Shown here piece by piece: positions 1 to 44,028 of a DNA stretch of 44,028 bases; the stretch's first letter is position 1; every line of letters starts with the position of its first letter. The DNA lies in IMG/VR virus record IMGVR_UViG_3300027854_000006, positions 1 to 44,028 of that record. One strand, 5' to 3'. The DNA is from a virus. Below the pieces are notes generated by a model. That model did not search any database, had not been told where the DNA came from, and was given only the letters and a program-made list of their open reading frames with translations. The translations under genes and the position numbers were made by a program.

Positions 1-19
1 CACGGCTGACGGTAGTGAG

Positions 20-43
20 CATGCTTATCCGGTTTAGACATGC
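20..43 (+). repeat. Left terminal inverted repeat of cassette 1
   Basis: This 24-bp repeat starts CATGCTTATCCGGTT and is the exact reverse complement of 616-639. It is followed at once by the AGGAG ribosome-binding site of the cargo gene. Confidence 0.9.
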
Positions 44-52
44 AGGAGCTAG

Positions 53-610
53 ATGTTGATGACTGATAAAATTGACGACGAAATGCGCAAGCGGCTGGCT
101 GCCATACTTGAGGCTGGCATATCTGATGATACCATGAAGGCCATCAATAAGCAGGTCGAGCATATCCGGTGTGACATCGAGGATGATGTGATGTACCGGC
201 TAAAGGACGATCTCGCCCCAAACCTTGCCGCTTTTGCTGCCGATATGGCACAGCGCGCCGTCGAAATGTTGCTTGAGGGTAATGACGATCAAATGCGGCG
301 CTACCTGTCCTGCGAAAAGCGCGGCGAGGATGGTCAATATATTGGGTGGACCGGGCGCTATGATCCAAAAGCATGGGGTGCGCGGCGGGATATTTCCGAA
401 CAGCACCCAATCATTCATGGCAAACTATTCGAGCAGGGGTGCGTTGCGCTGCGCAAGCGGATTGTGGACGCCCACCGCGAGTTGCTGGCAAACGAGCGCA
501 TTCTTGATCTTGAAGATCAGGTTAAATCACTGGTCGCCCAAGTGAACAAGGCTAACGCCGAGAAAGAAAGAATGTGGGAGCGTCTTGGTCATCTTGAAAC
601 GCGGGGATAG
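53..610 (+). CDS. Cassette 1 cargo, hypothetical protein (185 aa)
   Basis: I do not recognise a named family. The protein is mostly helical and charged: an acidic N-terminal third (DEMRKRLAAIL onward), a middle with a RRYLSCEKRG stretch and aromatic Gly-Trp-Thr-Gly, and a C-terminal heptad-like segment (about residues 145-180) suggesting a coiled coil. AGGAG at 44-48 precedes two in-frame ATGs at 53 and 59; 53 gives the longer product but has only 4 nt of spacing, so 59 is a real alternative. It is the only gene between the inverted repeats and is therefore the cassette's passenger. It ends 5 bp before the right repeat. Function unknown. Confidence 0.8.
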   Translation: MLMTDKIDDEMRKRLAAILEAGISDDTMKAINKQVEHIRCDIEDDVMYRLKDDLAPNLAAFAADMAQRAVEMLLEGNDDQMRRYLSCEKRGEDGQYIGWTGRYDPKAWGARRDISEQHPIIHGKLFEQGCVALRKRIVDAHRELLANERILDLEDQVKSLVAQVNKANAEKERMWERLGHLETRG

Positions 611-615
611 TAGTT

Positions 616-639
616 GCATGTCTAAACCGGATAAGCATG
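616..639 (-). repeat. Right terminal inverted repeat of cassette 1
   Basis: This is an exact 24-bp inverted copy of 20-43. Read on the + strand it contains an ATG (618) and codes for Met-Ser-Lys-Pro-Asp-Lys-His, which runs on into the next gene. Confidence 0.9.
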
Positions 640-827
640 GTAGTGAGGGCGGGCACCCGTTCGATTGGATCGCCCTTCGCGGGCTGCTCGCCGATCCCGA
701 AGTTCGAGCCTGGGTTGCCGAAATGACTCGGCTCGGGTTCGCGCCAGTGAAACGCGAACGGGATCGGAGAATCGCAGACGCTTGGCGAGAGCACGATCAG
801 AAAGTCGCAAAGGCTCGGAGGAAGTGA
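618..827 (+). CDS. Small hypothetical protein with cassette-derived N-terminus (69 aa)
   Basis: The product begins MSKPDKHGSEGGHPFDW; the first seven residues come from the right repeat of cassette 1 and the rest from the pre-existing gene. If the cassette and one 8-bp duplicate are removed, the upstream sequence reads in frame as Thr-Ala-Asp-Gly-Ser-Glu-Gly-Gly, so the original start lay left of this window. The body (FDWIALRGLLADPEVRAWV) looks like a helical small phage protein of unknown role. Its TGA overlaps the next ATG (ATGA at 825-829 region), indicating translational coupling. Confidence 0.75.
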   Translation: MSKPDKHGSEGGHPFDWIALRGLLADPEVRAWVAEMTRLGFAPVKRERDRRIADAWREHDQKVAKARRK

Positions 828-1147
828 TGACTCAGGAACAACTCGTGACAGAGGCCGACGAGGCGGACGACGATGCTTTCGATACCATGATGTCGGCGCT
901 CGACGTGTTTTTCCATGTTGCCAAGTGCCCGAACCACTCGAAAGAGGAACGGCAAGAGGCACTCAAAGAAGCGGCGGATGCTTTCGCAGCCTACGTCGGC
1001 TATGACCCGCTCACCGGACCGGAAAATGGGACGGAAGCTGCGGCGAGAGAAGTTGTCGCAGACCTTATCGAGAAATATGTACCGAAGGACGTAGTGCCGG
1101 ACGGAATTCCGGTGCCAAACGCTCCGACCAGCAACAAGGTGCATTGA
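827..1147 (+). CDS. Hypothetical acidic protein (106 aa)
   Basis: The protein is acidic and helical (MTQEQLVTEADEADDDAF...), with no motif I can name. The start is fixed by the 1-base TGA/ATG overlap with the gene before, and its own TGA overlaps the next start in the same way, so it sits in a tightly coupled operon. A longer upstream reading of the same frame overlaps the preceding gene and was not used. Confidence 0.75.
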   Translation: MTQEQLVTEADEADDDAFDTMMSALDVFFHVAKCPNHSKEERQEALKEAADAFAAYVGYDPLTGPENGTEAAAREVVADLIEKYVPKDVVPDGIPVPNAPTSNKVH

Positions 1148-1581
1148 TGTCATACACTCGGGCCGAAGCAGTCAAGATCATTAACGCCTACAACACCCTG
1201 CGCACATGGGCTTTGGAGATTGTCAGCGATGTGCCATATACGGCGTCGGTTGAGTATACCGACAACCCGTCTATCAGCATCAGCGGCGACGAAGTGATCC
1301 TGTTTTGGAAGGAATACGACTCGGACTATTACGGCAGCGGCTCTTTGGAGGAAAACGAAGCAAGATTCCCGGTCGCCGCCCTGGTATTCAATGCCAAAGA
1401 ATTACGGGCTACGCGGGAGAAAGTGAAGGCGAAGGAGGCGGAGCGCCAGAAGAAAGTCCGCGCCGCCGAGCGGGCGGTCGAAAAGGATCGGCAAGACGCA
1501 CGCGACCGCACCGAGTTCATCCGGCTCACCAACAAGTTTAAGCACGGGATCGAGTTCCCGGAAGGTGACACGAGGAGCTAA
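1147..1581 (+). CDS. Hypothetical protein with C-terminal coiled coil (144 aa)
   Basis: The N-terminal half resembles a small globular domain (MSYTRAEAVKIINAYNTLR, then alternating polar and hydrophobic strands). Residues about 85-125 are rich in Lys, Glu, Arg and Ala with heptad spacing, predicting a coiled coil. The ATG at 1147 shares a base with the previous stop; a TTG three bases earlier is less likely. Function is not recognisable. Confidence 0.75.
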   Translation: MSYTRAEAVKIINAYNTLRTWALEIVSDVPYTASVEYTDNPSISISGDEVILFWKEYDSDYYGSGSLEENEARFPVAALVFNAKELRATREKVKAKEAERQKKVRAAERAVEKDRQDARDRTEFIRLTNKFKHGIEFPEGDTRS

Positions 1582-1612
1582 GACAGCGGTACATCTACCC
1601 CAGGAAACAGTG

Positions 1613-1792
1613 ATGTTGAAAAAGCCACCGAACATGAGCGACGAGGATTTCGGCCGCTTCCTCGCCGACTGCGCACTCGGTCCGCTCAGTGGACCGATGG
1701 AGTTTGACCGGGGCAATGTTATCATCCTGTTAGCCGCAGCCGTGATAATCGGTGGGATCATCGTGGCGCATCTGTTAGGGTATATTTCATGA
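1613..1792 (+). CDS. Small single-pass membrane protein (59 aa)
   Basis: A short cytoplasmic-looking N-terminus is followed by one hydrophobic helix (NVIILLAAAVIIGGIIVAHL, about residues 34-53), so it is probably an inner-membrane protein. ATG 1613 was chosen because AGGAAA at 1602-1607 is well spaced; a GTG at 1565 would overlap the preceding gene. Its TGA overlaps the next ATG at 1789. Role unknown. Confidence 0.7.
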   Translation: MLKKPPNMSDEDFGRFLADCALGPLSGPMEFDRGNVIILLAAAVIIGGIIVAHLLGYIS

Positions 1793-2037
1793 CCCCTGTC
1801 CGCGTAATTGGCTATGATCCCGACACGAAGAAGCACTGGCAGGCGTTTCGTGGCGAGCGTAACAGCAAGGTATGGGCGTGGGTCGAGATTGCCCATGCCG
1901 ACATCATGGATCACCCCGACACGGCGGGCGATATAGTTTTCGTGTTCCCGAAAGGCGGCGCGAAGGCTGCGCCGAAAAGTCCTCCGGCTGCTATGAAGAT
2001 GGGACCACCTGTGCCAGCTATCGTAACCGAGGTATAA
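1789..2037 (+). CDS. Hypothetical protein (82 aa)
   Basis: A compact protein beginning MTPVRVIGYDPDTKKHW, with a beta-rich first half and a low-complexity Pro/Ala/Lys tail. Its TAA at 2035-2037 lies one base before the ATG (2039) that would start rtcB in the uninterrupted genome; cassette 2 now separates the two genes. Function is not recognised. Confidence 0.75.
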   Translation: MTPVRVIGYDPDTKKHWQAFRGERNSKVWAWVEIAHADIMDHPDTAGDIVFVFPKGGAKAAPKSPPAAMKMGPPVPAIVTEV

Positions 2038-2044
2038 AATGAGA

Positions 2045-2068
2045 CATGCTTATACGGTTTAAACATGC
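2045..2068 (+). repeat. Left terminal inverted repeat of cassette 2
   Basis: It starts CATGCTTATACGGTTT and ends AACATGC, and differs from the reverse complement of the right repeat at two positions. Confidence 0.88.
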
Positions 2069-2086
2069 GAACACAATAGGTGGAAT

Positions 2087-2446
2087 ATGAAAGACGCGAA
2101 AGGACACGGCAGCGACGCGCACTCCGCAGGCGTTGAACAAGTTGGTCAGCCAAAGACCTACCAATGGACTAAGGATGCGAACGGGGTGCATCATCTTGTT
2201 ATGGGCAACGAGTCGCCTATCGCCTCAGTTTTCAAAGCGGGGAGCGAAAATCCGCCGCTGTCGAGCGGGCCAACACCAAAGGGCTATTATTACGGGCAGC
2301 TTCACAAGGACTTCAATACTGGCGGCTCGCGTGCCGGGAATTGGGGTCTGCTCGGTAGCGTACAGGCGGCAAAACGATGGGTTGAGACGAAAGCTGCGAA
2401 CAGTTGGGACGCGCCTAACATTAGCAATCCTGCGCACAAGCGGTAG
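2087..2446 (+). CDS. KDAKGHGSD-tagged protein, cassette 2 cargo (119 aa)
   Basis: The protein opens with MKDAKGHGSD, followed by AHSAGVEQVGQPK, then a C-terminal domain with GYYYGQLHKDFN and NSWDAPNISNP. It is a clear paralogue of the protein at 20412-20780: from QPKTY onward I count roughly 72 of 99 identical residues. AGGTGGA at 2078-2084 is a good ribosome-binding site. The same fold therefore exists once as a mobile-cassette passenger and once inside the main tag cluster 18 kb away. The biochemical role is unknown; see the tag-family finding. Confidence 0.85.
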   Translation: MKDAKGHGSDAHSAGVEQVGQPKTYQWTKDANGVHHLVMGNESPIASVFKAGSENPPLSSGPTPKGYYYGQLHKDFNTGGSRAGNWGLLGSVQAAKRWVETKAANSWDAPNISNPAHKR

Positions 2447-2451
2447 GGATT

Positions 2452-2475
2452 GCATGTTGAAACCGGATAAGCATG
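2452..2475 (-). repeat. Right terminal inverted repeat of cassette 2
   Basis: An inverted copy of 2045-2068 (22 of 24). It contains the ATG at 2454 used to open the fused rtcB frame. Confidence 0.88.
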
Positions 2476-4802
2476 AAATGAGAGCCGATCCGTATCAGGC
2501 GCGTGCGCGCGAACTTTGCAAAGCAGACGGCAAGGACCCGGACAGCCGAGTCTATTCGTTTGTAGGCATCAATGTCGATCACGGGACTCACGTAGATCAA
2601 AAACGGGGGCGTCCGGCGTGGTGTGACTACCGCGATGCGGCGCGCGCCGAACACAACAAGCGTGAGACCGACGCACTCGCCGAGTCTATCGCGACCTTCC
2701 GGCCGCAGGAACTTAAATACCAGGATCGACCACTCATGGTCATGGGTCAGGATCACGATCAATCGACGCGCGATCAGATGCGCAATTGCATGAAGGTCGG
2801 CAATGTGGTCGGCGGCGCACTTTGCGCAGACGGGCACTTGGGTTATGCGCAGTCAGTCGGCGGCATCATCGCCTATGAGGATCAGATCAGCGTGTCCGGC
2901 GTCGGCTTCGACATCGCCTGTTTAGACGAGGAGACCGAGTTTCTTCATCGTGATGGGTGGACTCGAATGGACCAGTGGAGCGGTCAATATGTTGCTCAGT
3001 ATGACCCATACAGCGGATGTGCGTCTTTCGTGCAACCGGATGAATATATTGTGCGACCCGCCGAGCGTTTCCTGCATTTCAAGACGAAGTTTGGCATAGA
3101 TCAGATGCTTACGCCGGATCATAGAATGCTAGTTTATGCTCCCGGACCTAAGCGTGAGTTTGCTCAAGGTCGAGTTGTCATAGCGCAGGATTTTGCGGAT
3201 CATCATAATAGTCTTGTTCTCGGCGTTGATGACCGGATCAATACCATATTTGAAATACATCACCATGGCGAGGTTGCTTACACGGACGAGGAACTTGCGG
3301 TTATCGTAATGACCTGCGCGGACGCTTATCTTGAGCATCGTGAGGGTCGAGGTATCGGAACCGCGATACTATCTCTTAAGAAAGATCGCAAGATACGACG
3401 TGCTCGACAGTTGTTGAACCTCGCGGGGGTGCCGTTCAGCGAGAGTGGCCCTAATAAGTTAGGCTACACGACATTTCGGTATATGGCATTTCCGGTCGGC
3501 AAGAAGTTGTGGGAGTTGTGGGGAGCCAGTCCTCGTCAGTTGCGGGTCATAGCTGACGAGGTTTTGTTGTGGGACGGTAATCTCGATGCGCAATGCTTCT
3601 ACACCCGCGTTAAAGGGAGTGCGGATTTTATTCACTACGCCTTTGCTGCGACCGGGCGGCGATCTGTCATGCGTCAGGATGGTGTCGATTATCGTGTCTT
3701 TGCTCAACCGAATACCAAGGTCGGGCTTAAAGCTACGCCGCACAAAGCGATTAAAGAAGTCGCGGCGACGCCCGGACAAAAAGCATTTTGCTTTCGGGTT
3801 CCAACAGGGTTCTTTGTAATCCGGCGAGGCGGTCAGATCGCGGTCACCGGCAACTGCGGTAACATGGCAGTGCGGCTTGCTATGCCGTACTCAGTTGTCA
3901 AGGATCGGGTGTCCGATCTTACTCGGGAAATTGCAAACACGATTTCATTCGGTGTCGGTCGCACCAATGACGAGCGCGTAGAGCATGAACTGTTTGACGA
4001 CGCCGAGGCTTGGTATAAAGCCGACCGTGAGGACTTCAAAGGGAAGGCTCATGCGCAGCTTGGGACGGTCGGCGGCGGCAATCACTATGTTGACTTGTTC
4101 GAGGACGAGGCTGGTCTCGTGTGGATCGGTGTTCACTTCGGTTCGCGCGGTCTCGGGCATTCGTCCGCGAAGAAGTACATCGAAGCAGCCGGCGGCAAGG
4201 ACGGCATCCACGTTCCGCCGACTGTGCTCGACCTAAACAGCGAGCTAGGTCAACGATACCTAGCAGCCATGAGCCTTGCTGGCCGCTACGCTTATGCCGG
4301 TCGCGAATGGGTCGTCGAGCGCGTGCGCAAGATACTCGGCGGTCCCGCTGTGGTCGATACAGTGCACAACCATCACAACTATGCTTGGCTTGAGGAACAC
4401 AACGGTCGCGCACTGTGGGTCGTGCGCAAGGGCGCGACGCCCGCGTTCCCTGGACAGCGTGGCTTCGTCGGCGGCTCAATGGGCGACAACGCAGTGATTA
4501 TCGAGGGCGCCGATAGCAACTACTCGCGAGCGATGTACTTCTCGACGATCCACGGCGCCGGTCGGCTGTTTGGCCGAAAGGAAGCGAAGCGCCGCTTCGC
4601 GCGTCCCGAAATGGATGCATGGCTCCGTGACAAGGGCGTGTTTCTCGTCGGCGGCGACCTGGATGAGTCGCCGATGGCATACCGCCGTCTGCCTGATGTG
4701 CTCTCGGAGCACGTCGGTACGATCAGAGTGCTTCACACCTTGCGACCATTCTCGGTCGTGATGGCTGGCGAAGGTGAGTACGATCCATACAAGGAAGGAT
4801 GA
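2454..4802 (+). CDS. rtcB: RtcB-type RNA ligase precursor containing an intein (782 aa)
   Basis: RtcB joins RNA 2',3'-cyclic-phosphate or 3'-phosphate ends to 5'-OH ends using GTP and Mn2+, and in phages could reseal RNAs cut by host anticodon nucleases. Family signatures are in order: VSGVGFDIA|CGNMAVRL (metal-binding Cys, split by the intein), LGTVGGGNHY (~4058), HFGSRGLG, HNHHNY (~4366), RKGATPA (~4426), GSMGDNAVIIEG and the guanylylated-His motif TIHGAGR (~4546). The spliced product would be about 470 aa, the usual length. The native start is ATG 2478; cassette 2 supplies an upstream in-frame ATG at 2454 behind TAGGGA, which I take as the present start. The open frame further upstream lies inside the cassette and is not used. 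Confidence 0.93.
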   Translation: MLKPDKHEMRADPYQARARELCKADGKDPDSRVYSFVGINVDHGTHVDQKRGRPAWCDYRDAARAEHNKRETDALAESIATFRPQELKYQDRPLMVMGQDHDQSTRDQMRNCMKVGNVVGGALCADGHLGYAQSVGGIIAYEDQISVSGVGFDIACLDEETEFLHRDGWTRMDQWSGQYVAQYDPYSGCASFVQPDEYIVRPAERFLHFKTKFGIDQMLTPDHRMLVYAPGPKREFAQGRVVIAQDFADHHNSLVLGVDDRINTIFEIHHHGEVAYTDEELAVIVMTCADAYLEHREGRGIGTAILSLKKDRKIRRARQLLNLAGVPFSESGPNKLGYTTFRYMAFPVGKKLWELWGASPRQLRVIADEVLLWDGNLDAQCFYTRVKGSADFIHYAFAATGRRSVMRQDGVDYRVFAQPNTKVGLKATPHKAIKEVAATPGQKAFCFRVPTGFFVIRRGGQIAVTGNCGNMAVRLAMPYSVVKDRVSDLTREIANTISFGVGRTNDERVEHELFDDAEAWYKADREDFKGKAHAQLGTVGGGNHYVDLFEDEAGLVWIGVHFGSRGLGHSSAKKYIEAAGGKDGIHVPPTVLDLNSELGQRYLAAMSLAGRYAYAGREWVVERVRKILGGPAVVDTVHNHHNYAWLEEHNGRALWVVRKGATPAFPGQRGFVGGSMGDNAVIIEGADSNYSRAMYFSTIHGAGRLFGRKEAKRRFARPEMDAWLRDKGVFLVGGDLDESPMAYRRLPDVLSEHVGTIRVLHTLRPFSVVMAGEGEYDPYKEG
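2919..3854 (+). other. Intein in RtcB (312 aa)
   Basis: The insertion interrupts the RtcB motif GVGFDIA/CGNMAVRL exactly before the metal-binding cysteine. It starts with Cys (CLDEETEF, block A), has a TPDH block B (~3117-3128), and ends VTGN followed by Cys+1, so all splicing nucleophiles are present; the penultimate residue is Gly rather than the common His. The middle contains two LAGLIDADG-like stretches (DEELAVIVMTCADAYL and VIADEVLLWDGNLD) of a compact, possibly degenerate homing endonuclease. Inteins are known in RtcB of other organisms (for example Pyrococcus). Removal would regenerate an uninterrupted RtcB. Confidence 0.9.
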
Positions 4803-5128
4803 CAACGATGTTTTTGAAGATTATGTCGGGCGAGAATGCACCTGACGGTGATACTCGCAAAACGTTTCGGATTCTCGACGACGTGACCGCAGCGGACTTT
4901 CGACGCGACTCGGATGGAAAGCCACACGTGGCGGTTACGTTCCGCGACAAGCCCGGAGTTCCGCCGATAACGGAGACTTTCGATCCGAGCGGTAACTGCT
5001 ACCTCTTGAACGATGGCGGTGACACCGTTGCCGCATTCGGGGTCTCGCCCTATGTGCCCCACAAGGGCGAGCGGGGGCAGACTGGTAAGATGGTTCCCGC
5101 TGGCGGCGCCAAAGAGACCGGTCTCTAA
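4799..5128 (+). CDS. Hypothetical protein (109 aa)
   Basis: The ATG overlaps the rtcB stop (ATGA), with AAGGAAGG directly upstream; the in-frame ATG at 4808 has better spacing and is an alternative. The sequence (FRILDDVTAADFRRDSDGK...AVTFRDKPG) suggests a beta-rich small domain and a Gly-rich tail. Co-translation with rtcB hints at a shared operon but not at a specific function. A strong hairpin follows at once. Confidence 0.75.
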   Translation: MTTMFLKIMSGENAPDGDTRKTFRILDDVTAADFRRDSDGKPHVAVTFRDKPGVPPITETFDPSGNCYLLNDGGDTVAAFGVSPYVPHKGERGQTGKMVPAGGAKETGL

Positions 5129-5132
5129 AACG

Positions 5133-5166
5133 TCACCCGGCGCGGTATAGATACCGCGTCGGGTGA
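5133..5166. terminator. Strong hairpin, probable transcription terminator
   Basis: A 16-bp stem with one G-T pair (TCACCCGGCGCGGTAT against ATACCGCGTCGGGTGA) closes a 2-nt AG loop, so four bases are unpaired in practice. There is no clear U tract, so it could also act as an RNA-processing or stability hairpin. It sits 4 bp after the end of the rtcB operon. Confidence 0.6.
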
Positions 5167-5180
5167 TACAAAACCTCGGC

Positions 5181-5186
5181 TATAAT
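5181..5186 (+). promoter_or_regulatory. Possible -10 element
   Basis: A perfect TATAAT lies just after the 5133-5166 hairpin and about 95 bp before the next gene, but no good -35 box is visible 16-18 bp upstream. Confidence 0.35.
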
Positions 5187-5281
5187 CCCTCATTCATCCG
5201 ATGTTAACTATCATCGCAAGTTCCGCTAGGTCGGGACCGGCGTCGGGGCTATATTCCTGGCATGAGAAACAGGAGTAGGAA

Positions 5282-5518
5282 ATGCGTCTCAACAAGTGGG
5301 TCTACTGGCACACTGAATGCGATCCGACCTGGGCGGACATTGCCAACGCTACTGGTCGCAATTCTGCCGGCTTGGGCGACGATCCGCCCGAAGAAATCGT
5401 CGCGGTCGGCGTCGCAATGGCGCGGCGCGGTGTCAACCCGTACCGTATCGAGGAACCATCAACCGTCGCCGACTGCGAAGCGCACTTCGGTCCGGAGTCC
5501 AGCCATGACGCGCGCTGA
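5282..5518 (+). CDS. Hypothetical protein (78 aa)
   Basis: AGGAG at 5271-5275 fixes the start. The protein (MRLNKWVYWHTECDPTWADI...) looks like a small alpha/beta domain; no motif was recognised. It is the first gene after the hairpin and overlaps the next by 14 bp. A second frame starting at 5262 over the same stretch is a shadow apart from its 3' part, which is the gene at 5505. Confidence 0.75.
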   Translation: MRLNKWVYWHTECDPTWADIANATGRNSAGLGDDPPEEIVAVGVAMARRGVNPYRIEEPSTVADCEAHFGPESSHDAR

Positions 5519-5744
5519 ACCGTCACTAGATCGTGACGGCAAAGACGTGTGGTACGGTCAGTATTGCACCGGTCGTTTTTGGCACACGGTTCGCCATGAC
5601 GACGGTCAGGCTGTCTGTTTCAACTCCGAGCAGGAGGCTACCGTTGCCGCGCGCAATGAGCGGTTGATCCACTTGCACACTTCGCCTCGGCGCGCTCGGG
5701 CCGACGTTGAGGCTGAGCATTTAGCGGTCCGCTACGCAGGATAA
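5505..5744 (+). CDS. Hypothetical protein (79 aa)
   Basis: The product (MTRAEPSLDRDGKDVWYG...) has a beta-strand-rich core (WYGQYCTGRFWHTVRHDDG) and an acidic/basic C-terminus. ATG 5505 overlaps the previous gene by 14 bp. Its TAA at 5742-5744 lies four bases before the native start (5749) of the gene now displaced to 6643 by cassette 3. Confidence 0.7.
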   Translation: MTRAEPSLDRDGKDVWYGQYCTGRFWHTVRHDDGQAVCFNSEQEATVAARNERLIHLHTSPRRARADVEAEHLAVRYAG

Positions 5745-5754
5745 CACTATGAAC

Positions 5755-5779
5755 CATGCTTATCCGGTTGTCACACACA
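5755..5779 (+). repeat. Left terminal inverted repeat of cassette 3
   Basis: A 25-bp repeat that matches the reverse complement of 6616-6640 at 24 of 25 positions. Confidence 0.88.
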
Positions 5780-5823
5780 AACGCTGAGAGCCACTAGATG
5801 TTGTGTCGATTATGGAGCCGAAA

Positions 5824-6612
5824 ATGACCGCGCGTAAAATAGCCATTGAAAACGAAATCTTACGCGGCATCGTAGGATCGACTTCTCATGGCACGGCCAT
5901 TGACGGACAGGATGACCGGGATGAAATGGGCGTCTTTATCGAACCGCCGGAATATGTCTGCGGTCTGACGCCGCTCGATCATTACATCTATCGGGATAAG
6001 CCAGAGGGCGTTCGTAGTGCGGCGGGAGACCTTGACCTTACGATGTATAGCCTTCGTAAGTTTTGCCGCTTGGCAGAGCAGGGGAACCCGTCTGTGGTCA
6101 TCCTACTGTGGCTCCCGGAACATATTGTCAGGACCGAACTAGGTCGCGCTCTTCTCAAGATGCGTGAGGCATTTATCAGTCGCGACTCCGGTAATCGCTT
6201 CCTTGGCTATCTCGTCGCCCAAAAGATGAAGATGAAAGGCGAGCGGACGGCCACCACGAAACGACCAGAACTGATCGAGAAATACGGCTACGATACAAAA
6301 TTCGCGATGCACGCTCTCCGGTTGGCGTTTGAAGGCATCGAAATGTTAACGCATCGCCGAGTCACGTTGCCGGTAACCGAGCCAAATCTTTCGATCTTGC
6401 GCGGCGTTCGTACCGGACAGTATGAACTTGGCGATGTATTTGGGATGATCGACCGCGCGGAAGCACAACTTCGCGAGCTATTGAAGGATTGCAACTGGAA
6501 AACTGATCGCGCTCGGATCAACGCTTTCATGGTTAAGGCGCACCAAATCCACTGGCAATCCCGGTTTAGTAGACGTGGGTTTGGCCACCGCAGCCAGGGC
6601 CACAAGATGTAG
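5824..6612 (+). CDS. COG3541-type predicted nucleotidyltransferase, cassette 3 cargo (262 aa)
   Basis: The N-terminus has the DNA polymerase-beta superfamily pattern: a GSTSHG loop (about residues 14-19) followed by an acidic DDRDEMGV strand, as in the YcgL/COG3541 group of stand-alone nucleotidyltransferases. The rest (LTMYSLRKFCRLAEQGNPS, then a helical C-terminus) fits that family. Such enzymes are predicted to add nucleotides to RNA or protein, and members have been linked by genome context to RNA repair. ATG 5824 was chosen because GGAG (5814-5817) lies 6 nt upstream; ATG 5812 and GTG 5803 are in frame too. Substrate unknown. Confidence 0.8.
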   Translation: MTARKIAIENEILRGIVGSTSHGTAIDGQDDRDEMGVFIEPPEYVCGLTPLDHYIYRDKPEGVRSAAGDLDLTMYSLRKFCRLAEQGNPSVVILLWLPEHIVRTELGRALLKMREAFISRDSGNRFLGYLVAQKMKMKGERTATTKRPELIEKYGYDTKFAMHALRLAFEGIEMLTHRRVTLPVTEPNLSILRGVRTGQYELGDVFGMIDRAEAQLRELLKDCNWKTDRARINAFMVKAHQIHWQSRFSRRGFGHRSQGHKM

Positions 6613-6615
6613 GAC

Positions 6616-6640
6616 TGTGTGTGACAACCGAATAAGCATG
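6616..6640 (-). repeat. Right terminal inverted repeat of cassette 3
   Basis: An inverted copy of 5755-5779 with one mismatch. A short GTG- or ATG-initiated frame within it ends at a TGA (6644-6646) overlapping the next gene's ATG. Confidence 0.88.
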
Positions 6641-6642
6641 CT

Positions 6643-6894
6643 ATGAACAGCGCGAAAAACTACATCGTCATTTGCCGTGCGGACACCGCGCCTGACGGCA
6701 CCAAAGGCGAGTATGTTTGTGCCACGCATCGGCTGTTCGATGCCGAACAAGCCGCCGCCTACGCCATGACGGTCGCGCGCTCGCGCGAACCACGCATCGT
6801 GACCACCGCTGAATATCTGCAAGTCTGTGAACGCTTCCGCGAAAACGATTCGTTGCGCAGGCAGCTAGTAGATGTGGAGGTTCCTCTTGGGTGA
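6643..6894 (+). CDS. Hypothetical protein displaced by cassette 3 (83 aa)
   Basis: A small protein (MNSAKNYIVICRADTAPDG...) with an alpha/beta-looking N-terminus and a helical C-terminus; no family was recognised. The ATG is inside the 8-bp target duplication. No Shine-Dalgarno is visible upstream, so translation may depend on a short frame within the repeat that ends at the overlapping ATGA, or expression may simply be reduced. Confidence 0.7.
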   Translation: MNSAKNYIVICRADTAPDGTKGEYVCATHRLFDAEQAAAYAMTVARSREPRIVTTAEYLQVCERFRENDSLRRQLVDVEVPLG

Positions 6895-7105
6895 AGTTGT
6901 CCCGTTCCGACCGAAGCAGTTTGCTCCGTCAGTGCCGCCGCGAGTCTATGACACCGGTCCGCTGACGTGTGATGAGCTTTTGCGTGTCGAGGAACTTCTG
7001 CTTCGACCGCTTCCAACAGTATTCACGAACGGCAGCGCGTCGGACGAACCGATGCTACCGTGCCCGCTCACCGACGTTTCGTGGCTAGAGGATGATGTGT
7101 CATGA
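6887..7105 (+). CDS. Hypothetical protein (72 aa)
   Basis: TTG 6887 is preferred because GGAGG (6876-6880) lies 6 nt upstream and the product then starts GEVVPFRPKQ, a typical phage small-protein opening; ATG 6872 in the same frame is the alternative. There is a leucine-rich helix (CDELLRVEELLLRPL) and an acidic C-terminus. Overlaps both neighbours. Function unknown. Confidence 0.6.
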   Translation: MGEVVPFRPKQFAPSVPPRVYDTGPLTCDELLRVEELLLRPLPTVFTNGSASDEPMLPCPLTDVSWLEDDVS

Positions 7106-7401
7106 AGGACCCCGCATTTGAGTGTCACGACTGTCACGCAGATACGTTCGCAGGTATGGAATACTACATGGTTGAGCACGATGTTTGGGCGAAAGCGAGT
7201 GCGGCGAAGCCGAAGAAGCACGGAATGCTTTGCATCGGGTGCCTCGAAAGTAGACTCGGACGACAACTCACACCGGCCGATTTCCCGACGCGCATTCCGC
7301 TCAATCATATGATCGCCTTCGATCCGCGCACGAGTGACCGGTTATTGTCTCGGCTGCACGGCATCCCCGAGGCTGACGTGCGAAAGGCAGTTATCAGATG
7401 A
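7102..7401 (+). CDS. Small zinc-binding-like protein (99 aa)
   Basis: Two CxxC pairs (Cys8/Cys11 and Cys44/Cys47, in FECHDCH and MLCIGCLE) predict a zinc ribbon or treble clef. The pattern CHDC...EYYMV...MLCIGCLESRLGR resembles small proteins seen in many phages and prophages, without an established function. It overlaps the previous gene by ATGA and the next by 4 bp. Confidence 0.8.
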   Translation: MKDPAFECHDCHADTFAGMEYYMVEHDVWAKASAAKPKKHGMLCIGCLESRLGRQLTPADFPTRIPLNHMIAFDPRTSDRLLSRLHGIPEADVRKAVIR

Positions 7402-7592
7402 ACCAGTCCCGCTTTCCCTGCCGTGAATGCGGCAAAGTTAAGGTCAAAGACGAGCGCACGCGCGCCGTCAAAGGTGGTTTCGTCTGCGGCGAGTGCACGC
7501 TGTTCCCCTATATGGATTTCACACACGCCGCGCGCGAACCCGATCAAAGCTCTACAGGAAGCAACCGAACGGTTAACCAAGGACAAAACTAA
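7398..7592 (+). CDS. Small zinc-ribbon-like protein (64 aa)
   Basis: Two CxxC pairs (Cys8/Cys11 and Cys30/Cys33) separated by a basic stretch suggest a zinc ribbon, possibly nucleic-acid binding. It is translationally coupled to the preceding zinc protein through ATGA. Role unknown. Confidence 0.75.
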   Translation: MNQSRFPCRECGKVKVKDERTRAVKGGFVCGECTLFPYMDFTHAAREPDQSSTGSNRTVNQGQN

Positions 7593-7653
7593 CCCTTGAC
7601 CAGTCCGGGGCTTTGGACGACACTCAGGATCATCACTTTAGGAGGACGACGAC

Positions 7654-7857
7654 ATGAGAAAACTTCACCACACCGATCCCAAGTCTCTCGGACTTCTCAA
7701 TGCCCGAGTGGCTGACGAACAAGCCCTTGCCTACGCGCAATCGAAGCGCAACGCCGCCGAGTGGGGGCGCCGGGCAGTTCAGGCTATTGAACGCGAGGAC
7801 TATGCGTTGGCTGTAAATCTGGCGGCTCAGGCTAATCTTGAGTTAAAGCGCGCGTGA
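7654..7857 (+). CDS. Hypothetical helical protein (67 aa)
   Basis: AGGAGG at 7640-7645 with 8-nt spacing marks the start. The protein is alpha-helical, with alternating Ala, Glu and Arg (ALAYAQSKRNAAEWGRRAVQ); no family recognised. A hairpin follows 15 bp after its stop. Confidence 0.75.
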   Translation: MRKLHHTDPKSLGLLNARVADEQALAYAQSKRNAAEWGRRAVQAIEREDYALAVNLAAQANLELKRA

Positions 7858-7871
7858 GGTAGCGCGCTCGC

Positions 7872-7904
7872 GGCGAGCGCCCAATGCTCCGGGGGGCACT
7901 CGCC
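7872..7904 (+). terminator. Hairpin, possible terminator
   Basis: GGCGAG/CTCGCC, a one-base mismatch, and GCCC/GGGC form a stem around an 11-nt loop, followed by CCTCCATTTT. The short T run makes this a reasonable rho-independent terminator. Confidence 0.5.
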
Positions 7905-7926
7905 GCCTCCATTTTAAGGGAGTGTC

Positions 7927-8298
7927 ATGAGAGTCAAAGAACTTAAAGCGGCGCTCAAAAACCGGGCTGTGGTACTGGCTATGATCGCGTACAAACTTCT
8001 TCGCGTGCGCAAAGACAAGTCGCTCGGGCCGCTGTTCATCAATCGAAGTCAGCGTATCCCGGTCGGCAAATGGATCGCCGCCGAGCCGCATCGGACGCCC
8101 GGCTACGCCTTTCGGCCCGGCTGGCATTGTTGCTCGAAGCCGGTCGCGCCGCACTTGTCAAAGAAGGGTCGGCGGTGGTACAAGATCGAAATCGGCATGA
8201 TGCACTATGAGGAGCATCGCCGACCGCAGAGCCAAGGTGGTCTGTGGTATGTCGCGGAATTTATGAAAGTGATCGGACCCCTGCATCATGTCGTATGA
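7927..8298 (+). CDS. Hypothetical basic protein (123 aa)
   Basis: GGGAG precedes ATG 7927 by 6 nt. The protein has a basic helical N-terminus (MRVKELKAALKNRAVVLAM) and a middle with GYAFRPGWHCCSKPVAPHL and KKGRRWYKIEIGMM, which resembles a family of conserved phage hypotheticals with a WHC pattern. No activity can be assigned. Overlaps the next gene by 11 bp. Confidence 0.75.
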   Translation: MRVKELKAALKNRAVVLAMIAYKLLRVRKDKSLGPLFINRSQRIPVGKWIAAEPHRTPGYAFRPGWHCCSKPVAPHLSKKGRRWYKIEIGMMHYEEHRRPQSQGGLWYVAEFMKVIGPLHHVV

Positions 8299-8764
8299 GT
8301 ACCACGGCGAAGCTCGGCGCGGGCACTACACCGCCGAATATGAGATTTGGCGGGCGATGAAAGGGCGGTGCTATAACCCGAACAACATTTCATTCCCCCG
8401 CTACGGTGCGCGGGGCGTAAAAGTTTGTCGGCGGTGGTGTCGGTCATTTACCGCGTTCTTAACTGACGTGGGGCGGCGTCCGTCGTCTCGGCACTCTCTT
8501 GACCGCTGGCCGGACAAACACGGCAACTATGAGCCGAACAATTGCCGATGGGCGACTCGACGTGAACAGGGCGCGAATACTCGCAGCAACAGATTGATTT
8601 CTTTCGGCGGCCGAACTCAGCATTTAGAAGATTGGGCGCGCGAGCTAGGAGTGAAGCACAGTATACTTTTCGAGCGAATAGAAAAGTGGCCGCTCCGCAA
8701 GGCACTCACGACACCAAAACGAAATCCGAATGATGGGTGGACCGGCTATAGGAGGGCGGCATGA
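8288..8764 (+). CDS. HNH-like / homing-type DNA-binding protein (158 aa)
   Basis: The middle (EIWRAMKGRCYNPNN ... YGARGVKVCRRW ... HSLDRWPDKHGNYEPNNCRW) is the consensus of a widespread phage family annotated as HNH-like or AP2-associated. The HSLDR...GNYEPNNCRWAT block corresponds to the nuclease half, and the C-terminal helices could form a DNA-binding module. Such genes are often free-standing homing elements. The catalytic His arrangement is incomplete by eye, so nuclease activity is uncertain. It overlaps both neighbours in normal operon fashion. Confidence 0.7.
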   Translation: MSYEYHGEARRGHYTAEYEIWRAMKGRCYNPNNISFPRYGARGVKVCRRWCRSFTAFLTDVGRRPSSRHSLDRWPDKHGNYEPNNCRWATRREQGANTRSNRLISFGGRTQHLEDWARELGVKHSILFERIEKWPLRKALTTPKRNPNDGWTGYRRAA

Positions 8765-9171
8765 AGCGCCCCGAAGGGCTGAGCAAACGAGACCTACTTG
8801 TGGGGGTTCTGGCCGGTGGCGCCGTCTCGGCCGACATCCACCCGGCGCTCGACATCGCCGCGACCGCGTGCGAGCCGCTATTCGAGGATTACATCCCGGA
8901 CATGCGGCGCTGGTATCCGATCATTGATCCGGCACACGCCCGCGCCGCCATCGCCTACGCCGGTCGCGCTTTCCACCACGGCGCGCTCACGCCGGAGGAG
9001 TATGATTGGATTTGTGACAAGGCGCGCAAAGCAATCATCCACGGCAAGCCGTCACGTAACTTCGCGCTCGCCGACTTTCCAGGTCGTCTCGGAGCGGGAA
9101 AAGTTCGAGAGATTGGTACAGGGCAAGAGGTAGTCATAGTAGGAGAGGGCGATGATCCGCAAGCTGCATAA
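8761..9171 (+). CDS. Hypothetical protein (136 aa)
   Basis: Starts by ATGA overlap. It includes a short hydrophobic patch (RDLLVGVLAGGAVSADI), a helical core (HARAAIAYAGRAFHHGALTPEEYDWICDKARK) and an acidic tail. No named domain recognised; the hydrophobic patch is too short and Gly-rich for a confident membrane call. Confidence 0.75.
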   Translation: MKRPEGLSKRDLLVGVLAGGAVSADIHPALDIAATACEPLFEDYIPDMRRWYPIIDPAHARAAIAYAGRAFHHGALTPEEYDWICDKARKAIIHGKPSRNFALADFPGRLGAGKVREIGTGQEVVIVGEGDDPQAA

Positions 9172-9475
9172 ACGCAAGACTCATACCGGTCTGACAAGAG
9201 AACAGTTGGTCAATGAGATTTACAGGCTAAACGATGAAATCGAGAAGGCGGCCAAATCACCAGCCGTCATCGTGCCACCGCTGCGCGCGGTCGAGTGGAA
9301 CCTCGAAGCCGCCGCCCGCGTTGGCTATGAGGGCTTCTTGCGGCTTGCTACGAAAGACCGGGACTTAAACAAAGATGCCCGTGTCGTGGGATGGGAGAAG
9401 CTCGATCCGGACATCCGCGCGAACTGGAAAATACTCGCGCGAGAGGTTATCACCGCCGCCCTTAAACCCACTTGA
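9152..9475 (+). CDS. Hypothetical protein (107 aa)
   Basis: AGGAGAGG precedes ATG 9152 closely. A short coiled-coil-like segment (REQLVNEIYRLNDEIEKA, about residues 14-31) is followed by a helical domain ending DIRANWKILAREVITAALK. It overlaps the previous gene by 20 bp. Unknown function. Confidence 0.75.
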   Translation: MIRKLHKRKTHTGLTREQLVNEIYRLNDEIEKAAKSPAVIVPPLRAVEWNLEAAARVGYEGFLRLATKDRDLNKDARVVGWEKLDPDIRANWKILAREVITAALKPT

Positions 9476-9501
9476 CGCGCGACCCGTTGAGTGCATAAGA
9501 T
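9472..9501 (+). promoter_or_regulatory. Candidate sigma70-type promoter
   Basis: TTGACG (9472-9477) and TAAGAT (9496-9501) are separated by 18 bp, just upstream of the gene at 9522. Confidence 0.45.
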
Positions 9502-9521
9502 GCGACAGTGGAGTTCGGAAA

Positions 9522-9659
9522 ATGAGTGAAGGTCGCAAGATGATTTTGGTCGGCGTGGCGTTCTTGACGCTGCTCGCCGCCGTTACTTTTCTCGGTTTCG
9601 CATTCCAGGGAGTCTCCCTTCAACCGCACTACTACACACGAGCGGGGGACCCGATATGA
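9522..9659 (+). CDS. Small single-pass membrane protein (45 aa)
   Basis: MSEGRK is followed by one hydrophobic helix (ILVGVAFLTLLAAVTFLGFA, residues 8-27) and a short polar tail, suggesting an N-in single-pass inner-membrane peptide. The frame is open further upstream, but this ATG follows a candidate promoter. Coupled to the next gene by ATGA. Confidence 0.65.
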   Translation: MSEGRKMILVGVAFLTLLAAVTFLGFAFQGVSLQPHYYTRAGDPI

Positions 9660-10006
9660 GCAAAACATTCGAGTTCGACGATGGGCAACCTTGCAACAGT
9701 TACGACACGCGCTCGGGGCGTGTTACGACATGGACCCGAGAAGAATTCGTGTACGCGGTCAACGCGTACAGTAAGACAAAGGGGCCTCGCCAAGCGGCTG
9801 CAATCATCCAACAGATTTGTGGTATGGCCGATCCGACGATGGTCCCCTCCTATTCGTTTGGCGCCATCATCGGCATAATGGCTCAACAGTTAACCGGGCG
9901 CGAGGAGCGCGACCACGCGAGCAACTATCGGTCAAACATTCTCGGACGTGTTGGGCGACGGACTCACCCACTTCTCAAACTACCAGCCCCAAAGGACGAT
10001 GCATGA
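9656..10006 (+). CDS. Hypothetical protein (116 aa)
   Basis: Begins MSKTFEFDDGQPCNSY and has a helical middle (FVYAVNAYSKTKGPRQAAAI) and a basic tail; no recognised family. ATGA coupling on both sides supports the coordinates. Confidence 0.75.
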   Translation: MSKTFEFDDGQPCNSYDTRSGRVTTWTREEFVYAVNAYSKTKGPRQAAAIIQQICGMADPTMVPSYSFGAIIGIMAQQLTGREERDHASNYRSNILGRVGRRTHPLLKLPAPKDDA

Positions 10007-10368
10007 GTGAATTAGATTTCGGTCCGCCGATTCGGCTTCCCTGCTCTCCGTTTACTCAGTCGCCGCCAGCGGTGACAAAGCTCAAGCGCGGAGGCGTCGG
10101 CAAGCAAGGCAACAGCGGACCATCCGGCGCCGCTCGTCGCGTGCGCACACCCCCACGCGCCATGCGCAATAAGGTCGGCGTGCATGTTCCATGGCCCGAC
10201 CGGGGTCCGGCGATTCGGGACCCGCGCGACCCGTTCATCCTCGCGTACCAGGAGGCGCATCGTAATCCTGCGGTCGCCGTATCCCCTCGCAAGGCAGTCT
10301 TTGCGGCGGCGATCAAGAAACTCAAGCGTTTGGAGGTGCAACGCTTAGAGGCGCAAGCCAGTGAGTAA
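10003..10368 (+). CDS. Hypothetical basic protein (121 aa)
   Basis: The product MSELDFGPPIRLPCSPF... is rich in Arg, Lys and Pro in its middle (KLKRGGVGKQGNSGPSGAAR) and ends in an amphipathic basic helix. ATG 10003 overlaps the preceding stop. Possibly nucleic-acid binding by composition only. Confidence 0.7.
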   Translation: MSELDFGPPIRLPCSPFTQSPPAVTKLKRGGVGKQGNSGPSGAARRVRTPPRAMRNKVGVHVPWPDRGPAIRDPRDPFILAYQEAHRNPAVAVSPRKAVFAAAIKKLKRLEVQRLEAQASE

Positions 10369-10660
10369 GTTGGAAAAACGTCTCCGGGAAATCGCCGAGC
10401 AGGGTGAGCTTGTCGGTCTCAGCATCGTTCCGGTTGCCGGAAAGGGACCGAATGATCTTGTATTTGTCGCGACCTACCAGCCAGCCACGCGCTACGGCGC
10501 CGCTGTCGCGCGAAATGCCGATCCGGTCACGGCAATGTTGGAGGCGCTCGACGGCGAACTGCCGCCAGAAGTTGGAGAATTAGTCACGCCGCTGACGCAC
10601 ACGCCGCGTAAAAAACCACAGGCCCCGGAACCACCGCCGGTCGAACCATGGGAAGTGTGA
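10361..10660 (+). CDS. Hypothetical protein (99 aa)
   Basis: GTG start inside the end of the previous gene. A helical N-terminus (SKLEKRLREIAEQGELVG), a beta-rich core (LVFVATYQPATRYGAAVA) and a Pro-rich tail (APEPPPVEPWEV). No named family. It sits 1 bp before the cupin gene. Confidence 0.7.
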   Translation: MSKLEKRLREIAEQGELVGLSIVPVAGKGPNDLVFVATYQPATRYGAAVARNADPVTAMLEALDGELPPEVGELVTPLTHTPRKKPQAPEPPPVEPWEV

Positions 10661-10661
10661 A

Positions 10662-11012
10662 ATGGCATACGAGAAAATTTGGGGATCGACCGAGCCACTG
10701 ATTGTCACGCCATTGCTCGAAGTGCATCGGCTGCGCATCATTCCCAATCACCGCTGCTCGCTGCATGTCCACCGGTTCAAGTGGAACGCGTTTTACGTCT
10801 GTGAGGGAGAACTGTTCATCGACACCGTGGCGGGCGACATGGGGAGCGCCGTCATATCCGTCCAGCTTGGGAGGGGCGATCACACGACGATAGCGCCGGG
10901 ACTGCATCATCAGTTCCGCACCGGCTTGGAGCCGTGCATTTGTTTAGAAATGTACTATACTGAGCCGCTGAGTGAGGACATCATTCGGCGCAACGTCGGG
11001 GGACCGGCATGA
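10662..11012 (+). CDS. Cupin-fold protein (116 aa)
   Basis: The order WGSTEPLIVTPLLEVHRLRI, then CSLHVHRFKWNAFYVCEGEL, then a second strand set ending APGLHHQFRTG, matches a single cupin barrel of the mannose-6-phosphate isomerase type II (GDP-mannose pyrophosphorylase C-terminal) flavour. His35, His37 and a later His (LHHQF) could bind metal. In phages this fold is of unclear use; modification of a sugar or binding of a small molecule is plausible. Overlaps the next gene by ATGA. Confidence 0.75.
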   Translation: MAYEKIWGSTEPLIVTPLLEVHRLRIIPNHRCSLHVHRFKWNAFYVCEGELFIDTVAGDMGSAVISVQLGRGDHTTIAPGLHHQFRTGLEPCICLEMYYTEPLSEDIIRRNVGGPA

Positions 11013-11149
11013 GGAAACGGCTCAAGAAAAAGAAGCGTTCATGTCCGCTGTGCAAGCCGCACAAGACCGGCGGCGAGAACCGTTGGGCGCCTAAAGAGCG
11101 CGACCGACTTGAGCGTGCGGAGCGCGAAATACGGAGTGCACATACATGA
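11009..11149 (+). CDS. Small basic CPLC protein (46 aa)
   Basis: MRKRLKKKKRSCPLCKPHK opens with a poly-basic stretch and a CPLCKPHK motif found in many small alphaproteobacterial and phage hypotheticals. The single CxxC and His could contribute half a zinc site. Supported by ATGA overlaps at both ends. Confidence 0.7.
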   Translation: MRKRLKKKKRSCPLCKPHKTGGENRWAPKERDRLERAEREIRSAHT

Positions 11150-11361
11150 TCGGCAAGCTCATAAAGATTTGGAGTTTGTGGGTGGTCACCAACTTGGCGG
11201 TGCTCATTGCCGAGGGTCTCCAATACATCGGTCTCTACATTGAGTCGCAAACGCCGCTCGTGATCGCGGATGCGTGTATCCGCCGAGCCGACGAGCTTTT
11301 TGAGGCGCTGACTGTCGCGCGTCTGTACGCGGCGGCTGACCGAGAGTTCGAAGGCAAGTGA
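11146..11361 (+). CDS. Hypothetical protein with amphipathic or membrane helix (71 aa)
   Basis: MIGKLIKIWSLWVVTNLAVL is hydrophobic enough to be one membrane segment or an amphipathic helix, followed by a soluble helical tail. Its TGA overlaps the next GTG start. Confidence 0.65.
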   Translation: MIGKLIKIWSLWVVTNLAVLIAEGLQYIGLYIESQTPLVIADACIRRADELFEALTVARLYAAADREFEGK

Positions 11362-11567
11362 ATGGCTTGCCAGTGAAAATGCGCATAGAGTGGTATCGCA
11401 AAACGCAGCCGATGGGTCAGTGGCTCTCGGTGGTGGATATGGTGACAGACTTGACGGCGGGACGCCTCGAACTGCAACCCGGCGACCGGATGACCATACT
11501 TGAGGACGAAAAACCGGCTCGGCGCGAAGGAAACGTGCTTCGGCCCGACTTTCACTTCCATAAGTAA
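11358..11567 (+). CDS. Hypothetical protein (69 aa)
   Basis: The start is either GTG 11358 (GTGA overlap) or ATG 11379. The product contains a small beta-rich core (MRIEWYRKTQPMGQWLSVV ... LELQPGDRMTIL) and no known motif. The following 94 bp to the next gene show no feature I can support. Confidence 0.6.
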   Translation: MNGLPVKMRIEWYRKTQPMGQWLSVVDMVTDLTAGRLELQPGDRMTILEDEKPARREGNVLRPDFHFHK

Positions 11568-11661
11568 CCGGTTGCCTAGCGCGGGCACCCCGAGGATACG
11601 CTTCGGCACCGCCTAAAGTACGGATGGGCGCCGGAGCAAACACTTACAAGGGAGCCGCACT

Positions 11662-12069
11662 ATGGACAACGACCTGCTTGAGATACCTCCCTTTTTGGAC
11701 CTTCGTATTCCTGAGAACCTCGCCGCGTGGAAAGAGGGGCGCCGTAACTGGCGCCCCGGCTCTCCCGCTGCGAAGCGCGCGGAGAAGCGCAAACAGAACT
11801 TCGACAGTCAAGGAAACCGACTGCCGGATAACATGGACGAAGCGTCTTGGGCTTTCCTGCATCAGCTTGAAGGCGAGCAAGCGGCGAAAGCCAAGGCAGC
11901 GCAAGCCGAGCGTGACGAGTTAAAGGCAATCGAGCGCAACGCGCGGACGCAAGTCCGCGAGGAAGCTCGGGCGGCGAAGCGCGCCATGCGCGAGGCGGAG
12001 AAACAGCGCAAAGCCGAGGTCAAAGCCGCCAAGACCGAAGCCCGAGCCGCTAAGACTACCAAAAGTTGA
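11662..12069 (+). CDS. Hypothetical protein with long charged helix (135 aa)
   Basis: AGGGAG precedes ATG 11662. The N-terminal half (LLEIPPFLDLRIPENLAAW) is mixed; from about residue 70 to the end it is an almost uninterrupted Ala/Lys/Glu/Arg helix, suggesting a coiled coil or basic tail. No known family. A sigma70-like promoter overlaps its stop codon. Confidence 0.75.
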   Translation: MDNDLLEIPPFLDLRIPENLAAWKEGRRNWRPGSPAAKRAEKRKQNFDSQGNRLPDNMDEASWAFLHQLEGEQAAKAKAAQAERDELKAIERNARTQVREEARAAKRAMREAEKQRKAEVKAAKTEARAAKTTKS

Positions 12070-12094
12070 CAAGAAACCGTACTTCGTTAACTGT
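12066..12094 (+). promoter_or_regulatory. Candidate promoter for the structured RNA
   Basis: TTGACA (12066-12071) is consensus; the best -10 is TAACTG (12088-12093, 16-bp spacing) or AACTGT (17-bp spacing), both weak. Transcription would start near 12100, just ahead of the first RNA helix at 12109. Confidence 0.45.
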
Positions 12095-12108
12095 ACTGCG
12101 AGGTGGGT

Positions 12109-12232
12109 CTTGCGCTCCTCGGGGGCTTTGGCATATGGTCCGCCTGCTAGTTGGAGTGAGCCGCTCGCCGACCCGCAATGTGCACTAGCGGTCGGAGAAG
12201 GCGGGAGCGCAAGGACCGGCCGGTCCAAAGCC
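12109..12232 (+). ncRNA. Predicted pseudoknotted structured RNA
   Basis: Four mutually consistent helices are visible: a perfect 10-bp stem 12109-12118/12204-12213; 12140-12144/12200-12204; a hairpin 12168-12176/12188-12195 with one bulged C; and a perfect 8-bp pairing 12124-12131 (GGCTTTGG)/12225-12232 (CCAAAGCC) that crosses the first and so forms a pseudoknot. A 14-nt palindrome (12213-12226) could compete. The 261-bp stretch 12070-12330 has no convincing gene, and a promoter lies directly upstream. It could be a free RNA or a leader of the genes from 12331. No known RNA family was recognised. Confidence 0.55.
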
Positions 12233-12330
12233 ACGGGGCAACCCTAAGGCCACTAGCACGAACCGGTGTGACGATACACTTTTCGCCCCGCGACCCGGTG
12301 ATGTCGGTCAACCGCGACCTGTGTGAGTAA

Positions 12331-12489
12331 ATGGCAACAGTCAAGAAAGGCATTTTGGTTCGGGCTGGCGAGTGGTGGAAGCATCTTCGCAAGCGTAAAG
12401 CTCATCGGCCGTTCTGGAAACGTCATCGGCTCGCGGAGAAGCGGGAGATTGGCGAGGAATTGAAACAGCGAGCGTATGAGGGCGACTGA
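12331..12489 (+). CDS. Small basic hypothetical protein (52 aa)
   Basis: MATVKKGILVRAGEWWKHLR starts a strongly basic, Trp- and His-containing helical protein with an acidic end. Its TGA overlaps the next ATG. It is the first gene after the structured region. No clear Shine-Dalgarno (GAGTAA immediately upstream). Confidence 0.6.
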   Translation: MATVKKGILVRAGEWWKHLRKRKAHRPFWKRHRLAEKREIGEELKQRAYEGD

Positions 12490-12644
12490 TGAAATCTTTT
12501 GAAATAGTCGAGGAAGCGGTGAACCGCACTCGGCTCGAACTGAAAGAGACTGCTCACGTTGGGGGCGACGGTCCTAACATTCACGATGCTTTCGCGATCT
12601 TCGCCGCCAAGCTCGGCGAAGTTTATCAGGAGCAGAAGAAATGA
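12489..12644 (+). CDS. Small hypothetical protein (51 aa)
   Basis: MKSFEIVEEAVNRTRLELKE is an amphipathic helix followed by HDAFAIFAAKLGEVYQEQKK. Both ends overlap neighbouring genes in the ATGA/TGATG manner, which supports the call. Function unknown. Confidence 0.65.
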   Translation: MKSFEIVEEAVNRTRLELKETAHVGGDGPNIHDAFAIFAAKLGEVYQEQKK

Positions 12645-12874
12645 AGTCTCGCCTGCATCGTGCTCCCCGTGCGGACTCGCGCAAATGCGTTCAGATAGTC
12701 AGCCAGGGCGTCCCCGGTCGCTTCTCAAACGATGACGCGCACCGGCTCGTCACTATAGACCACGACGGGCAGTATTGTCCGAAGTTGGTTTTCAAGAAGT
12801 ACCGCGCCGCGCATCCCGAGCATCCGGCGAATCACCGCATCAACTCGGAGGGGAAGATCGTCGCCGATGTCTAG
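12641..12874 (+). CDS. Hypothetical protein (77 aa)
   Basis: Arg-rich start (MKSRLHRAPRADSRKCVQIV) followed by a probable beta hairpin and a His/Pro-rich region (RAAHPEHPANHRIN). Overlaps neighbours on both sides. No known family. Confidence 0.7.
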   Translation: MKSRLHRAPRADSRKCVQIVSQGVPGRFSNDDAHRLVTIDHDGQYCPKLVFKKYRAAHPEHPANHRINSEGKIVADV

Positions 12875-13013
12875 CCTGTATCCGATCCTCAATCTCGACG
12901 CCGCCCCTCCTGGCCGAAAGTTGCCGCGAAAGACGTACAGCTACGGCGACGACTCAATGCTCAACCGTTATCTCGGCGAGCCGGTCGATGCCGATTGGGC
13001 CGGTTTCGTGTGA
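12867..13013 (+). CDS. Small hypothetical protein (48 aa)
   Basis: MSSLYPILNLDAAPPGRKLP... ends DADWAGFV. ATG 12867 overlaps the previous stop by 8 bp, and its TGA overlaps the next GTG. Supported only by operon geometry. Confidence 0.6.
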   Translation: MSSLYPILNLDAAPPGRKLPRKTYSYGDDSMLNRYLGEPVDADWAGFV

Positions 13014-13393
13014 GTGAGAAGCTATGCGACATCAAGATGTGCGACCTGCACCCGTTCTGTCAAGATCAGGGTTGCGAGGCAGACCCGACCGACTGCAAGC
13101 GTGTGCGCGATCTTAGATCAGGCGCCGCGCGACCGCTATCGGACCATTGTCTCCGCCATCTTGACAATGGAATCGAATGCGATAATACAGATGCGGCGAT
13201 AAAACAAGCTCTGGCGGCACCGCCGCCACGGCACACAATCGCCGAGTTTAAGATCAAGCTCAAGGGAATGACCGACGAGGAATTGTTCGGTCAATGGTCA
13301 ACGGAATACGATGCCAAGCGCAAGGATTTCACCGAACTTGTCATCGCGGAAATGAACTTTCGAAAACTCAACCAGGAGGCTATCGTACTATGA
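13010..13393 (+). CDS. Cys-rich hypothetical protein (127 aa)
   Basis: GTG 13010 overlaps the preceding TGA. The first 70 residues hold seven cysteines (LCDIKMCDLHPFCQDQGC, then DCKRV, HCLRH and IECDN), compatible with a metal site; the rest is helical (FKIKLKGMTDEELFGQW ... VIAEMNFRKL). No named domain. Confidence 0.7.
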   Translation: MSEKLCDIKMCDLHPFCQDQGCEADPTDCKRVRDLRSGAARPLSDHCLRHLDNGIECDNTDAAIKQALAAPPPRHTIAEFKIKLKGMTDEELFGQWSTEYDAKRKDFTELVIAEMNFRKLNQEAIVL

Positions 13394-13758
13394 TGACGTT
13401 CTTGAAACGAAACGCTTTGTTTATCTTCGCGGGCGCCCTGTTGCCCGGTATCGTGGTCTTCGCGTTCCTGTTCTACTTGGTCGCGTCCTTCGCTTTGCCA
13501 GCACACGTAGACACGACGTTCATCGCTCCCCCGACAAACTCGGGGTGGATGATCGAGCAAAACGGCGTGCGCATTTGGGGTGAGGGCGCCCCGCCGAACC
13601 CCTACGTGCGACACGTTCCGCCGCCGGACGATCCAGCCGCCGCAGCCGCGCGCGAGCGCAAGTGGGTTGCCGAGTGCGACCCGAAGCTCGTCCGTGACCG
13701 CTACGGCGTGCAACGCTACACCTACGCCGCCGGCTGCGAGTTCGGAAGCCACCCATGA
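13390..13758 (+). CDS. Membrane-anchored hypothetical protein (122 aa)
   Basis: One hydrophobic helix (residues about 9-35, ALFIFAGALLPGIVVFAFLF onward) follows a short basic N-terminus, so the Pro-rich C-terminal part would lie outside the cytoplasm. It could be a signal anchor. The end (AECDPKLVRDRYGVQRYTY) is conserved-looking but unidentified. Tandem ATGs at 13390 and 13393. Confidence 0.75.
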   Translation: MMTFLKRNALFIFAGALLPGIVVFAFLFYLVASFALPAHVDTTFIAPPTNSGWMIEQNGVRIWGEGAPPNPYVRHVPPPDDPAAAAARERKWVAECDPKLVRDRYGVQRYTYAAGCEFGSHP

Positions 13759-13910
13759 AGAACAGGCTCGCGTTTCGGCTCTATCGTTGGTCTGTCAAGT
13801 TCAATCGGTTCGCGTGGCGCATGTGGCAGTGGAGTGAGAACCTGCAAACACGCGCTCATGATAACTGGCTGTTCGATGAGTACAAGCAGAAGCACCGAAG
13901 GGATTACTGA
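13755..13910 (+). CDS. Small basic aromatic protein (51 aa)
   Basis: MKNRLAFRLYRWSVKFNRFA is a basic, aromatic amphipathic sequence likely to contact membrane or nucleic acid, followed by a polar tail. ATGA overlap with the gene before. Function unknown. Confidence 0.65.
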   Translation: MKNRLAFRLYRWSVKFNRFAWRMWQWSENLQTRAHDNWLFDEYKQKHRRDY

Positions 13911-13955
13911 TGGCACTGATTCGAGTTCACAAGTTTTAGCTCCGGGAGATATGCG

Positions 13956-14423
13956 ATGTCACTGACACTGCAAGACATGCGCGCGGCTCTCAAAGGACAG
14001 ATGCGAGCAGAGGAAGCTATTTTCTTCTTTTGTCTCGCATGGAACTCCGGTGCCGAAAGCGATTTATACCGCATCATGGTCGCGACCGAGTTCCACCCGC
14101 GTCTGCATTTACAAAAGCAGGTCGAGAACGACCCTGAGATTTTGTACTGCCACGAAATCCTCAAGGACCTGTACGAGAAAGCATCCGGGATACCGCTGCG
14201 GGAGTTTCCACTTCGACCGGTGAAGTTCGCCGACGTGAAAGAGAACGATGTGTTGGTTCACGGACCGGGGCGTCCATTCGTGTGTCTCGAAGCCGGCTGG
14301 CCATGCCGAGTCTACAAGTGGCACGGCGACCTGGGCGTCGCGTGCGCGGAGGATGGTCACGGCTCCTCATTTCATCCACTCAAAGCCGACATGAATGGCA
14401 ACATAGTCGGCTTCCGCTGGTAG
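13956..14423 (+). CDS. Hypothetical protein (155 aa)
   Basis: GGGAGA precedes ATG 13956. The N-terminal half is helical (MSLTLQDMRAALKGQMRAEE...), and the second half is beta-rich, including VLVHGPGRPFVCLEAGW and WHGDLGVACAEDGHGSSFHP. No family recognised. Two hairpins follow. Confidence 0.75.
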   Translation: MSLTLQDMRAALKGQMRAEEAIFFFCLAWNSGAESDLYRIMVATEFHPRLHLQKQVENDPEILYCHEILKDLYEKASGIPLREFPLRPVKFADVKENDVLVHGPGRPFVCLEAGWPCRVYKWHGDLGVACAEDGHGSSFHPLKADMNGNIVGFRW

Positions 14424-14433
14424 CAACCGGCAC

Positions 14434-14455
14434 CCTATAAGTTCTAGCTTATAGG
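14434..14455 (+). terminator. Hairpin after 13956-14423
   Basis: A perfect 8-bp stem CCTATAAG/CTTATAGG around a 6-nt loop, 10 bp after the stop codon. No T run, so terminator function is uncertain. Confidence 0.45.
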
Positions 14456-14494
14456 AACCGCTCAAGATTATCAGACATAGCCTATAGCCTCGAC

Positions 14495-14522
14495 CGGAGA
14501 GAACTTTTCTTTGTTCTCTCCG
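14495..14522 (+). terminator. Hairpin with U-rich loop
   Basis: A perfect 10-bp stem CGGAGAGAAC/GTTCTCTCCG encloses the loop TTTTCTTT. It lies 62 bp before the next start, so it could be a 5' leader hairpin rather than a terminator. Confidence 0.45.
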
Positions 14523-14584
14523 ATTGAGGTTTCATGCGATTTGTGCGATGTTCCGCCATCAAATCAAACCAGCGGGAGGCGGAC

Positions 14585-14770
14585 ATGGGCAAGAAGAAAG
14601 ATACGGCGCGTAAAGCGAAGAAGGCAGAAAAGAAAGCCGCAAAGTTGACCACGCCGACCGTGGATACTCCGGCAGTTCCGGAGACTCCACCGACTCCGGT
14701 GACGACCGACGACAGTCCAGCCGGCGACGATGACGGGTCTGTGGAGGGAGATAATCCTTTTTCGACGTAA
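14585..14770 (+). CDS. Small low-complexity Lys/Thr/Pro protein (61 aa)
   Basis: MGKKKDTARKAKKAEKKAAK is followed by a Thr/Pro/Val-rich and then acidic segment, giving a basic head and acidic tail. ATG 14585 has GGGAGG nearby; the frame is open further upstream to 14534 but without a ribosome-binding site. Probably disordered. Role unknown; it precedes an Ig-like protein. Confidence 0.7.
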   Translation: MGKKKDTARKAKKAEKKAAKLTTPTVDTPAVPETPPTPVTTDDSPAGDDDGSVEGDNPFST

Positions 14771-14782
14771 AGGAGTCGCAAT

Positions 14783-15241
14783 ATGTTTTGGCATTGGCAT
14801 CGTCGGCAGCGGCATAAACCAGACTGCGACATTCGGGTTTGGTTTGTCGTTGAAGTAAGTGACGATCACGGCGTCTACTTTCAGGCGCGCGAACTAACAA
14901 AAGGGAGGATTACAACTATGGCTACAGTTCCGTTGAACGTCGGTCACACTGCGAATATGTCGTTGGTGTTCACCGATCAGAATGGCAATCCAATGCTCAC
15001 GCAACCGACGCCGGATGCGTCGCCTGCTACTACGTGGTCGGATGCTCCGGGTTCACCGGCTGTGGGCGTACTGACTCCGGCGGGCAATACGGCTTCCGAA
15101 CTTGCCGAAAACCCCGGCTCAGACGTTGTGTCCGTAACGACCTACGTCGGTGGTGTTGAGTATCAGGCGTCAGTGACACTCGTAGTGTCCGCCGCTCCGC
15201 AAGTTCTGACCGGCGTTCAGATCGCCGTTTCAGTGAGCTAA
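14783..15241 (+). CDS. Ig-like protein with two in-frame starts (152 or 107 aa)
   Basis: From ATG 14918 the product (MATVPLNVGHTANMSLVFTD...) is a Thr/Ser/Val-rich beta protein ending in SVTTYVGGVEYQASVTLVVS, typical of bacterial Ig-like or phage decoration-type domains. That ATG has its own GGGAGG site. The same frame also opens at ATG 14783 (AAAGGAG upstream), adding 45 residues (MFWHWHRRQRHKPDCDIRVW...). Both starts look usable, so one gene may make two forms, or a small gene may have lost its stop and fused to the Ig-like gene. Confidence 0.7.
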   Translation: MFWHWHRRQRHKPDCDIRVWFVVEVSDDHGVYFQARELTKGRITTMATVPLNVGHTANMSLVFTDQNGNPMLTQPTPDASPATTWSDAPGSPAVGVLTPAGNTASELAENPGSDVVSVTTYVGGVEYQASVTLVVSAAPQVLTGVQIAVSVS

Positions 15242-15246
15242 TCGAA

Positions 15247-15339
15247 TACGGCTGAGGCGTAGCGCGCGCTGAGGCCGTAAAGAGAGCCGAGACGGAGTAG
15301 GGATGTGTCGGCAGGCACCCCCGAAAGGTCTCGGCTCTC
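15247..15339 (+). other. Two consecutive hairpins in a 275-bp gene-free stretch
   Basis: TACGGC/GCCGTA (15247-15252/15274-15279) forms the first hairpin and a perfect 12-bp GAGAGCCGAGAC/GTCTCGGCTCTC stem (15282-15293/15328-15339) with a 34-nt loop forms the second. The rest of 15242-15516 contains a TTGACA (15387) without a good -10, a small CCGGG/CCCGG hairpin near 15461, and GTGG-AACAT-CCAC just before the next start. It may combine a terminator and a leader. Confidence 0.45.
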
Positions 15340-15516
15340 GGCTATTAACACTGTCGCCGTTAGCGTGCAGTTCGGCTGTTAGTGACTTGACATCGGGTCC
15401 GAATTTTGCGAGGTTGACCGCTCGCGCATCTGCGACGTAAGGCGGAACAAGGGATAGCCGGGATTACGCCCGGAACGCCCCCGCCGAAAAGGAAGGGTGC
15501 AAGTGGAACATCCACG

Positions 15517-16005
15517 ATGGCGGTGGAAGCCCGCCCCGGTTTCGTTTTAGAGAAAGTCCCCCGAGTGGCTCGCTACAAACACGGCACACAAGGCAAGTGG
15601 ATTCAGTGCGCTCTCCCGCCCCACCGCAACAAGTTTGCGTGTTGCGGCTGCGGCATGACTCACGAACACGAATACAAAATCATTCCCACAACACGCGGTC
15701 CAAAGCGCCTCACGCTCTGGACGCGCATTCGGCTTGACAAGCGGGCCACCGCTCGGATACGGAAGCACCAGAAGGAACTTCACGAGTCAGAGATTTTCTA
15801 CATCGCAATCTTCCCGAAAAAAGGAAAGCACGCACCATGGGCGCTCATACCGGACGATGTTTCAGGGCTTGGCGACGAACTAAAGCTCGCAAGCAAGCTC
15901 AAGGCCTCGCGTGGAACTTCCCGATTCGGCAAAAAGTCCCGCTCGCGCTCCGCCCGTTCCTCACGGGCGAAGGTCGGCAAAAGTCGGCTAGTCGGAACGC
16001 GATGA
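15517..16005 (+). CDS. Hypothetical basic protein with Cys cluster (162 aa)
   Basis: A middle segment FACCGCGMTHEHEYKI carries cysteines and histidines that could bind metal, followed by an RI-RLDKRATARIRKHQ basic helix and a Ser/Arg/Lys-rich tail, suggesting nucleic-acid contact. The best purine-rich site (AAGGAAGG, ~15489) is about 20 nt away, with a small hairpin between that may bring it closer. Function not recognised. Confidence 0.7.
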   Translation: MAVEARPGFVLEKVPRVARYKHGTQGKWIQCALPPHRNKFACCGCGMTHEHEYKIIPTTRGPKRLTLWTRIRLDKRATARIRKHQKELHESEIFYIAIFPKKGKHAPWALIPDDVSGLGDELKLASKLKASRGTSRFGKKSRSRSARSSRAKVGKSRLVGTR

Positions 16006-16094
16006 CGCTCGCGATCAGCCGCTACGCCGAGCACCAAACGATGATCGGCAAACAGGTTGAGACCATGCGTCGGGGCACCGCTCGGGGTCAGTAA
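16002..16094 (+). CDS. Very small protein (30 aa)
   Basis: MTLAISRYAEHQTMIGKQVE... is coupled to the preceding stop by ATGA. The longer reading of this frame overlaps the preceding gene and was not used. Supported only by geometry. Confidence 0.5.
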   Translation: MTLAISRYAEHQTMIGKQVETMRRGTARGQ

Positions 16095-16182
16095 GTCACG
16101 GGTTGCTTGAAAACCCGAAATCCCTTAAGAGTGTCTTAATAGTTGTCCCCCCTCTCCCGTCACGAACCCATGGGAGAGTATC

Positions 16183-16440
16183 ATGGCTGTACTCAAGGAA
16201 GCTGCGAAGAAGCGGATGGCGCCGAGCACGTTCGGTCTGCCCGCGAAGAAAGGTCCGCAAGGCGGCGTCAAGGGCAAGTACCCAATGCCCGACAAGGCTC
16301 ATGCCGCGAATGCAAAAGCCCGCGCGACGCAGATGGTTGCCAAGGGCAAGCTGTCGGCGGCCGATGCCGCGACGATTCGCCACAAAGCCAATCATATCCT
16401 GGGCGAGACCGACTCCACGTACCACAATATCCCTAAGTAA
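16183..16440 (+). CDS. Small Lys/Ala-rich conserved protein, DUF6582-like (85 aa)
   Basis: The pattern FGLPAKKG...KYPMPDKAHAANAKARATQ...GKLSAADAATIRHKAN is a common phage and bacterial small-protein signature (annotated as DUF6582 or left unnamed). GGGAGAG precedes the ATG. The basic, helical make-up suggests nucleic-acid or capsid association. A clean terminator follows. Confidence 0.75.
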   Translation: MAVLKEAAKKRMAPSTFGLPAKKGPQGGVKGKYPMPDKAHAANAKARATQMVAKGKLSAADAATIRHKANHILGETDSTYHNIPK

Positions 16441-16472
16441 CCGCCGGTTAACCGTTTTCAGGCAATCCGGTT

Positions 16473-16494
16473 GCCCGGCGGCTTTCCGCCGGGC
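16473..16494 (+). terminator. GC-rich hairpin terminator
   Basis: A perfect 9-bp stem GCCCGGCGG/CCGCCGGGC with loop CTTT, followed by ATAGTGTTATT. It separates the conserved small protein from the start of the tag cluster. Confidence 0.6.
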
Positions 16495-16517
16495 ATAGTG
16501 TTATTCGGAGCAGACCC

Positions 16518-16808
16518 ATGAAGGACGCAAAAGGACACGGTTCGGACGCGCGCGGGAACACTTCTATCGCACCCACCGGCTTGACCGCCGCAGCGCGGGA
16601 TCGGGTCATTCGCGGCAAGATGGTCGATCAGTCGCACTTTCCTGTGACCACGGTCTCGGATCGAATGGCGGCGAACGCGCTCGGGCAGGCACATCCCAAG
16701 TCGTATATCTCGCCGCTCGGATCGAGCTTTGCGGCGGCTCAGGATCAATTGGACCGCGCGCGCAACCTCGCACTCCCGCGTGGCACGCCTGGACGGAGGA
16801 AGTCATGA
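16518..16808 (+). CDS. KDAKGHGSD-tagged protein with HPKS motif (96 aa)
   Basis: Starts MKDAKGHGSDARG and later contains AANALGQAHPKSYISPL, a variant of the LAQGHPKS motif shared by several neighbours. The remainder is helical and polar. It is the first member of the tagged cluster, right after a terminator. Its stop overlaps the next tagged gene (ATGA). Confidence 0.8.
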   Translation: MKDAKGHGSDARGNTSIAPTGLTAAARDRVIRGKMVDQSHFPVTTVSDRMAANALGQAHPKSYISPLGSSFAAAQDQLDRARNLALPRGTPGRRKS

Positions 16809-17062
16809 AAGACGCAAAAGGACACGGCAGCGATCCTCGTAATCGGATGCCGACCATTGAGGAAGCGTCACGTCCTGGCATTCGCTCGCCTGCGGGCGCC
16901 GGGAAGCCAATGGCCTCGGACAACATCGACACGATGCGGATAATTGCCGACCTGCGGGCGCGGATGTCCGGCACAGGTCCGGGACACCAAGCGGCGCTTG
17001 GGCAAGGAATTCGAAATCTACAGGGCGTCTCGTTTGATCGAGGCGGCGGGAGGCTAAAATGA
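16805..17062 (+). CDS. KDAKGHGSD-tagged protein (85 aa)
   Basis: Begins MKDAKGHGSDPRNRMPT and ends with a basic Gly/Arg tail. The middle (NIDTMRIIADLRARMSGTG, then GHQAALGQGIRNLQG) is helical. No recognised enzyme domain. ATGA-coupled to both neighbours, which are also tagged. Confidence 0.8.
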   Translation: MKDAKGHGSDPRNRMPTIEEASRPGIRSPAGAGKPMASDNIDTMRIIADLRARMSGTGPGHQAALGQGIRNLQGVSFDRGGGRLK

Positions 17063-17514
17063 AAGATGCAAAAGGACACGGTTCGGACGCGCGCGGTGGC
17101 GGAAATCTCCCCGTGGTTCAGTCAAATGCCGCTTACATTTCCGGACCGGCACACCAAGCCGGTGTGCAGCAAGTCGGTCAGCGACCGGCGTTGCCGCCGG
17201 AAGGTCCAGAATCACGCGAGTTGCGGCTCTTTGCCGACAACGACGCCAATCTTAATCGGCAGTCAACACAGCCGATCCGCGACAACCTCGGCAAGAAAAT
17301 GGACAAGGGCGTCTATGACCCGACGTTGGCGACAAAGCTGTGGGGCTATCACGCCGACCGCGCTGCGCAGTCTTACGCCAAGCAGTTCGGCAGTGCCGAC
17401 CAGCCTTGGCATAAGATGTTCACTCCGGCTGTGCGCAAGGAAGCGGCTGCGCATTGGGAAGCCGACGAGCGCGACGACATTAAGAGCGGATCGAGCCGCA
17501 CCTACAAGGGGTAA
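17059..17514 (+). CDS. KDAKGHGSD-tagged protein (151 aa)
   Basis: Has both tag elements: MKDAKGHGSDARGGG and SGPAHQAGVQQVGQRP (about residues 30-45). The C-terminal region (DPTLATKLWGYHADRAAQSY...MFTPAVRKEAAAHWEADE) is helical, with no family I can name. Confidence 0.8.
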   Translation: MKDAKGHGSDARGGGNLPVVQSNAAYISGPAHQAGVQQVGQRPALPPEGPESRELRLFADNDANLNRQSTQPIRDNLGKKMDKGVYDPTLATKLWGYHADRAAQSYAKQFGSADQPWHKMFTPAVRKEAAAHWEADERDDIKSGSSRTYKG

Positions 17515-17520
17515 AGTGCC

Positions 17521-17958
17521 ATGAAGGATGCCAAGGGACACGGCAGCGAAGCGCACGGCGGAGCCGGTGCGCACTCAGAGGGCGTGCAGCAAGTTGGCCG
17601 TCCGGTCGCTATGCAGCGCCGCCAGTACGAAGCCATCGCGGGAGCGATTAGTCGGCTCCCCGCAGATATTTCGTATGCGAAAGGCAACATTGCGCAGCAT
17701 TTCGCGGATGCCTTGAAGGGTACGAATCCGAATTTCAACGCAGGCAAGTTCCAGACCGCAGCGATGACCGGCGACATGGGTCGCACACAAAGTAAGGCTC
17801 CTGGGATGCAGAGCCGCCACTATGAGGCGGTTGCCGGAGCTATCGCCAACTTGCCATCCACATTACGCGGCTCAGTAGCCACGCACTTCGCGGGCGAGTT
17901 GGGTCGCAGCAACGCAAACTTCAATTCGGGGCGGTTTTTGAAATCAGCGGGAGCGTGA
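17521..17958 (+). CDS. KDAKGHGSD-tagged protein with internal duplication (145 aa)
   Basis: After MKDAKGHGSEAHGG and AHSEGVQQVGRPV, the protein contains two copies of a ~45-residue module: MQRRQYEAIAGAISRLPAD...NFNAGKF and MQSRHYEAVAGAIANLPST...NFNSGRF. The module (YEA[IV]AGAI...LP...FA..L....N.NF..G[KR]F) resembles a short helical motif seen in phage hypotheticals. The duplication suggests a two-fold binding surface. Function unknown. Confidence 0.8.
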   Translation: MKDAKGHGSEAHGGAGAHSEGVQQVGRPVAMQRRQYEAIAGAISRLPADISYAKGNIAQHFADALKGTNPNFNAGKFQTAAMTGDMGRTQSKAPGMQSRHYEAVAGAIANLPSTLRGSVATHFAGELGRSNANFNSGRFLKSAGA

Positions 17959-17959
17959 C

Positions 17960-18154
17960 ATGAAGGATGCCAAAGGGCACGGCTCAAACTCACGCGGCGG
18001 TCCGACGATGACGCCGGGAATGGCGACTGGCGTTGGCATGGACGCTGGCAACAAGAGTATGCGGGCGGCTGGACGCACTGCCTGGAATGAGGATGACCAG
18101 AATGCGGCGAGCGCCGCGCTCGCGCAGGCGCGACGCGGTATCCGGTTTCCGTGA
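17960..18154 (+). CDS. KDAKGHGSN-tagged protein, probably frameshifted (64 aa)
   Basis: Starts MKDAKGHGSNSRGG and ends in an abrupt TGA after ARRGIRFP. The sequence continues in another frame as REKYGAPRDHAAEARGFASG through 18248 without a start codon, so the original product was probably about 95 aa. One extra C in TTTCCG (around 18146-18151) would explain it. It may be a genuine mutation, a sequencing error, or programmed. Confidence 0.7.
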   Translation: MKDAKGHGSNSRGGPTMTPGMATGVGMDAGNKSMRAAGRTAWNEDDQNAASAALAQARRGIRFP

Positions 18155-18248
18155 AAAGTACGGCGCTCCGCGCGATCACGCAGCCGAAGCTCGTGGCTTC
18201 GCCAGCGGGAAGCGGGAAATCAATCGCCTCAAGAGGCAGGGGAAGTAA
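18150..18248 (+). pseudogene. Out-of-frame C-terminal part of the preceding tagged gene
   Basis: The frame codes for REKYGAPRDHAAEARGFASG and a basic end (KREINRLKRQGK), ending at TAA 18246-18248. No start codon or ribosome-binding site serves it. Removing one base near 18148 would join it to 17960-18154. Confidence 0.5.
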
Positions 18249-18251
18249 ACA

Positions 18252-18500
18252 ATGGCTTGGTCAGACGCGGCTCGACAGGCGGCTCGCGCCGCCGAAGCGG
18301 CGAAGAAGGGCAGCGGCGTAAGCGATCAACAAGCCGCTCAATCTCTTGCGGGCGGCGGGGCAAAGTCGGCTCCGGTGCCATTGCACTCTGGTACGTTGCC
18401 GACGCCACAAAGCGGCTGTCGGATTATCTACGACTCGGGTCAGTTCCTTCGTGTCACTCCTGATAACGGCAGCGTGCCCAACGCTTGCGCGATAACATAA
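18252..18500 (+). CDS. Small protein with degenerate LAQGxxKS motif (82 aa)
   Basis: The N-terminal Ala-rich helix (WSDAARQAARAAEAAKKG) leads to DQQAAQSLAGGGAKSAPVPL, a variant of the shared LAQGHPKSxPVK motif; the closest relative is the gene at 24672. AGGGGAAG upstream supports ATG 18252. Function unknown. Confidence 0.75.
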   Translation: MAWSDAARQAARAAEAAKKGSGVSDQQAAQSLAGGGAKSAPVPLHSGTLPTPQSGCRIIYDSGQFLRVTPDNGSVPNACAIT

Positions 18501-18510
18501 TGAGGATGTC

Positions 18511-18870
18511 ATGTCCGGCTGGACAGAAGAAGCTCGGCAGGCGTCGATAGAGACCCGCGAAGCCGATGCAAAAGGAAAGCAAGCGCAAGCGCAGCGGTTC
18601 GGACCGGGGCGTATGGCGCATTTTGCCAAGAAGAAAGGTCAGCGCGGCGGCGGCGGAGGCGGCGGTAGCGGTGGCGGGGGTAGCGGCGGAGGCGGTATGG
18701 GCGGTCGCGGCGGAGGCGGTCGCGGCGGCGGCGGAGGCGGCGGCAGCGGTGAAATGCACACGCACAATCTTGCGAAAAAGCACGGCCTTCAAACGTCGCA
18801 TCTTTCTATGCTGGATCAAAAAGAACAAGAGGATCAGCAAGCTCAGCAAGGTGGCGGGAGACGAAGATGA
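18511..18870 (+). CDS. Gly-rich low-complexity protein (119 aa)
   Basis: A helical head (MSGWTEEARQASIETREADA), a long Gly/Ser/Arg tract (about residues 45-80) and a polar tail (MHTHNLAKKHGLQTSHLSML). The glycine tract is probably disordered, possibly a spacer or RNA-binding RGG-like segment. Its stop overlaps the next tagged gene. Confidence 0.75.
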   Translation: MSGWTEEARQASIETREADAKGKQAQAQRFGPGRMAHFAKKKGQRGGGGGGGSGGGGSGGGGMGGRGGGGRGGGGGGGSGEMHTHNLAKKHGLQTSHLSMLDQKEQEDQQAQQGGGRRR

Positions 18871-19346
18871 AAGATGCCAAAGGTCATGGCTCCGACCCAC
18901 GCGGCGGCTCACATCAAGACGGCGTGAACCAAATCGGGCAGAAGTTTCGGTCGGCATCGCCGACCGAGTTTTTAGCCGCGCGTGCTCAGTCGAGCCGTCC
19001 AGGCATGTTCACACCACACGCTCCGGAGGACCTTGCACAATTCAAGTTGTTCATCAATCCGGCGGGTACGGTCGGCGGGGCGGTCAGTCCGACCGGCGAC
19101 ATCCAGAGCGTTTTCAATAACAGCGGTGTCAAGGGTGCGGGTGGCGCGGCGGTAGAGGAAGCCAAAGCTCGGGGCGGCAAGACGTTGGACTGTTTCGCTC
19201 CGGTGCTCCCGGAAATCTACAAGCAGCATGGATTCGAGGAGACCGGTCGCGCTCCGTTCGATCCCAAGCAGGCGCCTCCGCAGTGGGACACGAAGAAATA
19301 CGGCACACCTGACGTTGTGTTCATGAAGCTCAAAGGTGCGAAATGA
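18867..19346 (+). CDS. KDAKGHGSD-tagged GNAT-like protein (159 aa)
   Basis: The tag pair MKDAKGHGSDPRGG and SHQDGVNQIGQ is followed by a domain with the order and spacing of a GNAT acetyltransferase fold: a strand pair LFINPAGTVGGAVSPTGDIQ, SVFNNSG, the helix GGAAVEEAKARGG, then TLDCFAPVLPEIYKQHGFEE and a final strand PDVVFMKL. The standard acetyl-CoA loop (Q/RxxGxG/A) is not clear, so it may be a GNAT-like fold without that activity. Adjacent genes are tagged too. Confidence 0.7.
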   Translation: MKDAKGHGSDPRGGSHQDGVNQIGQKFRSASPTEFLAARAQSSRPGMFTPHAPEDLAQFKLFINPAGTVGGAVSPTGDIQSVFNNSGVKGAGGAAVEEAKARGGKTLDCFAPVLPEIYKQHGFEETGRAPFDPKQAPPQWDTKKYGTPDVVFMKLKGAK

Positions 19347-19618
19347 CGCCGAAAGTATCGCCACTTGAAAAGATTGTTGCATTCAACCCGGCGCCCCATG
19401 CGGTCGCACCGACTCCGCGCGACATAAACGAACTCACGCCCACCGAAGTAGCGAGCGCGCTTGCTCAGGGTCATCCCAAATCAGTCCCGGTTAAAACCCA
19501 CAAGGGAATGGAGGGTGGTCGTACTGGATACCCGCACTTGACACCGCATAGTTTGCGTTTTCGGAACGCACACGAAACCGTAGGGACAAAGATCGAACCG
19601 GACAAGAGGATGACATGA
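19343..19618 (+). CDS. LAQGHPKS-motif protein (91 aa)
   Basis: Contains the best copy of the second shared motif, VASALAQGHPKSVPVKTHKG (about residues 36-55); the rest is polar. ATGA-coupled on both sides within the cluster. No enzyme domain visible. Confidence 0.75.
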   Translation: MTPKVSPLEKIVAFNPAPHAVAPTPRDINELTPTEVASALAQGHPKSVPVKTHKGMEGGRTGYPHLTPHSLRFRNAHETVGTKIEPDKRMT

Positions 19619-19953
19619 GTGGTCCAGCGCACCAACAGGGGGTCAAGGAAGCGACTAAGAAGCTGACCCCGATAATGATCCCGATCCGCGAGATTGCGAG
19701 CACCGGCTATCCATTACAAGATTACGCCGATGTCGAGAAAGTTCAACGAATGCAAAACAGCATTCGCATGGGCAAGAAAATAAAACCGATCCGCGTTAGT
19801 GAACTGACGCCCGAGAACCGGGACCTTTACGGCGTCCAAGACTCGAACAAGAAGTGGTATCTAAATAACGGTCATCATCGGCTGGCTGCGCAGGCGCTCG
19901 AAGGCGTCAAGAAAGTTCGGGCTGTTTCGTATCTTCACAGCAAGAGGATTTGA
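19615..19953 (+). CDS. ParB/sulfiredoxin-fold-like protein (112 aa)
   Basis: After MSGPAHQQGVKEATKK (second tag element without KDAKGHGSD), the sequence IPIREIASTG...VEKVQRMQNSIRMGKKIKPI then YLNNGHHRLAAQALEG matches the ParB-like nuclease/sulfiredoxin fold, whose GHHR loop binds nucleotide. Members act as nucleases, CTPases or kinases; the activity here is unknown. Start by ATGA overlap. Confidence 0.75.
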   Translation: MSGPAHQQGVKEATKKLTPIMIPIREIASTGYPLQDYADVEKVQRMQNSIRMGKKIKPIRVSELTPENRDLYGVQDSNKKWYLNNGHHRLAAQALEGVKKVRAVSYLHSKRI

Positions 19954-19959
19954 TTTGCC

Positions 19960-20406
19960 ATGGTACAACCAGTGAAACAAGAAGATCAAAGTAAGAAGCC
20001 GAAGCAGTGGCCAATTAAGTCTCAGGTGCCACACATTGGCGAGCTTACCCGGAAAGAGGTAAAGCCGGACCCGCCGGGTACGGTACAACCTCCTCACATT
20101 CCGATCTTCGACCATAACGGACATATACGCGGGCGCGTCGGTCCGAAGGCTACCAGCGTGACCGTGGCGAGATTCCTCGGACGGCACGGCGCCACGCTCG
20201 GCAAGAAAGACGGCAAGCCTGCATGGCTTGGTCAGAAACCTCCCATGCCACCAAAACCTATAAAGTTCGTAACACCAAAACCTACGGCTTCCCCCGCCCA
20301 GGCGCAGAATCACAAGCTCGAAATATCGCTCAAAGCCGACAAAGGCAGCGTGAATAAGAATCCAAAAAGCCGACCGGAAACCCATGTTCGGCCACATCGG
20401 GGGTAA
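19960..20406 (+). CDS. Pro/Lys-rich hypothetical protein (148 aa)
   Basis: Low-complexity and basic (MVQPVKQEDQSKKPKQWP), with a compact middle (IPIFDHNGHIRGRVGPKATS). Predicted mostly disordered. No tag motif. Sits between tagged genes. Confidence 0.7.
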   Translation: MVQPVKQEDQSKKPKQWPIKSQVPHIGELTRKEVKPDPPGTVQPPHIPIFDHNGHIRGRVGPKATSVTVARFLGRHGATLGKKDGKPAWLGQKPPMPPKPIKFVTPKPTASPAQAQNHKLEISLKADKGSVNKNPKSRPETHVRPHRG

Positions 20407-20411
20407 GTCAC

Positions 20412-20780
20412 ATGAAAGACGCCAAGGGACACGGGTCCGACCCGAAAGGCGCTCACGCAGAGGGCGTCGATCAAATTGGGCAACCAAAAACTTATACATG
20501 GGCAAAAGGATTAGATGGGGTTCACCGACTAGCTTCGGGTAACGAGCCGCCTATCGCTTCGGTATTTAAGCCTGGAACCGAGAAGCCGCCATTGTCCGGC
20601 GGTCCGGTACCAAAGGGGTATTACTACGGGCAGCTTCACAAAGATTTCAACACCGGAGCAGGGAAATCGGGAAGTTGGGGACTTCTTGGCTCTGTGCAAT
20701 CGGCAAAGGGGTGGGTTGAACGTAAATCAGCGAATAGTTGGGACGCTCCGAATATTTCAAATCCAACTCGTCGGGGGTAA
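20412..20780 (+). CDS. KDAKGHGSD-tagged protein, paralogue of the cassette 2 cargo (122 aa)
   Basis: MKDAKGHGSDPKG, AHAEGVDQIGQPK and the C-terminal domain GYYYGQLHKDFN...NSWDAPNISNP make it a close paralogue of 2087-2446 (about 73% identity over the shared ~99 residues). This resident copy has no inverted repeats around it. Function unknown. Confidence 0.82.
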   Translation: MKDAKGHGSDPKGAHAEGVDQIGQPKTYTWAKGLDGVHRLASGNEPPIASVFKPGTEKPPLSGGPVPKGYYYGQLHKDFNTGAGKSGSWGLLGSVQSAKGWVERKSANSWDAPNISNPTRRG

Positions 20781-20784
20781 AGTC

Positions 20785-20901
20785 ATGAGCGACGCCGAAG
20801 TCCTTTCGTTTATCTCATTTGCGCGGACGCCCCGGCGCTTCGTAATCCGCCACGACGTATCGTGGATCGGGATCGCAATAGCGTATGCGAGGAAGCCATG
20901 A
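20785..20901 (+). CDS. Small hypothetical protein (38 aa)
   Basis: MSDAEVLSFISFARTPRRFV... is a short amphipathic, basic protein whose stop overlaps the next tagged gene. Supported by position only. Confidence 0.55.
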   Translation: MSDAEVLSFISFARTPRRFVIRHDVSWIGIAIAYARKP

Positions 20902-21098
20902 AAGACGCCAAGGGCCACGGCTCAAATCCGCGCGGCGGTTTAGTCGCGCATCAAACCGGTGTGAATAATATCCCGAAGTCGGCGTTCAAAGGCTTGACGA
21001 AACTCGGGCGCAAGACACTTCGACATTTCTATGAAGGTCAGACCGGACATGCTCAGGTGGTCCCCGATTGGAAGCTTGGGCAAGATTTCTCGACGTGA
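20898..21098 (+). CDS. KDAKGHGSN-tagged protein (66 aa)
   Basis: MKDAKGHGSNPRGG, then AHQTGVNNIPKSAFKGL and a short basic C-terminus. It consists mainly of the two tags plus about 35 residues, so it may be near the minimal unit of the family. Confidence 0.78.
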   Translation: MKDAKGHGSNPRGGLVAHQTGVNNIPKSAFKGLTKLGRKTLRHFYEGQTGHAQVVPDWKLGQDFST

Positions 21099-21114
21099 GG
21101 GGTGGTGATAACTT

Positions 21115-21207
21115 ATGCGACACCATGAGGTAGGGGTGGGCGATATCATTACGATCATCTTCGTGATGTTTGCCTTCGCAGTTATGTTTTGGGCGATAGT
21201 GACATGA
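21115..21207 (+). CDS. Small membrane peptide (30 aa)
   Basis: MRHHEVGVGD followed by one hydrophobic helix (IITIIFVMFAFAVMFWAIV). The TGA overlaps the ATG of the next tagged gene, so it is probably translated in the operon. Confidence 0.6.
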   Translation: MRHHEVGVGDIITIIFVMFAFAVMFWAIVT

Positions 21208-21359
21208 AAGATGCAAAAGGACATGGCTCCGATCCGCGCGGCGCGCATGCCGCAGGAACAGATGCGGTAGGTAAGACGCCGCTGACACTACCCGATGTTA
21301 CCGAACGCCCGACCGATCCATTCATTGGGATCGTTGCGGAACGAGCGGTATCCGAATGA
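21204..21359 (+). CDS. KDAKGHGSD tag segment, possibly the 5' part of the Arr-like gene (51 aa)
   Basis: MKDAKGHGSDPRGAHAAGTD AVGKTP carries both tag elements and then stops at TGA 21357-21359. It overlaps the Arr-like frame by 65 bp. No domain follows the tag in this frame, so the tagged Arr-like protein was probably one gene, now split by a frameshift, or joined by ribosomal frameshifting. Confidence 0.65.
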   Translation: MKDAKGHGSDPRGAHAAGTDAVGKTPLTLPDVTERPTDPFIGIVAERAVSE

Positions 21360-21645
21360 GATCGGTCAAGAGGAGCGTTTCTATCATGGGTCCGCTCGAC
21401 AGTTCGCTTCCGGCGCATTGATTGAGCCGGGGCACCCCGGAAACTTTGTTCGGTCAATGACGCATGTTTACATGACTACACAACCCGAAGGATCGGACAT
21501 CTACAAAGGCGCACGTGGCTACGGGACTCATGTCTATGAGGTACGCCCTACCGGACCGTTCGGACATCGGCGTGATGCACGAGATTCGGAATGGGCGTCA
21601 GAGTTTCCTCTACGAGTTGTTAGTGAAGTCAGGGGAGCAAAATGA
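21295..21645 (+). CDS. Arr-like (rifampin) ADP-ribosyltransferase fold (116 aa)
   Basis: The body matches rifampin ADP-ribosyltransferase Arr: EERFYHGSARQF (NAD-binding FYHGT region), a LIEPGHPGNF loop, MTHVYMTTQPEGSDIYKGA, THVYEVRPTGPF and FPLRVVSEV, in the Arr order and near the usual ~140-aa length. Arr moves ADP-ribose from NAD+ to a target, in known cases the antibiotic rifamycin; a phage protein may target a host molecule instead. The ATG at 21295 is weak because it overlaps a tagged frame (21204-21359) without a ribosome-binding site; a frameshift near 21300-21359 would fuse tag and enzyme. Confidence 0.8.
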   Translation: MLPNARPIHSLGSLRNERYPNEIGQEERFYHGSARQFASGALIEPGHPGNFVRSMTHVYMTTQPEGSDIYKGARGYGTHVYEVRPTGPFGHRRDARDSEWASEFPLRVVSEVRGAK

Positions 21646-21803
21646 AAGACGCTAAGGGCCGCGGCGGTACTCGCCGCTTCGGCAACGATCCCAAGACAAC
21701 GATTGGATCGACTAGCCTAAAAGAAGCTCGGCGCGCCTGGACGTTTCTTTCGTCGCCATCACCGCACGAAAACGGTTTTCGGTTATCCCGGAGGAAGTCA
21801 TGA
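21642..21803 (+). CDS. Variant-tag protein (53 aa)
   Basis: Starts MKDAKGRGGTRRFGND, a diverged form of the tag (Arg replaces His), and ends in a basic Arg/Lys/Ser tail. ATGA-coupled to both neighbours. Confidence 0.7.
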   Translation: MKDAKGRGGTRRFGNDPKTTIGSTSLKEARRAWTFLSSPSPHENGFRLSRRKS

Positions 21804-22051
21804 AGGATGCAAAAGGACATGGCAGCGACTCGCATGGCGGAGTGAGCAGTCAAGTCACCGCCGTCAAGGGATTGGTCAATATGATCCGGGCACCCGCCGC
21901 ACATCAAGAGGGCATTCGGCAAGGTGTGCCGATGTCGGACAGTGAGCGTGCGCAGAAGATCGCTGACTGGCGTGATAAGGGAGCGTCGAATGCCCAGGTG
22001 CGCGAGGGTGTGCGCGCGATGTTCAATTTGCCGTCCAGGGAGAAGGCGTGA
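21800..22051 (+). CDS. KDAKGHGSD-tagged protein (83 aa)
   Basis: MKDAKGHGSDSHGG, then AAHQEGIRQGVPM (about residues 35-47), then a helical end with SDSERAQKIADWRDKGASN that looks like a short DNA-binding-type helix pair. Function unknown. Confidence 0.78.
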   Translation: MKDAKGHGSDSHGGVSSQVTAVKGLVNMIRAPAAHQEGIRQGVPMSDSERAQKIADWRDKGASNAQVREGVRAMFNLPSREKA

Positions 22052-22074
22052 TGAAGGACACGGCGAAGGCTTGA
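22051..22074 (+). pseudogene. Relic of a KDAKGHG tag start
   Basis: ATGAAGGACACGGCGAAGGC TTGA codes for only MKDTAKA. It looks like a tag coding start that lost about 8 bases (GCAAAAGG) and was then truncated; it directly overlaps the preceding stop. Confidence 0.5.
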
Positions 22075-22117
22075 AACTCGGGTTGCTTTTGTCCGGGATT
22101 CGTATACAGGTGGACTC

Positions 22118-22420
22118 ATGAAGAATCAAATTCAGCAACCCGACGCCTCGCGCGCCTCACAGGTAGAGCTTCACAAGGCTCGGGTTTCTCAACGTGCGGA
22201 GGGGGTTATGGCGAAAGACCCGAAAATGAACGGTCCGAGTGACGGCGGTCAAGTCTGCGCAAGTGACGCAGACGCCTCAGCCTGTTTGGCGCAAGGGCAT
22301 CCGAAGTCCAGTGCGGTCAAGACTGCGTGGGGCATGAAGGACCAGTCTCTCGACAACGACGGCCCGGATGATGACGCTCGGCTGCAATCGTTCAACAAGG
22401 GCAAAAATCGGGTGCTCTGA
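22118..22420 (+). CDS. LAQGHPKS and WGMKDQ motif protein (100 aa)
   Basis: Carries DADASACLAQGHPKSSAVK followed directly by TAWGMKDQ, two of the shared motifs in tandem (about residues 54-80). ATG 22118 or the internal ATG 22208 (preceded by GGAGGGGG) may be the start; the latter makes 70 aa. The N-terminus is polar. Confidence 0.72.
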   Translation: MKNQIQQPDASRASQVELHKARVSQRAEGVMAKDPKMNGPSDGGQVCASDADASACLAQGHPKSSAVKTAWGMKDQSLDNDGPDDDARLQSFNKGKNRVL

Positions 22421-22626
22421 TGCCGGTAGTCAGCGGATCACAAGCCGGTCTCATGGGTATGAGTTTGACCGCCAAAGGGCGGGCCAAGCTCCGCGCTCAC
22501 GGCAAGAAGCCTGTTGATCCGAAGGTCGCCCACGAATTCCTGCACGCGAGCAAGGGCATGAAGTTCGGCCAATTGCCCGCGCATCATCACGGCATCCACG
22601 CTGCCACGCACGGAAAATCCCTATGA
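22420..22626 (+). CDS. His-rich small protein (68 aa)
   Basis: MPVVSGSQAGLMGMSLTAKG..., with a C-terminus rich in histidine (LPAHHHGIHAATHGK), possibly metal binding. TGATG overlap with the previous gene. No family recognised. Confidence 0.65.
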   Translation: MPVVSGSQAGLMGMSLTAKGRAKLRAHGKKPVDPKVAHEFLHASKGMKFGQLPAHHHGIHAATHGKSL

Positions 22627-22712
22627 CTACCACACTCCAAGACGCTTGGCCGTTGATCGCGCTCGGCGGGACATGGGCAGTCGTCATCGCTTTTTGGGCG
22701 GCTGAGTCTTGA
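22623..22712 (+). CDS. Small membrane peptide (29 aa)
   Basis: MTTTLQDAWPLIALGGTWAV... contains one hydrophobic helix and ends AAES. Coupled to the previous stop by ATGA. Similar tiny membrane peptides lie at 21115 and 24550 in the same cluster. Confidence 0.6.
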   Translation: MTTTLQDAWPLIALGGTWAVVIAFWAAES

Positions 22713-22786
22713 GCACGCACTTTTGCCGGATTCGCTGTCCGATAAGCGCGGCGCTGCGCCGAATTAAAAGCCATGTGAAACTCCGG

Positions 22787-22815
22787 TTGCCATCATGGTT
22801 AATTTCGGGTAGGGT
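22787..22815 (+). promoter_or_regulatory. Promoter with conserved spacer motif (copy A)
   Basis: TTGCCA (22787-22792) and TAGGGT (22810-22815) are 17 bp apart. The spacer reads ...GGTTAATTTCGGG and closely matches the spacer at 42987-43003 and partly that at 41566-41582. It lies 66 bp upstream of the gene at 22881, which has a strong GGAGGAGAG site. Confidence 0.55.
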
Positions 22816-22880
22816 CCACCGTGGGCGTAGCCCCGAAGTCGCCGTGTGCGGCTGACAATTCCTTTTTGGAGGAGAGTAAC

Positions 22881-23375
22881 ATGGCTGTCAAGGGTAGTGG
22901 ACTCGGGGCCGGACCCGACAAAGGCGAATTCGTTGAGCAGACTCACTACGACGCGCGCAAAGGCGCGCCGAAGAAGGCGCTCACCACGTTTGAAACCAAG
23001 TGGGGCATGACTGACCAAAACAAACCCTCCGGCGTTACGAGCGCAATCGCTCCGATTCATCCAGGCGTTGGTCCGGACGCAAGTGCGGCTGATGTCATGG
23101 ACCCGGAGACTCCGACGGAGCGCGGCAAGACGCTTCGGCGTCAGCCGGGCGGCGTTGGTGCTCAGACCAGCAATGGCACTTGGGTCCCAGGCAAACTCAG
23201 TTCGTCTTGGGGCATGAAGGGTGGCAACGGTCAGGGCGTGGACAACGACATGAGTGGTAAGGTGCTCGGCGAGGCGATCCTCTCCGGCTCCACGAAGCTC
23301 CCGGCGGCGGTCGCCCTGAAAACCGATAGCGGTGCGGCTCCCAAGCCGTTCCCGACTCCAGATCGGGGCGGTTAA
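22881..23375 (+). CDS. WGMKDQ-type motif protein (164 aa)
   Basis: Contains FETKWGMTDQN and LSSSWGMKGGN, two variants of the shared WGMKDQ motif, plus GEAILSGSTKLPAAV, a distant form of the LAQGHPKSxPV motif, in an otherwise Gly/Pro/Thr-rich, probably extended protein. ATG 22881 follows GGAGGAGAG. It is the first gene after a promoter, so it probably begins its own unit. Function unknown. Confidence 0.75.
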   Translation: MAVKGSGLGAGPDKGEFVEQTHYDARKGAPKKALTTFETKWGMTDQNKPSGVTSAIAPIHPGVGPDASAADVMDPETPTERGKTLRRQPGGVGAQTSNGTWVPGKLSSSWGMKGGNGQGVDNDMSGKVLGEAILSGSTKLPAAVALKTDSGAAPKPFPTPDRGG

Positions 23376-23381
23376 TGTCCG

Positions 23382-23720
23382 ATGCGCCCGATAGCATTCC
23401 ACGGGCGCGAGGACATTCGAGCAGCGCAGGCGAATATCGCACCGGGGTTCAACGATCCTGCAAATCCCGCTCAGCGGGCTAAAGCTCCGGCAACGCAAGG
23501 CGACGAAGCCAAATCCGTAATGGGACATGGCTTCGTTACTCCACAGTTCGCCGCCGCAGTCATGCACCGCGACTTGAGTGACGACGAGAAGTTGCTTGCT
23601 CAGGGCGGACAAAACACACCAATTCATCCGGCACAAGTCCCGTCCGAAGGCTCCGATACACAAGAGACTGAGGGCGATGCTTCCGTGCGCGACCCGACCG
23701 GTATCGGGAGGGGCGCGTAA
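23382..23720 (+). CDS. LAQGG-motif protein (112 aa)
   Basis: Contains DDEKLLAQGGQNTPIHPAQV, a relaxed copy of the LAQGHPKSxPVK motif. Otherwise Ala/Pro-rich and polar (MRPIAFHGREDIRAAQANIA...). No enzyme domain recognised. Confidence 0.7.
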   Translation: MRPIAFHGREDIRAAQANIAPGFNDPANPAQRAKAPATQGDEAKSVMGHGFVTPQFAAAVMHRDLSDDEKLLAQGGQNTPIHPAQVPSEGSDTQETEGDASVRDPTGIGRGA

Positions 23721-23721
23721 C

Positions 23722-23862
23722 ATGGGCAAGACCCGGCGAAGAAAGAGACATTCGACGGCGCATCAAGAAGGCATTGAACGTAGCATCCCCAATATCGACC
23801 AACTGAAAACAGATTGGCCCGATCCGGAGGATCGCAAAGAGGTTCAGGAGTTGGATGAATGA
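23722..23862 (+). CDS. Small basic/acidic protein with AHQEG motif (46 aa)
   Basis: MGKTRRRKRHSTAHQEGIER replaces the KDAKGHGSD tag by a run of Arg/Lys but keeps the second element AHQEGIERSI. The C-terminus is acidic. ATGA overlap with the next gene. Confidence 0.62.
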   Translation: MGKTRRRKRHSTAHQEGIERSIPNIDQLKTDWPDPEDRKEVQELDE

Positions 23863-24134
23863 GTAAGACACGGCGCGGAACACGAGCACGCGGCACTGGT
23901 TATAGCGGACCAGATTCGACGAAACCGGCGCAGCGACCAGAAGCGAACCGCGCGAACGATTGGAGCGGCAGTGGTGGTTCGGCGCCTGGGGGACTGACTA
24001 GCTTTCCGCTTACGAGCGGTCAAGGTGTGAGCACGTCTCGACCGAACGCGAACGACGAGCCAATGGATGCAGATGCGGCGCGCATTCTGGCACAGGGACA
24101 TCCGAAGTCGGTACAGGTCAAACGATCATGGTAA
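23859..24134 (+). CDS. LAQGHPKS-motif protein (91 aa)
   Basis: Basic start (MSKTRRGTRARGTGYSG) and a C-terminal motif DADAARILAQGHPKSVQVKR ending in SW, nearly at the very end of the protein, so the motif may be C-terminal by design. Probably unstructured between. Confidence 0.72.
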   Translation: MSKTRRGTRARGTGYSGPDSTKPAQRPEANRANDWSGSGGSAPGGLTSFPLTSGQGVSTSRPNANDEPMDADAARILAQGHPKSVQVKRSW

Positions 24135-24553
24135 CACTGAACAAAAAGCGGAACTCCGACATCGCCAATATGGGCGCCACCGCGCCCGGCGGAAGTCGCG
24201 CTTTTATGGGTGCGTCAAGTCAATGGGCGACTTCAAACTCTGCAAAGGGTGCTCAGTTTCCGAGCGGATCGAACGTCGATCCGGTAAGCGCAGCGAAAAT
24301 GCAACACGTGGGTCTCGAAGATGAGTCGCCCGCCGAGAAGGGCGACGTTCCGGTTCATCCGGGATTGCGTCCCGGATTATTCCGAACGGCGCGGGACGCA
24401 AACTACAAAGCGCCGGACGGGCAGGTCCCGACCAGCTTTACGCCATTCAACGACGCGACGACGAACGATGGTCGTGTGGCGTCGCCGGACGGCAGGCATC
24501 GAGGAGAAAGTCCGTTGATCTTGAAGCAGTCGCGAGGAGACTACCGCCCATGA
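24128..24553 (+). CDS. Hypothetical low-complexity protein (141 aa)
   Basis: MVTLNKKRNSDIANMGATAP... is Ala/Ser/Gly-rich with an acidic middle and a basic end; it overlaps the previous gene by 7 bp. No motif of the shared set apart from a weak VHPG. Function unknown. Confidence 0.68.
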   Translation: MVTLNKKRNSDIANMGATAPGGSRAFMGASSQWATSNSAKGAQFPSGSNVDPVSAAKMQHVGLEDESPAEKGDVPVHPGLRPGLFRTARDANYKAPDGQVPTSFTPFNDATTNDGRVASPDGRHRGESPLILKQSRGDYRP

Positions 24554-24669
24554 ATACGATGATCCAGATGATCGCCGCGTGGGGTTTCATCTTGACACTC
24601 ATGCTTGTGTTGCGCTACCGTCGCACACTCGCGCGTGTAGTGGTTCGAGCAAAAAAGTCGAGGGGGTAA
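24550..24669 (+). CDS. Small membrane peptide (39 aa)
   Basis: MNTMIQMIAAWGFILTLMLV is hydrophobic, followed by a strongly basic tail (RYRRTLARVVVRAKKSRG), as expected for an N-out, C-in single-pass peptide. ATGA overlap upstream. Confidence 0.65.
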   Translation: MNTMIQMIAAWGFILTLMLVLRYRRTLARVVVRAKKSRG

Positions 24670-24671
24670 CG

Positions 24672-24914
24672 ATGACTTGGGGACCCGCACAGTGGGAAGC
24701 ATCGGCTGCGGCGCGTGCGGCGGAAGGCGGCACAGGGAAAACCGAGCCGCAAACCGCTGAGGAATTCGGTCAGTACGTGCGCGCGCAGCGCGCGCAACAG
24801 TCCGCGCCTACCGATCAGGATGCCGCTGTCGCACTTGCGCAGGGCGGCGCGAAATCCGCCCCGGTTCCAGTTCATTCGGGTGCTCGGGGTCGCGCGCCGC
24901 AATACGAGAATTAA
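24672..24914 (+). CDS. LAQGGAKS-motif protein (80 aa)
   Basis: MTWGPAQWEASAAARAAEGG... followed by DQDAAVALAQGGAKSAPVPV and HSGARG. This is a close relative of the protein at 18252 in both its Trp/Ala-rich head and the motif. Function unknown. Confidence 0.72.
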   Translation: MTWGPAQWEASAAARAAEGGTGKTEPQTAEEFGQYVRAQRAQQSAPTDQDAAVALAQGGAKSAPVPVHSGARGRAPQYEN

Positions 24915-24929
24915 AGGGGAGGAGCCATC

Positions 24930-25271
24930 ATGGCACAAGACATCGTTGGATCGAAAATGCCGTCGCTGGCATCCGAAGCGTTGAAGCCGTCGAAAGCCGG
25001 ATACGGTCAGAATGGCTACGCAGGCGCATCAAGCGACCTGCCGGGCGAGAATACCACTAGCGGGTTCCTGCCGGGTCCGCCTTTGGGTGATGCACTCAAA
25101 GCCGCTGTCAGTCCTTTGGAGACGGACAACCATGGGCGCTCGGGCAAGGGCAACCCTCCGACGCCCCCGAAGGGCGGCGACACGTCTCGCTTCACTCAGA
25201 CGCGACCGGTCAAGGCTGACTCCTACCCGCTCAGCATGGGCATGGCTCAACGTACTCCGCGTAACAAATAA
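24930..25271 (+). CDS. Hypothetical Gly/Pro/Ser-rich protein (113 aa)
   Basis: MAQDIVGSKMPSLASEALKP... is an extended low-complexity protein with DTSRFTQTRPVKADS near the end. AGGGGAGGAG upstream supports the start. None of the four shared motifs is clear. Last tight-cluster gene before a regulatory hairpin region. Confidence 0.7.
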   Translation: MAQDIVGSKMPSLASEALKPSKAGYGQNGYAGASSDLPGENTTSGFLPGPPLGDALKAAVSPLETDNHGRSGKGNPPTPPKGGDTSRFTQTRPVKADSYPLSMGMAQRTPRNK

Positions 25272-25311
25272 CCCGCTACGCGCCAGAAAAGGCGAGTTAC
25301 GCGCAATTAAA

Positions 25312-25363
25312 GTGCTCTTGAGGCAACATTTGACGACTTAATGTGCTCTCAAGAGCACATTAA
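25312..25363 (+). promoter_or_regulatory. Mutually exclusive hairpins (attenuator-like leader)
   Basis: GTGCTCTTGAG (25312-25322) is perfectly complementary to CTCAAGAGCAC (25348-25358), while that same strand also pairs within a 12-bp stem TTAATGTGCTCT/AGAGCACATTAA (25338-25349/25352-25363). Only one can form at a time, the layout of an attenuator or other RNA switch. The next gene starts 21 bp later. A third small CGCC/GGCG hairpin lies just upstream (~25281). Confidence 0.5.
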
Positions 25364-25383
25364 CTGAGATAAGGGCTACGAAA

Positions 25384-25635
25384 ATGGACGCTGCTATCGA
25401 CGTGAAAGAGCACAACGGTCCCGGTCAGGACCCACATTTGGTCGGCGGTAACGAAGGTTTCGCCTTGGTTACGACCCGGTACTCAGATTTGGCGCCGTCT
25501 TATCTTGCACGCTCTCGGCGTCTGGCGCACACCGATCCGCCCTATACGGCAGACGCGGGGAAGATCGGCAGCGGGCAATGCACTGTTGGCAATGGCCCTG
25601 ACCCTTTTCTTGGAGGGGGATTCAAGATGACCTAA
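25384..25635 (+). CDS. Hypothetical protein (83 aa)
   Basis: MDAAIDVKEHNGPGQDPHLV... with a beta-rich middle and C-terminal Gly-rich end. It sits behind the alternative hairpins and ends 14 bp into the tail of the convergent minus-strand nuclease gene. No family recognised. Confidence 0.65.
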   Translation: MDAAIDVKEHNGPGQDPHLVGGNEGFALVTTRYSDLAPSYLARSRRLAHTDPPYTADAGKIGSGQCTVGNGPDPFLGGGFKMT

Positions 25636-25975
25636 CGAGGCGTCCCTCTAAATAGGCTATTCCGCGTCTCATTCCTTCGACACTATCACCGAAACGCCCA
25701 AAAGCAAGGTTACAGTCATTGCACAGCCAACCCCTAAATTTGCCGGTCACGTGATCGTGGTCTAATCGGAGTCTCGTTGTTTCTTTCCCGCAATGATCGC
25801 ATCGGTTGTCGTAGGGCGGGCGAACAGTCGTCGGATCGCAAGGCAAATAACTGTAACGTTTTGCGAGTCGCCGAGAAGATTTTAGTGCGGTGTGAATTTT
25901 ACCGCGTTTAGCGTACCAACGTCGTTCAACTGCCCGTTTGTTTGAGTGTCGTTGTTCTGCGGTTGCCAGCGGCAA
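25622..25975 (-). CDS. Endonuclease VII-like His-Me finger nuclease (about 117 aa)
   Basis: Read on the minus strand, the C-terminus contains CDHCGKETTRLRLDHDHVTG and RGWLCNDCNLAFGRFGDS, the zinc-binding and DHDHxTGxxRGxLCxxCN signature of T4 endonuclease VII (gp49)-type nucleases. These resolve branched DNA in phage packaging; small versions also act as homing or nicking enzymes. There is no ATG; TTG 25975 is the best start (IL-PLATAEQRHSN), so the exact N-terminus is uncertain. It fills the otherwise empty 25636-26011 and is the only convincing minus-strand gene in this window. Confidence 0.8.
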   Translation of the reverse strand: MPLATAEQRHSNKRAVERRWYAKRGKIHTALKSSRRLAKRYSYLPCDPTTVRPPYDNRCDHCGKETTRLRLDHDHVTGKFRGWLCNDCNLAFGRFGDSVEGMRRGIAYLEGRLVRSS

Positions 25976-26011
25976 TATAAGTATGGTAAACGCGCTGAGA
26001 GGGAGAGTCCA

Positions 26012-26368
26012 ATGAGCTTCAACATGCCCCCGAATACGCCGCCCGGTCCGCAAGGTCCGCCGGCAGCACCGCCCCCGCCCGCCAGTCGCACGCTCGCCGA
26101 TGTCAGTGCCATGGGTACTACGGCAGGCGCCCCGGCCGCCACCACGAGCAAAGGACCCCCGCCCGGCTCGGGTCTGCCCGGCTCCGGTCCTCCACCGCCG
26201 ATGCCCGGTCAAGCTCCGGCGCCCGCACCGCAGCCACCTACCGGAGCGCCGGTCGGCGAAGTCACAGACGGCCGACAGGTTGTCAATCCGCATATGAACG
26301 CACCTTCGGTCGGCACGCATTTTTCGAAGTCGGCTAACAAACGAGGCAATCCAGTCCATGGGATGTAA
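26012..26368 (+). CDS. Pro-rich hypothetical protein (118 aa)
   Basis: MSFNMPPNTPPGPQGPPAAP continues with Pro/Gly/Ala repeats to about residue 80, then a short ordered end (VNPHMNAPSVGTHFSKSANK). AGGGAGAG upstream sets the start. Probably disordered. Function unknown. Confidence 0.7.
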   Translation: MSFNMPPNTPPGPQGPPAAPPPPASRTLADVSAMGTTAGAPAATTSKGPPPGSGLPGSGPPPPMPGQAPAPAPQPPTGAPVGEVTDGRQVVNPHMNAPSVGTHFSKSANKRGNPVHGM

Positions 26369-26395
26369 ATCAACTCACGTACAAGGCAAAAGACG

Positions 26396-26572
26396 ATGGC
26401 AACTTGGCCGGCGGTCATTATTGTGCATACTCTCGCCGGCAAACCCATCGGGGTTCGTCTCGGGCGAGATTTGATCTATGAGACGGTGCCAGTGCGAGTC
26501 GTGATCGACGGAGTTGACTATTTGGTTCGAGAGACCAAAAAGGAAATCGACGAGATAATTCGGGATGTTTGA
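26396..26572 (+). CDS. Small hypothetical protein (58 aa)
   Basis: MATWPAVIIVHTLAGKPIGV... is a beta-rich small domain ending in a helical acidic/basic tail. The spacing AAGGC to ATG is normal and its stop overlaps the next gene. No motif recognised. Confidence 0.65.
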   Translation: MATWPAVIIVHTLAGKPIGVRLGRDLIYETVPVRVVIDGVDYLVRETKKEIDEIIRDV

Positions 26573-26574
26573 CC

Positions 26575-27054
26575 ATGGTGGACTACGATGTGAACTTGAT
26601 CGGTGACGTGGCGCGTGGTCGCGTATACCAGGGTGCCTCCCCGAACGAAGGGATCGTGACGTTCCAGACCCCAGGTCGGATGCTCATGTTGGTCGAAATG
26701 GCGGCGGGCGTTGACGCGCTCAAGTGGGTCCGCCAAGGAAATTTGCGGTCGGTGCTCTACTTCGGCATCGACGATAACGAACAGTCCGCGCTCGACGATC
26801 CGACGCTCGAAGCGTTGGCTCTCAGTTGTCGGGCATGGTTGCGAGGCGGCGGCGATATTATATTCGGGTGTGCCGCCGGCATTTCTCGGTCGAGCTATGC
26901 CGATTGTGCGACGTTGATGACGACGCTCGGTCTTAAGTTCGACGACGCGCTTGCCATGATCCGCAAGGGTCGGAAGCAAGCGAATCCAAACCCCGGCTTC
27001 GTCGCACACTTGCGGCACATGGAGCCTCGATTTCTTGATCTTGCGATGACATGA
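26575..27054 (+). CDS. Dual-specificity phosphatase-like protein (159 aa)
   Basis: The pattern VDALKWVRQGNLRSVLYF, then DIIFGCAAGISRSSYADCAT, then LGLKFDDALAMIRKGRKQAN matches the Cys-based phosphatase (PTP/DUSP) fold: CAAGISRSS is the CxxGxxRS/T loop with catalytic Cys and Arg. The residue before the Cys is Gly rather than the usual His (FGC instead of HC), so activity may be altered. ATG 26575 is preferred to TTG 26569. It would act on phosphotyrosine or phospho-lipid/RNA substrates. It lies directly upstream of the packaging genes. Confidence 0.75.
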   Translation: MVDYDVNLIGDVARGRVYQGASPNEGIVTFQTPGRMLMLVEMAAGVDALKWVRQGNLRSVLYFGIDDNEQSALDDPTLEALALSCRAWLRGGGDIIFGCAAGISRSSYADCATLMTTLGLKFDDALAMIRKGRKQANPNPGFVAHLRHMEPRFLDLAMT

Positions 27055-27140
27055 GTATATCGCAAGCGAAGTTAAATACAGCGCGGATGTCTGCGCACGT
27101 CGGGATGACCCGACGAATGAAGATTGGGAGGACGGCATGA
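27051..27140 (+). CDS. Very small basic protein (29 aa)
   Basis: MSISQAKLNTARMSAHVGMT... is short, basic and coupled at both ends by ATGA overlaps to the phosphatase-like and small-terminase genes. Confidence 0.5.
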   Translation: MSISQAKLNTARMSAHVGMTRRMKIGRTA

Positions 27141-27961
27141 GCCGCAAGGGACAACCCGCATCAGAGGCGGAAGCAATAGGGCTGGCGAAGGGTCGCGTAA
27201 GTCCGAATCGTAAAAACCGGGGCGGTCGGGCACTCGAAAGAGAACTAATGCACAGCGACAGCATTATGGGCGATGCCGCTCGTGAACTTGCTATCCGCAA
27301 TCCCAAAGCAATGCTAAAAGTCCTTCGCGCCGCCGCAACATGGCCGCATCTTGCATCTATTTGCAGGGGCAGTGGTGTCAGCCGGTACAAGCTAGGATAT
27401 TGGCTTAAGCTCAGCAAAAAAGGGCATCCCGGCGATGGTTTTGATTTACCAGTCGATGACGGTCGCACCGAGCGGTTTCATATTTTATTTGCGGAAGCGT
27501 GGGACGCGGGAACGGATATAGTCGAGGACCATGCGCTAAAGCTCGCGACTGGTATCGAGCGCAAAATCCTCACTAATCAGCAAGGCGTCATCTTTGAAAT
27601 TGACCCCGATTTAATCAAGCTCGGTCTTAGAGGCGAGGAAGCGTATCTTTTGGATGCGGACGGCAAACCAGTTCCGCAAACGGTCCCTTGGCTTGACCCC
27701 GAAATGACTCGTTGGTTGCTCGCCCGCAAGCGTCCTGACAGTTATGGCAATCGAATCCAAGTTGCGCACGAACACAAGGTAGGTGGTGTGCTCGTCGTCG
27801 GCGCGACAAAATCCTCGAAAGAGTTGGAGGCATCGTATCAAATGAAACACCATGAAATCGAGGATGTAGAGTTCGAAGAAGTTGACGAGGCGGCGCGGGA
27901 ATCTGATGACGACTTGCAGATGCCAAATCGGTCATCCCAAGCCACCCCTGAAACCGCTTAA
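27137..27961 (+). CDS. Terminase small subunit-like DNA-packaging protein (274 aa)
   Basis: Located directly before the large terminase. An N-terminal basic region is followed by a helix-turn-helix-like segment (LASICRGSGVSRYKLGYWLK, about residues 73-92), an oligomerisation-like helical core and an acidic C-terminus (EFEEVDEAARESDDDLQM), the usual small-terminase plan: DNA recognition at one end and large-subunit contact at the other. The sequence is longer than classic family members. Recognises phage DNA for packaging. Confidence 0.75.
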   Translation: MSRKGQPASEAEAIGLAKGRVSPNRKNRGGRALERELMHSDSIMGDAARELAIRNPKAMLKVLRAAATWPHLASICRGSGVSRYKLGYWLKLSKKGHPGDGFDLPVDDGRTERFHILFAEAWDAGTDIVEDHALKLATGIERKILTNQQGVIFEIDPDLIKLGLRGEEAYLLDADGKPVPQTVPWLDPEMTRWLLARKRPDSYGNRIQVAHEHKVGGVLVVGATKSSKELEASYQMKHHEIEDVEFEEVDEAARESDDDLQMPNRSSQATPETA

Positions 27962-27983
27962 CCTCAACGGATGCCCGTTGAGG
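27962..27983 (+). terminator. Hairpin after the small terminase gene
   Basis: A perfect 9-bp stem CCTCAACGG/CCGTTGAGG with loop ATGC starts one base after the stop, followed by CAACTAAAAAG. Weak as a terminator, but it may tune expression of the large subunit. Confidence 0.5.
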
Positions 27984-28052
27984 CAACTAAAAAGACGGAT
28001 GACCGCGCCTGTCGGGGATGCCCTTGGCGGGAAAAAAGTGGAGTAAAGTGCT

Positions 28053-29711
28053 ATGAGTAAGGACAAAGGCAGCAAAGACGACAAGCCGAAGTTGTTTACC
28101 TTCGACAAAAACACCGGATCATTTTTCTTGAAGCCGCGCGGCATTCCGACCGTTCACAGGTGGAAACTCCGACACGGCGAGTATATTCCAATCATTATTG
28201 ACGATGACGGTCAAGAAGTCGAAGTCGTGTGGGCGCCGCAAAAAGGATCGCAAGCCGCGTTCCTGGAATCAACCGAAACGGAAGTCCTGTTCGCCGGCAC
28301 GCGTGCCGGCTGTGGCAAAACTGACGCCCTCCTCATGTCCTTCGCCATGGATGTCGGCAAGGGATGGGGACCCTCCCTCAAAGGCATCATTCTGCGCCAA
28401 TCGCATCCGATGTTGAAGGAAGTGATCGCCAAGAGCAAACGTTGGTTTCCGCGTCTTTGGCCCAAGGCGTTCTACAACGAAATCAAATATCGTTGGGAGT
28501 TTCCGGACGGTGAGACGCTCGTGTTCGATCATCTTGCCGACCAGACGGACTTCCGGCGCTACCTCGGAATGGAGTTCACGTTTATCGGTTTCGAGGAGCT
28601 TATTACGTGGCCGGACTTGACCTGCTATGGCTTGATGTTCTCGTGCTTGCGCAGTTCGGTGCCGGGCATTCCACGCAAGATTCGGAGCACCACTAATCCG
28701 TGGGGTCCTAGCCACAACGAAATCAAGGATCGGTTCCATATCAGTGACCGCAAGTCCGGCGAAATTCTTGGACCGCTCATTGATGACGCGCGAGACGAAC
28801 AGGGTCACAAGCTCCCTTCGCGCCGCGCGATCTTCGGACACATCAGCGAGAACAAGATTCTGAACAAAGTGGACCCGCACTACCTCGACCGCCTTCTCGC
28901 CAGCGCGCCAAGCGAATCAGTGTTGAAAGCGTGGCGGGATGGCGATTGGGACATCACCGCAGGCGGCATGTTCGGCGATATTTGGGCAACGCACCGGGAT
29001 AGCATCTTGGTGCCGGAGTTTGTAGTACCGGCGAACTGGCACATCACGCGTGCATACGATCATGGCTCCTCCAAGCCATATACTTGCTTGTGGTTCGCAA
29101 AGAGCAACGGCGAGGATTTGGCGCTCCCGGACGGCAAGACTATGCGTACTATGCGCGGCGACCTGTTTATCGTCGGCGAACTGTACGGGTGGAGCGGTCA
29201 CAAAGACGAGGGGGTAAACGCACCGCCCGTCGAAATTGTCAGGCGCATAATCCAGTACGAAATAGACCGTGGCTGGCGCTACCAGGACCCCAATGGCGGT
29301 GGCTGGCTGTCTCGGATTCGACGCGGACCCGCCGACACTCAGATTTGGGCTGAGACAGACGGACGCCCGAGCATCGCTAATGAAATGGAAAAGCCTGTCG
29401 TCGTCAACGGTGCCCGGTTCCGGGGCATTATTTGGGAAATGGCCGACAAGGCACCCGGATCGCGCAAGCAAGGCTGGCAATTGATGCGGCAAAAGCTGGC
29501 GGCGACTCTGGCGCCCGGCGGCTTCCGCGAATACCCCGGTCTGTTCGTTTGCATGAATTGCCGACACTGGATTCGGACCGTTCCGCAACTGCAACGGGAC
29601 GAGGACGACATGGACGAGGTTATGGAGCCTTCGGAGGATCACTGTGCAGATGCGACGCGATACCGGCTCCGCTACTACGAGCCGCCAGGAAACTTGACAC
29701 GACGAGCCTAA
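28053..29711 (+). CDS. terL: Terminase large subunit (552 aa)
   Basis: The packaging motor that cuts and pumps DNA into the head. The N-terminal ATPase has a Walker A-like GTRAGCGKT (about residues 82-90) and a Walker B FTFIGFEEL (about 176-184); the SFAMDVG, KSKRWFPRLWP and RSTTNPWGPSHN motifs fit. The C-terminal nuclease part begins RAYDHGSSKPYTCLWFA and ends DHCADATRYRLRYY, with acidic residues in family positions. The length is typical. GGAG lies upstream of ATG 28053. It follows the small subunit, and the portal gene is two genes on. Confidence 0.93.
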   Translation: MSKDKGSKDDKPKLFTFDKNTGSFFLKPRGIPTVHRWKLRHGEYIPIIIDDDGQEVEVVWAPQKGSQAAFLESTETEVLFAGTRAGCGKTDALLMSFAMDVGKGWGPSLKGIILRQSHPMLKEVIAKSKRWFPRLWPKAFYNEIKYRWEFPDGETLVFDHLADQTDFRRYLGMEFTFIGFEELITWPDLTCYGLMFSCLRSSVPGIPRKIRSTTNPWGPSHNEIKDRFHISDRKSGEILGPLIDDARDEQGHKLPSRRAIFGHISENKILNKVDPHYLDRLLASAPSESVLKAWRDGDWDITAGGMFGDIWATHRDSILVPEFVVPANWHITRAYDHGSSKPYTCLWFAKSNGEDLALPDGKTMRTMRGDLFIVGELYGWSGHKDEGVNAPPVEIVRRIIQYEIDRGWRYQDPNGGGWLSRIRRGPADTQIWAETDGRPSIANEMEKPVVVNGARFRGIIWEMADKAPGSRKQGWQLMRQKLAATLAPGGFREYPGLFVCMNCRHWIRTVPQLQRDEDDMDEVMEPSEDHCADATRYRLRYYEPPGNLTRRA

Positions 29712-29725
29712 TCGCCGGGTCCCCC

Positions 29726-29756
29726 TCGGTCGGGACACGTCCCCTGTCCCGACCGA
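29726..29756 (+). terminator. Strong hairpin between terminase and the next gene
   Basis: A perfect 12-bp stem TCGGTCGGGACA/TGTCCCGACCGA with a 7-nt loop. It lies 15 bp after the terminase stop and 25 bp before the next ATG. No T run is present. Confidence 0.55.
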
Positions 29757-29780
29757 CCCCTCACAAAATGGAGAAGTCAG

Positions 29781-30317
29781 ATGACCACTAAAACCAAACG
29801 CAAGCCGAGAGCGAAAGCCAAGGCTGTTACCCTTCACGTCGGCGAGCAGGTATTCGCCGGTTTGTCCACGCCAGAGCCGGTCGAGAACGCACCACCCCTT
29901 CCGGTTTCGCTCTTGTCTACACCCGCGACCCCGCTTCCGCAGGCATTCTCATTCCTTCCCCGACCGCACGCGGATAACCGTTGGGGGACGGTCAATCTCG
30001 ACCGTCCGGCATGGCTCATGTGGTGGTATCGCTGGCGTTTCCGATGGTCTTTGGCGAGGACTTCCGGCGATCATGCTGCACAGCGGGGCTGGTATATGCA
30101 GCCGGCTGCACAGCGGGGCTGGTATATGCAGCCGGGCTGGCGTCGTAGATGCCTGGACGCCGTGCTTACTGGAAAGATCACTGGCACAAACGAGAAGCGC
30201 GGCCGCACCGAGAAGGAAGCGGTCGAGGCGGCGACTGTGGCTGTTCAGCGGCGAGTCCTGCCAATCGTGCGTTTTTGGCGTAGTTTGACGGGCGGATGGC
30301 TCGATAACGTTGCGTAA
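29781..30317 (+). CDS. Hypothetical basic aromatic protein with 10-aa tandem repeat (178 aa)
   Basis: Basic head (MTTKTKRKPRAKAKAVTLHV), a Pro-rich segment, a Trp/Arg-rich segment (PAWLMWWYRWRFRWSLAR) and two identical AQRGWYMQPA decapeptides created by a 30-bp tandem duplication. The C-terminus is basic and helical. It could be a membrane- or DNA-associated virion protein. GGAGAAG precedes the ATG. No family recognised. Confidence 0.72.
   Translation: MTTKTKRKPRAKAKAVTLHVGEQVFAGLSTPEPVENAPPLPVSLLSTPATPLPQAFSFLPRPHADNRWGTVNLDRPAWLMWWYRWRFRWSLARTSGDHAAQRGWYMQPAAQRGWYMQPGWRRRCLDAVLTGKITGTNEKRGRTEKEAVEAATVAVQRRVLPIVRFWRSLTGGWLDNVA
30075..30134 (+). repeat. Exact 30-bp tandem duplication
   Basis: Two adjacent identical 30-bp units (30075-30104, 30105-30134), in frame, each ending with the codons for TrpTyrMetGlnPro. 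Looks recent, because no base differs. Confidence 0.85.
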
Positions 30318-30380
30318 GCCGAAAGGCTTGCGTCCGAGCCGCCCGTATGGTAAACGAGGCTCCCCCCGGAGGGTTCTCCC

Positions 30381-32054
30381 ATGGCTATCGACGACAAGCA
30401 CCCCCAATATGTGAGTAAGACTGGCGAGTGGATTCAGATGGGCGACACCTATGCGGGTGAGCGAGCCATCAAGAAGAAGCGCCTAGACTACCTGCCTCCC
30501 TCCGAAGCCATGATCCAGGACGGGATGACCACCCCGTCCTCTCCCGGCTGGAAAGACTACGAAGCCTACCTTACTCGGGCATATTTCCATGATGTCGTTC
30601 GCGATGCGGTAAAAGCGATGTTAGGAATAATGCACATGAAACCGGCGGTTATCAAACTGCCGCAACGTCTCGCTCCGATGATGGACAAAGCAACGATTCA
30701 GGGCGAGGGAATGCAGATGTTGCTTCGCCGGATCAACGAAGCACAGTTGGTCAAAGGTCGCTGCGGTTTGCTGGTCGATGCGCCCACGGGCGTTGACCCA
30801 TACAATGCGCTTCCTTACATCGCTTTCTACGATCCCGAGCGGATCATCAATTGGGATGCCGGTCGGCGCGACGAGGGACGGAACATTCTCGATCTTGTCG
30901 TGCTCGACGAGTCAGGCTTCCAACGCGAAGGCTTCACATGGGTCGCAGAGCGTAAGCACCGCATCCTGACGCGCGGCACGCCGGAGAGCTTGGAAAGCGG
31001 CTGGACCCGTCCGCCGCTCGACGCACCCTATCAGGTGTGCGTAAAAGTTAATGACACGAGTATGCCGATCCCGGACGACTTCATTATGCCATCAATCGCC
31101 GGACGTGCGCTCACCGATATTCCGTTCGTGTTCTGCGGTGCCAACGACCTTGTGCCCGAGCCGGACGAGCCGCCGCTCCTCGGACTCAGCACTCTCGCAC
31201 TCTCGATCTATCGCGGCGAAGCAGATTATCGCTCGACTCTGCACTATCAGGGTCAGCAAACTCTCGTTATCATCGGTGGCAACGTATCCGACGTAGACGA
31301 GAACCAACAACTCCGCATTGGCAACAAGGGTGTGATCGACCTGCGCATCGGCGGTGACGCAAAATACATCGGCGTCAGTTCGTCTGGTCTCGGCGAAATG
31401 CGCCAGGCCATCAAGAACGATTCAGAACAAGCCGCGAGCTTCGGCGTCCAGTTCATGGATGTCGGCTCCGCGAGGGGCGCGAGCGGCGAGGCACTGCGCA
31501 TCCGCGTGGCGGCTCGCACGACCACCATTCAGCAAATCGCGGTCGCAGCCGGCGCGGCGCTTGAGCAAGTTCTCAAGTACGCGGCGCAGTGGGTCGGTGA
31601 GGACCCGAATGAGGTTTCGGTGTCGCCGCAGACAGACTTCGCGGATGCCAACGTGGCTGGCGCCAGCTTACTCGCCTTCATGCAGGCTAAGCAACTCGGT
31701 CTGCCGCTGTCGCTCAAGAGTCTGCATCGCATGATGCAACTGAACGACATGACGGACATGGACTTCGACGAGGAGAACGACCAGATCGAGCAGGAAAGCG
31801 AGACCCTGGTCGGTATGATGGTGCACGGCGCCAACGTCGGCGCGGTGGACGAGTCCTTCCTCGATACGGCTGGCGGCGTCAGCACCGATCCAGGCAACCC
31901 GGAGGACTTCGTACCCCCGGCGGCTCCGGCGCCGAACGAACCGCCCGCCCACACCATCGGTACGGGGAACGTCCCTGTAACGCCTCACCGTCGCGGCTCG
32001 CCCACCCCCCTCAAGCGGAAGGTCGGCAAAAAGGGCGCCTCCGCCGTCACGTAA
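30381..32054 (+). CDS. Portal-like protein, DUF4055 family (557 aa)
   Basis: MAIDDKHPQYVSKTGEWIQM..., the KRLDYLPPSE motif and FHDVVRDAVKAMLGIMHMKP match DUF4055, a phage portal-family group. The portal dodecamer forms the DNA entrance of the head. The middle (DFIMPSIAGRALTDIPFVFC; DEPPLLGLSTLALSIYRGEA) is also typical of that family. The C-terminus is acidic and Pro-rich (EDFVPPAAPAPNEPP) then basic. Its position two genes after terL supports the assignment. Confidence 0.82.
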   Translation: MAIDDKHPQYVSKTGEWIQMGDTYAGERAIKKKRLDYLPPSEAMIQDGMTTPSSPGWKDYEAYLTRAYFHDVVRDAVKAMLGIMHMKPAVIKLPQRLAPMMDKATIQGEGMQMLLRRINEAQLVKGRCGLLVDAPTGVDPYNALPYIAFYDPERIINWDAGRRDEGRNILDLVVLDESGFQREGFTWVAERKHRILTRGTPESLESGWTRPPLDAPYQVCVKVNDTSMPIPDDFIMPSIAGRALTDIPFVFCGANDLVPEPDEPPLLGLSTLALSIYRGEADYRSTLHYQGQQTLVIIGGNVSDVDENQQLRIGNKGVIDLRIGGDAKYIGVSSSGLGEMRQAIKNDSEQAASFGVQFMDVGSARGASGEALRIRVAARTTTIQQIAVAAGAALEQVLKYAAQWVGEDPNEVSVSPQTDFADANVAGASLLAFMQAKQLGLPLSLKSLHRMMQLNDMTDMDFDEENDQIEQESETLVGMMVHGANVGAVDESFLDTAGGVSTDPGNPEDFVPPAAPAPNEPPAHTIGTGNVPVTPHRRGSPTPLKRKVGKKGASAVT

Positions 32055-32067
32055 AGGGGAGTTGTAA

Positions 32068-33864
32068 ATGGCCGGTCCCTATACCATCGGCGAAATCCCG
32101 ACACATGATCCAACGCCGCCGAGTACGGCGAAGATTGAGATTGAGAACCCGTCAGGTCCGACTTCGGAGTGGTGCACACTTCAAGAGGCGGTCGAATCTG
32201 TCGGCGGTATCGGCTCGACCGGCGCGACCGGCGCGAGCGGCGGTACGGGGGGCACAGGCGGCACCGGCAGTGTAGTAGGCGTGAGTGGCGCTACGGGTGC
32301 GAGTGGCATCTCTGGAGGTTCGGGTGGTACGGGCGGGTCGGGCGCAGCCGGACCGGCAGGCGGCACAGGCGGTACGGGCGGCACGGGCGGGTCGGGTGCG
32401 GCCGGGAGCGCGGGCGGCACAGGCGGGACGGGCGGGACGGGTGCGACATCAAGTCAAGCCGGACCGGCGGGCGGCACAGGCGGCACGGGCGGTACGGGCG
32501 GATCAGGCGCGGCGGGATCGAATGGCGGCACGGGCGGCACGGGCGGCACAGGCGGAACCGGCGCAGCGGGATCAGACGGCAGCGCGGGCGGCACAGGCGG
32601 AACCGGCGGCACGGGCGGTACGGGCGGATCGGGCGCAGCGGGATCAGACGGCAGTGCGGGCGGCACAGGCGGAACCGGCGGGACCGGCGGGACCGGCGCG
32701 ACATCAAGTCAAGCCGGACCGGCAGGCGGGACCGGCGGTACGGGCGGCTCAGGCGCAGCGGGATCAGACGGCAGTGCGGGCGGTACGGGCGGAACGGGCG
32801 GAACCGGCGGCACCGGAGGCGCGGGCGGCGAGGGCGGTACAGGAGGCATTGGTCCTGCGGGAGCGACGGGACTGCCTCCGGCGTTCTCGTGGCTCTACTC
32901 AAGTTCAACAACCCTTGCATCACCGGGCACCGGTACATTCCTTGCGAATAACGCAACATGGTCGAGCGTCACGGTACTGGCGCTTATGAATACAACGAAC
33001 GATGCTGGAAACCCAAATGTCAGAACGTGGCTCGACAATATCCCGGTAGGCTCTACGATCTTGATTCGTGACATCACGACGCCGGGCGCATATGCCATCT
33101 TCACAAGTGGCACGGTCACGGATGAAGGCTCAAACACCTGGGTCGAAATTTCGGTAGCATACGTCAGCGAATCGGGAGCGTTCACGAACGGGGATGTTTG
33201 CGAAATTGCAGTTTTTGGCGGCGTTGGCGCAACCGGTGCGTCGGGTGGCGCGGGCGGAACCGGCGGTACAGGCGGCACAGGCGGATCGGGTGCAGCGGGA
33301 TCGGCAGGCGGCGCGGGCGGCACAGGCGGAACCGGCGGATCGGGCGCGGCCGGAAGCGCGGGCGGCGCAGGCGGCACAGGCGGTACGGGCGGCACCGGAG
33401 GCACAGGTGCAGTCGGAGGAGGAGTGACGTATTTTGGTCAGTTGAATTTTGTACCGACAGCAACCGCCACCGAGTTCAACGTTAATGCTTTTGGGGGTGC
33501 AATGTTTTTGATGCCCGCCAACTTTACCGCCTCCAACATTAAATTCTATGGATTTTCAGCGGCTACTACGGCGAAACTGACGCCAGCTATTTACTCAGTG
33601 TCCGGATCGACCCTTACCTTGGTAGCGACAGGTCCGCAGGTGACCGGGGTCACGGTCGGCATCAATACAGTTCCGCTCACTTCTCCGGTCACTCTTAACG
33701 CAGGCACGATATACCTCTTTGGTTTCATCGTACTCACGGCGCCTTTGTACACAGCGGCGGGTCCGACTGTCCCTGTAGGGTATTTCTCGAACTCGGGAGC
33801 CACCGCCCCGAGTTCAGCAACCGCATCCACCACTACGGAAACCTGGACATTCTGGCTGAGTTGA
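32068..33864 (+). CDS. Collagen-like fibre or head-decoration protein (598 aa)
   Basis: An N-terminal segment is followed by about 210 residues of near-perfect GTG/GSG/GAA collagen-type triplets (about residues 45-265), a globular domain ([20 protein letters not shown] onward, to ~385), a second triplet block (~390-450) and a beta-rich C-terminal domain with [20 protein letters not shown]. Collagen-like regions form trimeric stalks in phage fibres and decoration proteins. The antisense frames in this repeat (Pro-Val-Pro-Pro patterns) are shadows. Repeated triplets make it prone to recombination with 43486 onward. Confidence 0.85.
32635..32724 (+). repeat. 90-bp segment identical to the second collagen-like gene
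   Basis: Identical, base for base, to 43939-44028 at the window end, including the non-repetitive codons for TSSQAGPA. Confidence 0.8.
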
Positions 33865-33920
33865 CCGCCGGGCATAGAAATGCTAGGACCCAAACCTAAA
33901 CCGCGCGGGACCCCTTAACC

Positions 33921-34613
33921 ATGCGTAAGAACCTAGTTGTCATTCGGGTTGGCGAGAACTCCCCACATCGAAAGTGGCTCGACGGCGATCCAAAACGCTC
34001 GTGGGATTTACTCCTCTGTCCATACCAGAAAATCTCTTTCAAGGATGCGCTCAGTTTGATGCCGAAGGATGTCTTGATTAGCTCTATCATCCCAGGTTTG
34101 AAGTGGTCTGGTATTCGGGCACTCTTTGCTAAGTGGCCGCTCAAGCGGGATTGGCATAGCTATCGCTACATCGTTTTCGCGGACGAGGACCTGCAAATCC
34201 CACCGGGAACGTGGACCCAATTTTTCAAGACCGTAACAGAGCAAAAGGCGGCGCTCGCCGCTCCCGCGCTTACTATCGGTTCGATAGCAAGCCATCCGGT
34301 GACCATCCAACAATCTCCTGGTGGCGCACGTCCGACGACATTTGTTGAAGTCATGACGCCGTGCTTCCGTGTCGATGTGTGGGAAAAGATGTTACCGACA
34401 CTTGATGAGACACCAAGCGGCATTGGATGGGGTCTCGACTACGTGTGGCCGAAACTACTCAACTACGAAGGCATCTATGTCGTTGATGAAACACCGGTCA
34501 CTCATTCCAATCCTAATCACTCTCCTCAAGAAGTTTCACAATTAGGGTGGATAGAAATGGCAGCGATGCTAAAAAAGTACGATTGCGAGGATAGACCGGA
34601 AAGGAATCTTTAG
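33921..34613 (+). CDS. DUF707-family glycosyltransferase-like protein (230 aa)
   Basis: NLVVIRVGENSPHRKWLDGD, YIVFADEDLQIPPGTWTQFF, APALTIGSIASHPVTIQQSP, TTFVEVMTPCFRVDVW and SGIGWGLDYVWPKLLNYEG follow the DUF707 order; the DEDLQ motif is the likely acidic nucleotide-sugar site. DUF707 proteins are predicted glycosyltransferases. There is no obvious Shine-Dalgarno. Together with the next gene it suggests sugar modification of the fibre or host envelope. Confidence 0.8.
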   Translation: MRKNLVVIRVGENSPHRKWLDGDPKRSWDLLLCPYQKISFKDALSLMPKDVLISSIIPGLKWSGIRALFAKWPLKRDWHSYRYIVFADEDLQIPPGTWTQFFKTVTEQKAALAAPALTIGSIASHPVTIQQSPGGARPTTFVEVMTPCFRVDVWEKMLPTLDETPSGIGWGLDYVWPKLLNYEGIYVVDETPVTHSNPNHSPQEVSQLGWIEMAAMLKKYDCEDRPERNL

Positions 34614-35752
34614 TGCGTTTTCACATTTTAGCCGTACCCCACACCGTTTCCGTCCCGGAGTATTCGACCTGCGCGTTTACGCAGAAAGTCGTAAGGCTCT
34701 GTCGGCTTCTCAAGATGCGCGGGCATTATGTGATCCATTACGGCAACGAGGACTCGAAGGTCGATTGTGACGAAATGGTTGCGGTTACCTCAAAAGCCGA
34801 CCTTGAAAAATCCTATCCGGGACACGATTGGCGAAAGAGTGGCTGGCCTACATTCAAATGGGAGGACCCGGTTTATCAAGCCTTCTACGCCAACTCTATC
34901 GGAGAAATCCAGAAACGAAAGCAGCCGGGAGATTTTTTGCTCTGCCCCTTCGGCGGCGCCCACAAAAAGGTAGCTGACCTTCACACAGACATGGTGACGG
35001 TCGAGACCGGTATCGGCTACCCCAACGGCAGCTTCGCACCTTATCGGATTTTTGAATCTTACGCCGTCATGCACGCCTTCCAAGGCCAAAAGAAGATCGA
35101 GTTCGCCAGCAATGATTTTTGGTACGATGCGGTGATTCCAAACTACTTCGATCTAGATGAATTCAAATACTCCGCACAGAAGCAAGATTATTTCCTGTTC
35201 CTCGGGCGCGTCAACGACGGTAAAGGCGCACATATCGCGCAACAAATCGGCGACGCGCTGAAAACCCAAGTCATCATGGCCGGAAAGTTCGACAATAACA
35301 ATGTTCGCATCAGTGGCAGCAAGAACGTCAAGCTCATCGGGGTGGTCGATCCGCACAAACGCAAGCAGCTATTGACACGCGCTCGGGCGGTGTTGTGTCC
35401 CTCGACATTCATGGAGCCGTTCTGCGGCACGCAAATTGAAGCTATGCTTTCGGGGACTCCGGTCATATCATCCGATTGGGGAGCCTTCGCTGAGTACAAT
35501 GTCCACGGCGTCACCGGTTACCGGTGCAGAACTTTCGAGCATTTCGAGTGGGCTGCTCGCAACATCAAAAACATCAAACCGGCGGACTGCCGAGCGTGGG
35601 CGGAACGTTTTTCGCTAGAGCGTATCGGTCCAATGTATGACGAATACTTCACGACGGTTCAAGATCGGGTCAACGGCCGGGGCTGGTACGAGAAGCGTCC
35701 GGACCGGAAGAATCTCAACAGCACAACCTTCAACGTGAAAATGGGGTTGTAG
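34613..35752 (+). CDS. Glycosyltransferase, GT-B fold (GT4-like) (379 aa)
   Basis: The start GTG overlaps the previous stop. The C-terminal half shows the GT4-like donor-binding pattern: DYFLFLGRVNDGKGAHIAQQ, VVDPHKRKQLLTRARAVLCP and FMEPFCGTQIEAMLSGTPVI, with the final ExxACG-like Glu of the family (EPFCGTQIEAM). The N-terminal half is less conserved (HILAVPHTVSVPEYSTCAFT). It would transfer a sugar from a nucleotide donor, probably to a phage fibre or host surface glycan. Confidence 0.82.
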   Translation: MRFHILAVPHTVSVPEYSTCAFTQKVVRLCRLLKMRGHYVIHYGNEDSKVDCDEMVAVTSKADLEKSYPGHDWRKSGWPTFKWEDPVYQAFYANSIGEIQKRKQPGDFLLCPFGGAHKKVADLHTDMVTVETGIGYPNGSFAPYRIFESYAVMHAFQGQKKIEFASNDFWYDAVIPNYFDLDEFKYSAQKQDYFLFLGRVNDGKGAHIAQQIGDALKTQVIMAGKFDNNNVRISGSKNVKLIGVVDPHKRKQLLTRARAVLCPSTFMEPFCGTQIEAMLSGTPVISSDWGAFAEYNVHGVTGYRCRTFEHFEWAARNIKNIKPADCRAWAERFSLERIGPMYDEYFTTVQDRVNGRGWYEKRPDRKNLNSTTFNVKMGL

Positions 35753-35821
35753 TAGACTTCTTCCCTAAAATGTGGTTAACCTCTCCGGTTTCCCCCGCCG
35801 AAGGGGGATGAAGGATGAACC

Positions 35822-38800
35822 ATGGCGTTTGATCCCACCGAGGAACGGGACCCACACGGACGCTGGACACGCGGCGCGGGCGGCGAACTGCCGTCCAAAC
35901 CCGATCCGCGCGTCATGGATGTCGGTGGCGACGAGTGGAACAAGCAGACAGCGGCTCGGCTCGAAAATGAGTACGATGCAGCACGCCCGGCGCTCGACAA
36001 AATTGCTCAGGAGGGTATTGCTAAAGATGCGGCTGCAAGCGCCCTATTAAGCGCCGAAGAAAAAGCAAAAACTACACCTAACTTCCACGACCTAACACAG
36101 AACTTGGCTGATGACGAGCAACACGCGCTTGCCGACAAGTACGGCTCAATTTATGAAGCATCCAAGGCTCTATACGGTAAAGGCGTGCCGGGTAGTGCGA
36201 GCGAAGATAAAGAGGAAGAACCGCCGACGCACATTCCTGAGTCATGGGATGATATGTCGGCAGGCGCTCAAGAGACGGCGCAAGAGAAGTACGAGCAAAA
36301 CAATCTCTCCGCGTACCTCGACGATGAAAAGAATAACTGGTACGAGAACGATGCGCCAGCCGAACAAGCCAGAGAAGTCGCCGAGGATCACGACTGGAAG
36401 GCGGAGTGGCTTTCGGATTATCTCGACGACCGTGCCAAAGAGACGGACGAAGATGGCAACCCACTAAATCTACCGCGCATCCCATACACAGCACAGGAAT
36501 TGTTGAACGCAATCAAAATCAATTTTGACAGCGACGCGGCGTCGGGTTCTGGCTACTCGCTCGCGCATATGCAAAAAATGGACCTGCTCAACATCGACTT
36601 TGATGACTCCAAACTGCAAAACCCGGACACCCTCGTCAAAGATCAGATGCAGCTTCCGGGCATCGCGCACAATCCGGAAGGCTCGCTGACTAAGGACATG
36701 CGCGCCGACATTGAGGATAAGCTCCGTGAAGCGTTTTGGGAGGCGGCGGACAAGAAAGACGTTACACCGCCAGAGTATCTTGAGGAGTCGGCTAAGGAAC
36801 AGATACAGTCTGTTTGGGGGGATTTGTCGGACAAGGAGAAGTTCAATTGGGTCAAGAAGAACACCGACATGCTCGACGAGGCGGCCGAGGAAGCGGCAAA
36901 GCCACTCGAAATTCCTAAAGTTTTCGACCCGATGAACGAGACCAGCGGCAAGGACTACCAGGACACGCAACGGCTCGCGAAGTACATGGCGGACCAGCGC
37001 GCTATTCAGGTCATGAATGACCGAGGTATCAAGTCGGGCGGCGGCGGCTATCTCGATCCGTGGTTCGCCGCCTACTCACTTGACGAACTCAAGGATTTCC
37101 ATGCGCATCCCGAAGAAGCGATAAAACTGTCCGGAATGCCGAACGAGGCTTCTGCCAAGACTTTTCTAAGAAACCTTGCCGACGAAATCAGTCATCGGGA
37201 AATGGCAACGCCGGTCACCGTTGCCAACATCCAGAGCGTTGATAGCAGGCTGTGGTCCGGCTGGAAAGGAAGCTCAAGCGGCACCGAAGGTCGCATCCTA
37301 CAGGTCGCGGCGGCTGACGAGCTTGGCGGTCGGCTGCGCGCACAACTCAAGCCTGGGGAGGAACCCGGCGGCGAGAAAGGCGAAGCATGGAAGGTCGGCG
37401 GTTACGCCTCTCCAATGGAGTACGCCAGCGCCAAAGGTGTGACTGTTGGCGAGGCGCATGAACTTGTCCCGACAAATGGCGTTACGGCTGAGAAGTATCA
37501 AAACTGGAACGCGAGTGGCAAACCCTATCCAGTGATCGAAGGCATGGCTGGTCCCGGCTCATTGCATGAGGCGACGACTGAGGGACAAACAGGAACGGTG
37601 ACCATCCATTCTGGTGATTTGATTTATCACGACCCCACCATTCAAAAGTTCCTTCCGGTTTCGACAGCCATGGGCGAGGCGAAGGAGATAGGAAGCATCA
37701 TAGATAAACAGGGGTTTGGGGCAGCGACGCCAGGAACCTTGCAGACTGCGTGGAACAAGTTGAATGACGCGCAAAAGAACTCGGTCGCAAATGCCTTCTA
37801 TGAAGCGCACCCCGAGTTCAAGAATATCAATCAACCATCGCAAATAGCAGAATTCAAAAGTAGCGAGCCGCCGGTTCTTCGGGGTGAGACGATCACCGCA
37901 GGTTCGCATTTTGAGGTTAAACTCCCGCCGAATGACGCCTACGCCCACGACAACTACGTGGGCTACTACACGACCAAACAGGGCGCCGAAACTGCCCTCA
38001 ACGAAGATTATCCCAAATGGAAAGAAAAAGGGTGGGAAATTATCGAGAAGCCCACAACGGACACTTCGCACACATACACCCGCCTGCCCGAAGTGAATGT
38101 TCTACGCAATGGTGCGGCGTCGATGACCACCGATCCGGCGGTAGCGAATAGATGGGGCGGCACTCCGGTCAAGACCGACCAAATCACACGCGAGGAGGCG
38201 ATCAAAGACGCCAACACAATGTTCCCGACTATCGGCGGCTATGAGGGTGTCAAGGCCGCCGTCCGCGCGAAGTGGGAGACGACACAATACTTGCTTGACA
38301 AAGCCGACATGCCAGTGGTGCAACTCTACCGTGGTTTGTCGATGCCGCACTCAATTGCCGCAGGGCCTGTTCCTTCGGATTGGACTGTCGTGCCGCATCC
38401 ATTTAGTGGAGGACTGTATGCGCTGAAAAACTCATTAGGCATATATGCTGCCAATTTGAACGGAGCGCCAAACGCCGCGTGGGATACCAAGGAGGGCGCA
38501 CAAGCTGCAATTCCGACATACGCGCCGGTACAAGAAAGACCGAAGATCGACCGTGTTGTGTTGCGCGCCGAAGTGCCGCGCACCGCCATTCTTTCGGTTC
38601 CGGCTTACGGTATCAACGTTCACACCGAGCATGAAGTCGTCGCGGTTGGCGCCGGTTGGAAGGGGTGGGACGCATGGTCTGAAAAAGCGCCTAGCTTCTC
38701 GGAAGTGCCGATGGCTGGAACCACGCCGTCCTCATACGCTGACAAGCCGCAGACGACGAAAGATTGGGGGGCTATTGAGGAAGCAGCGAATGCGGCGTAT

Positions 38801-38956
38801 CATCCGGTTAAGATCACTTTGACTCCAGAACAGGAAGCGAGCCTTCCAGCTTTGAAGGCGAAGGTTGCCGGGGAGCCGTGGGCGAAGTTGGGCTATCCTT
38901 CGTCGGAGGCTTACGAGAAAGCCAAGGCAACTGAAAAATGGGCGGGCTATAAATGA
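35822..38956 (+). CDS. Large polyvalent head-associated protein with ADP-ribosyltransferase-like domain (1044 aa)
   Basis: It opens MAFDPTEERDPHGRWTRG, the DPxGRWT head-protein signature seen in phage minor capsid proteins. A long acidic helical region (residues ~50-390) precedes mixed regions. Near the C-terminus, VVQLYRGLSMPHSIAAG (Arg motif, ~residue 832) and VPAYGINVHTEHEVVAVG (ExE motif, ~933) match an R-S-E class ADP-ribosyltransferase, so it may be ejected into the host to modify a protein. The order and length fit polyvalent proteins of phages. An alternative ATG at 35809 is out of frame. Confidence 0.72.
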   Translation: MAFDPTEERDPHGRWTRGAGGELPSKPDPRVMDVGGDEWNKQTAARLENEYDAARPALDKIAQEGIAKDAAASALLSAEEKAKTTPNFHDLTQNLADDEQHALADKYGSIYEASKALYGKGVPGSASEDKEEEPPTHIPESWDDMSAGAQETAQEKYEQNNLSAYLDDEKNNWYENDAPAEQAREVAEDHDWKAEWLSDYLDDRAKETDEDGNPLNLPRIPYTAQELLNAIKINFDSDAASGSGYSLAHMQKMDLLNIDFDDSKLQNPDTLVKDQMQLPGIAHNPEGSLTKDMRADIEDKLREAFWEAADKKDVTPPEYLEESAKEQIQSVWGDLSDKEKFNWVKKNTDMLDEAAEEAAKPLEIPKVFDPMNETSGKDYQDTQRLAKYMADQRAIQVMNDRGIKSGGGGYLDPWFAAYSLDELKDFHAHPEEAIKLSGMPNEASAKTFLRNLADEISHREMATPVTVANIQSVDSRLWSGWKGSSSGTEGRILQVAAADELGGRLRAQLKPGEEPGGEKGEAWKVGGYASPMEYASAKGVTVGEAHELVPTNGVTAEKYQNWNASGKPYPVIEGMAGPGSLHEATTEGQTGTVTIHSGDLIYHDPTIQKFLPVSTAMGEAKEIGSIIDKQGFGAATPGTLQTAWNKLNDAQKNSVANAFYEAHPEFKNINQPSQIAEFKSSEPPVLRGETITAGSHFEVKLPPNDAYAHDNYVGYYTTKQGAETALNEDYPKWKEKGWEIIEKPTTDTSHTYTRLPEVNVLRNGAASMTTDPAVANRWGGTPVKTDQITREEAIKDANTMFPTIGGYEGVKAAVRAKWETTQYLLDKADMPVVQLYRGLSMPHSIAAGPVPSDWTVVPHPFSGGLYALKNSLGIYAANLNGAPNAAWDTKEGAQAAIPTYAPVQERPKIDRVVLRAEVPRTAILSVPAYGINVHTEHEVVAVGAGWKGWDAWSEKAPSFSEVPMAGTTPSSYADKPQTTKDWGAIEEAANAAYHPVKITLTPEQEASLPALKAKVAGEPWAKLGYPSSEAYEKAKATEKWAGYK

Positions 38957-39378
38957 CCGTAGATATTGACATCAACGACTATTCGGGTGGTCCGCACTGG
39001 CTTTCCCTTAAGGGCAAAGGCGGGCGCGCTGGCATTCGGGCTGCGCACAAAGCCGCGTGGGAAGCTGCGCACCCGCGCAAGCCGAACCCGGTGCGCCCGG
39101 AGACTCAGGCGAAACTTGAGCGCGCCTCTACGCGCGCGAAGCGCATAGAAAAGCTACGCTACGTTAGGACCTGGAACAAGGCTATTCAAATCATAGACGC
39201 CTCCGAGATTCATGTCCGTGATCTAATCGAGCGCGACCTTGCCGACTTGGCGGGTATATCCGGCATCAAGTACGGCGAGGCAATGCGTGCGGCTGACAAG
39301 CTGTCTATGAAAATCAAAGCAATTCGAGAGGCTGCGATTCGGCAAGCCTTTCGTTATCTACGAGACAATGCACCATGA
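38953..39378 (+). CDS. Hypothetical helical protein (141 aa)
   Basis: MTVDIDINDYSGGPHWLSLK is followed by a basic helical segment (RASTRAKRIEKLRYVRTWNK) and a long helical end. No family recognised. ATGA overlaps on both sides tie it to the two large head-associated proteins. Confidence 0.7.
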   Translation: MTVDIDINDYSGGPHWLSLKGKGGRAGIRAAHKAAWEAAHPRKPNPVRPETQAKLERASTRAKRIEKLRYVRTWNKAIQIIDASEIHVRDLIERDLADLAGISGIKYGEAMRAADKLSMKIKAIREAAIRQAFRYLRDNAP

Positions 39379-41072
39379 GTTTTAGTTCTGATGAAGCCCG
39401 AGACCTTCTCGGTAGGTGGACGGCAGGCGCGGCAGAGGCGCAAGCCGCCGGGAAGAACGTTGCTTTCCACGGTACAACGCACGAGTTCACCAAGTTCAAG
39501 TCCGGCGACCCCAAGGAGTTCATGCTCGACCGTGCGCTCGGACCGCACTTCGCTCAGGACCCGGAGATTTCAAAGAGCTTCGTCATGGAGCGCGTCAACG
39601 GACGCGACATCGGCGTGAAGCCGGGCGGTCACATCATTCCGGTCGAGTTGCCCCCGGACAGTAAGTTCCTGGTCGCCGATCAACCGCTCTATGATCGGGC
39701 CAAGTTACCGGATGGATCGAAAGACCCGGCGATCCCGGAATGGTCGTCTCGGTATTCGGATCAGTCGGCTATCGGCGGGATGGTAGCGGAGGAGGCATTC
39801 AAGAAGGACCCGGCACTTCTCGAACGCTACCTCGAACAAGCTCGTGCTATGCCAGCCGATCAAGCGAAGCAGGTCGCCGCCGATCTTGTTGCAGGTAAGA
39901 AAGCATATACAGAGGGCGGCACAACGATAGAGAAACAACCGGATGGTACTTTCAAAGAAGGTTCGAAAGTACCCGCTATGGACCTAAATCGTTTCGTGGA
40001 TAACTACGGCGGTCGCCCGTACAATGGCGCCGACCGACAGCGGATGGTTGAACTGGCGAAGCAGTCCTGGCAAGATCAGGGTTACGCGGGTATCAAGTAC
40101 GTCAACACATCGCCCATGGAGAACGCAACTGCCACGAATCCGACCAGCTACATTGTTTTCAATCCGGATGATGTGAAGCCTATTGTCGGCACCAATCACG
40201 TGCCGGAGACTAATCAGTATCTTGCGGCGTTCGGTGACCGTTCGGTTGCGGAAGCGGTGGCGCGGGCGGCAATCGCGGCGGACAGTCATATGCCGCTCAC
40301 GGGTCTGCCGCAGAAGCCGATCCAGTTCAAGGATGGCAGCTATTACGTGCCCGGTCCGAACGGCAAATTGCGAGACATCGCCACCGACTACATGCAGAAG
40401 GCGGGACTTGCCTATAACCCGCCGACTGCCTATCAGCCGGTCAATGAAGCTCGGGCGACGAAGATCGCACAAGCGTTCGAGGACATGAAGCACAATCCGA
40501 GCGATCCGGCAGTCCAAGCGTCGTATAGCGCGCTCGCGCGCGAGGTTCACGCGCAATGGGAGGCGCTCAAGGATTCGGGTCTCAAGGTGCAGTGGATCAA
40601 GCCGGGTCAGCCGGACCCCTACGCGGAGAACCCACGTCTCGCGGCGGCTGACGTAAGCAAGAATAATCATTGGTGGGGCTTCCCGACCGACGCAGGTTTT
40701 GGTAACAAGGGAGAAGCCTCCTCGGAAGCGGCGATCAGGGACAATCCGTTGCTGCGACCGACCGGCGAGACGGTCGATGGTCACAAGATGGTCGTCAACG
40801 ACGAGTTTCGGATCGTGCACGATATGTTTGGACATTTCAGGGAGGGCGTCGGCTTTCGCGCCACCGGAGAGGATAATGCGTGGCGCTCGCACGCGGCGAT
40901 GTTCTCGCCAGCCGCGATCCCGGCGATGACTTCGGAGACGCGCGGGCAGAACTCATGGGTCAACTACGGTCCATATGCAGCGGAGAACAAGCACGCGAGC
41001 GCCGCCGACACGCATTACGCGCCACAGAAGATTGGGCGGTTGCCGCCCTGGGTTTGGAAAGATAAGTCATGA
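39375..41072 (+). CDS. Polyvalent protein with ART-like N-terminus and conserved phage C-terminal domain (565 aa)
   Basis: The N-terminus has a degenerate GRWT-type signature (SSDEARDLLGRWTAGAAEA), then an ADP-ribosyltransferase-like entry FHGTTHEFTKF and LGPHFAQDPEISKSF (about residues 28-70). The C-terminal 140 residues (DEFRIVHDMFGHFREGVGF ... SETRGQNSWVNYGPYA) are a conserved phage polyvalent-protein domain. The middle is beta-rich. Probably a head-associated, possibly ejected protein. ATGA-coupled to neighbours. Confidence 0.72.
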   Translation: MSFSSDEARDLLGRWTAGAAEAQAAGKNVAFHGTTHEFTKFKSGDPKEFMLDRALGPHFAQDPEISKSFVMERVNGRDIGVKPGGHIIPVELPPDSKFLVADQPLYDRAKLPDGSKDPAIPEWSSRYSDQSAIGGMVAEEAFKKDPALLERYLEQARAMPADQAKQVAADLVAGKKAYTEGGTTIEKQPDGTFKEGSKVPAMDLNRFVDNYGGRPYNGADRQRMVELAKQSWQDQGYAGIKYVNTSPMENATATNPTSYIVFNPDDVKPIVGTNHVPETNQYLAAFGDRSVAEAVARAAIAADSHMPLTGLPQKPIQFKDGSYYVPGPNGKLRDIATDYMQKAGLAYNPPTAYQPVNEARATKIAQAFEDMKHNPSDPAVQASYSALAREVHAQWEALKDSGLKVQWIKPGQPDPYAENPRLAAADVSKNNHWWGFPTDAGFGNKGEASSEAAIRDNPLLRPTGETVDGHKMVVNDEFRIVHDMFGHFREGVGFRATGEDNAWRSHAAMFSPAAIPAMTSETRGQNSWVNYGPYAAENKHASAADTHYAPQKIGRLPPWVWKDKS

Positions 41073-41425
41073 GCACAGATTACGAAGATGGTGACGATGA
41101 GGCGCAGGGCTTTGCCCGGCATCGGCAGGGTCATAGGATTCCACTAACCCCAGTCCCGCGCGAACAGCGCACCAAGCTACTCCTTGGCAGGTCCTACGCC
41201 GCGCACGCCGCGCAGATCGCACGCGAGGACCATAACCGGATTGACAAAACACTTCGGGTCGGCTTGATCGGCGGTCTGGACGGTGCCGAAATTGCCCGGA
41301 AAGTTATCGGAAATGCTAACCTGAATGGGACCGATGGCGAGACCGAGGTCACTAGGCAGCGGGTGGCGAGGCTCGGGCTTGCGGCGATTAGACCCCCTAT
41401 TCACCGCAAAAGGCGCGGAGAATAG
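41069..41425 (+). CDS. Hypothetical protein with minor-head-like linker (118 aa)
   Basis: The C-terminal half (LRVGLIGGLDGAEIARKVIG and ETEVTRQRVARLGLAAI) resembles the linker helices of SPP1 gp7 (MuF)-type minor head proteins (GL...IARR...G.T..TR). The N-terminal part is acidic then basic. It may be a remnant or an autonomous part of that family. Confidence 0.62.
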   Translation: MSTDYEDGDDEAQGFARHRQGHRIPLTPVPREQRTKLLLGRSYAAHAAQIAREDHNRIDKTLRVGLIGGLDGAEIARKVIGNANLNGTDGETEVTRQRVARLGLAAIRPPIHRKRRGE

Positions 41426-41435
41426 GATGAAAATA

Positions 41436-41545
41436 GATACCGCGCGACTGCGGTGTGCCGGGTAGCGACTGGCGTGATGTCGGCTCGCGGGGCATGGCCT
41501 TTTCCGGCGGAGTAGAGCGTAAAGTGTGACCGGTCGCGCGGTATC
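41436..41545 (+). other. Intergenic structured element
   Basis: A perfect 13-bp stem GATACCGCGCGAC/GTCGCGCGGTATC (41436-41448/41533-41545) encloses 84 nt with nested GCCGG/CCGGC (41457-41461/41504-41508) and AGCGAC/GTCGGCT pairings. It lies between the end of the head-associated genes and a promoter at 41560, so it may be a terminator, an RNA stability element or an independent RNA. Size and nested layout resemble 12109-12213. Confidence 0.5.
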
Positions 41546-41559
41546 GCCCATTAACCCTA

Positions 41560-41588
41560 TTGACATCCACCTTAATCTAGGTTAACAG
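41560..41588 (+). promoter_or_regulatory. Promoter with conserved spacer motif (copy C)
   Basis: TTGACA and TAACAG separated by 17 bp; the spacer contains CTTAATCTAGG at the same position as the GTTAATNTCGGG of copies A and B. The next gene starts 22 bp after the -10. Confidence 0.6.
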
Positions 41589-41609
41589 ATCGGTCTTGGA
41601 GGTCCCTAA

Positions 41610-42050
41610 ATGTCCATCACTGTCAACAAGGTAGGTGCCTTTTTAACCGTCGCCGCGTTCACAGTAGTCATCGTGCTTGGTGTCCGTTATAGAGAGGCAG
41701 AGTCCACTTCGGAGTCCGCTCCGGTCTCAACAGTTGTGCCCGCCGAACCGACACAAGTGCTGGAATCGCCCCCTTCTGTGATCGTCCCGCGTCCGGTTGT
41801 GAAGCGGGCGCAAAGTCCGCGCTTAGCGCCGCCGCCGCCGCAGCCGCAGCCGCCGCCTGTGGTCAGTTTACCTTGTGGTCGAGGTTTGATGACCACACCA
41901 TGCTCGGCAGTGCAGCCGATTCGAAAGAACCGGTGCAGAGACGTGCCGAAGATCACCAACGAGTTTGACCGCAAGCAAGTGCTTGCAGCGGCCGAGCAAT
42001 ACGGATTGTCTTCTGAACAGCTTTCGGCGCTCCGCGCGTGTTTGAACTGA
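41610..42050 (+). CDS. Membrane-anchored Pro-rich protein (146 aa)
   Basis: One N-terminal membrane helix (AFLTVAAFTVVIVLGV, residues ~10-25), a long Pro/Val/Ser/Thr segment and a C-terminal Cys-containing domain (PCGRGLMTTPCSAVQ ... AAAEQYGLSSEQLSALRACL). This topology resembles inner-membrane proteins whose bulk lies in the periplasm, such as spanin-like or lysis-associated factors, but no lysis family is recognised. CTTGGAGG precedes the ATG and a promoter lies upstream. Confidence 0.7.
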   Translation: MSITVNKVGAFLTVAAFTVVIVLGVRYREAESTSESAPVSTVVPAEPTQVLESPPSVIVPRPVVKRAQSPRLAPPPPQPQPPPVVSLPCGRGLMTTPCSAVQPIRKNRCRDVPKITNEFDRKQVLAAAEQYGLSSEQLSALRACLN

Positions 42051-42111
42051 AAAGAGGCCATGAGGCCAGCCCGCAAGGATGACCAAACGGGAACACTGAG
42101 AGGAGGGCGCC

Positions 42112-42972
42112 ATGCCCGCGAAACTTAAGACATCATATGAAACTGTCGAGGAAATTCCGGAAGGCTTCGGCGATCTTTACGTCGAGCGTAACGGCAAGTT
42201 TGATCTAGTCGGCGTCGAGGGCATCAAAACCCAACAGGACATCGACAAGCTGCAAGAGGCCGCGCGCAAAGAGCGCGAAGCCCACAAGGAAACCAAGGAG
42301 AAGCTCGCGAAGTTCGCCGACGTGGACCCGGACTCCCTTCCCGGTATGCTTGAGGAGTTGAAAGAGGCGCAAGCCAAACTCACAACTCTGACTGCGGAAG
42401 GCAAGATCGACGAGGCTGCGGTTGACGAGCGCATTCAGGCGGCAGTTAATCGCGCGGTCGGCCCGGTGCAACGAGACAAGGAAGGTCTCGCACGTCAGCT
42501 TGAGGCGCAGAAGAAGGTGGTCGCTGAGAAGGAGGCCATCGTCACCAAGCTCGAAGCGGACAAGCAGGCTGAGAAAGTCCAGAACTCGATCCGCGCCGCA
42601 CTCTTGGACGCGAAGGTTCTCCCCTCGGCTATCGAGGATGCAGTGCTGGTCGGCGAGCGCATGTTCGAACTCGTTGACAACAAGCTCGTCACCCGACCGG
42701 ACATCGGCATCACTCCGGGTCTCGCTCCGAAAGAGTGGGCAAAGGACATGATGGAGTCACGACCGCATTGGTGGCCTGCAAGTGTCGGCGGCGGCGCAGT
42801 CGGCGGCCGGGGCGGCTCCTCGTCGCTCAAGGAAAACCCCTGGTCGAAGGAAGGCTGGTCGCTCACGAAGCAGGGACAGGCCGTCAAAGAACTTGGGCCG
42901 GAGAAGGCCGCCGAACTGGCGGCTCGTGTCGGCTCCAAGCTCGGCGACACCCACCCCAACAAGGGTGTCTGA
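42112..42972 (+). CDS. Scaffold-like protein (286 aa)
   Basis: MPAKLKTSYETVEEIPEGFG, then a coiled-coil region (about residues 40-165, with EREAHKETKEKLAKFADVD and DSLPGMLEELKEAQAKLTTL) and a C-terminal NPWSKEGWSLTKQGQAVKEL. This resembles the scaffolding and head-assembly group of phages (helical, acidic/basic, ending in a short conserved tail). AGAGGAGG precedes ATG 42112. It would guide capsid assembly. The major capsid protein itself is not identifiable in this window. Confidence 0.72.
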   Translation: MPAKLKTSYETVEEIPEGFGDLYVERNGKFDLVGVEGIKTQQDIDKLQEAARKEREAHKETKEKLAKFADVDPDSLPGMLEELKEAQAKLTTLTAEGKIDEAAVDERIQAAVNRAVGPVQRDKEGLARQLEAQKKVVAEKEAIVTKLEADKQAEKVQNSIRAALLDAKVLPSAIEDAVLVGERMFELVDNKLVTRPDIGITPGLAPKEWAKDMMESRPHWWPASVGGGAVGGRGGSSSLKENPWSKEGWSLTKQGQAVKELGPEKAAELAARVGSKLGDTHPNKGV

Positions 42973-42980
42973 ACCTCCGG

Positions 42981-43009
42981 TTGACGATATGGTTAATATC
43001 GGGCATGTT
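42981..43009 (+). promoter_or_regulatory. Promoter with conserved spacer motif (copy B)
   Basis: TTGACG, 17 bp, CATGTT. The spacer ATATGGTTAATATCGGG matches copy A at 13 of 17 positions, including ATGGTTAAT and TCGGG. The upstream flank CTCCGG is also shared with copy A. Confidence 0.55.
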
Positions 43010-43029
43010 TCGGCCGCCTCGTGTCTTGA

Positions 43030-43485
43030 ATGGCATTGGGCGGCCGGTTTCTTATCGGGACACCCTTCATGGTCACTTACGCACCACGCAATGAAGTGAA
43101 TCCATGGGCGGCTGACACCTACAACGTAGCGGAACAAGGTGCTTTTGTTCGGCGCATGGTCGCGGGATACGGTCGGAATTACGGTCTTGACCGAGCGCGA
43201 TCCTTCATCACGCAAGCGCAAGATTCTCCCAATCCATGGGCCGGGGACTCATGGAGTGTTACTGCGCAAGGTATTCTTCTCACTGTATTCGGAATGTCGC
43301 GCGCCCGAGAATTTGCCCGAGCGGCGGGTACGACAGTTGGGGGTCCACGTCCGAACCAAAACAAAAAGCCACCGTTTCAAGTCATCATTCAAAAACGGAT
43401 TATTATCCAACAAAACCCCGGCGGTGGCGCAAGTGGAGGCGAGGGCGGTCTGTTTTGGCCTCTCGTGGTTGATGGGGATGAATAA
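43030..43485 (+). CDS. Protein with duplicated NPW..QG module (151 aa)
   Basis: Two copies of a module, NPWAADTYNVAEQGAFVRRM and NPWAGDSWSVTAQGILLTVF, each followed by a GL.RAR/SRAREF helix. The same motif ends the scaffold-like protein just upstream (NPWSKEGWSLTKQG). The C-terminus is Gly/Gln-rich with RIIIQQNPGGGASGG. Start ATG 43030 has no Shine-Dalgarno; ATG 43069 is the in-frame alternative. Probably a head protein of unknown exact role. Confidence 0.68.
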   Translation: MALGGRFLIGTPFMVTYAPRNEVNPWAADTYNVAEQGAFVRRMVAGYGRNYGLDRARSFITQAQDSPNPWAGDSWSVTAQGILLTVFGMSRAREFARAAGTTVGGPRPNQNKKPPFQVIIQKRIIIQQNPGGGASGGEGGLFWPLVVDGDE

Positions 43486-44028
43486 ATGCTTCTTGATATC
43501 GCCACTAAGTCAGTAACGATTGTACTCGGCGAATCTATTTCGGCGAACGATTGTGATGTGACGGTTGCTTACGCTGATATCAATTTTTCCGCACAGACTT
43601 ACCTCGACGGCTCAGCCGATCTAACTACAAATGGTACGACTCCAATCACAGCTATTGCGTCTCCCGTTTCCGGAAACATTCGTCGCGTGACGCAAATCTC
43701 AGTTTTCAACAATGATAACATACCTCATACCGTCACGATCTATATGACGGACGGTGCGAACAATCGTGTTGTCTGGCAAGGCATTTTGACTCAGGGTCAG
43801 ATACTCTTGTACGGTGCCGGTATCTGGAACGCTGGCATGATCGGCTCGCAAGGCGCAAGTGGTGCGAGTGGTACGCCGGGTGGTCCTCCGGGTCCTGCTG
43901 GCGGAACCGGCGGTACAGGCGGCACAGGCGGATCGGGTGCAGCGGGATCAGACGGCAGTGCGGGCGGCACAGGCGGAACCGGCGGGACCGGCGGGACCGG
44001 CGCGACATCAAGTCAAGCCGGACCGGCA
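43486..44028 (+). CDS. Second collagen-like fibre protein, truncated by window end (181+ codons)
   Basis: The N-terminal domain (MLLDIATKSVTIVLGESISA ... RVVWQGILTQGQILLYGAGI) is beta-rich and leads into a collagen-type region (QGASGASGTPGGPPGPAGGT onward) that continues past the window. The final 90 bp are identical to part of the fibre gene at 32068. It is probably a related fibre with a different N-terminal attachment domain. The 3' end is unknown. Confidence 0.78.
   Translation, partial: MLLDIATKSVTIVLGESISANDCDVTVAYADINFSAQTYLDGSADLTTNGTTPITAIASPVSGNIRRVTQISVFNNDNIPHTVTIYMTDGANNRVVWQGILTQGQILLYGAGIWNAGMIGSQGASGASGTPGGPPGPAGGTGGTGGTGGSGAAGSDGSAGGTGGTGGTGGTGATSSQAGPA
43939..44028 (+). repeat. 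90-bp segment identical to the first collagen-like gene
   Basis: Exact copy of 32635-32724, reaching the window edge; the match may extend further outside. An adjacent ~50-bp stretch (43901-43948) also matches the second triplet block around 33253-33302. Confidence 0.8.

Follow-up and report, generated by a model that had tools for sequence, protein, structure and literature searches.

The gene-free stretch between two small genes of an uncultured phage from a poorly known group probably represents a conserved gene for a structured RNA with its own promoter. We analyzed it within a 44,028-base virus record (the window), which carries the terminase, portal, and scaffold genes on the right and numerous small genes in its left part. 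In the explanation that we consider fairly probable, positions 12087–12264 are a small-RNA gene: a promoter at the 5′ end would start transcription at about 12144–12146, and the first about 120 nt of the transcript would fold into a clover-like four-way junction composed of a closing stem (P1) and arms A, B, and C (Table 1). The RNA would be one among several structured RNAs of a cassette in which, or beside which, related phages carry tRNA-like RNAs or tRNA arrays, and it would work independently, in trans, instead of serving as a leader; action in trans appears most likely because the fold is kept while the downstream gene varies between relatives. A preliminary description had proposed a promoter-linked structured RNA at this site, and that part is supported by a homologue at the same genomic position, by compensatory changes, and by a promoter-like module, whereas the complex pseudoknot and the TTGACA promoter it had envisaged are not.

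Table 1. Features in and around the gene-free stretch of the window
Feature	Position	Strand	Description
Upstream gene	11662–12069	+	135 aa, function unassigned; positive coding score
Promoter-like module	12087–12139	+	TTAAC, hairpin with TTG in the loop, then GGCTTTGGCATATGGT; conserved
Helix A of the preliminary description	12109–12213 (12109–12118/12204–12213)	+	5′ strand in the promoter-like module, 3′ strand in arm A
Helix D of the preliminary description	12124–12232 (12124–12131/12225–12232)	+	5′ strand in the promoter-like module, 3′ strand overlaps arms B and C
Predicted structured RNA	12144–12264	+	About 120 nt, four-way junction; homologue L095 1484–1613
P1 closing stem (predicted)	12145–12258 (12145–12151/12252–12258)	+	TGCTAGT/ACTAGCA; of the 7 pairs, 3 have double changes and 1 is broken in G018
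Arm A (predicted)	12163–12208	+	GCTC/GAGC (12163–12166/12205–12208) and CCGA-C-CCGC/GCGGTCGG (12168–12176/12188–12195)
Arm B (predicted)	12213–12226	+	GGACC-GGCC-GGTCC; G018 GGAAC-GCGC-GTTCC, one compensatory pair
Arm C (predicted)	12230–12250	+	GCC-AC-GGG-GCAA-CCC-TAA-GGC
Downstream gene	12331–12489	+	52 aa, MATVKKGILVRAGEWWKHLRK...; positive coding score

The absence of genes that had been described for this stretch was confirmed by codon use, which gave no coding signal in any frame of 12070–12330; an ATG-initiated ORF of 50 aa (12178–12330) had a lower coding score than all flanking genes. Folding energy was average for the whole gene-free stretch compared with shuffled sequence (z 0.32) and unremarkable for 12098–12275 (z 0.44) as well as for the predicted RNA alone (z −1.04). 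In a scan against Rfam 15, no match in the window reached the gathering threshold, and the hits of the E-value scan were sub-threshold and located outside the RNA. One sub-threshold match to the c-di-GMP-I riboswitch (11915–11978; 23.9 bits, gathering 35) fell within the coding sequence of the 11662–12069 gene and is probably due to chance.

A search with the portal protein yielded 32 related loci, whose whole records were then searched with 11600–12700. In these records the gene-free stretch had a single DNA homologue, in G018 (IMGVR_UViG_3300021420_000114), with 72% identity over window positions 12159–12262. The G018 homologue occupies the same position, behind that relative's version of the 11662–12069 gene, which is also present in G004 and G012 (36–43% identity in the three relatives). 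From a separate search, a match in L002 was a charged low-complexity stretch and was left out. The window RNA and the G018 RNA, folded separately by minimum energy, adopted the same architecture of P1 and three arms. The single folds differed in detail: G018 extends its closing stem via GGCTT/AAGGCT, which its minimum-energy fold itself prefers, while AAGGC closes arm C in the window. A conserved pairing, GGCTTT/TAAGGCC (12124–12131/12244–12251), was considered and rejected, since once trimmed at the predicted start the window sequence pairs TAAGGC within arm C, a pairing also kept in G018.

In a plain MAFFT alignment of the two RNAs, 28 of the 29 pairs were kept and one was broken, with six compensatory double changes: P1 had three, and arm A, arm B, and the hairpin of arm C had one apiece. 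In arm A, where a conserved AGAAG comes after the inner helix, an outer G-C pair became A-U and the inner pairs were identical; arm C of G018 (GUC-GC-GAGC-GCAA-GCUC-UAA-GGC) showed one compensatory and one wobble change. Overall, 34% of the columns were changed, and AGAAG, the GCAA loop, and TAAGG were identical in both sequences. When pairing partners were slid by 1–3 columns as a control, 34–43% of the cells were paired and 0–1 double changes were seen. The observed pair values were attained by 14 of 500 letter shuffles, and under a null model of substitution in which 41 columns differed, none of 20,000 replicates had as few broken pairs and 0.09% had at least six compensatory pairs. The six compensatory changes with a single broken pair imply selection on pairing. 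The fold was derived from the same two sequences that were used for pair counting, and the evidence for it is good but not conclusive because it comes from two sequences and the structure was chosen with both in view. With this proviso, the structure backed by the homologue is the predicted four-armed clover fold and not the crossing pseudoknot.

The promoter-like module upstream of the RNA could be aligned between the window and G004, G012, and G018, and also with the end of the L052 rtcB gene; besides the window, it is located at L124 1966–2016, L126 1538–1580, L123 1500–1550, and L052 11345–11400. Each of the five sequences has TTAAC or CTAAC and a hairpin whose loop contains or lies close to a TTG-type element, followed by TGCTATGTT or similar; the third part is TTTGCTATGTT-like, and the module is found in four relatives. 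A strict pattern, GGCTTTG.?C.?TATG[GT]T, had just three non-identical matches across 2.78 Mb of loci, and all three belong to this phage group. Compared with a sigma-70 extended −10 element (TGnTATAAT-like, with or without TTGACA at a distance of 16–18 nt), the relatives have TGCTATGTT or similar and the window has TTTGGCATATGGT. The −35 candidate TTGCGC (12110–12115) and the −10 candidate TATGGT (12134–12139) are both weak matches, separated by 18 nt, and a promoter scan passed no sigma-70-like site. The −10 candidate ends 5 nt before the predicted 5′ end of the RNA, and the module, judged by its shape and position, appears to represent the promoter. The TTGACA box (12066–12071) to which this role had initially been assigned lies about 20 nt upstream of the module, overlaps the TGA stop codon of the 11662–12069 gene, and lacks a good −10 partner.

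We then looked for further members using a covariance model, R1, built from the window RNA and the G018 RNA only; cmsearch with this two-sequence model gave 132.7 bits, a score for the very sequences from which the model was built. R1 detected no additional member among 30 whole records of relatives, 81 loci, and 89 further loci; hits at E values of 0.07–0.8 in one of these searches looked like chance. No homologue beyond G018 was seen in phages, plasmids, and prokaryote genomes, where one set of hits traced to the neighbouring RNA instead. The pattern CCGAYCCGCAN{4,20}AGCGGTCGG gave 16 viral hits, all chance-like except G018, and a longer version gave no hits in 85,000 prokaryote genomes. As no third member was found, the RNA is either rare or fast-changing, and the best reading is that of a new, rare phage small RNA with two known members and no Rfam match.

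The region occupied by the RNA is a variable cassette: the same phage group carries several structured RNAs between small genes, among them tRNA-like RNAs that contain insertions. In G004 and G005, the 12331 and 12641 genes are present with a different RNA-like sequence between genes, with the T-arm GGGTTCGAGTCCC and the end GCGACCA. This strongly folded RNA at the same place (L094 1200–1480 in G004, the same in G005; z −4.67) has a 16-bp stem inside a tRNA-looking RNA, with a 171-nt insert in the anticodon loop, and ends in GGGTTCGAGTCCCCGCCGCGACCA. G012 has merely about 100 nt at this place. In G018, the RNA upstream of the window-RNA homologue contains a T-loop and tRNA halves, and its cap (L095 1245–1406) was called as tRNA-Val(CAC) interrupted at position 32–33 by 69 inserted nucleotides. 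A possible third RNA of the G018 cassette (L095 1628–1712) has a perfect 9-bp closing stem, CCGGCACGT/ACGTGCCGG.

The variability of this cassette bears on whether the RNA is a cis-acting leader, riboswitch-like or controlling translation, of the 12331–12489 gene. The two are on the same strand and the start codon is only 66 nt past the RNA; furthermore, since no terminator was found for the window RNA, the transcript probably runs into this gene. Nevertheless, we regard a leader as quite unlikely because the downstream gene is not constant: the G018 RNA precedes an unrelated gene, and G004 has the same downstream gene behind a different RNA. Relatives of the 12331–12489 gene occur in 11 IMG/VR contigs; in L138, the relative is inside an array of 25 tRNAs (ARAGORN; 21 by Rfam), and in most of the remaining contigs protein-coding sequence lies upstream of the gene. 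There was also no Rfam riboswitch match in the stretch.

The RNA resembles tRNAs (Rfam RF00005) and phage tRNA arrays in its predicted clover-like topology, closed by a stem of 7 bp, and in its location, which relatives use for tRNAs or tRNA-like RNAs. Unlike a tRNA, it lacks a T-loop, a normal-sized anticodon arm, and CCA. ARAGORN found neither a tRNA gene at default settings nor a tmRNA gene with a tag peptide in the window; no Rfam tRNA match was obtained in 11900–12500 even at E values up to 5, and no GGTTCRANYCC T-loop site with at most one mismatch was present in 12070–12330. A hidden intron-bearing tRNA was also considered and rejected, as permissive intron hits were about as frequent in shuffles; readings as an HDV-like RNA, a group I intron, or a riboswitch, weighed by eye, had no Rfam support. 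Like the large phage RNAs GOLLD and ROOL, the window RNA is a structured non-coding phage RNA; those RNAs are several hundred nucleotides in length, and no Rfam family matches the window RNA.

These comparisons raise the question of whether the stretch is what remains of a decayed cassette of tRNAs or tRNA-like RNAs, still inherited although its function was lost. Such an origin would account for the tRNA-like RNAs at the locus in G018 and G004, the tRNA array around the downstream gene in L138, the lack of a detectable tRNA in the window, and the folding of the window RNA, which is just slightly better than that of shuffles. It is improbable in view of the six compensatory changes and single broken pair across 34% changed columns and of the identity of AGAAG, the GCAA loop, and TAAGG in G018.

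The pseudoknot of the preliminary description, in which helices A and D cross, further helices are nested, and the transcript starts from the TTGACA box, was examined as well. The perfect 10-bp and 8-bp repeats are present and do cross, and the two further 6-bp repeats exist as well (CCGCCT/AGGCGG, 12140–12145/12199–12204; GCTAGT/ACTAGC, 12146–12151/12184–12189). When the region was shuffled 3000 times, a crossing 10 + 8 pair arose 7 times; the pair is not significant because 0.65 such crossings are expected per shuffled 44-kb window, against one observed, when the whole window is searched. In G018, the single homologue, helices A and D had no counterparts better than those in shuffles. A wide MAFFT alignment paired 8 of the 10 helix A positions in G018, yet shuffles matched that, and the G018 strand there was part of another RNA's hairpin. 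Both helices compete with arms A–C, which take up their 3′ strands, and both 5′ strands are within the promoter-like module; likewise, P1 competes with the reported GCTAGT hairpin, and the homologue supports the 7-bp pairing of P1. Helices A and D are thus present as repeats but probably unformed in the RNA, and a pseudoknot transcribed from a box that overlaps a stop codon and has no −10 is very unlikely. Least probable of all is a DNA-level element, such as a protein-binding or recombination site made of the inverted repeats in the gene-free stretch, given that compensatory changes in several nested, loop-separated stems and a kept GNRA-type loop fit an RNA better.

The cassette also led to a second RNA family across many phage groups. 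The G018 RNA just upstream of the window-RNA homologue (L095 about 1218–1473) belongs to a wider family with the core ACGAGGCGWC-N-CGCCTACTC, found in the named phages Erwinia phiEa21-4 ('tRNA-OTHER'), SNUABM_4, and Pectobacterium Arno162 and also in Serratia Moabite, Chaseviridae, and Arthrobacter Kumotta. The core occurs in 118 IMG/VR stretches and in 53 prokaryote-genome stretches, some part of the latter by chance; the family loci are L095 1218–1473, L172 1447–1594, L173, L174, L175–L184, and L185–L301. Its architecture consists of P1 (NNNNGAG/CTCNNNN), AG, an 8-bp P2, a cap, GGTAGC-hairpin-GAGCAACTAAC or TTAAGA, and ACGAGGCGWC-N-CGCCTA. Among the 33 members checked, P1 is paired and occurs as 24 different sequences, while P2 varies widely in sequence and has 8 of 8 bp in 31 members and 7 of 8 in two, counts that lean towards pairing because P1 pairing was required in the selection and the P2 partner was the best match. 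The cap has a tRNA T-loop in 17 of the 33, making about half of them tRNA-like, and in Arno162 (L174) extra sequence lies ahead of the T-arm. At the family loci, the only Rfam 15 matches were to tRNA, and no description of the family turned up in the open-access literature, which is not proof of absence.

The window RNA adjoins this family through its homologue in G018, and members are found in the tRNA arrays of named phages. It has neither the core motif nor the P1-AG-P2 arrangement; membership in the ACGAGGCG/CGCCTACTC family, judged by the core motif together with its P4 hairpin, was rejected, as the best regional score was −22.9 bits versus at least 40.5 bits for members, and nhmmer gave no hit in the window region. 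The family is a second phage RNA family absent from Rfam, much wider spread than the window RNA. The work corrects the structure proposed for a gene-free stretch in a poorly known phage group, and through the second family the role of non-tRNA RNAs inside phage tRNA arrays becomes a directly testable question.

With respect to function, the cassette context (G018, G004, and L138) and the presence of RtcB and RlaP genes suggest a link to tRNA biology, and the predicted clover-like shape would fit a tRNA mimic. We tentatively suggest, as a possibility still on the unlikely side, a protein-binding tRNA-shaped RNA belonging to the tRNA cassette, which might act as a decoy against a tRNA-cutting enzyme of the host or as a partner to the phage RNA-repair proteins RtcB and RlaP. 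More speculative and rather unlikely is that the window and G018 RNAs represent an unseen class of clover-shaped phage RNAs, residing in tRNA cassettes beside tRNA-embedding RNAs and serving as tRNA mimics (decoys or substrates) with RtcB and RlaP in phage–host conflict. The RtcB RNA ligase gene (2133–4802) and, near it, the gene for an RlaP-like RNA-repair nucleotidyltransferase (5803–6612; Pfam PF10127, E 5.9e-26) form the RNA-repair pair of the phage. The RtcB gene carries an extra stretch of ~310 codons (about 2921–3853) that is absent in relatives and is probably an intein.
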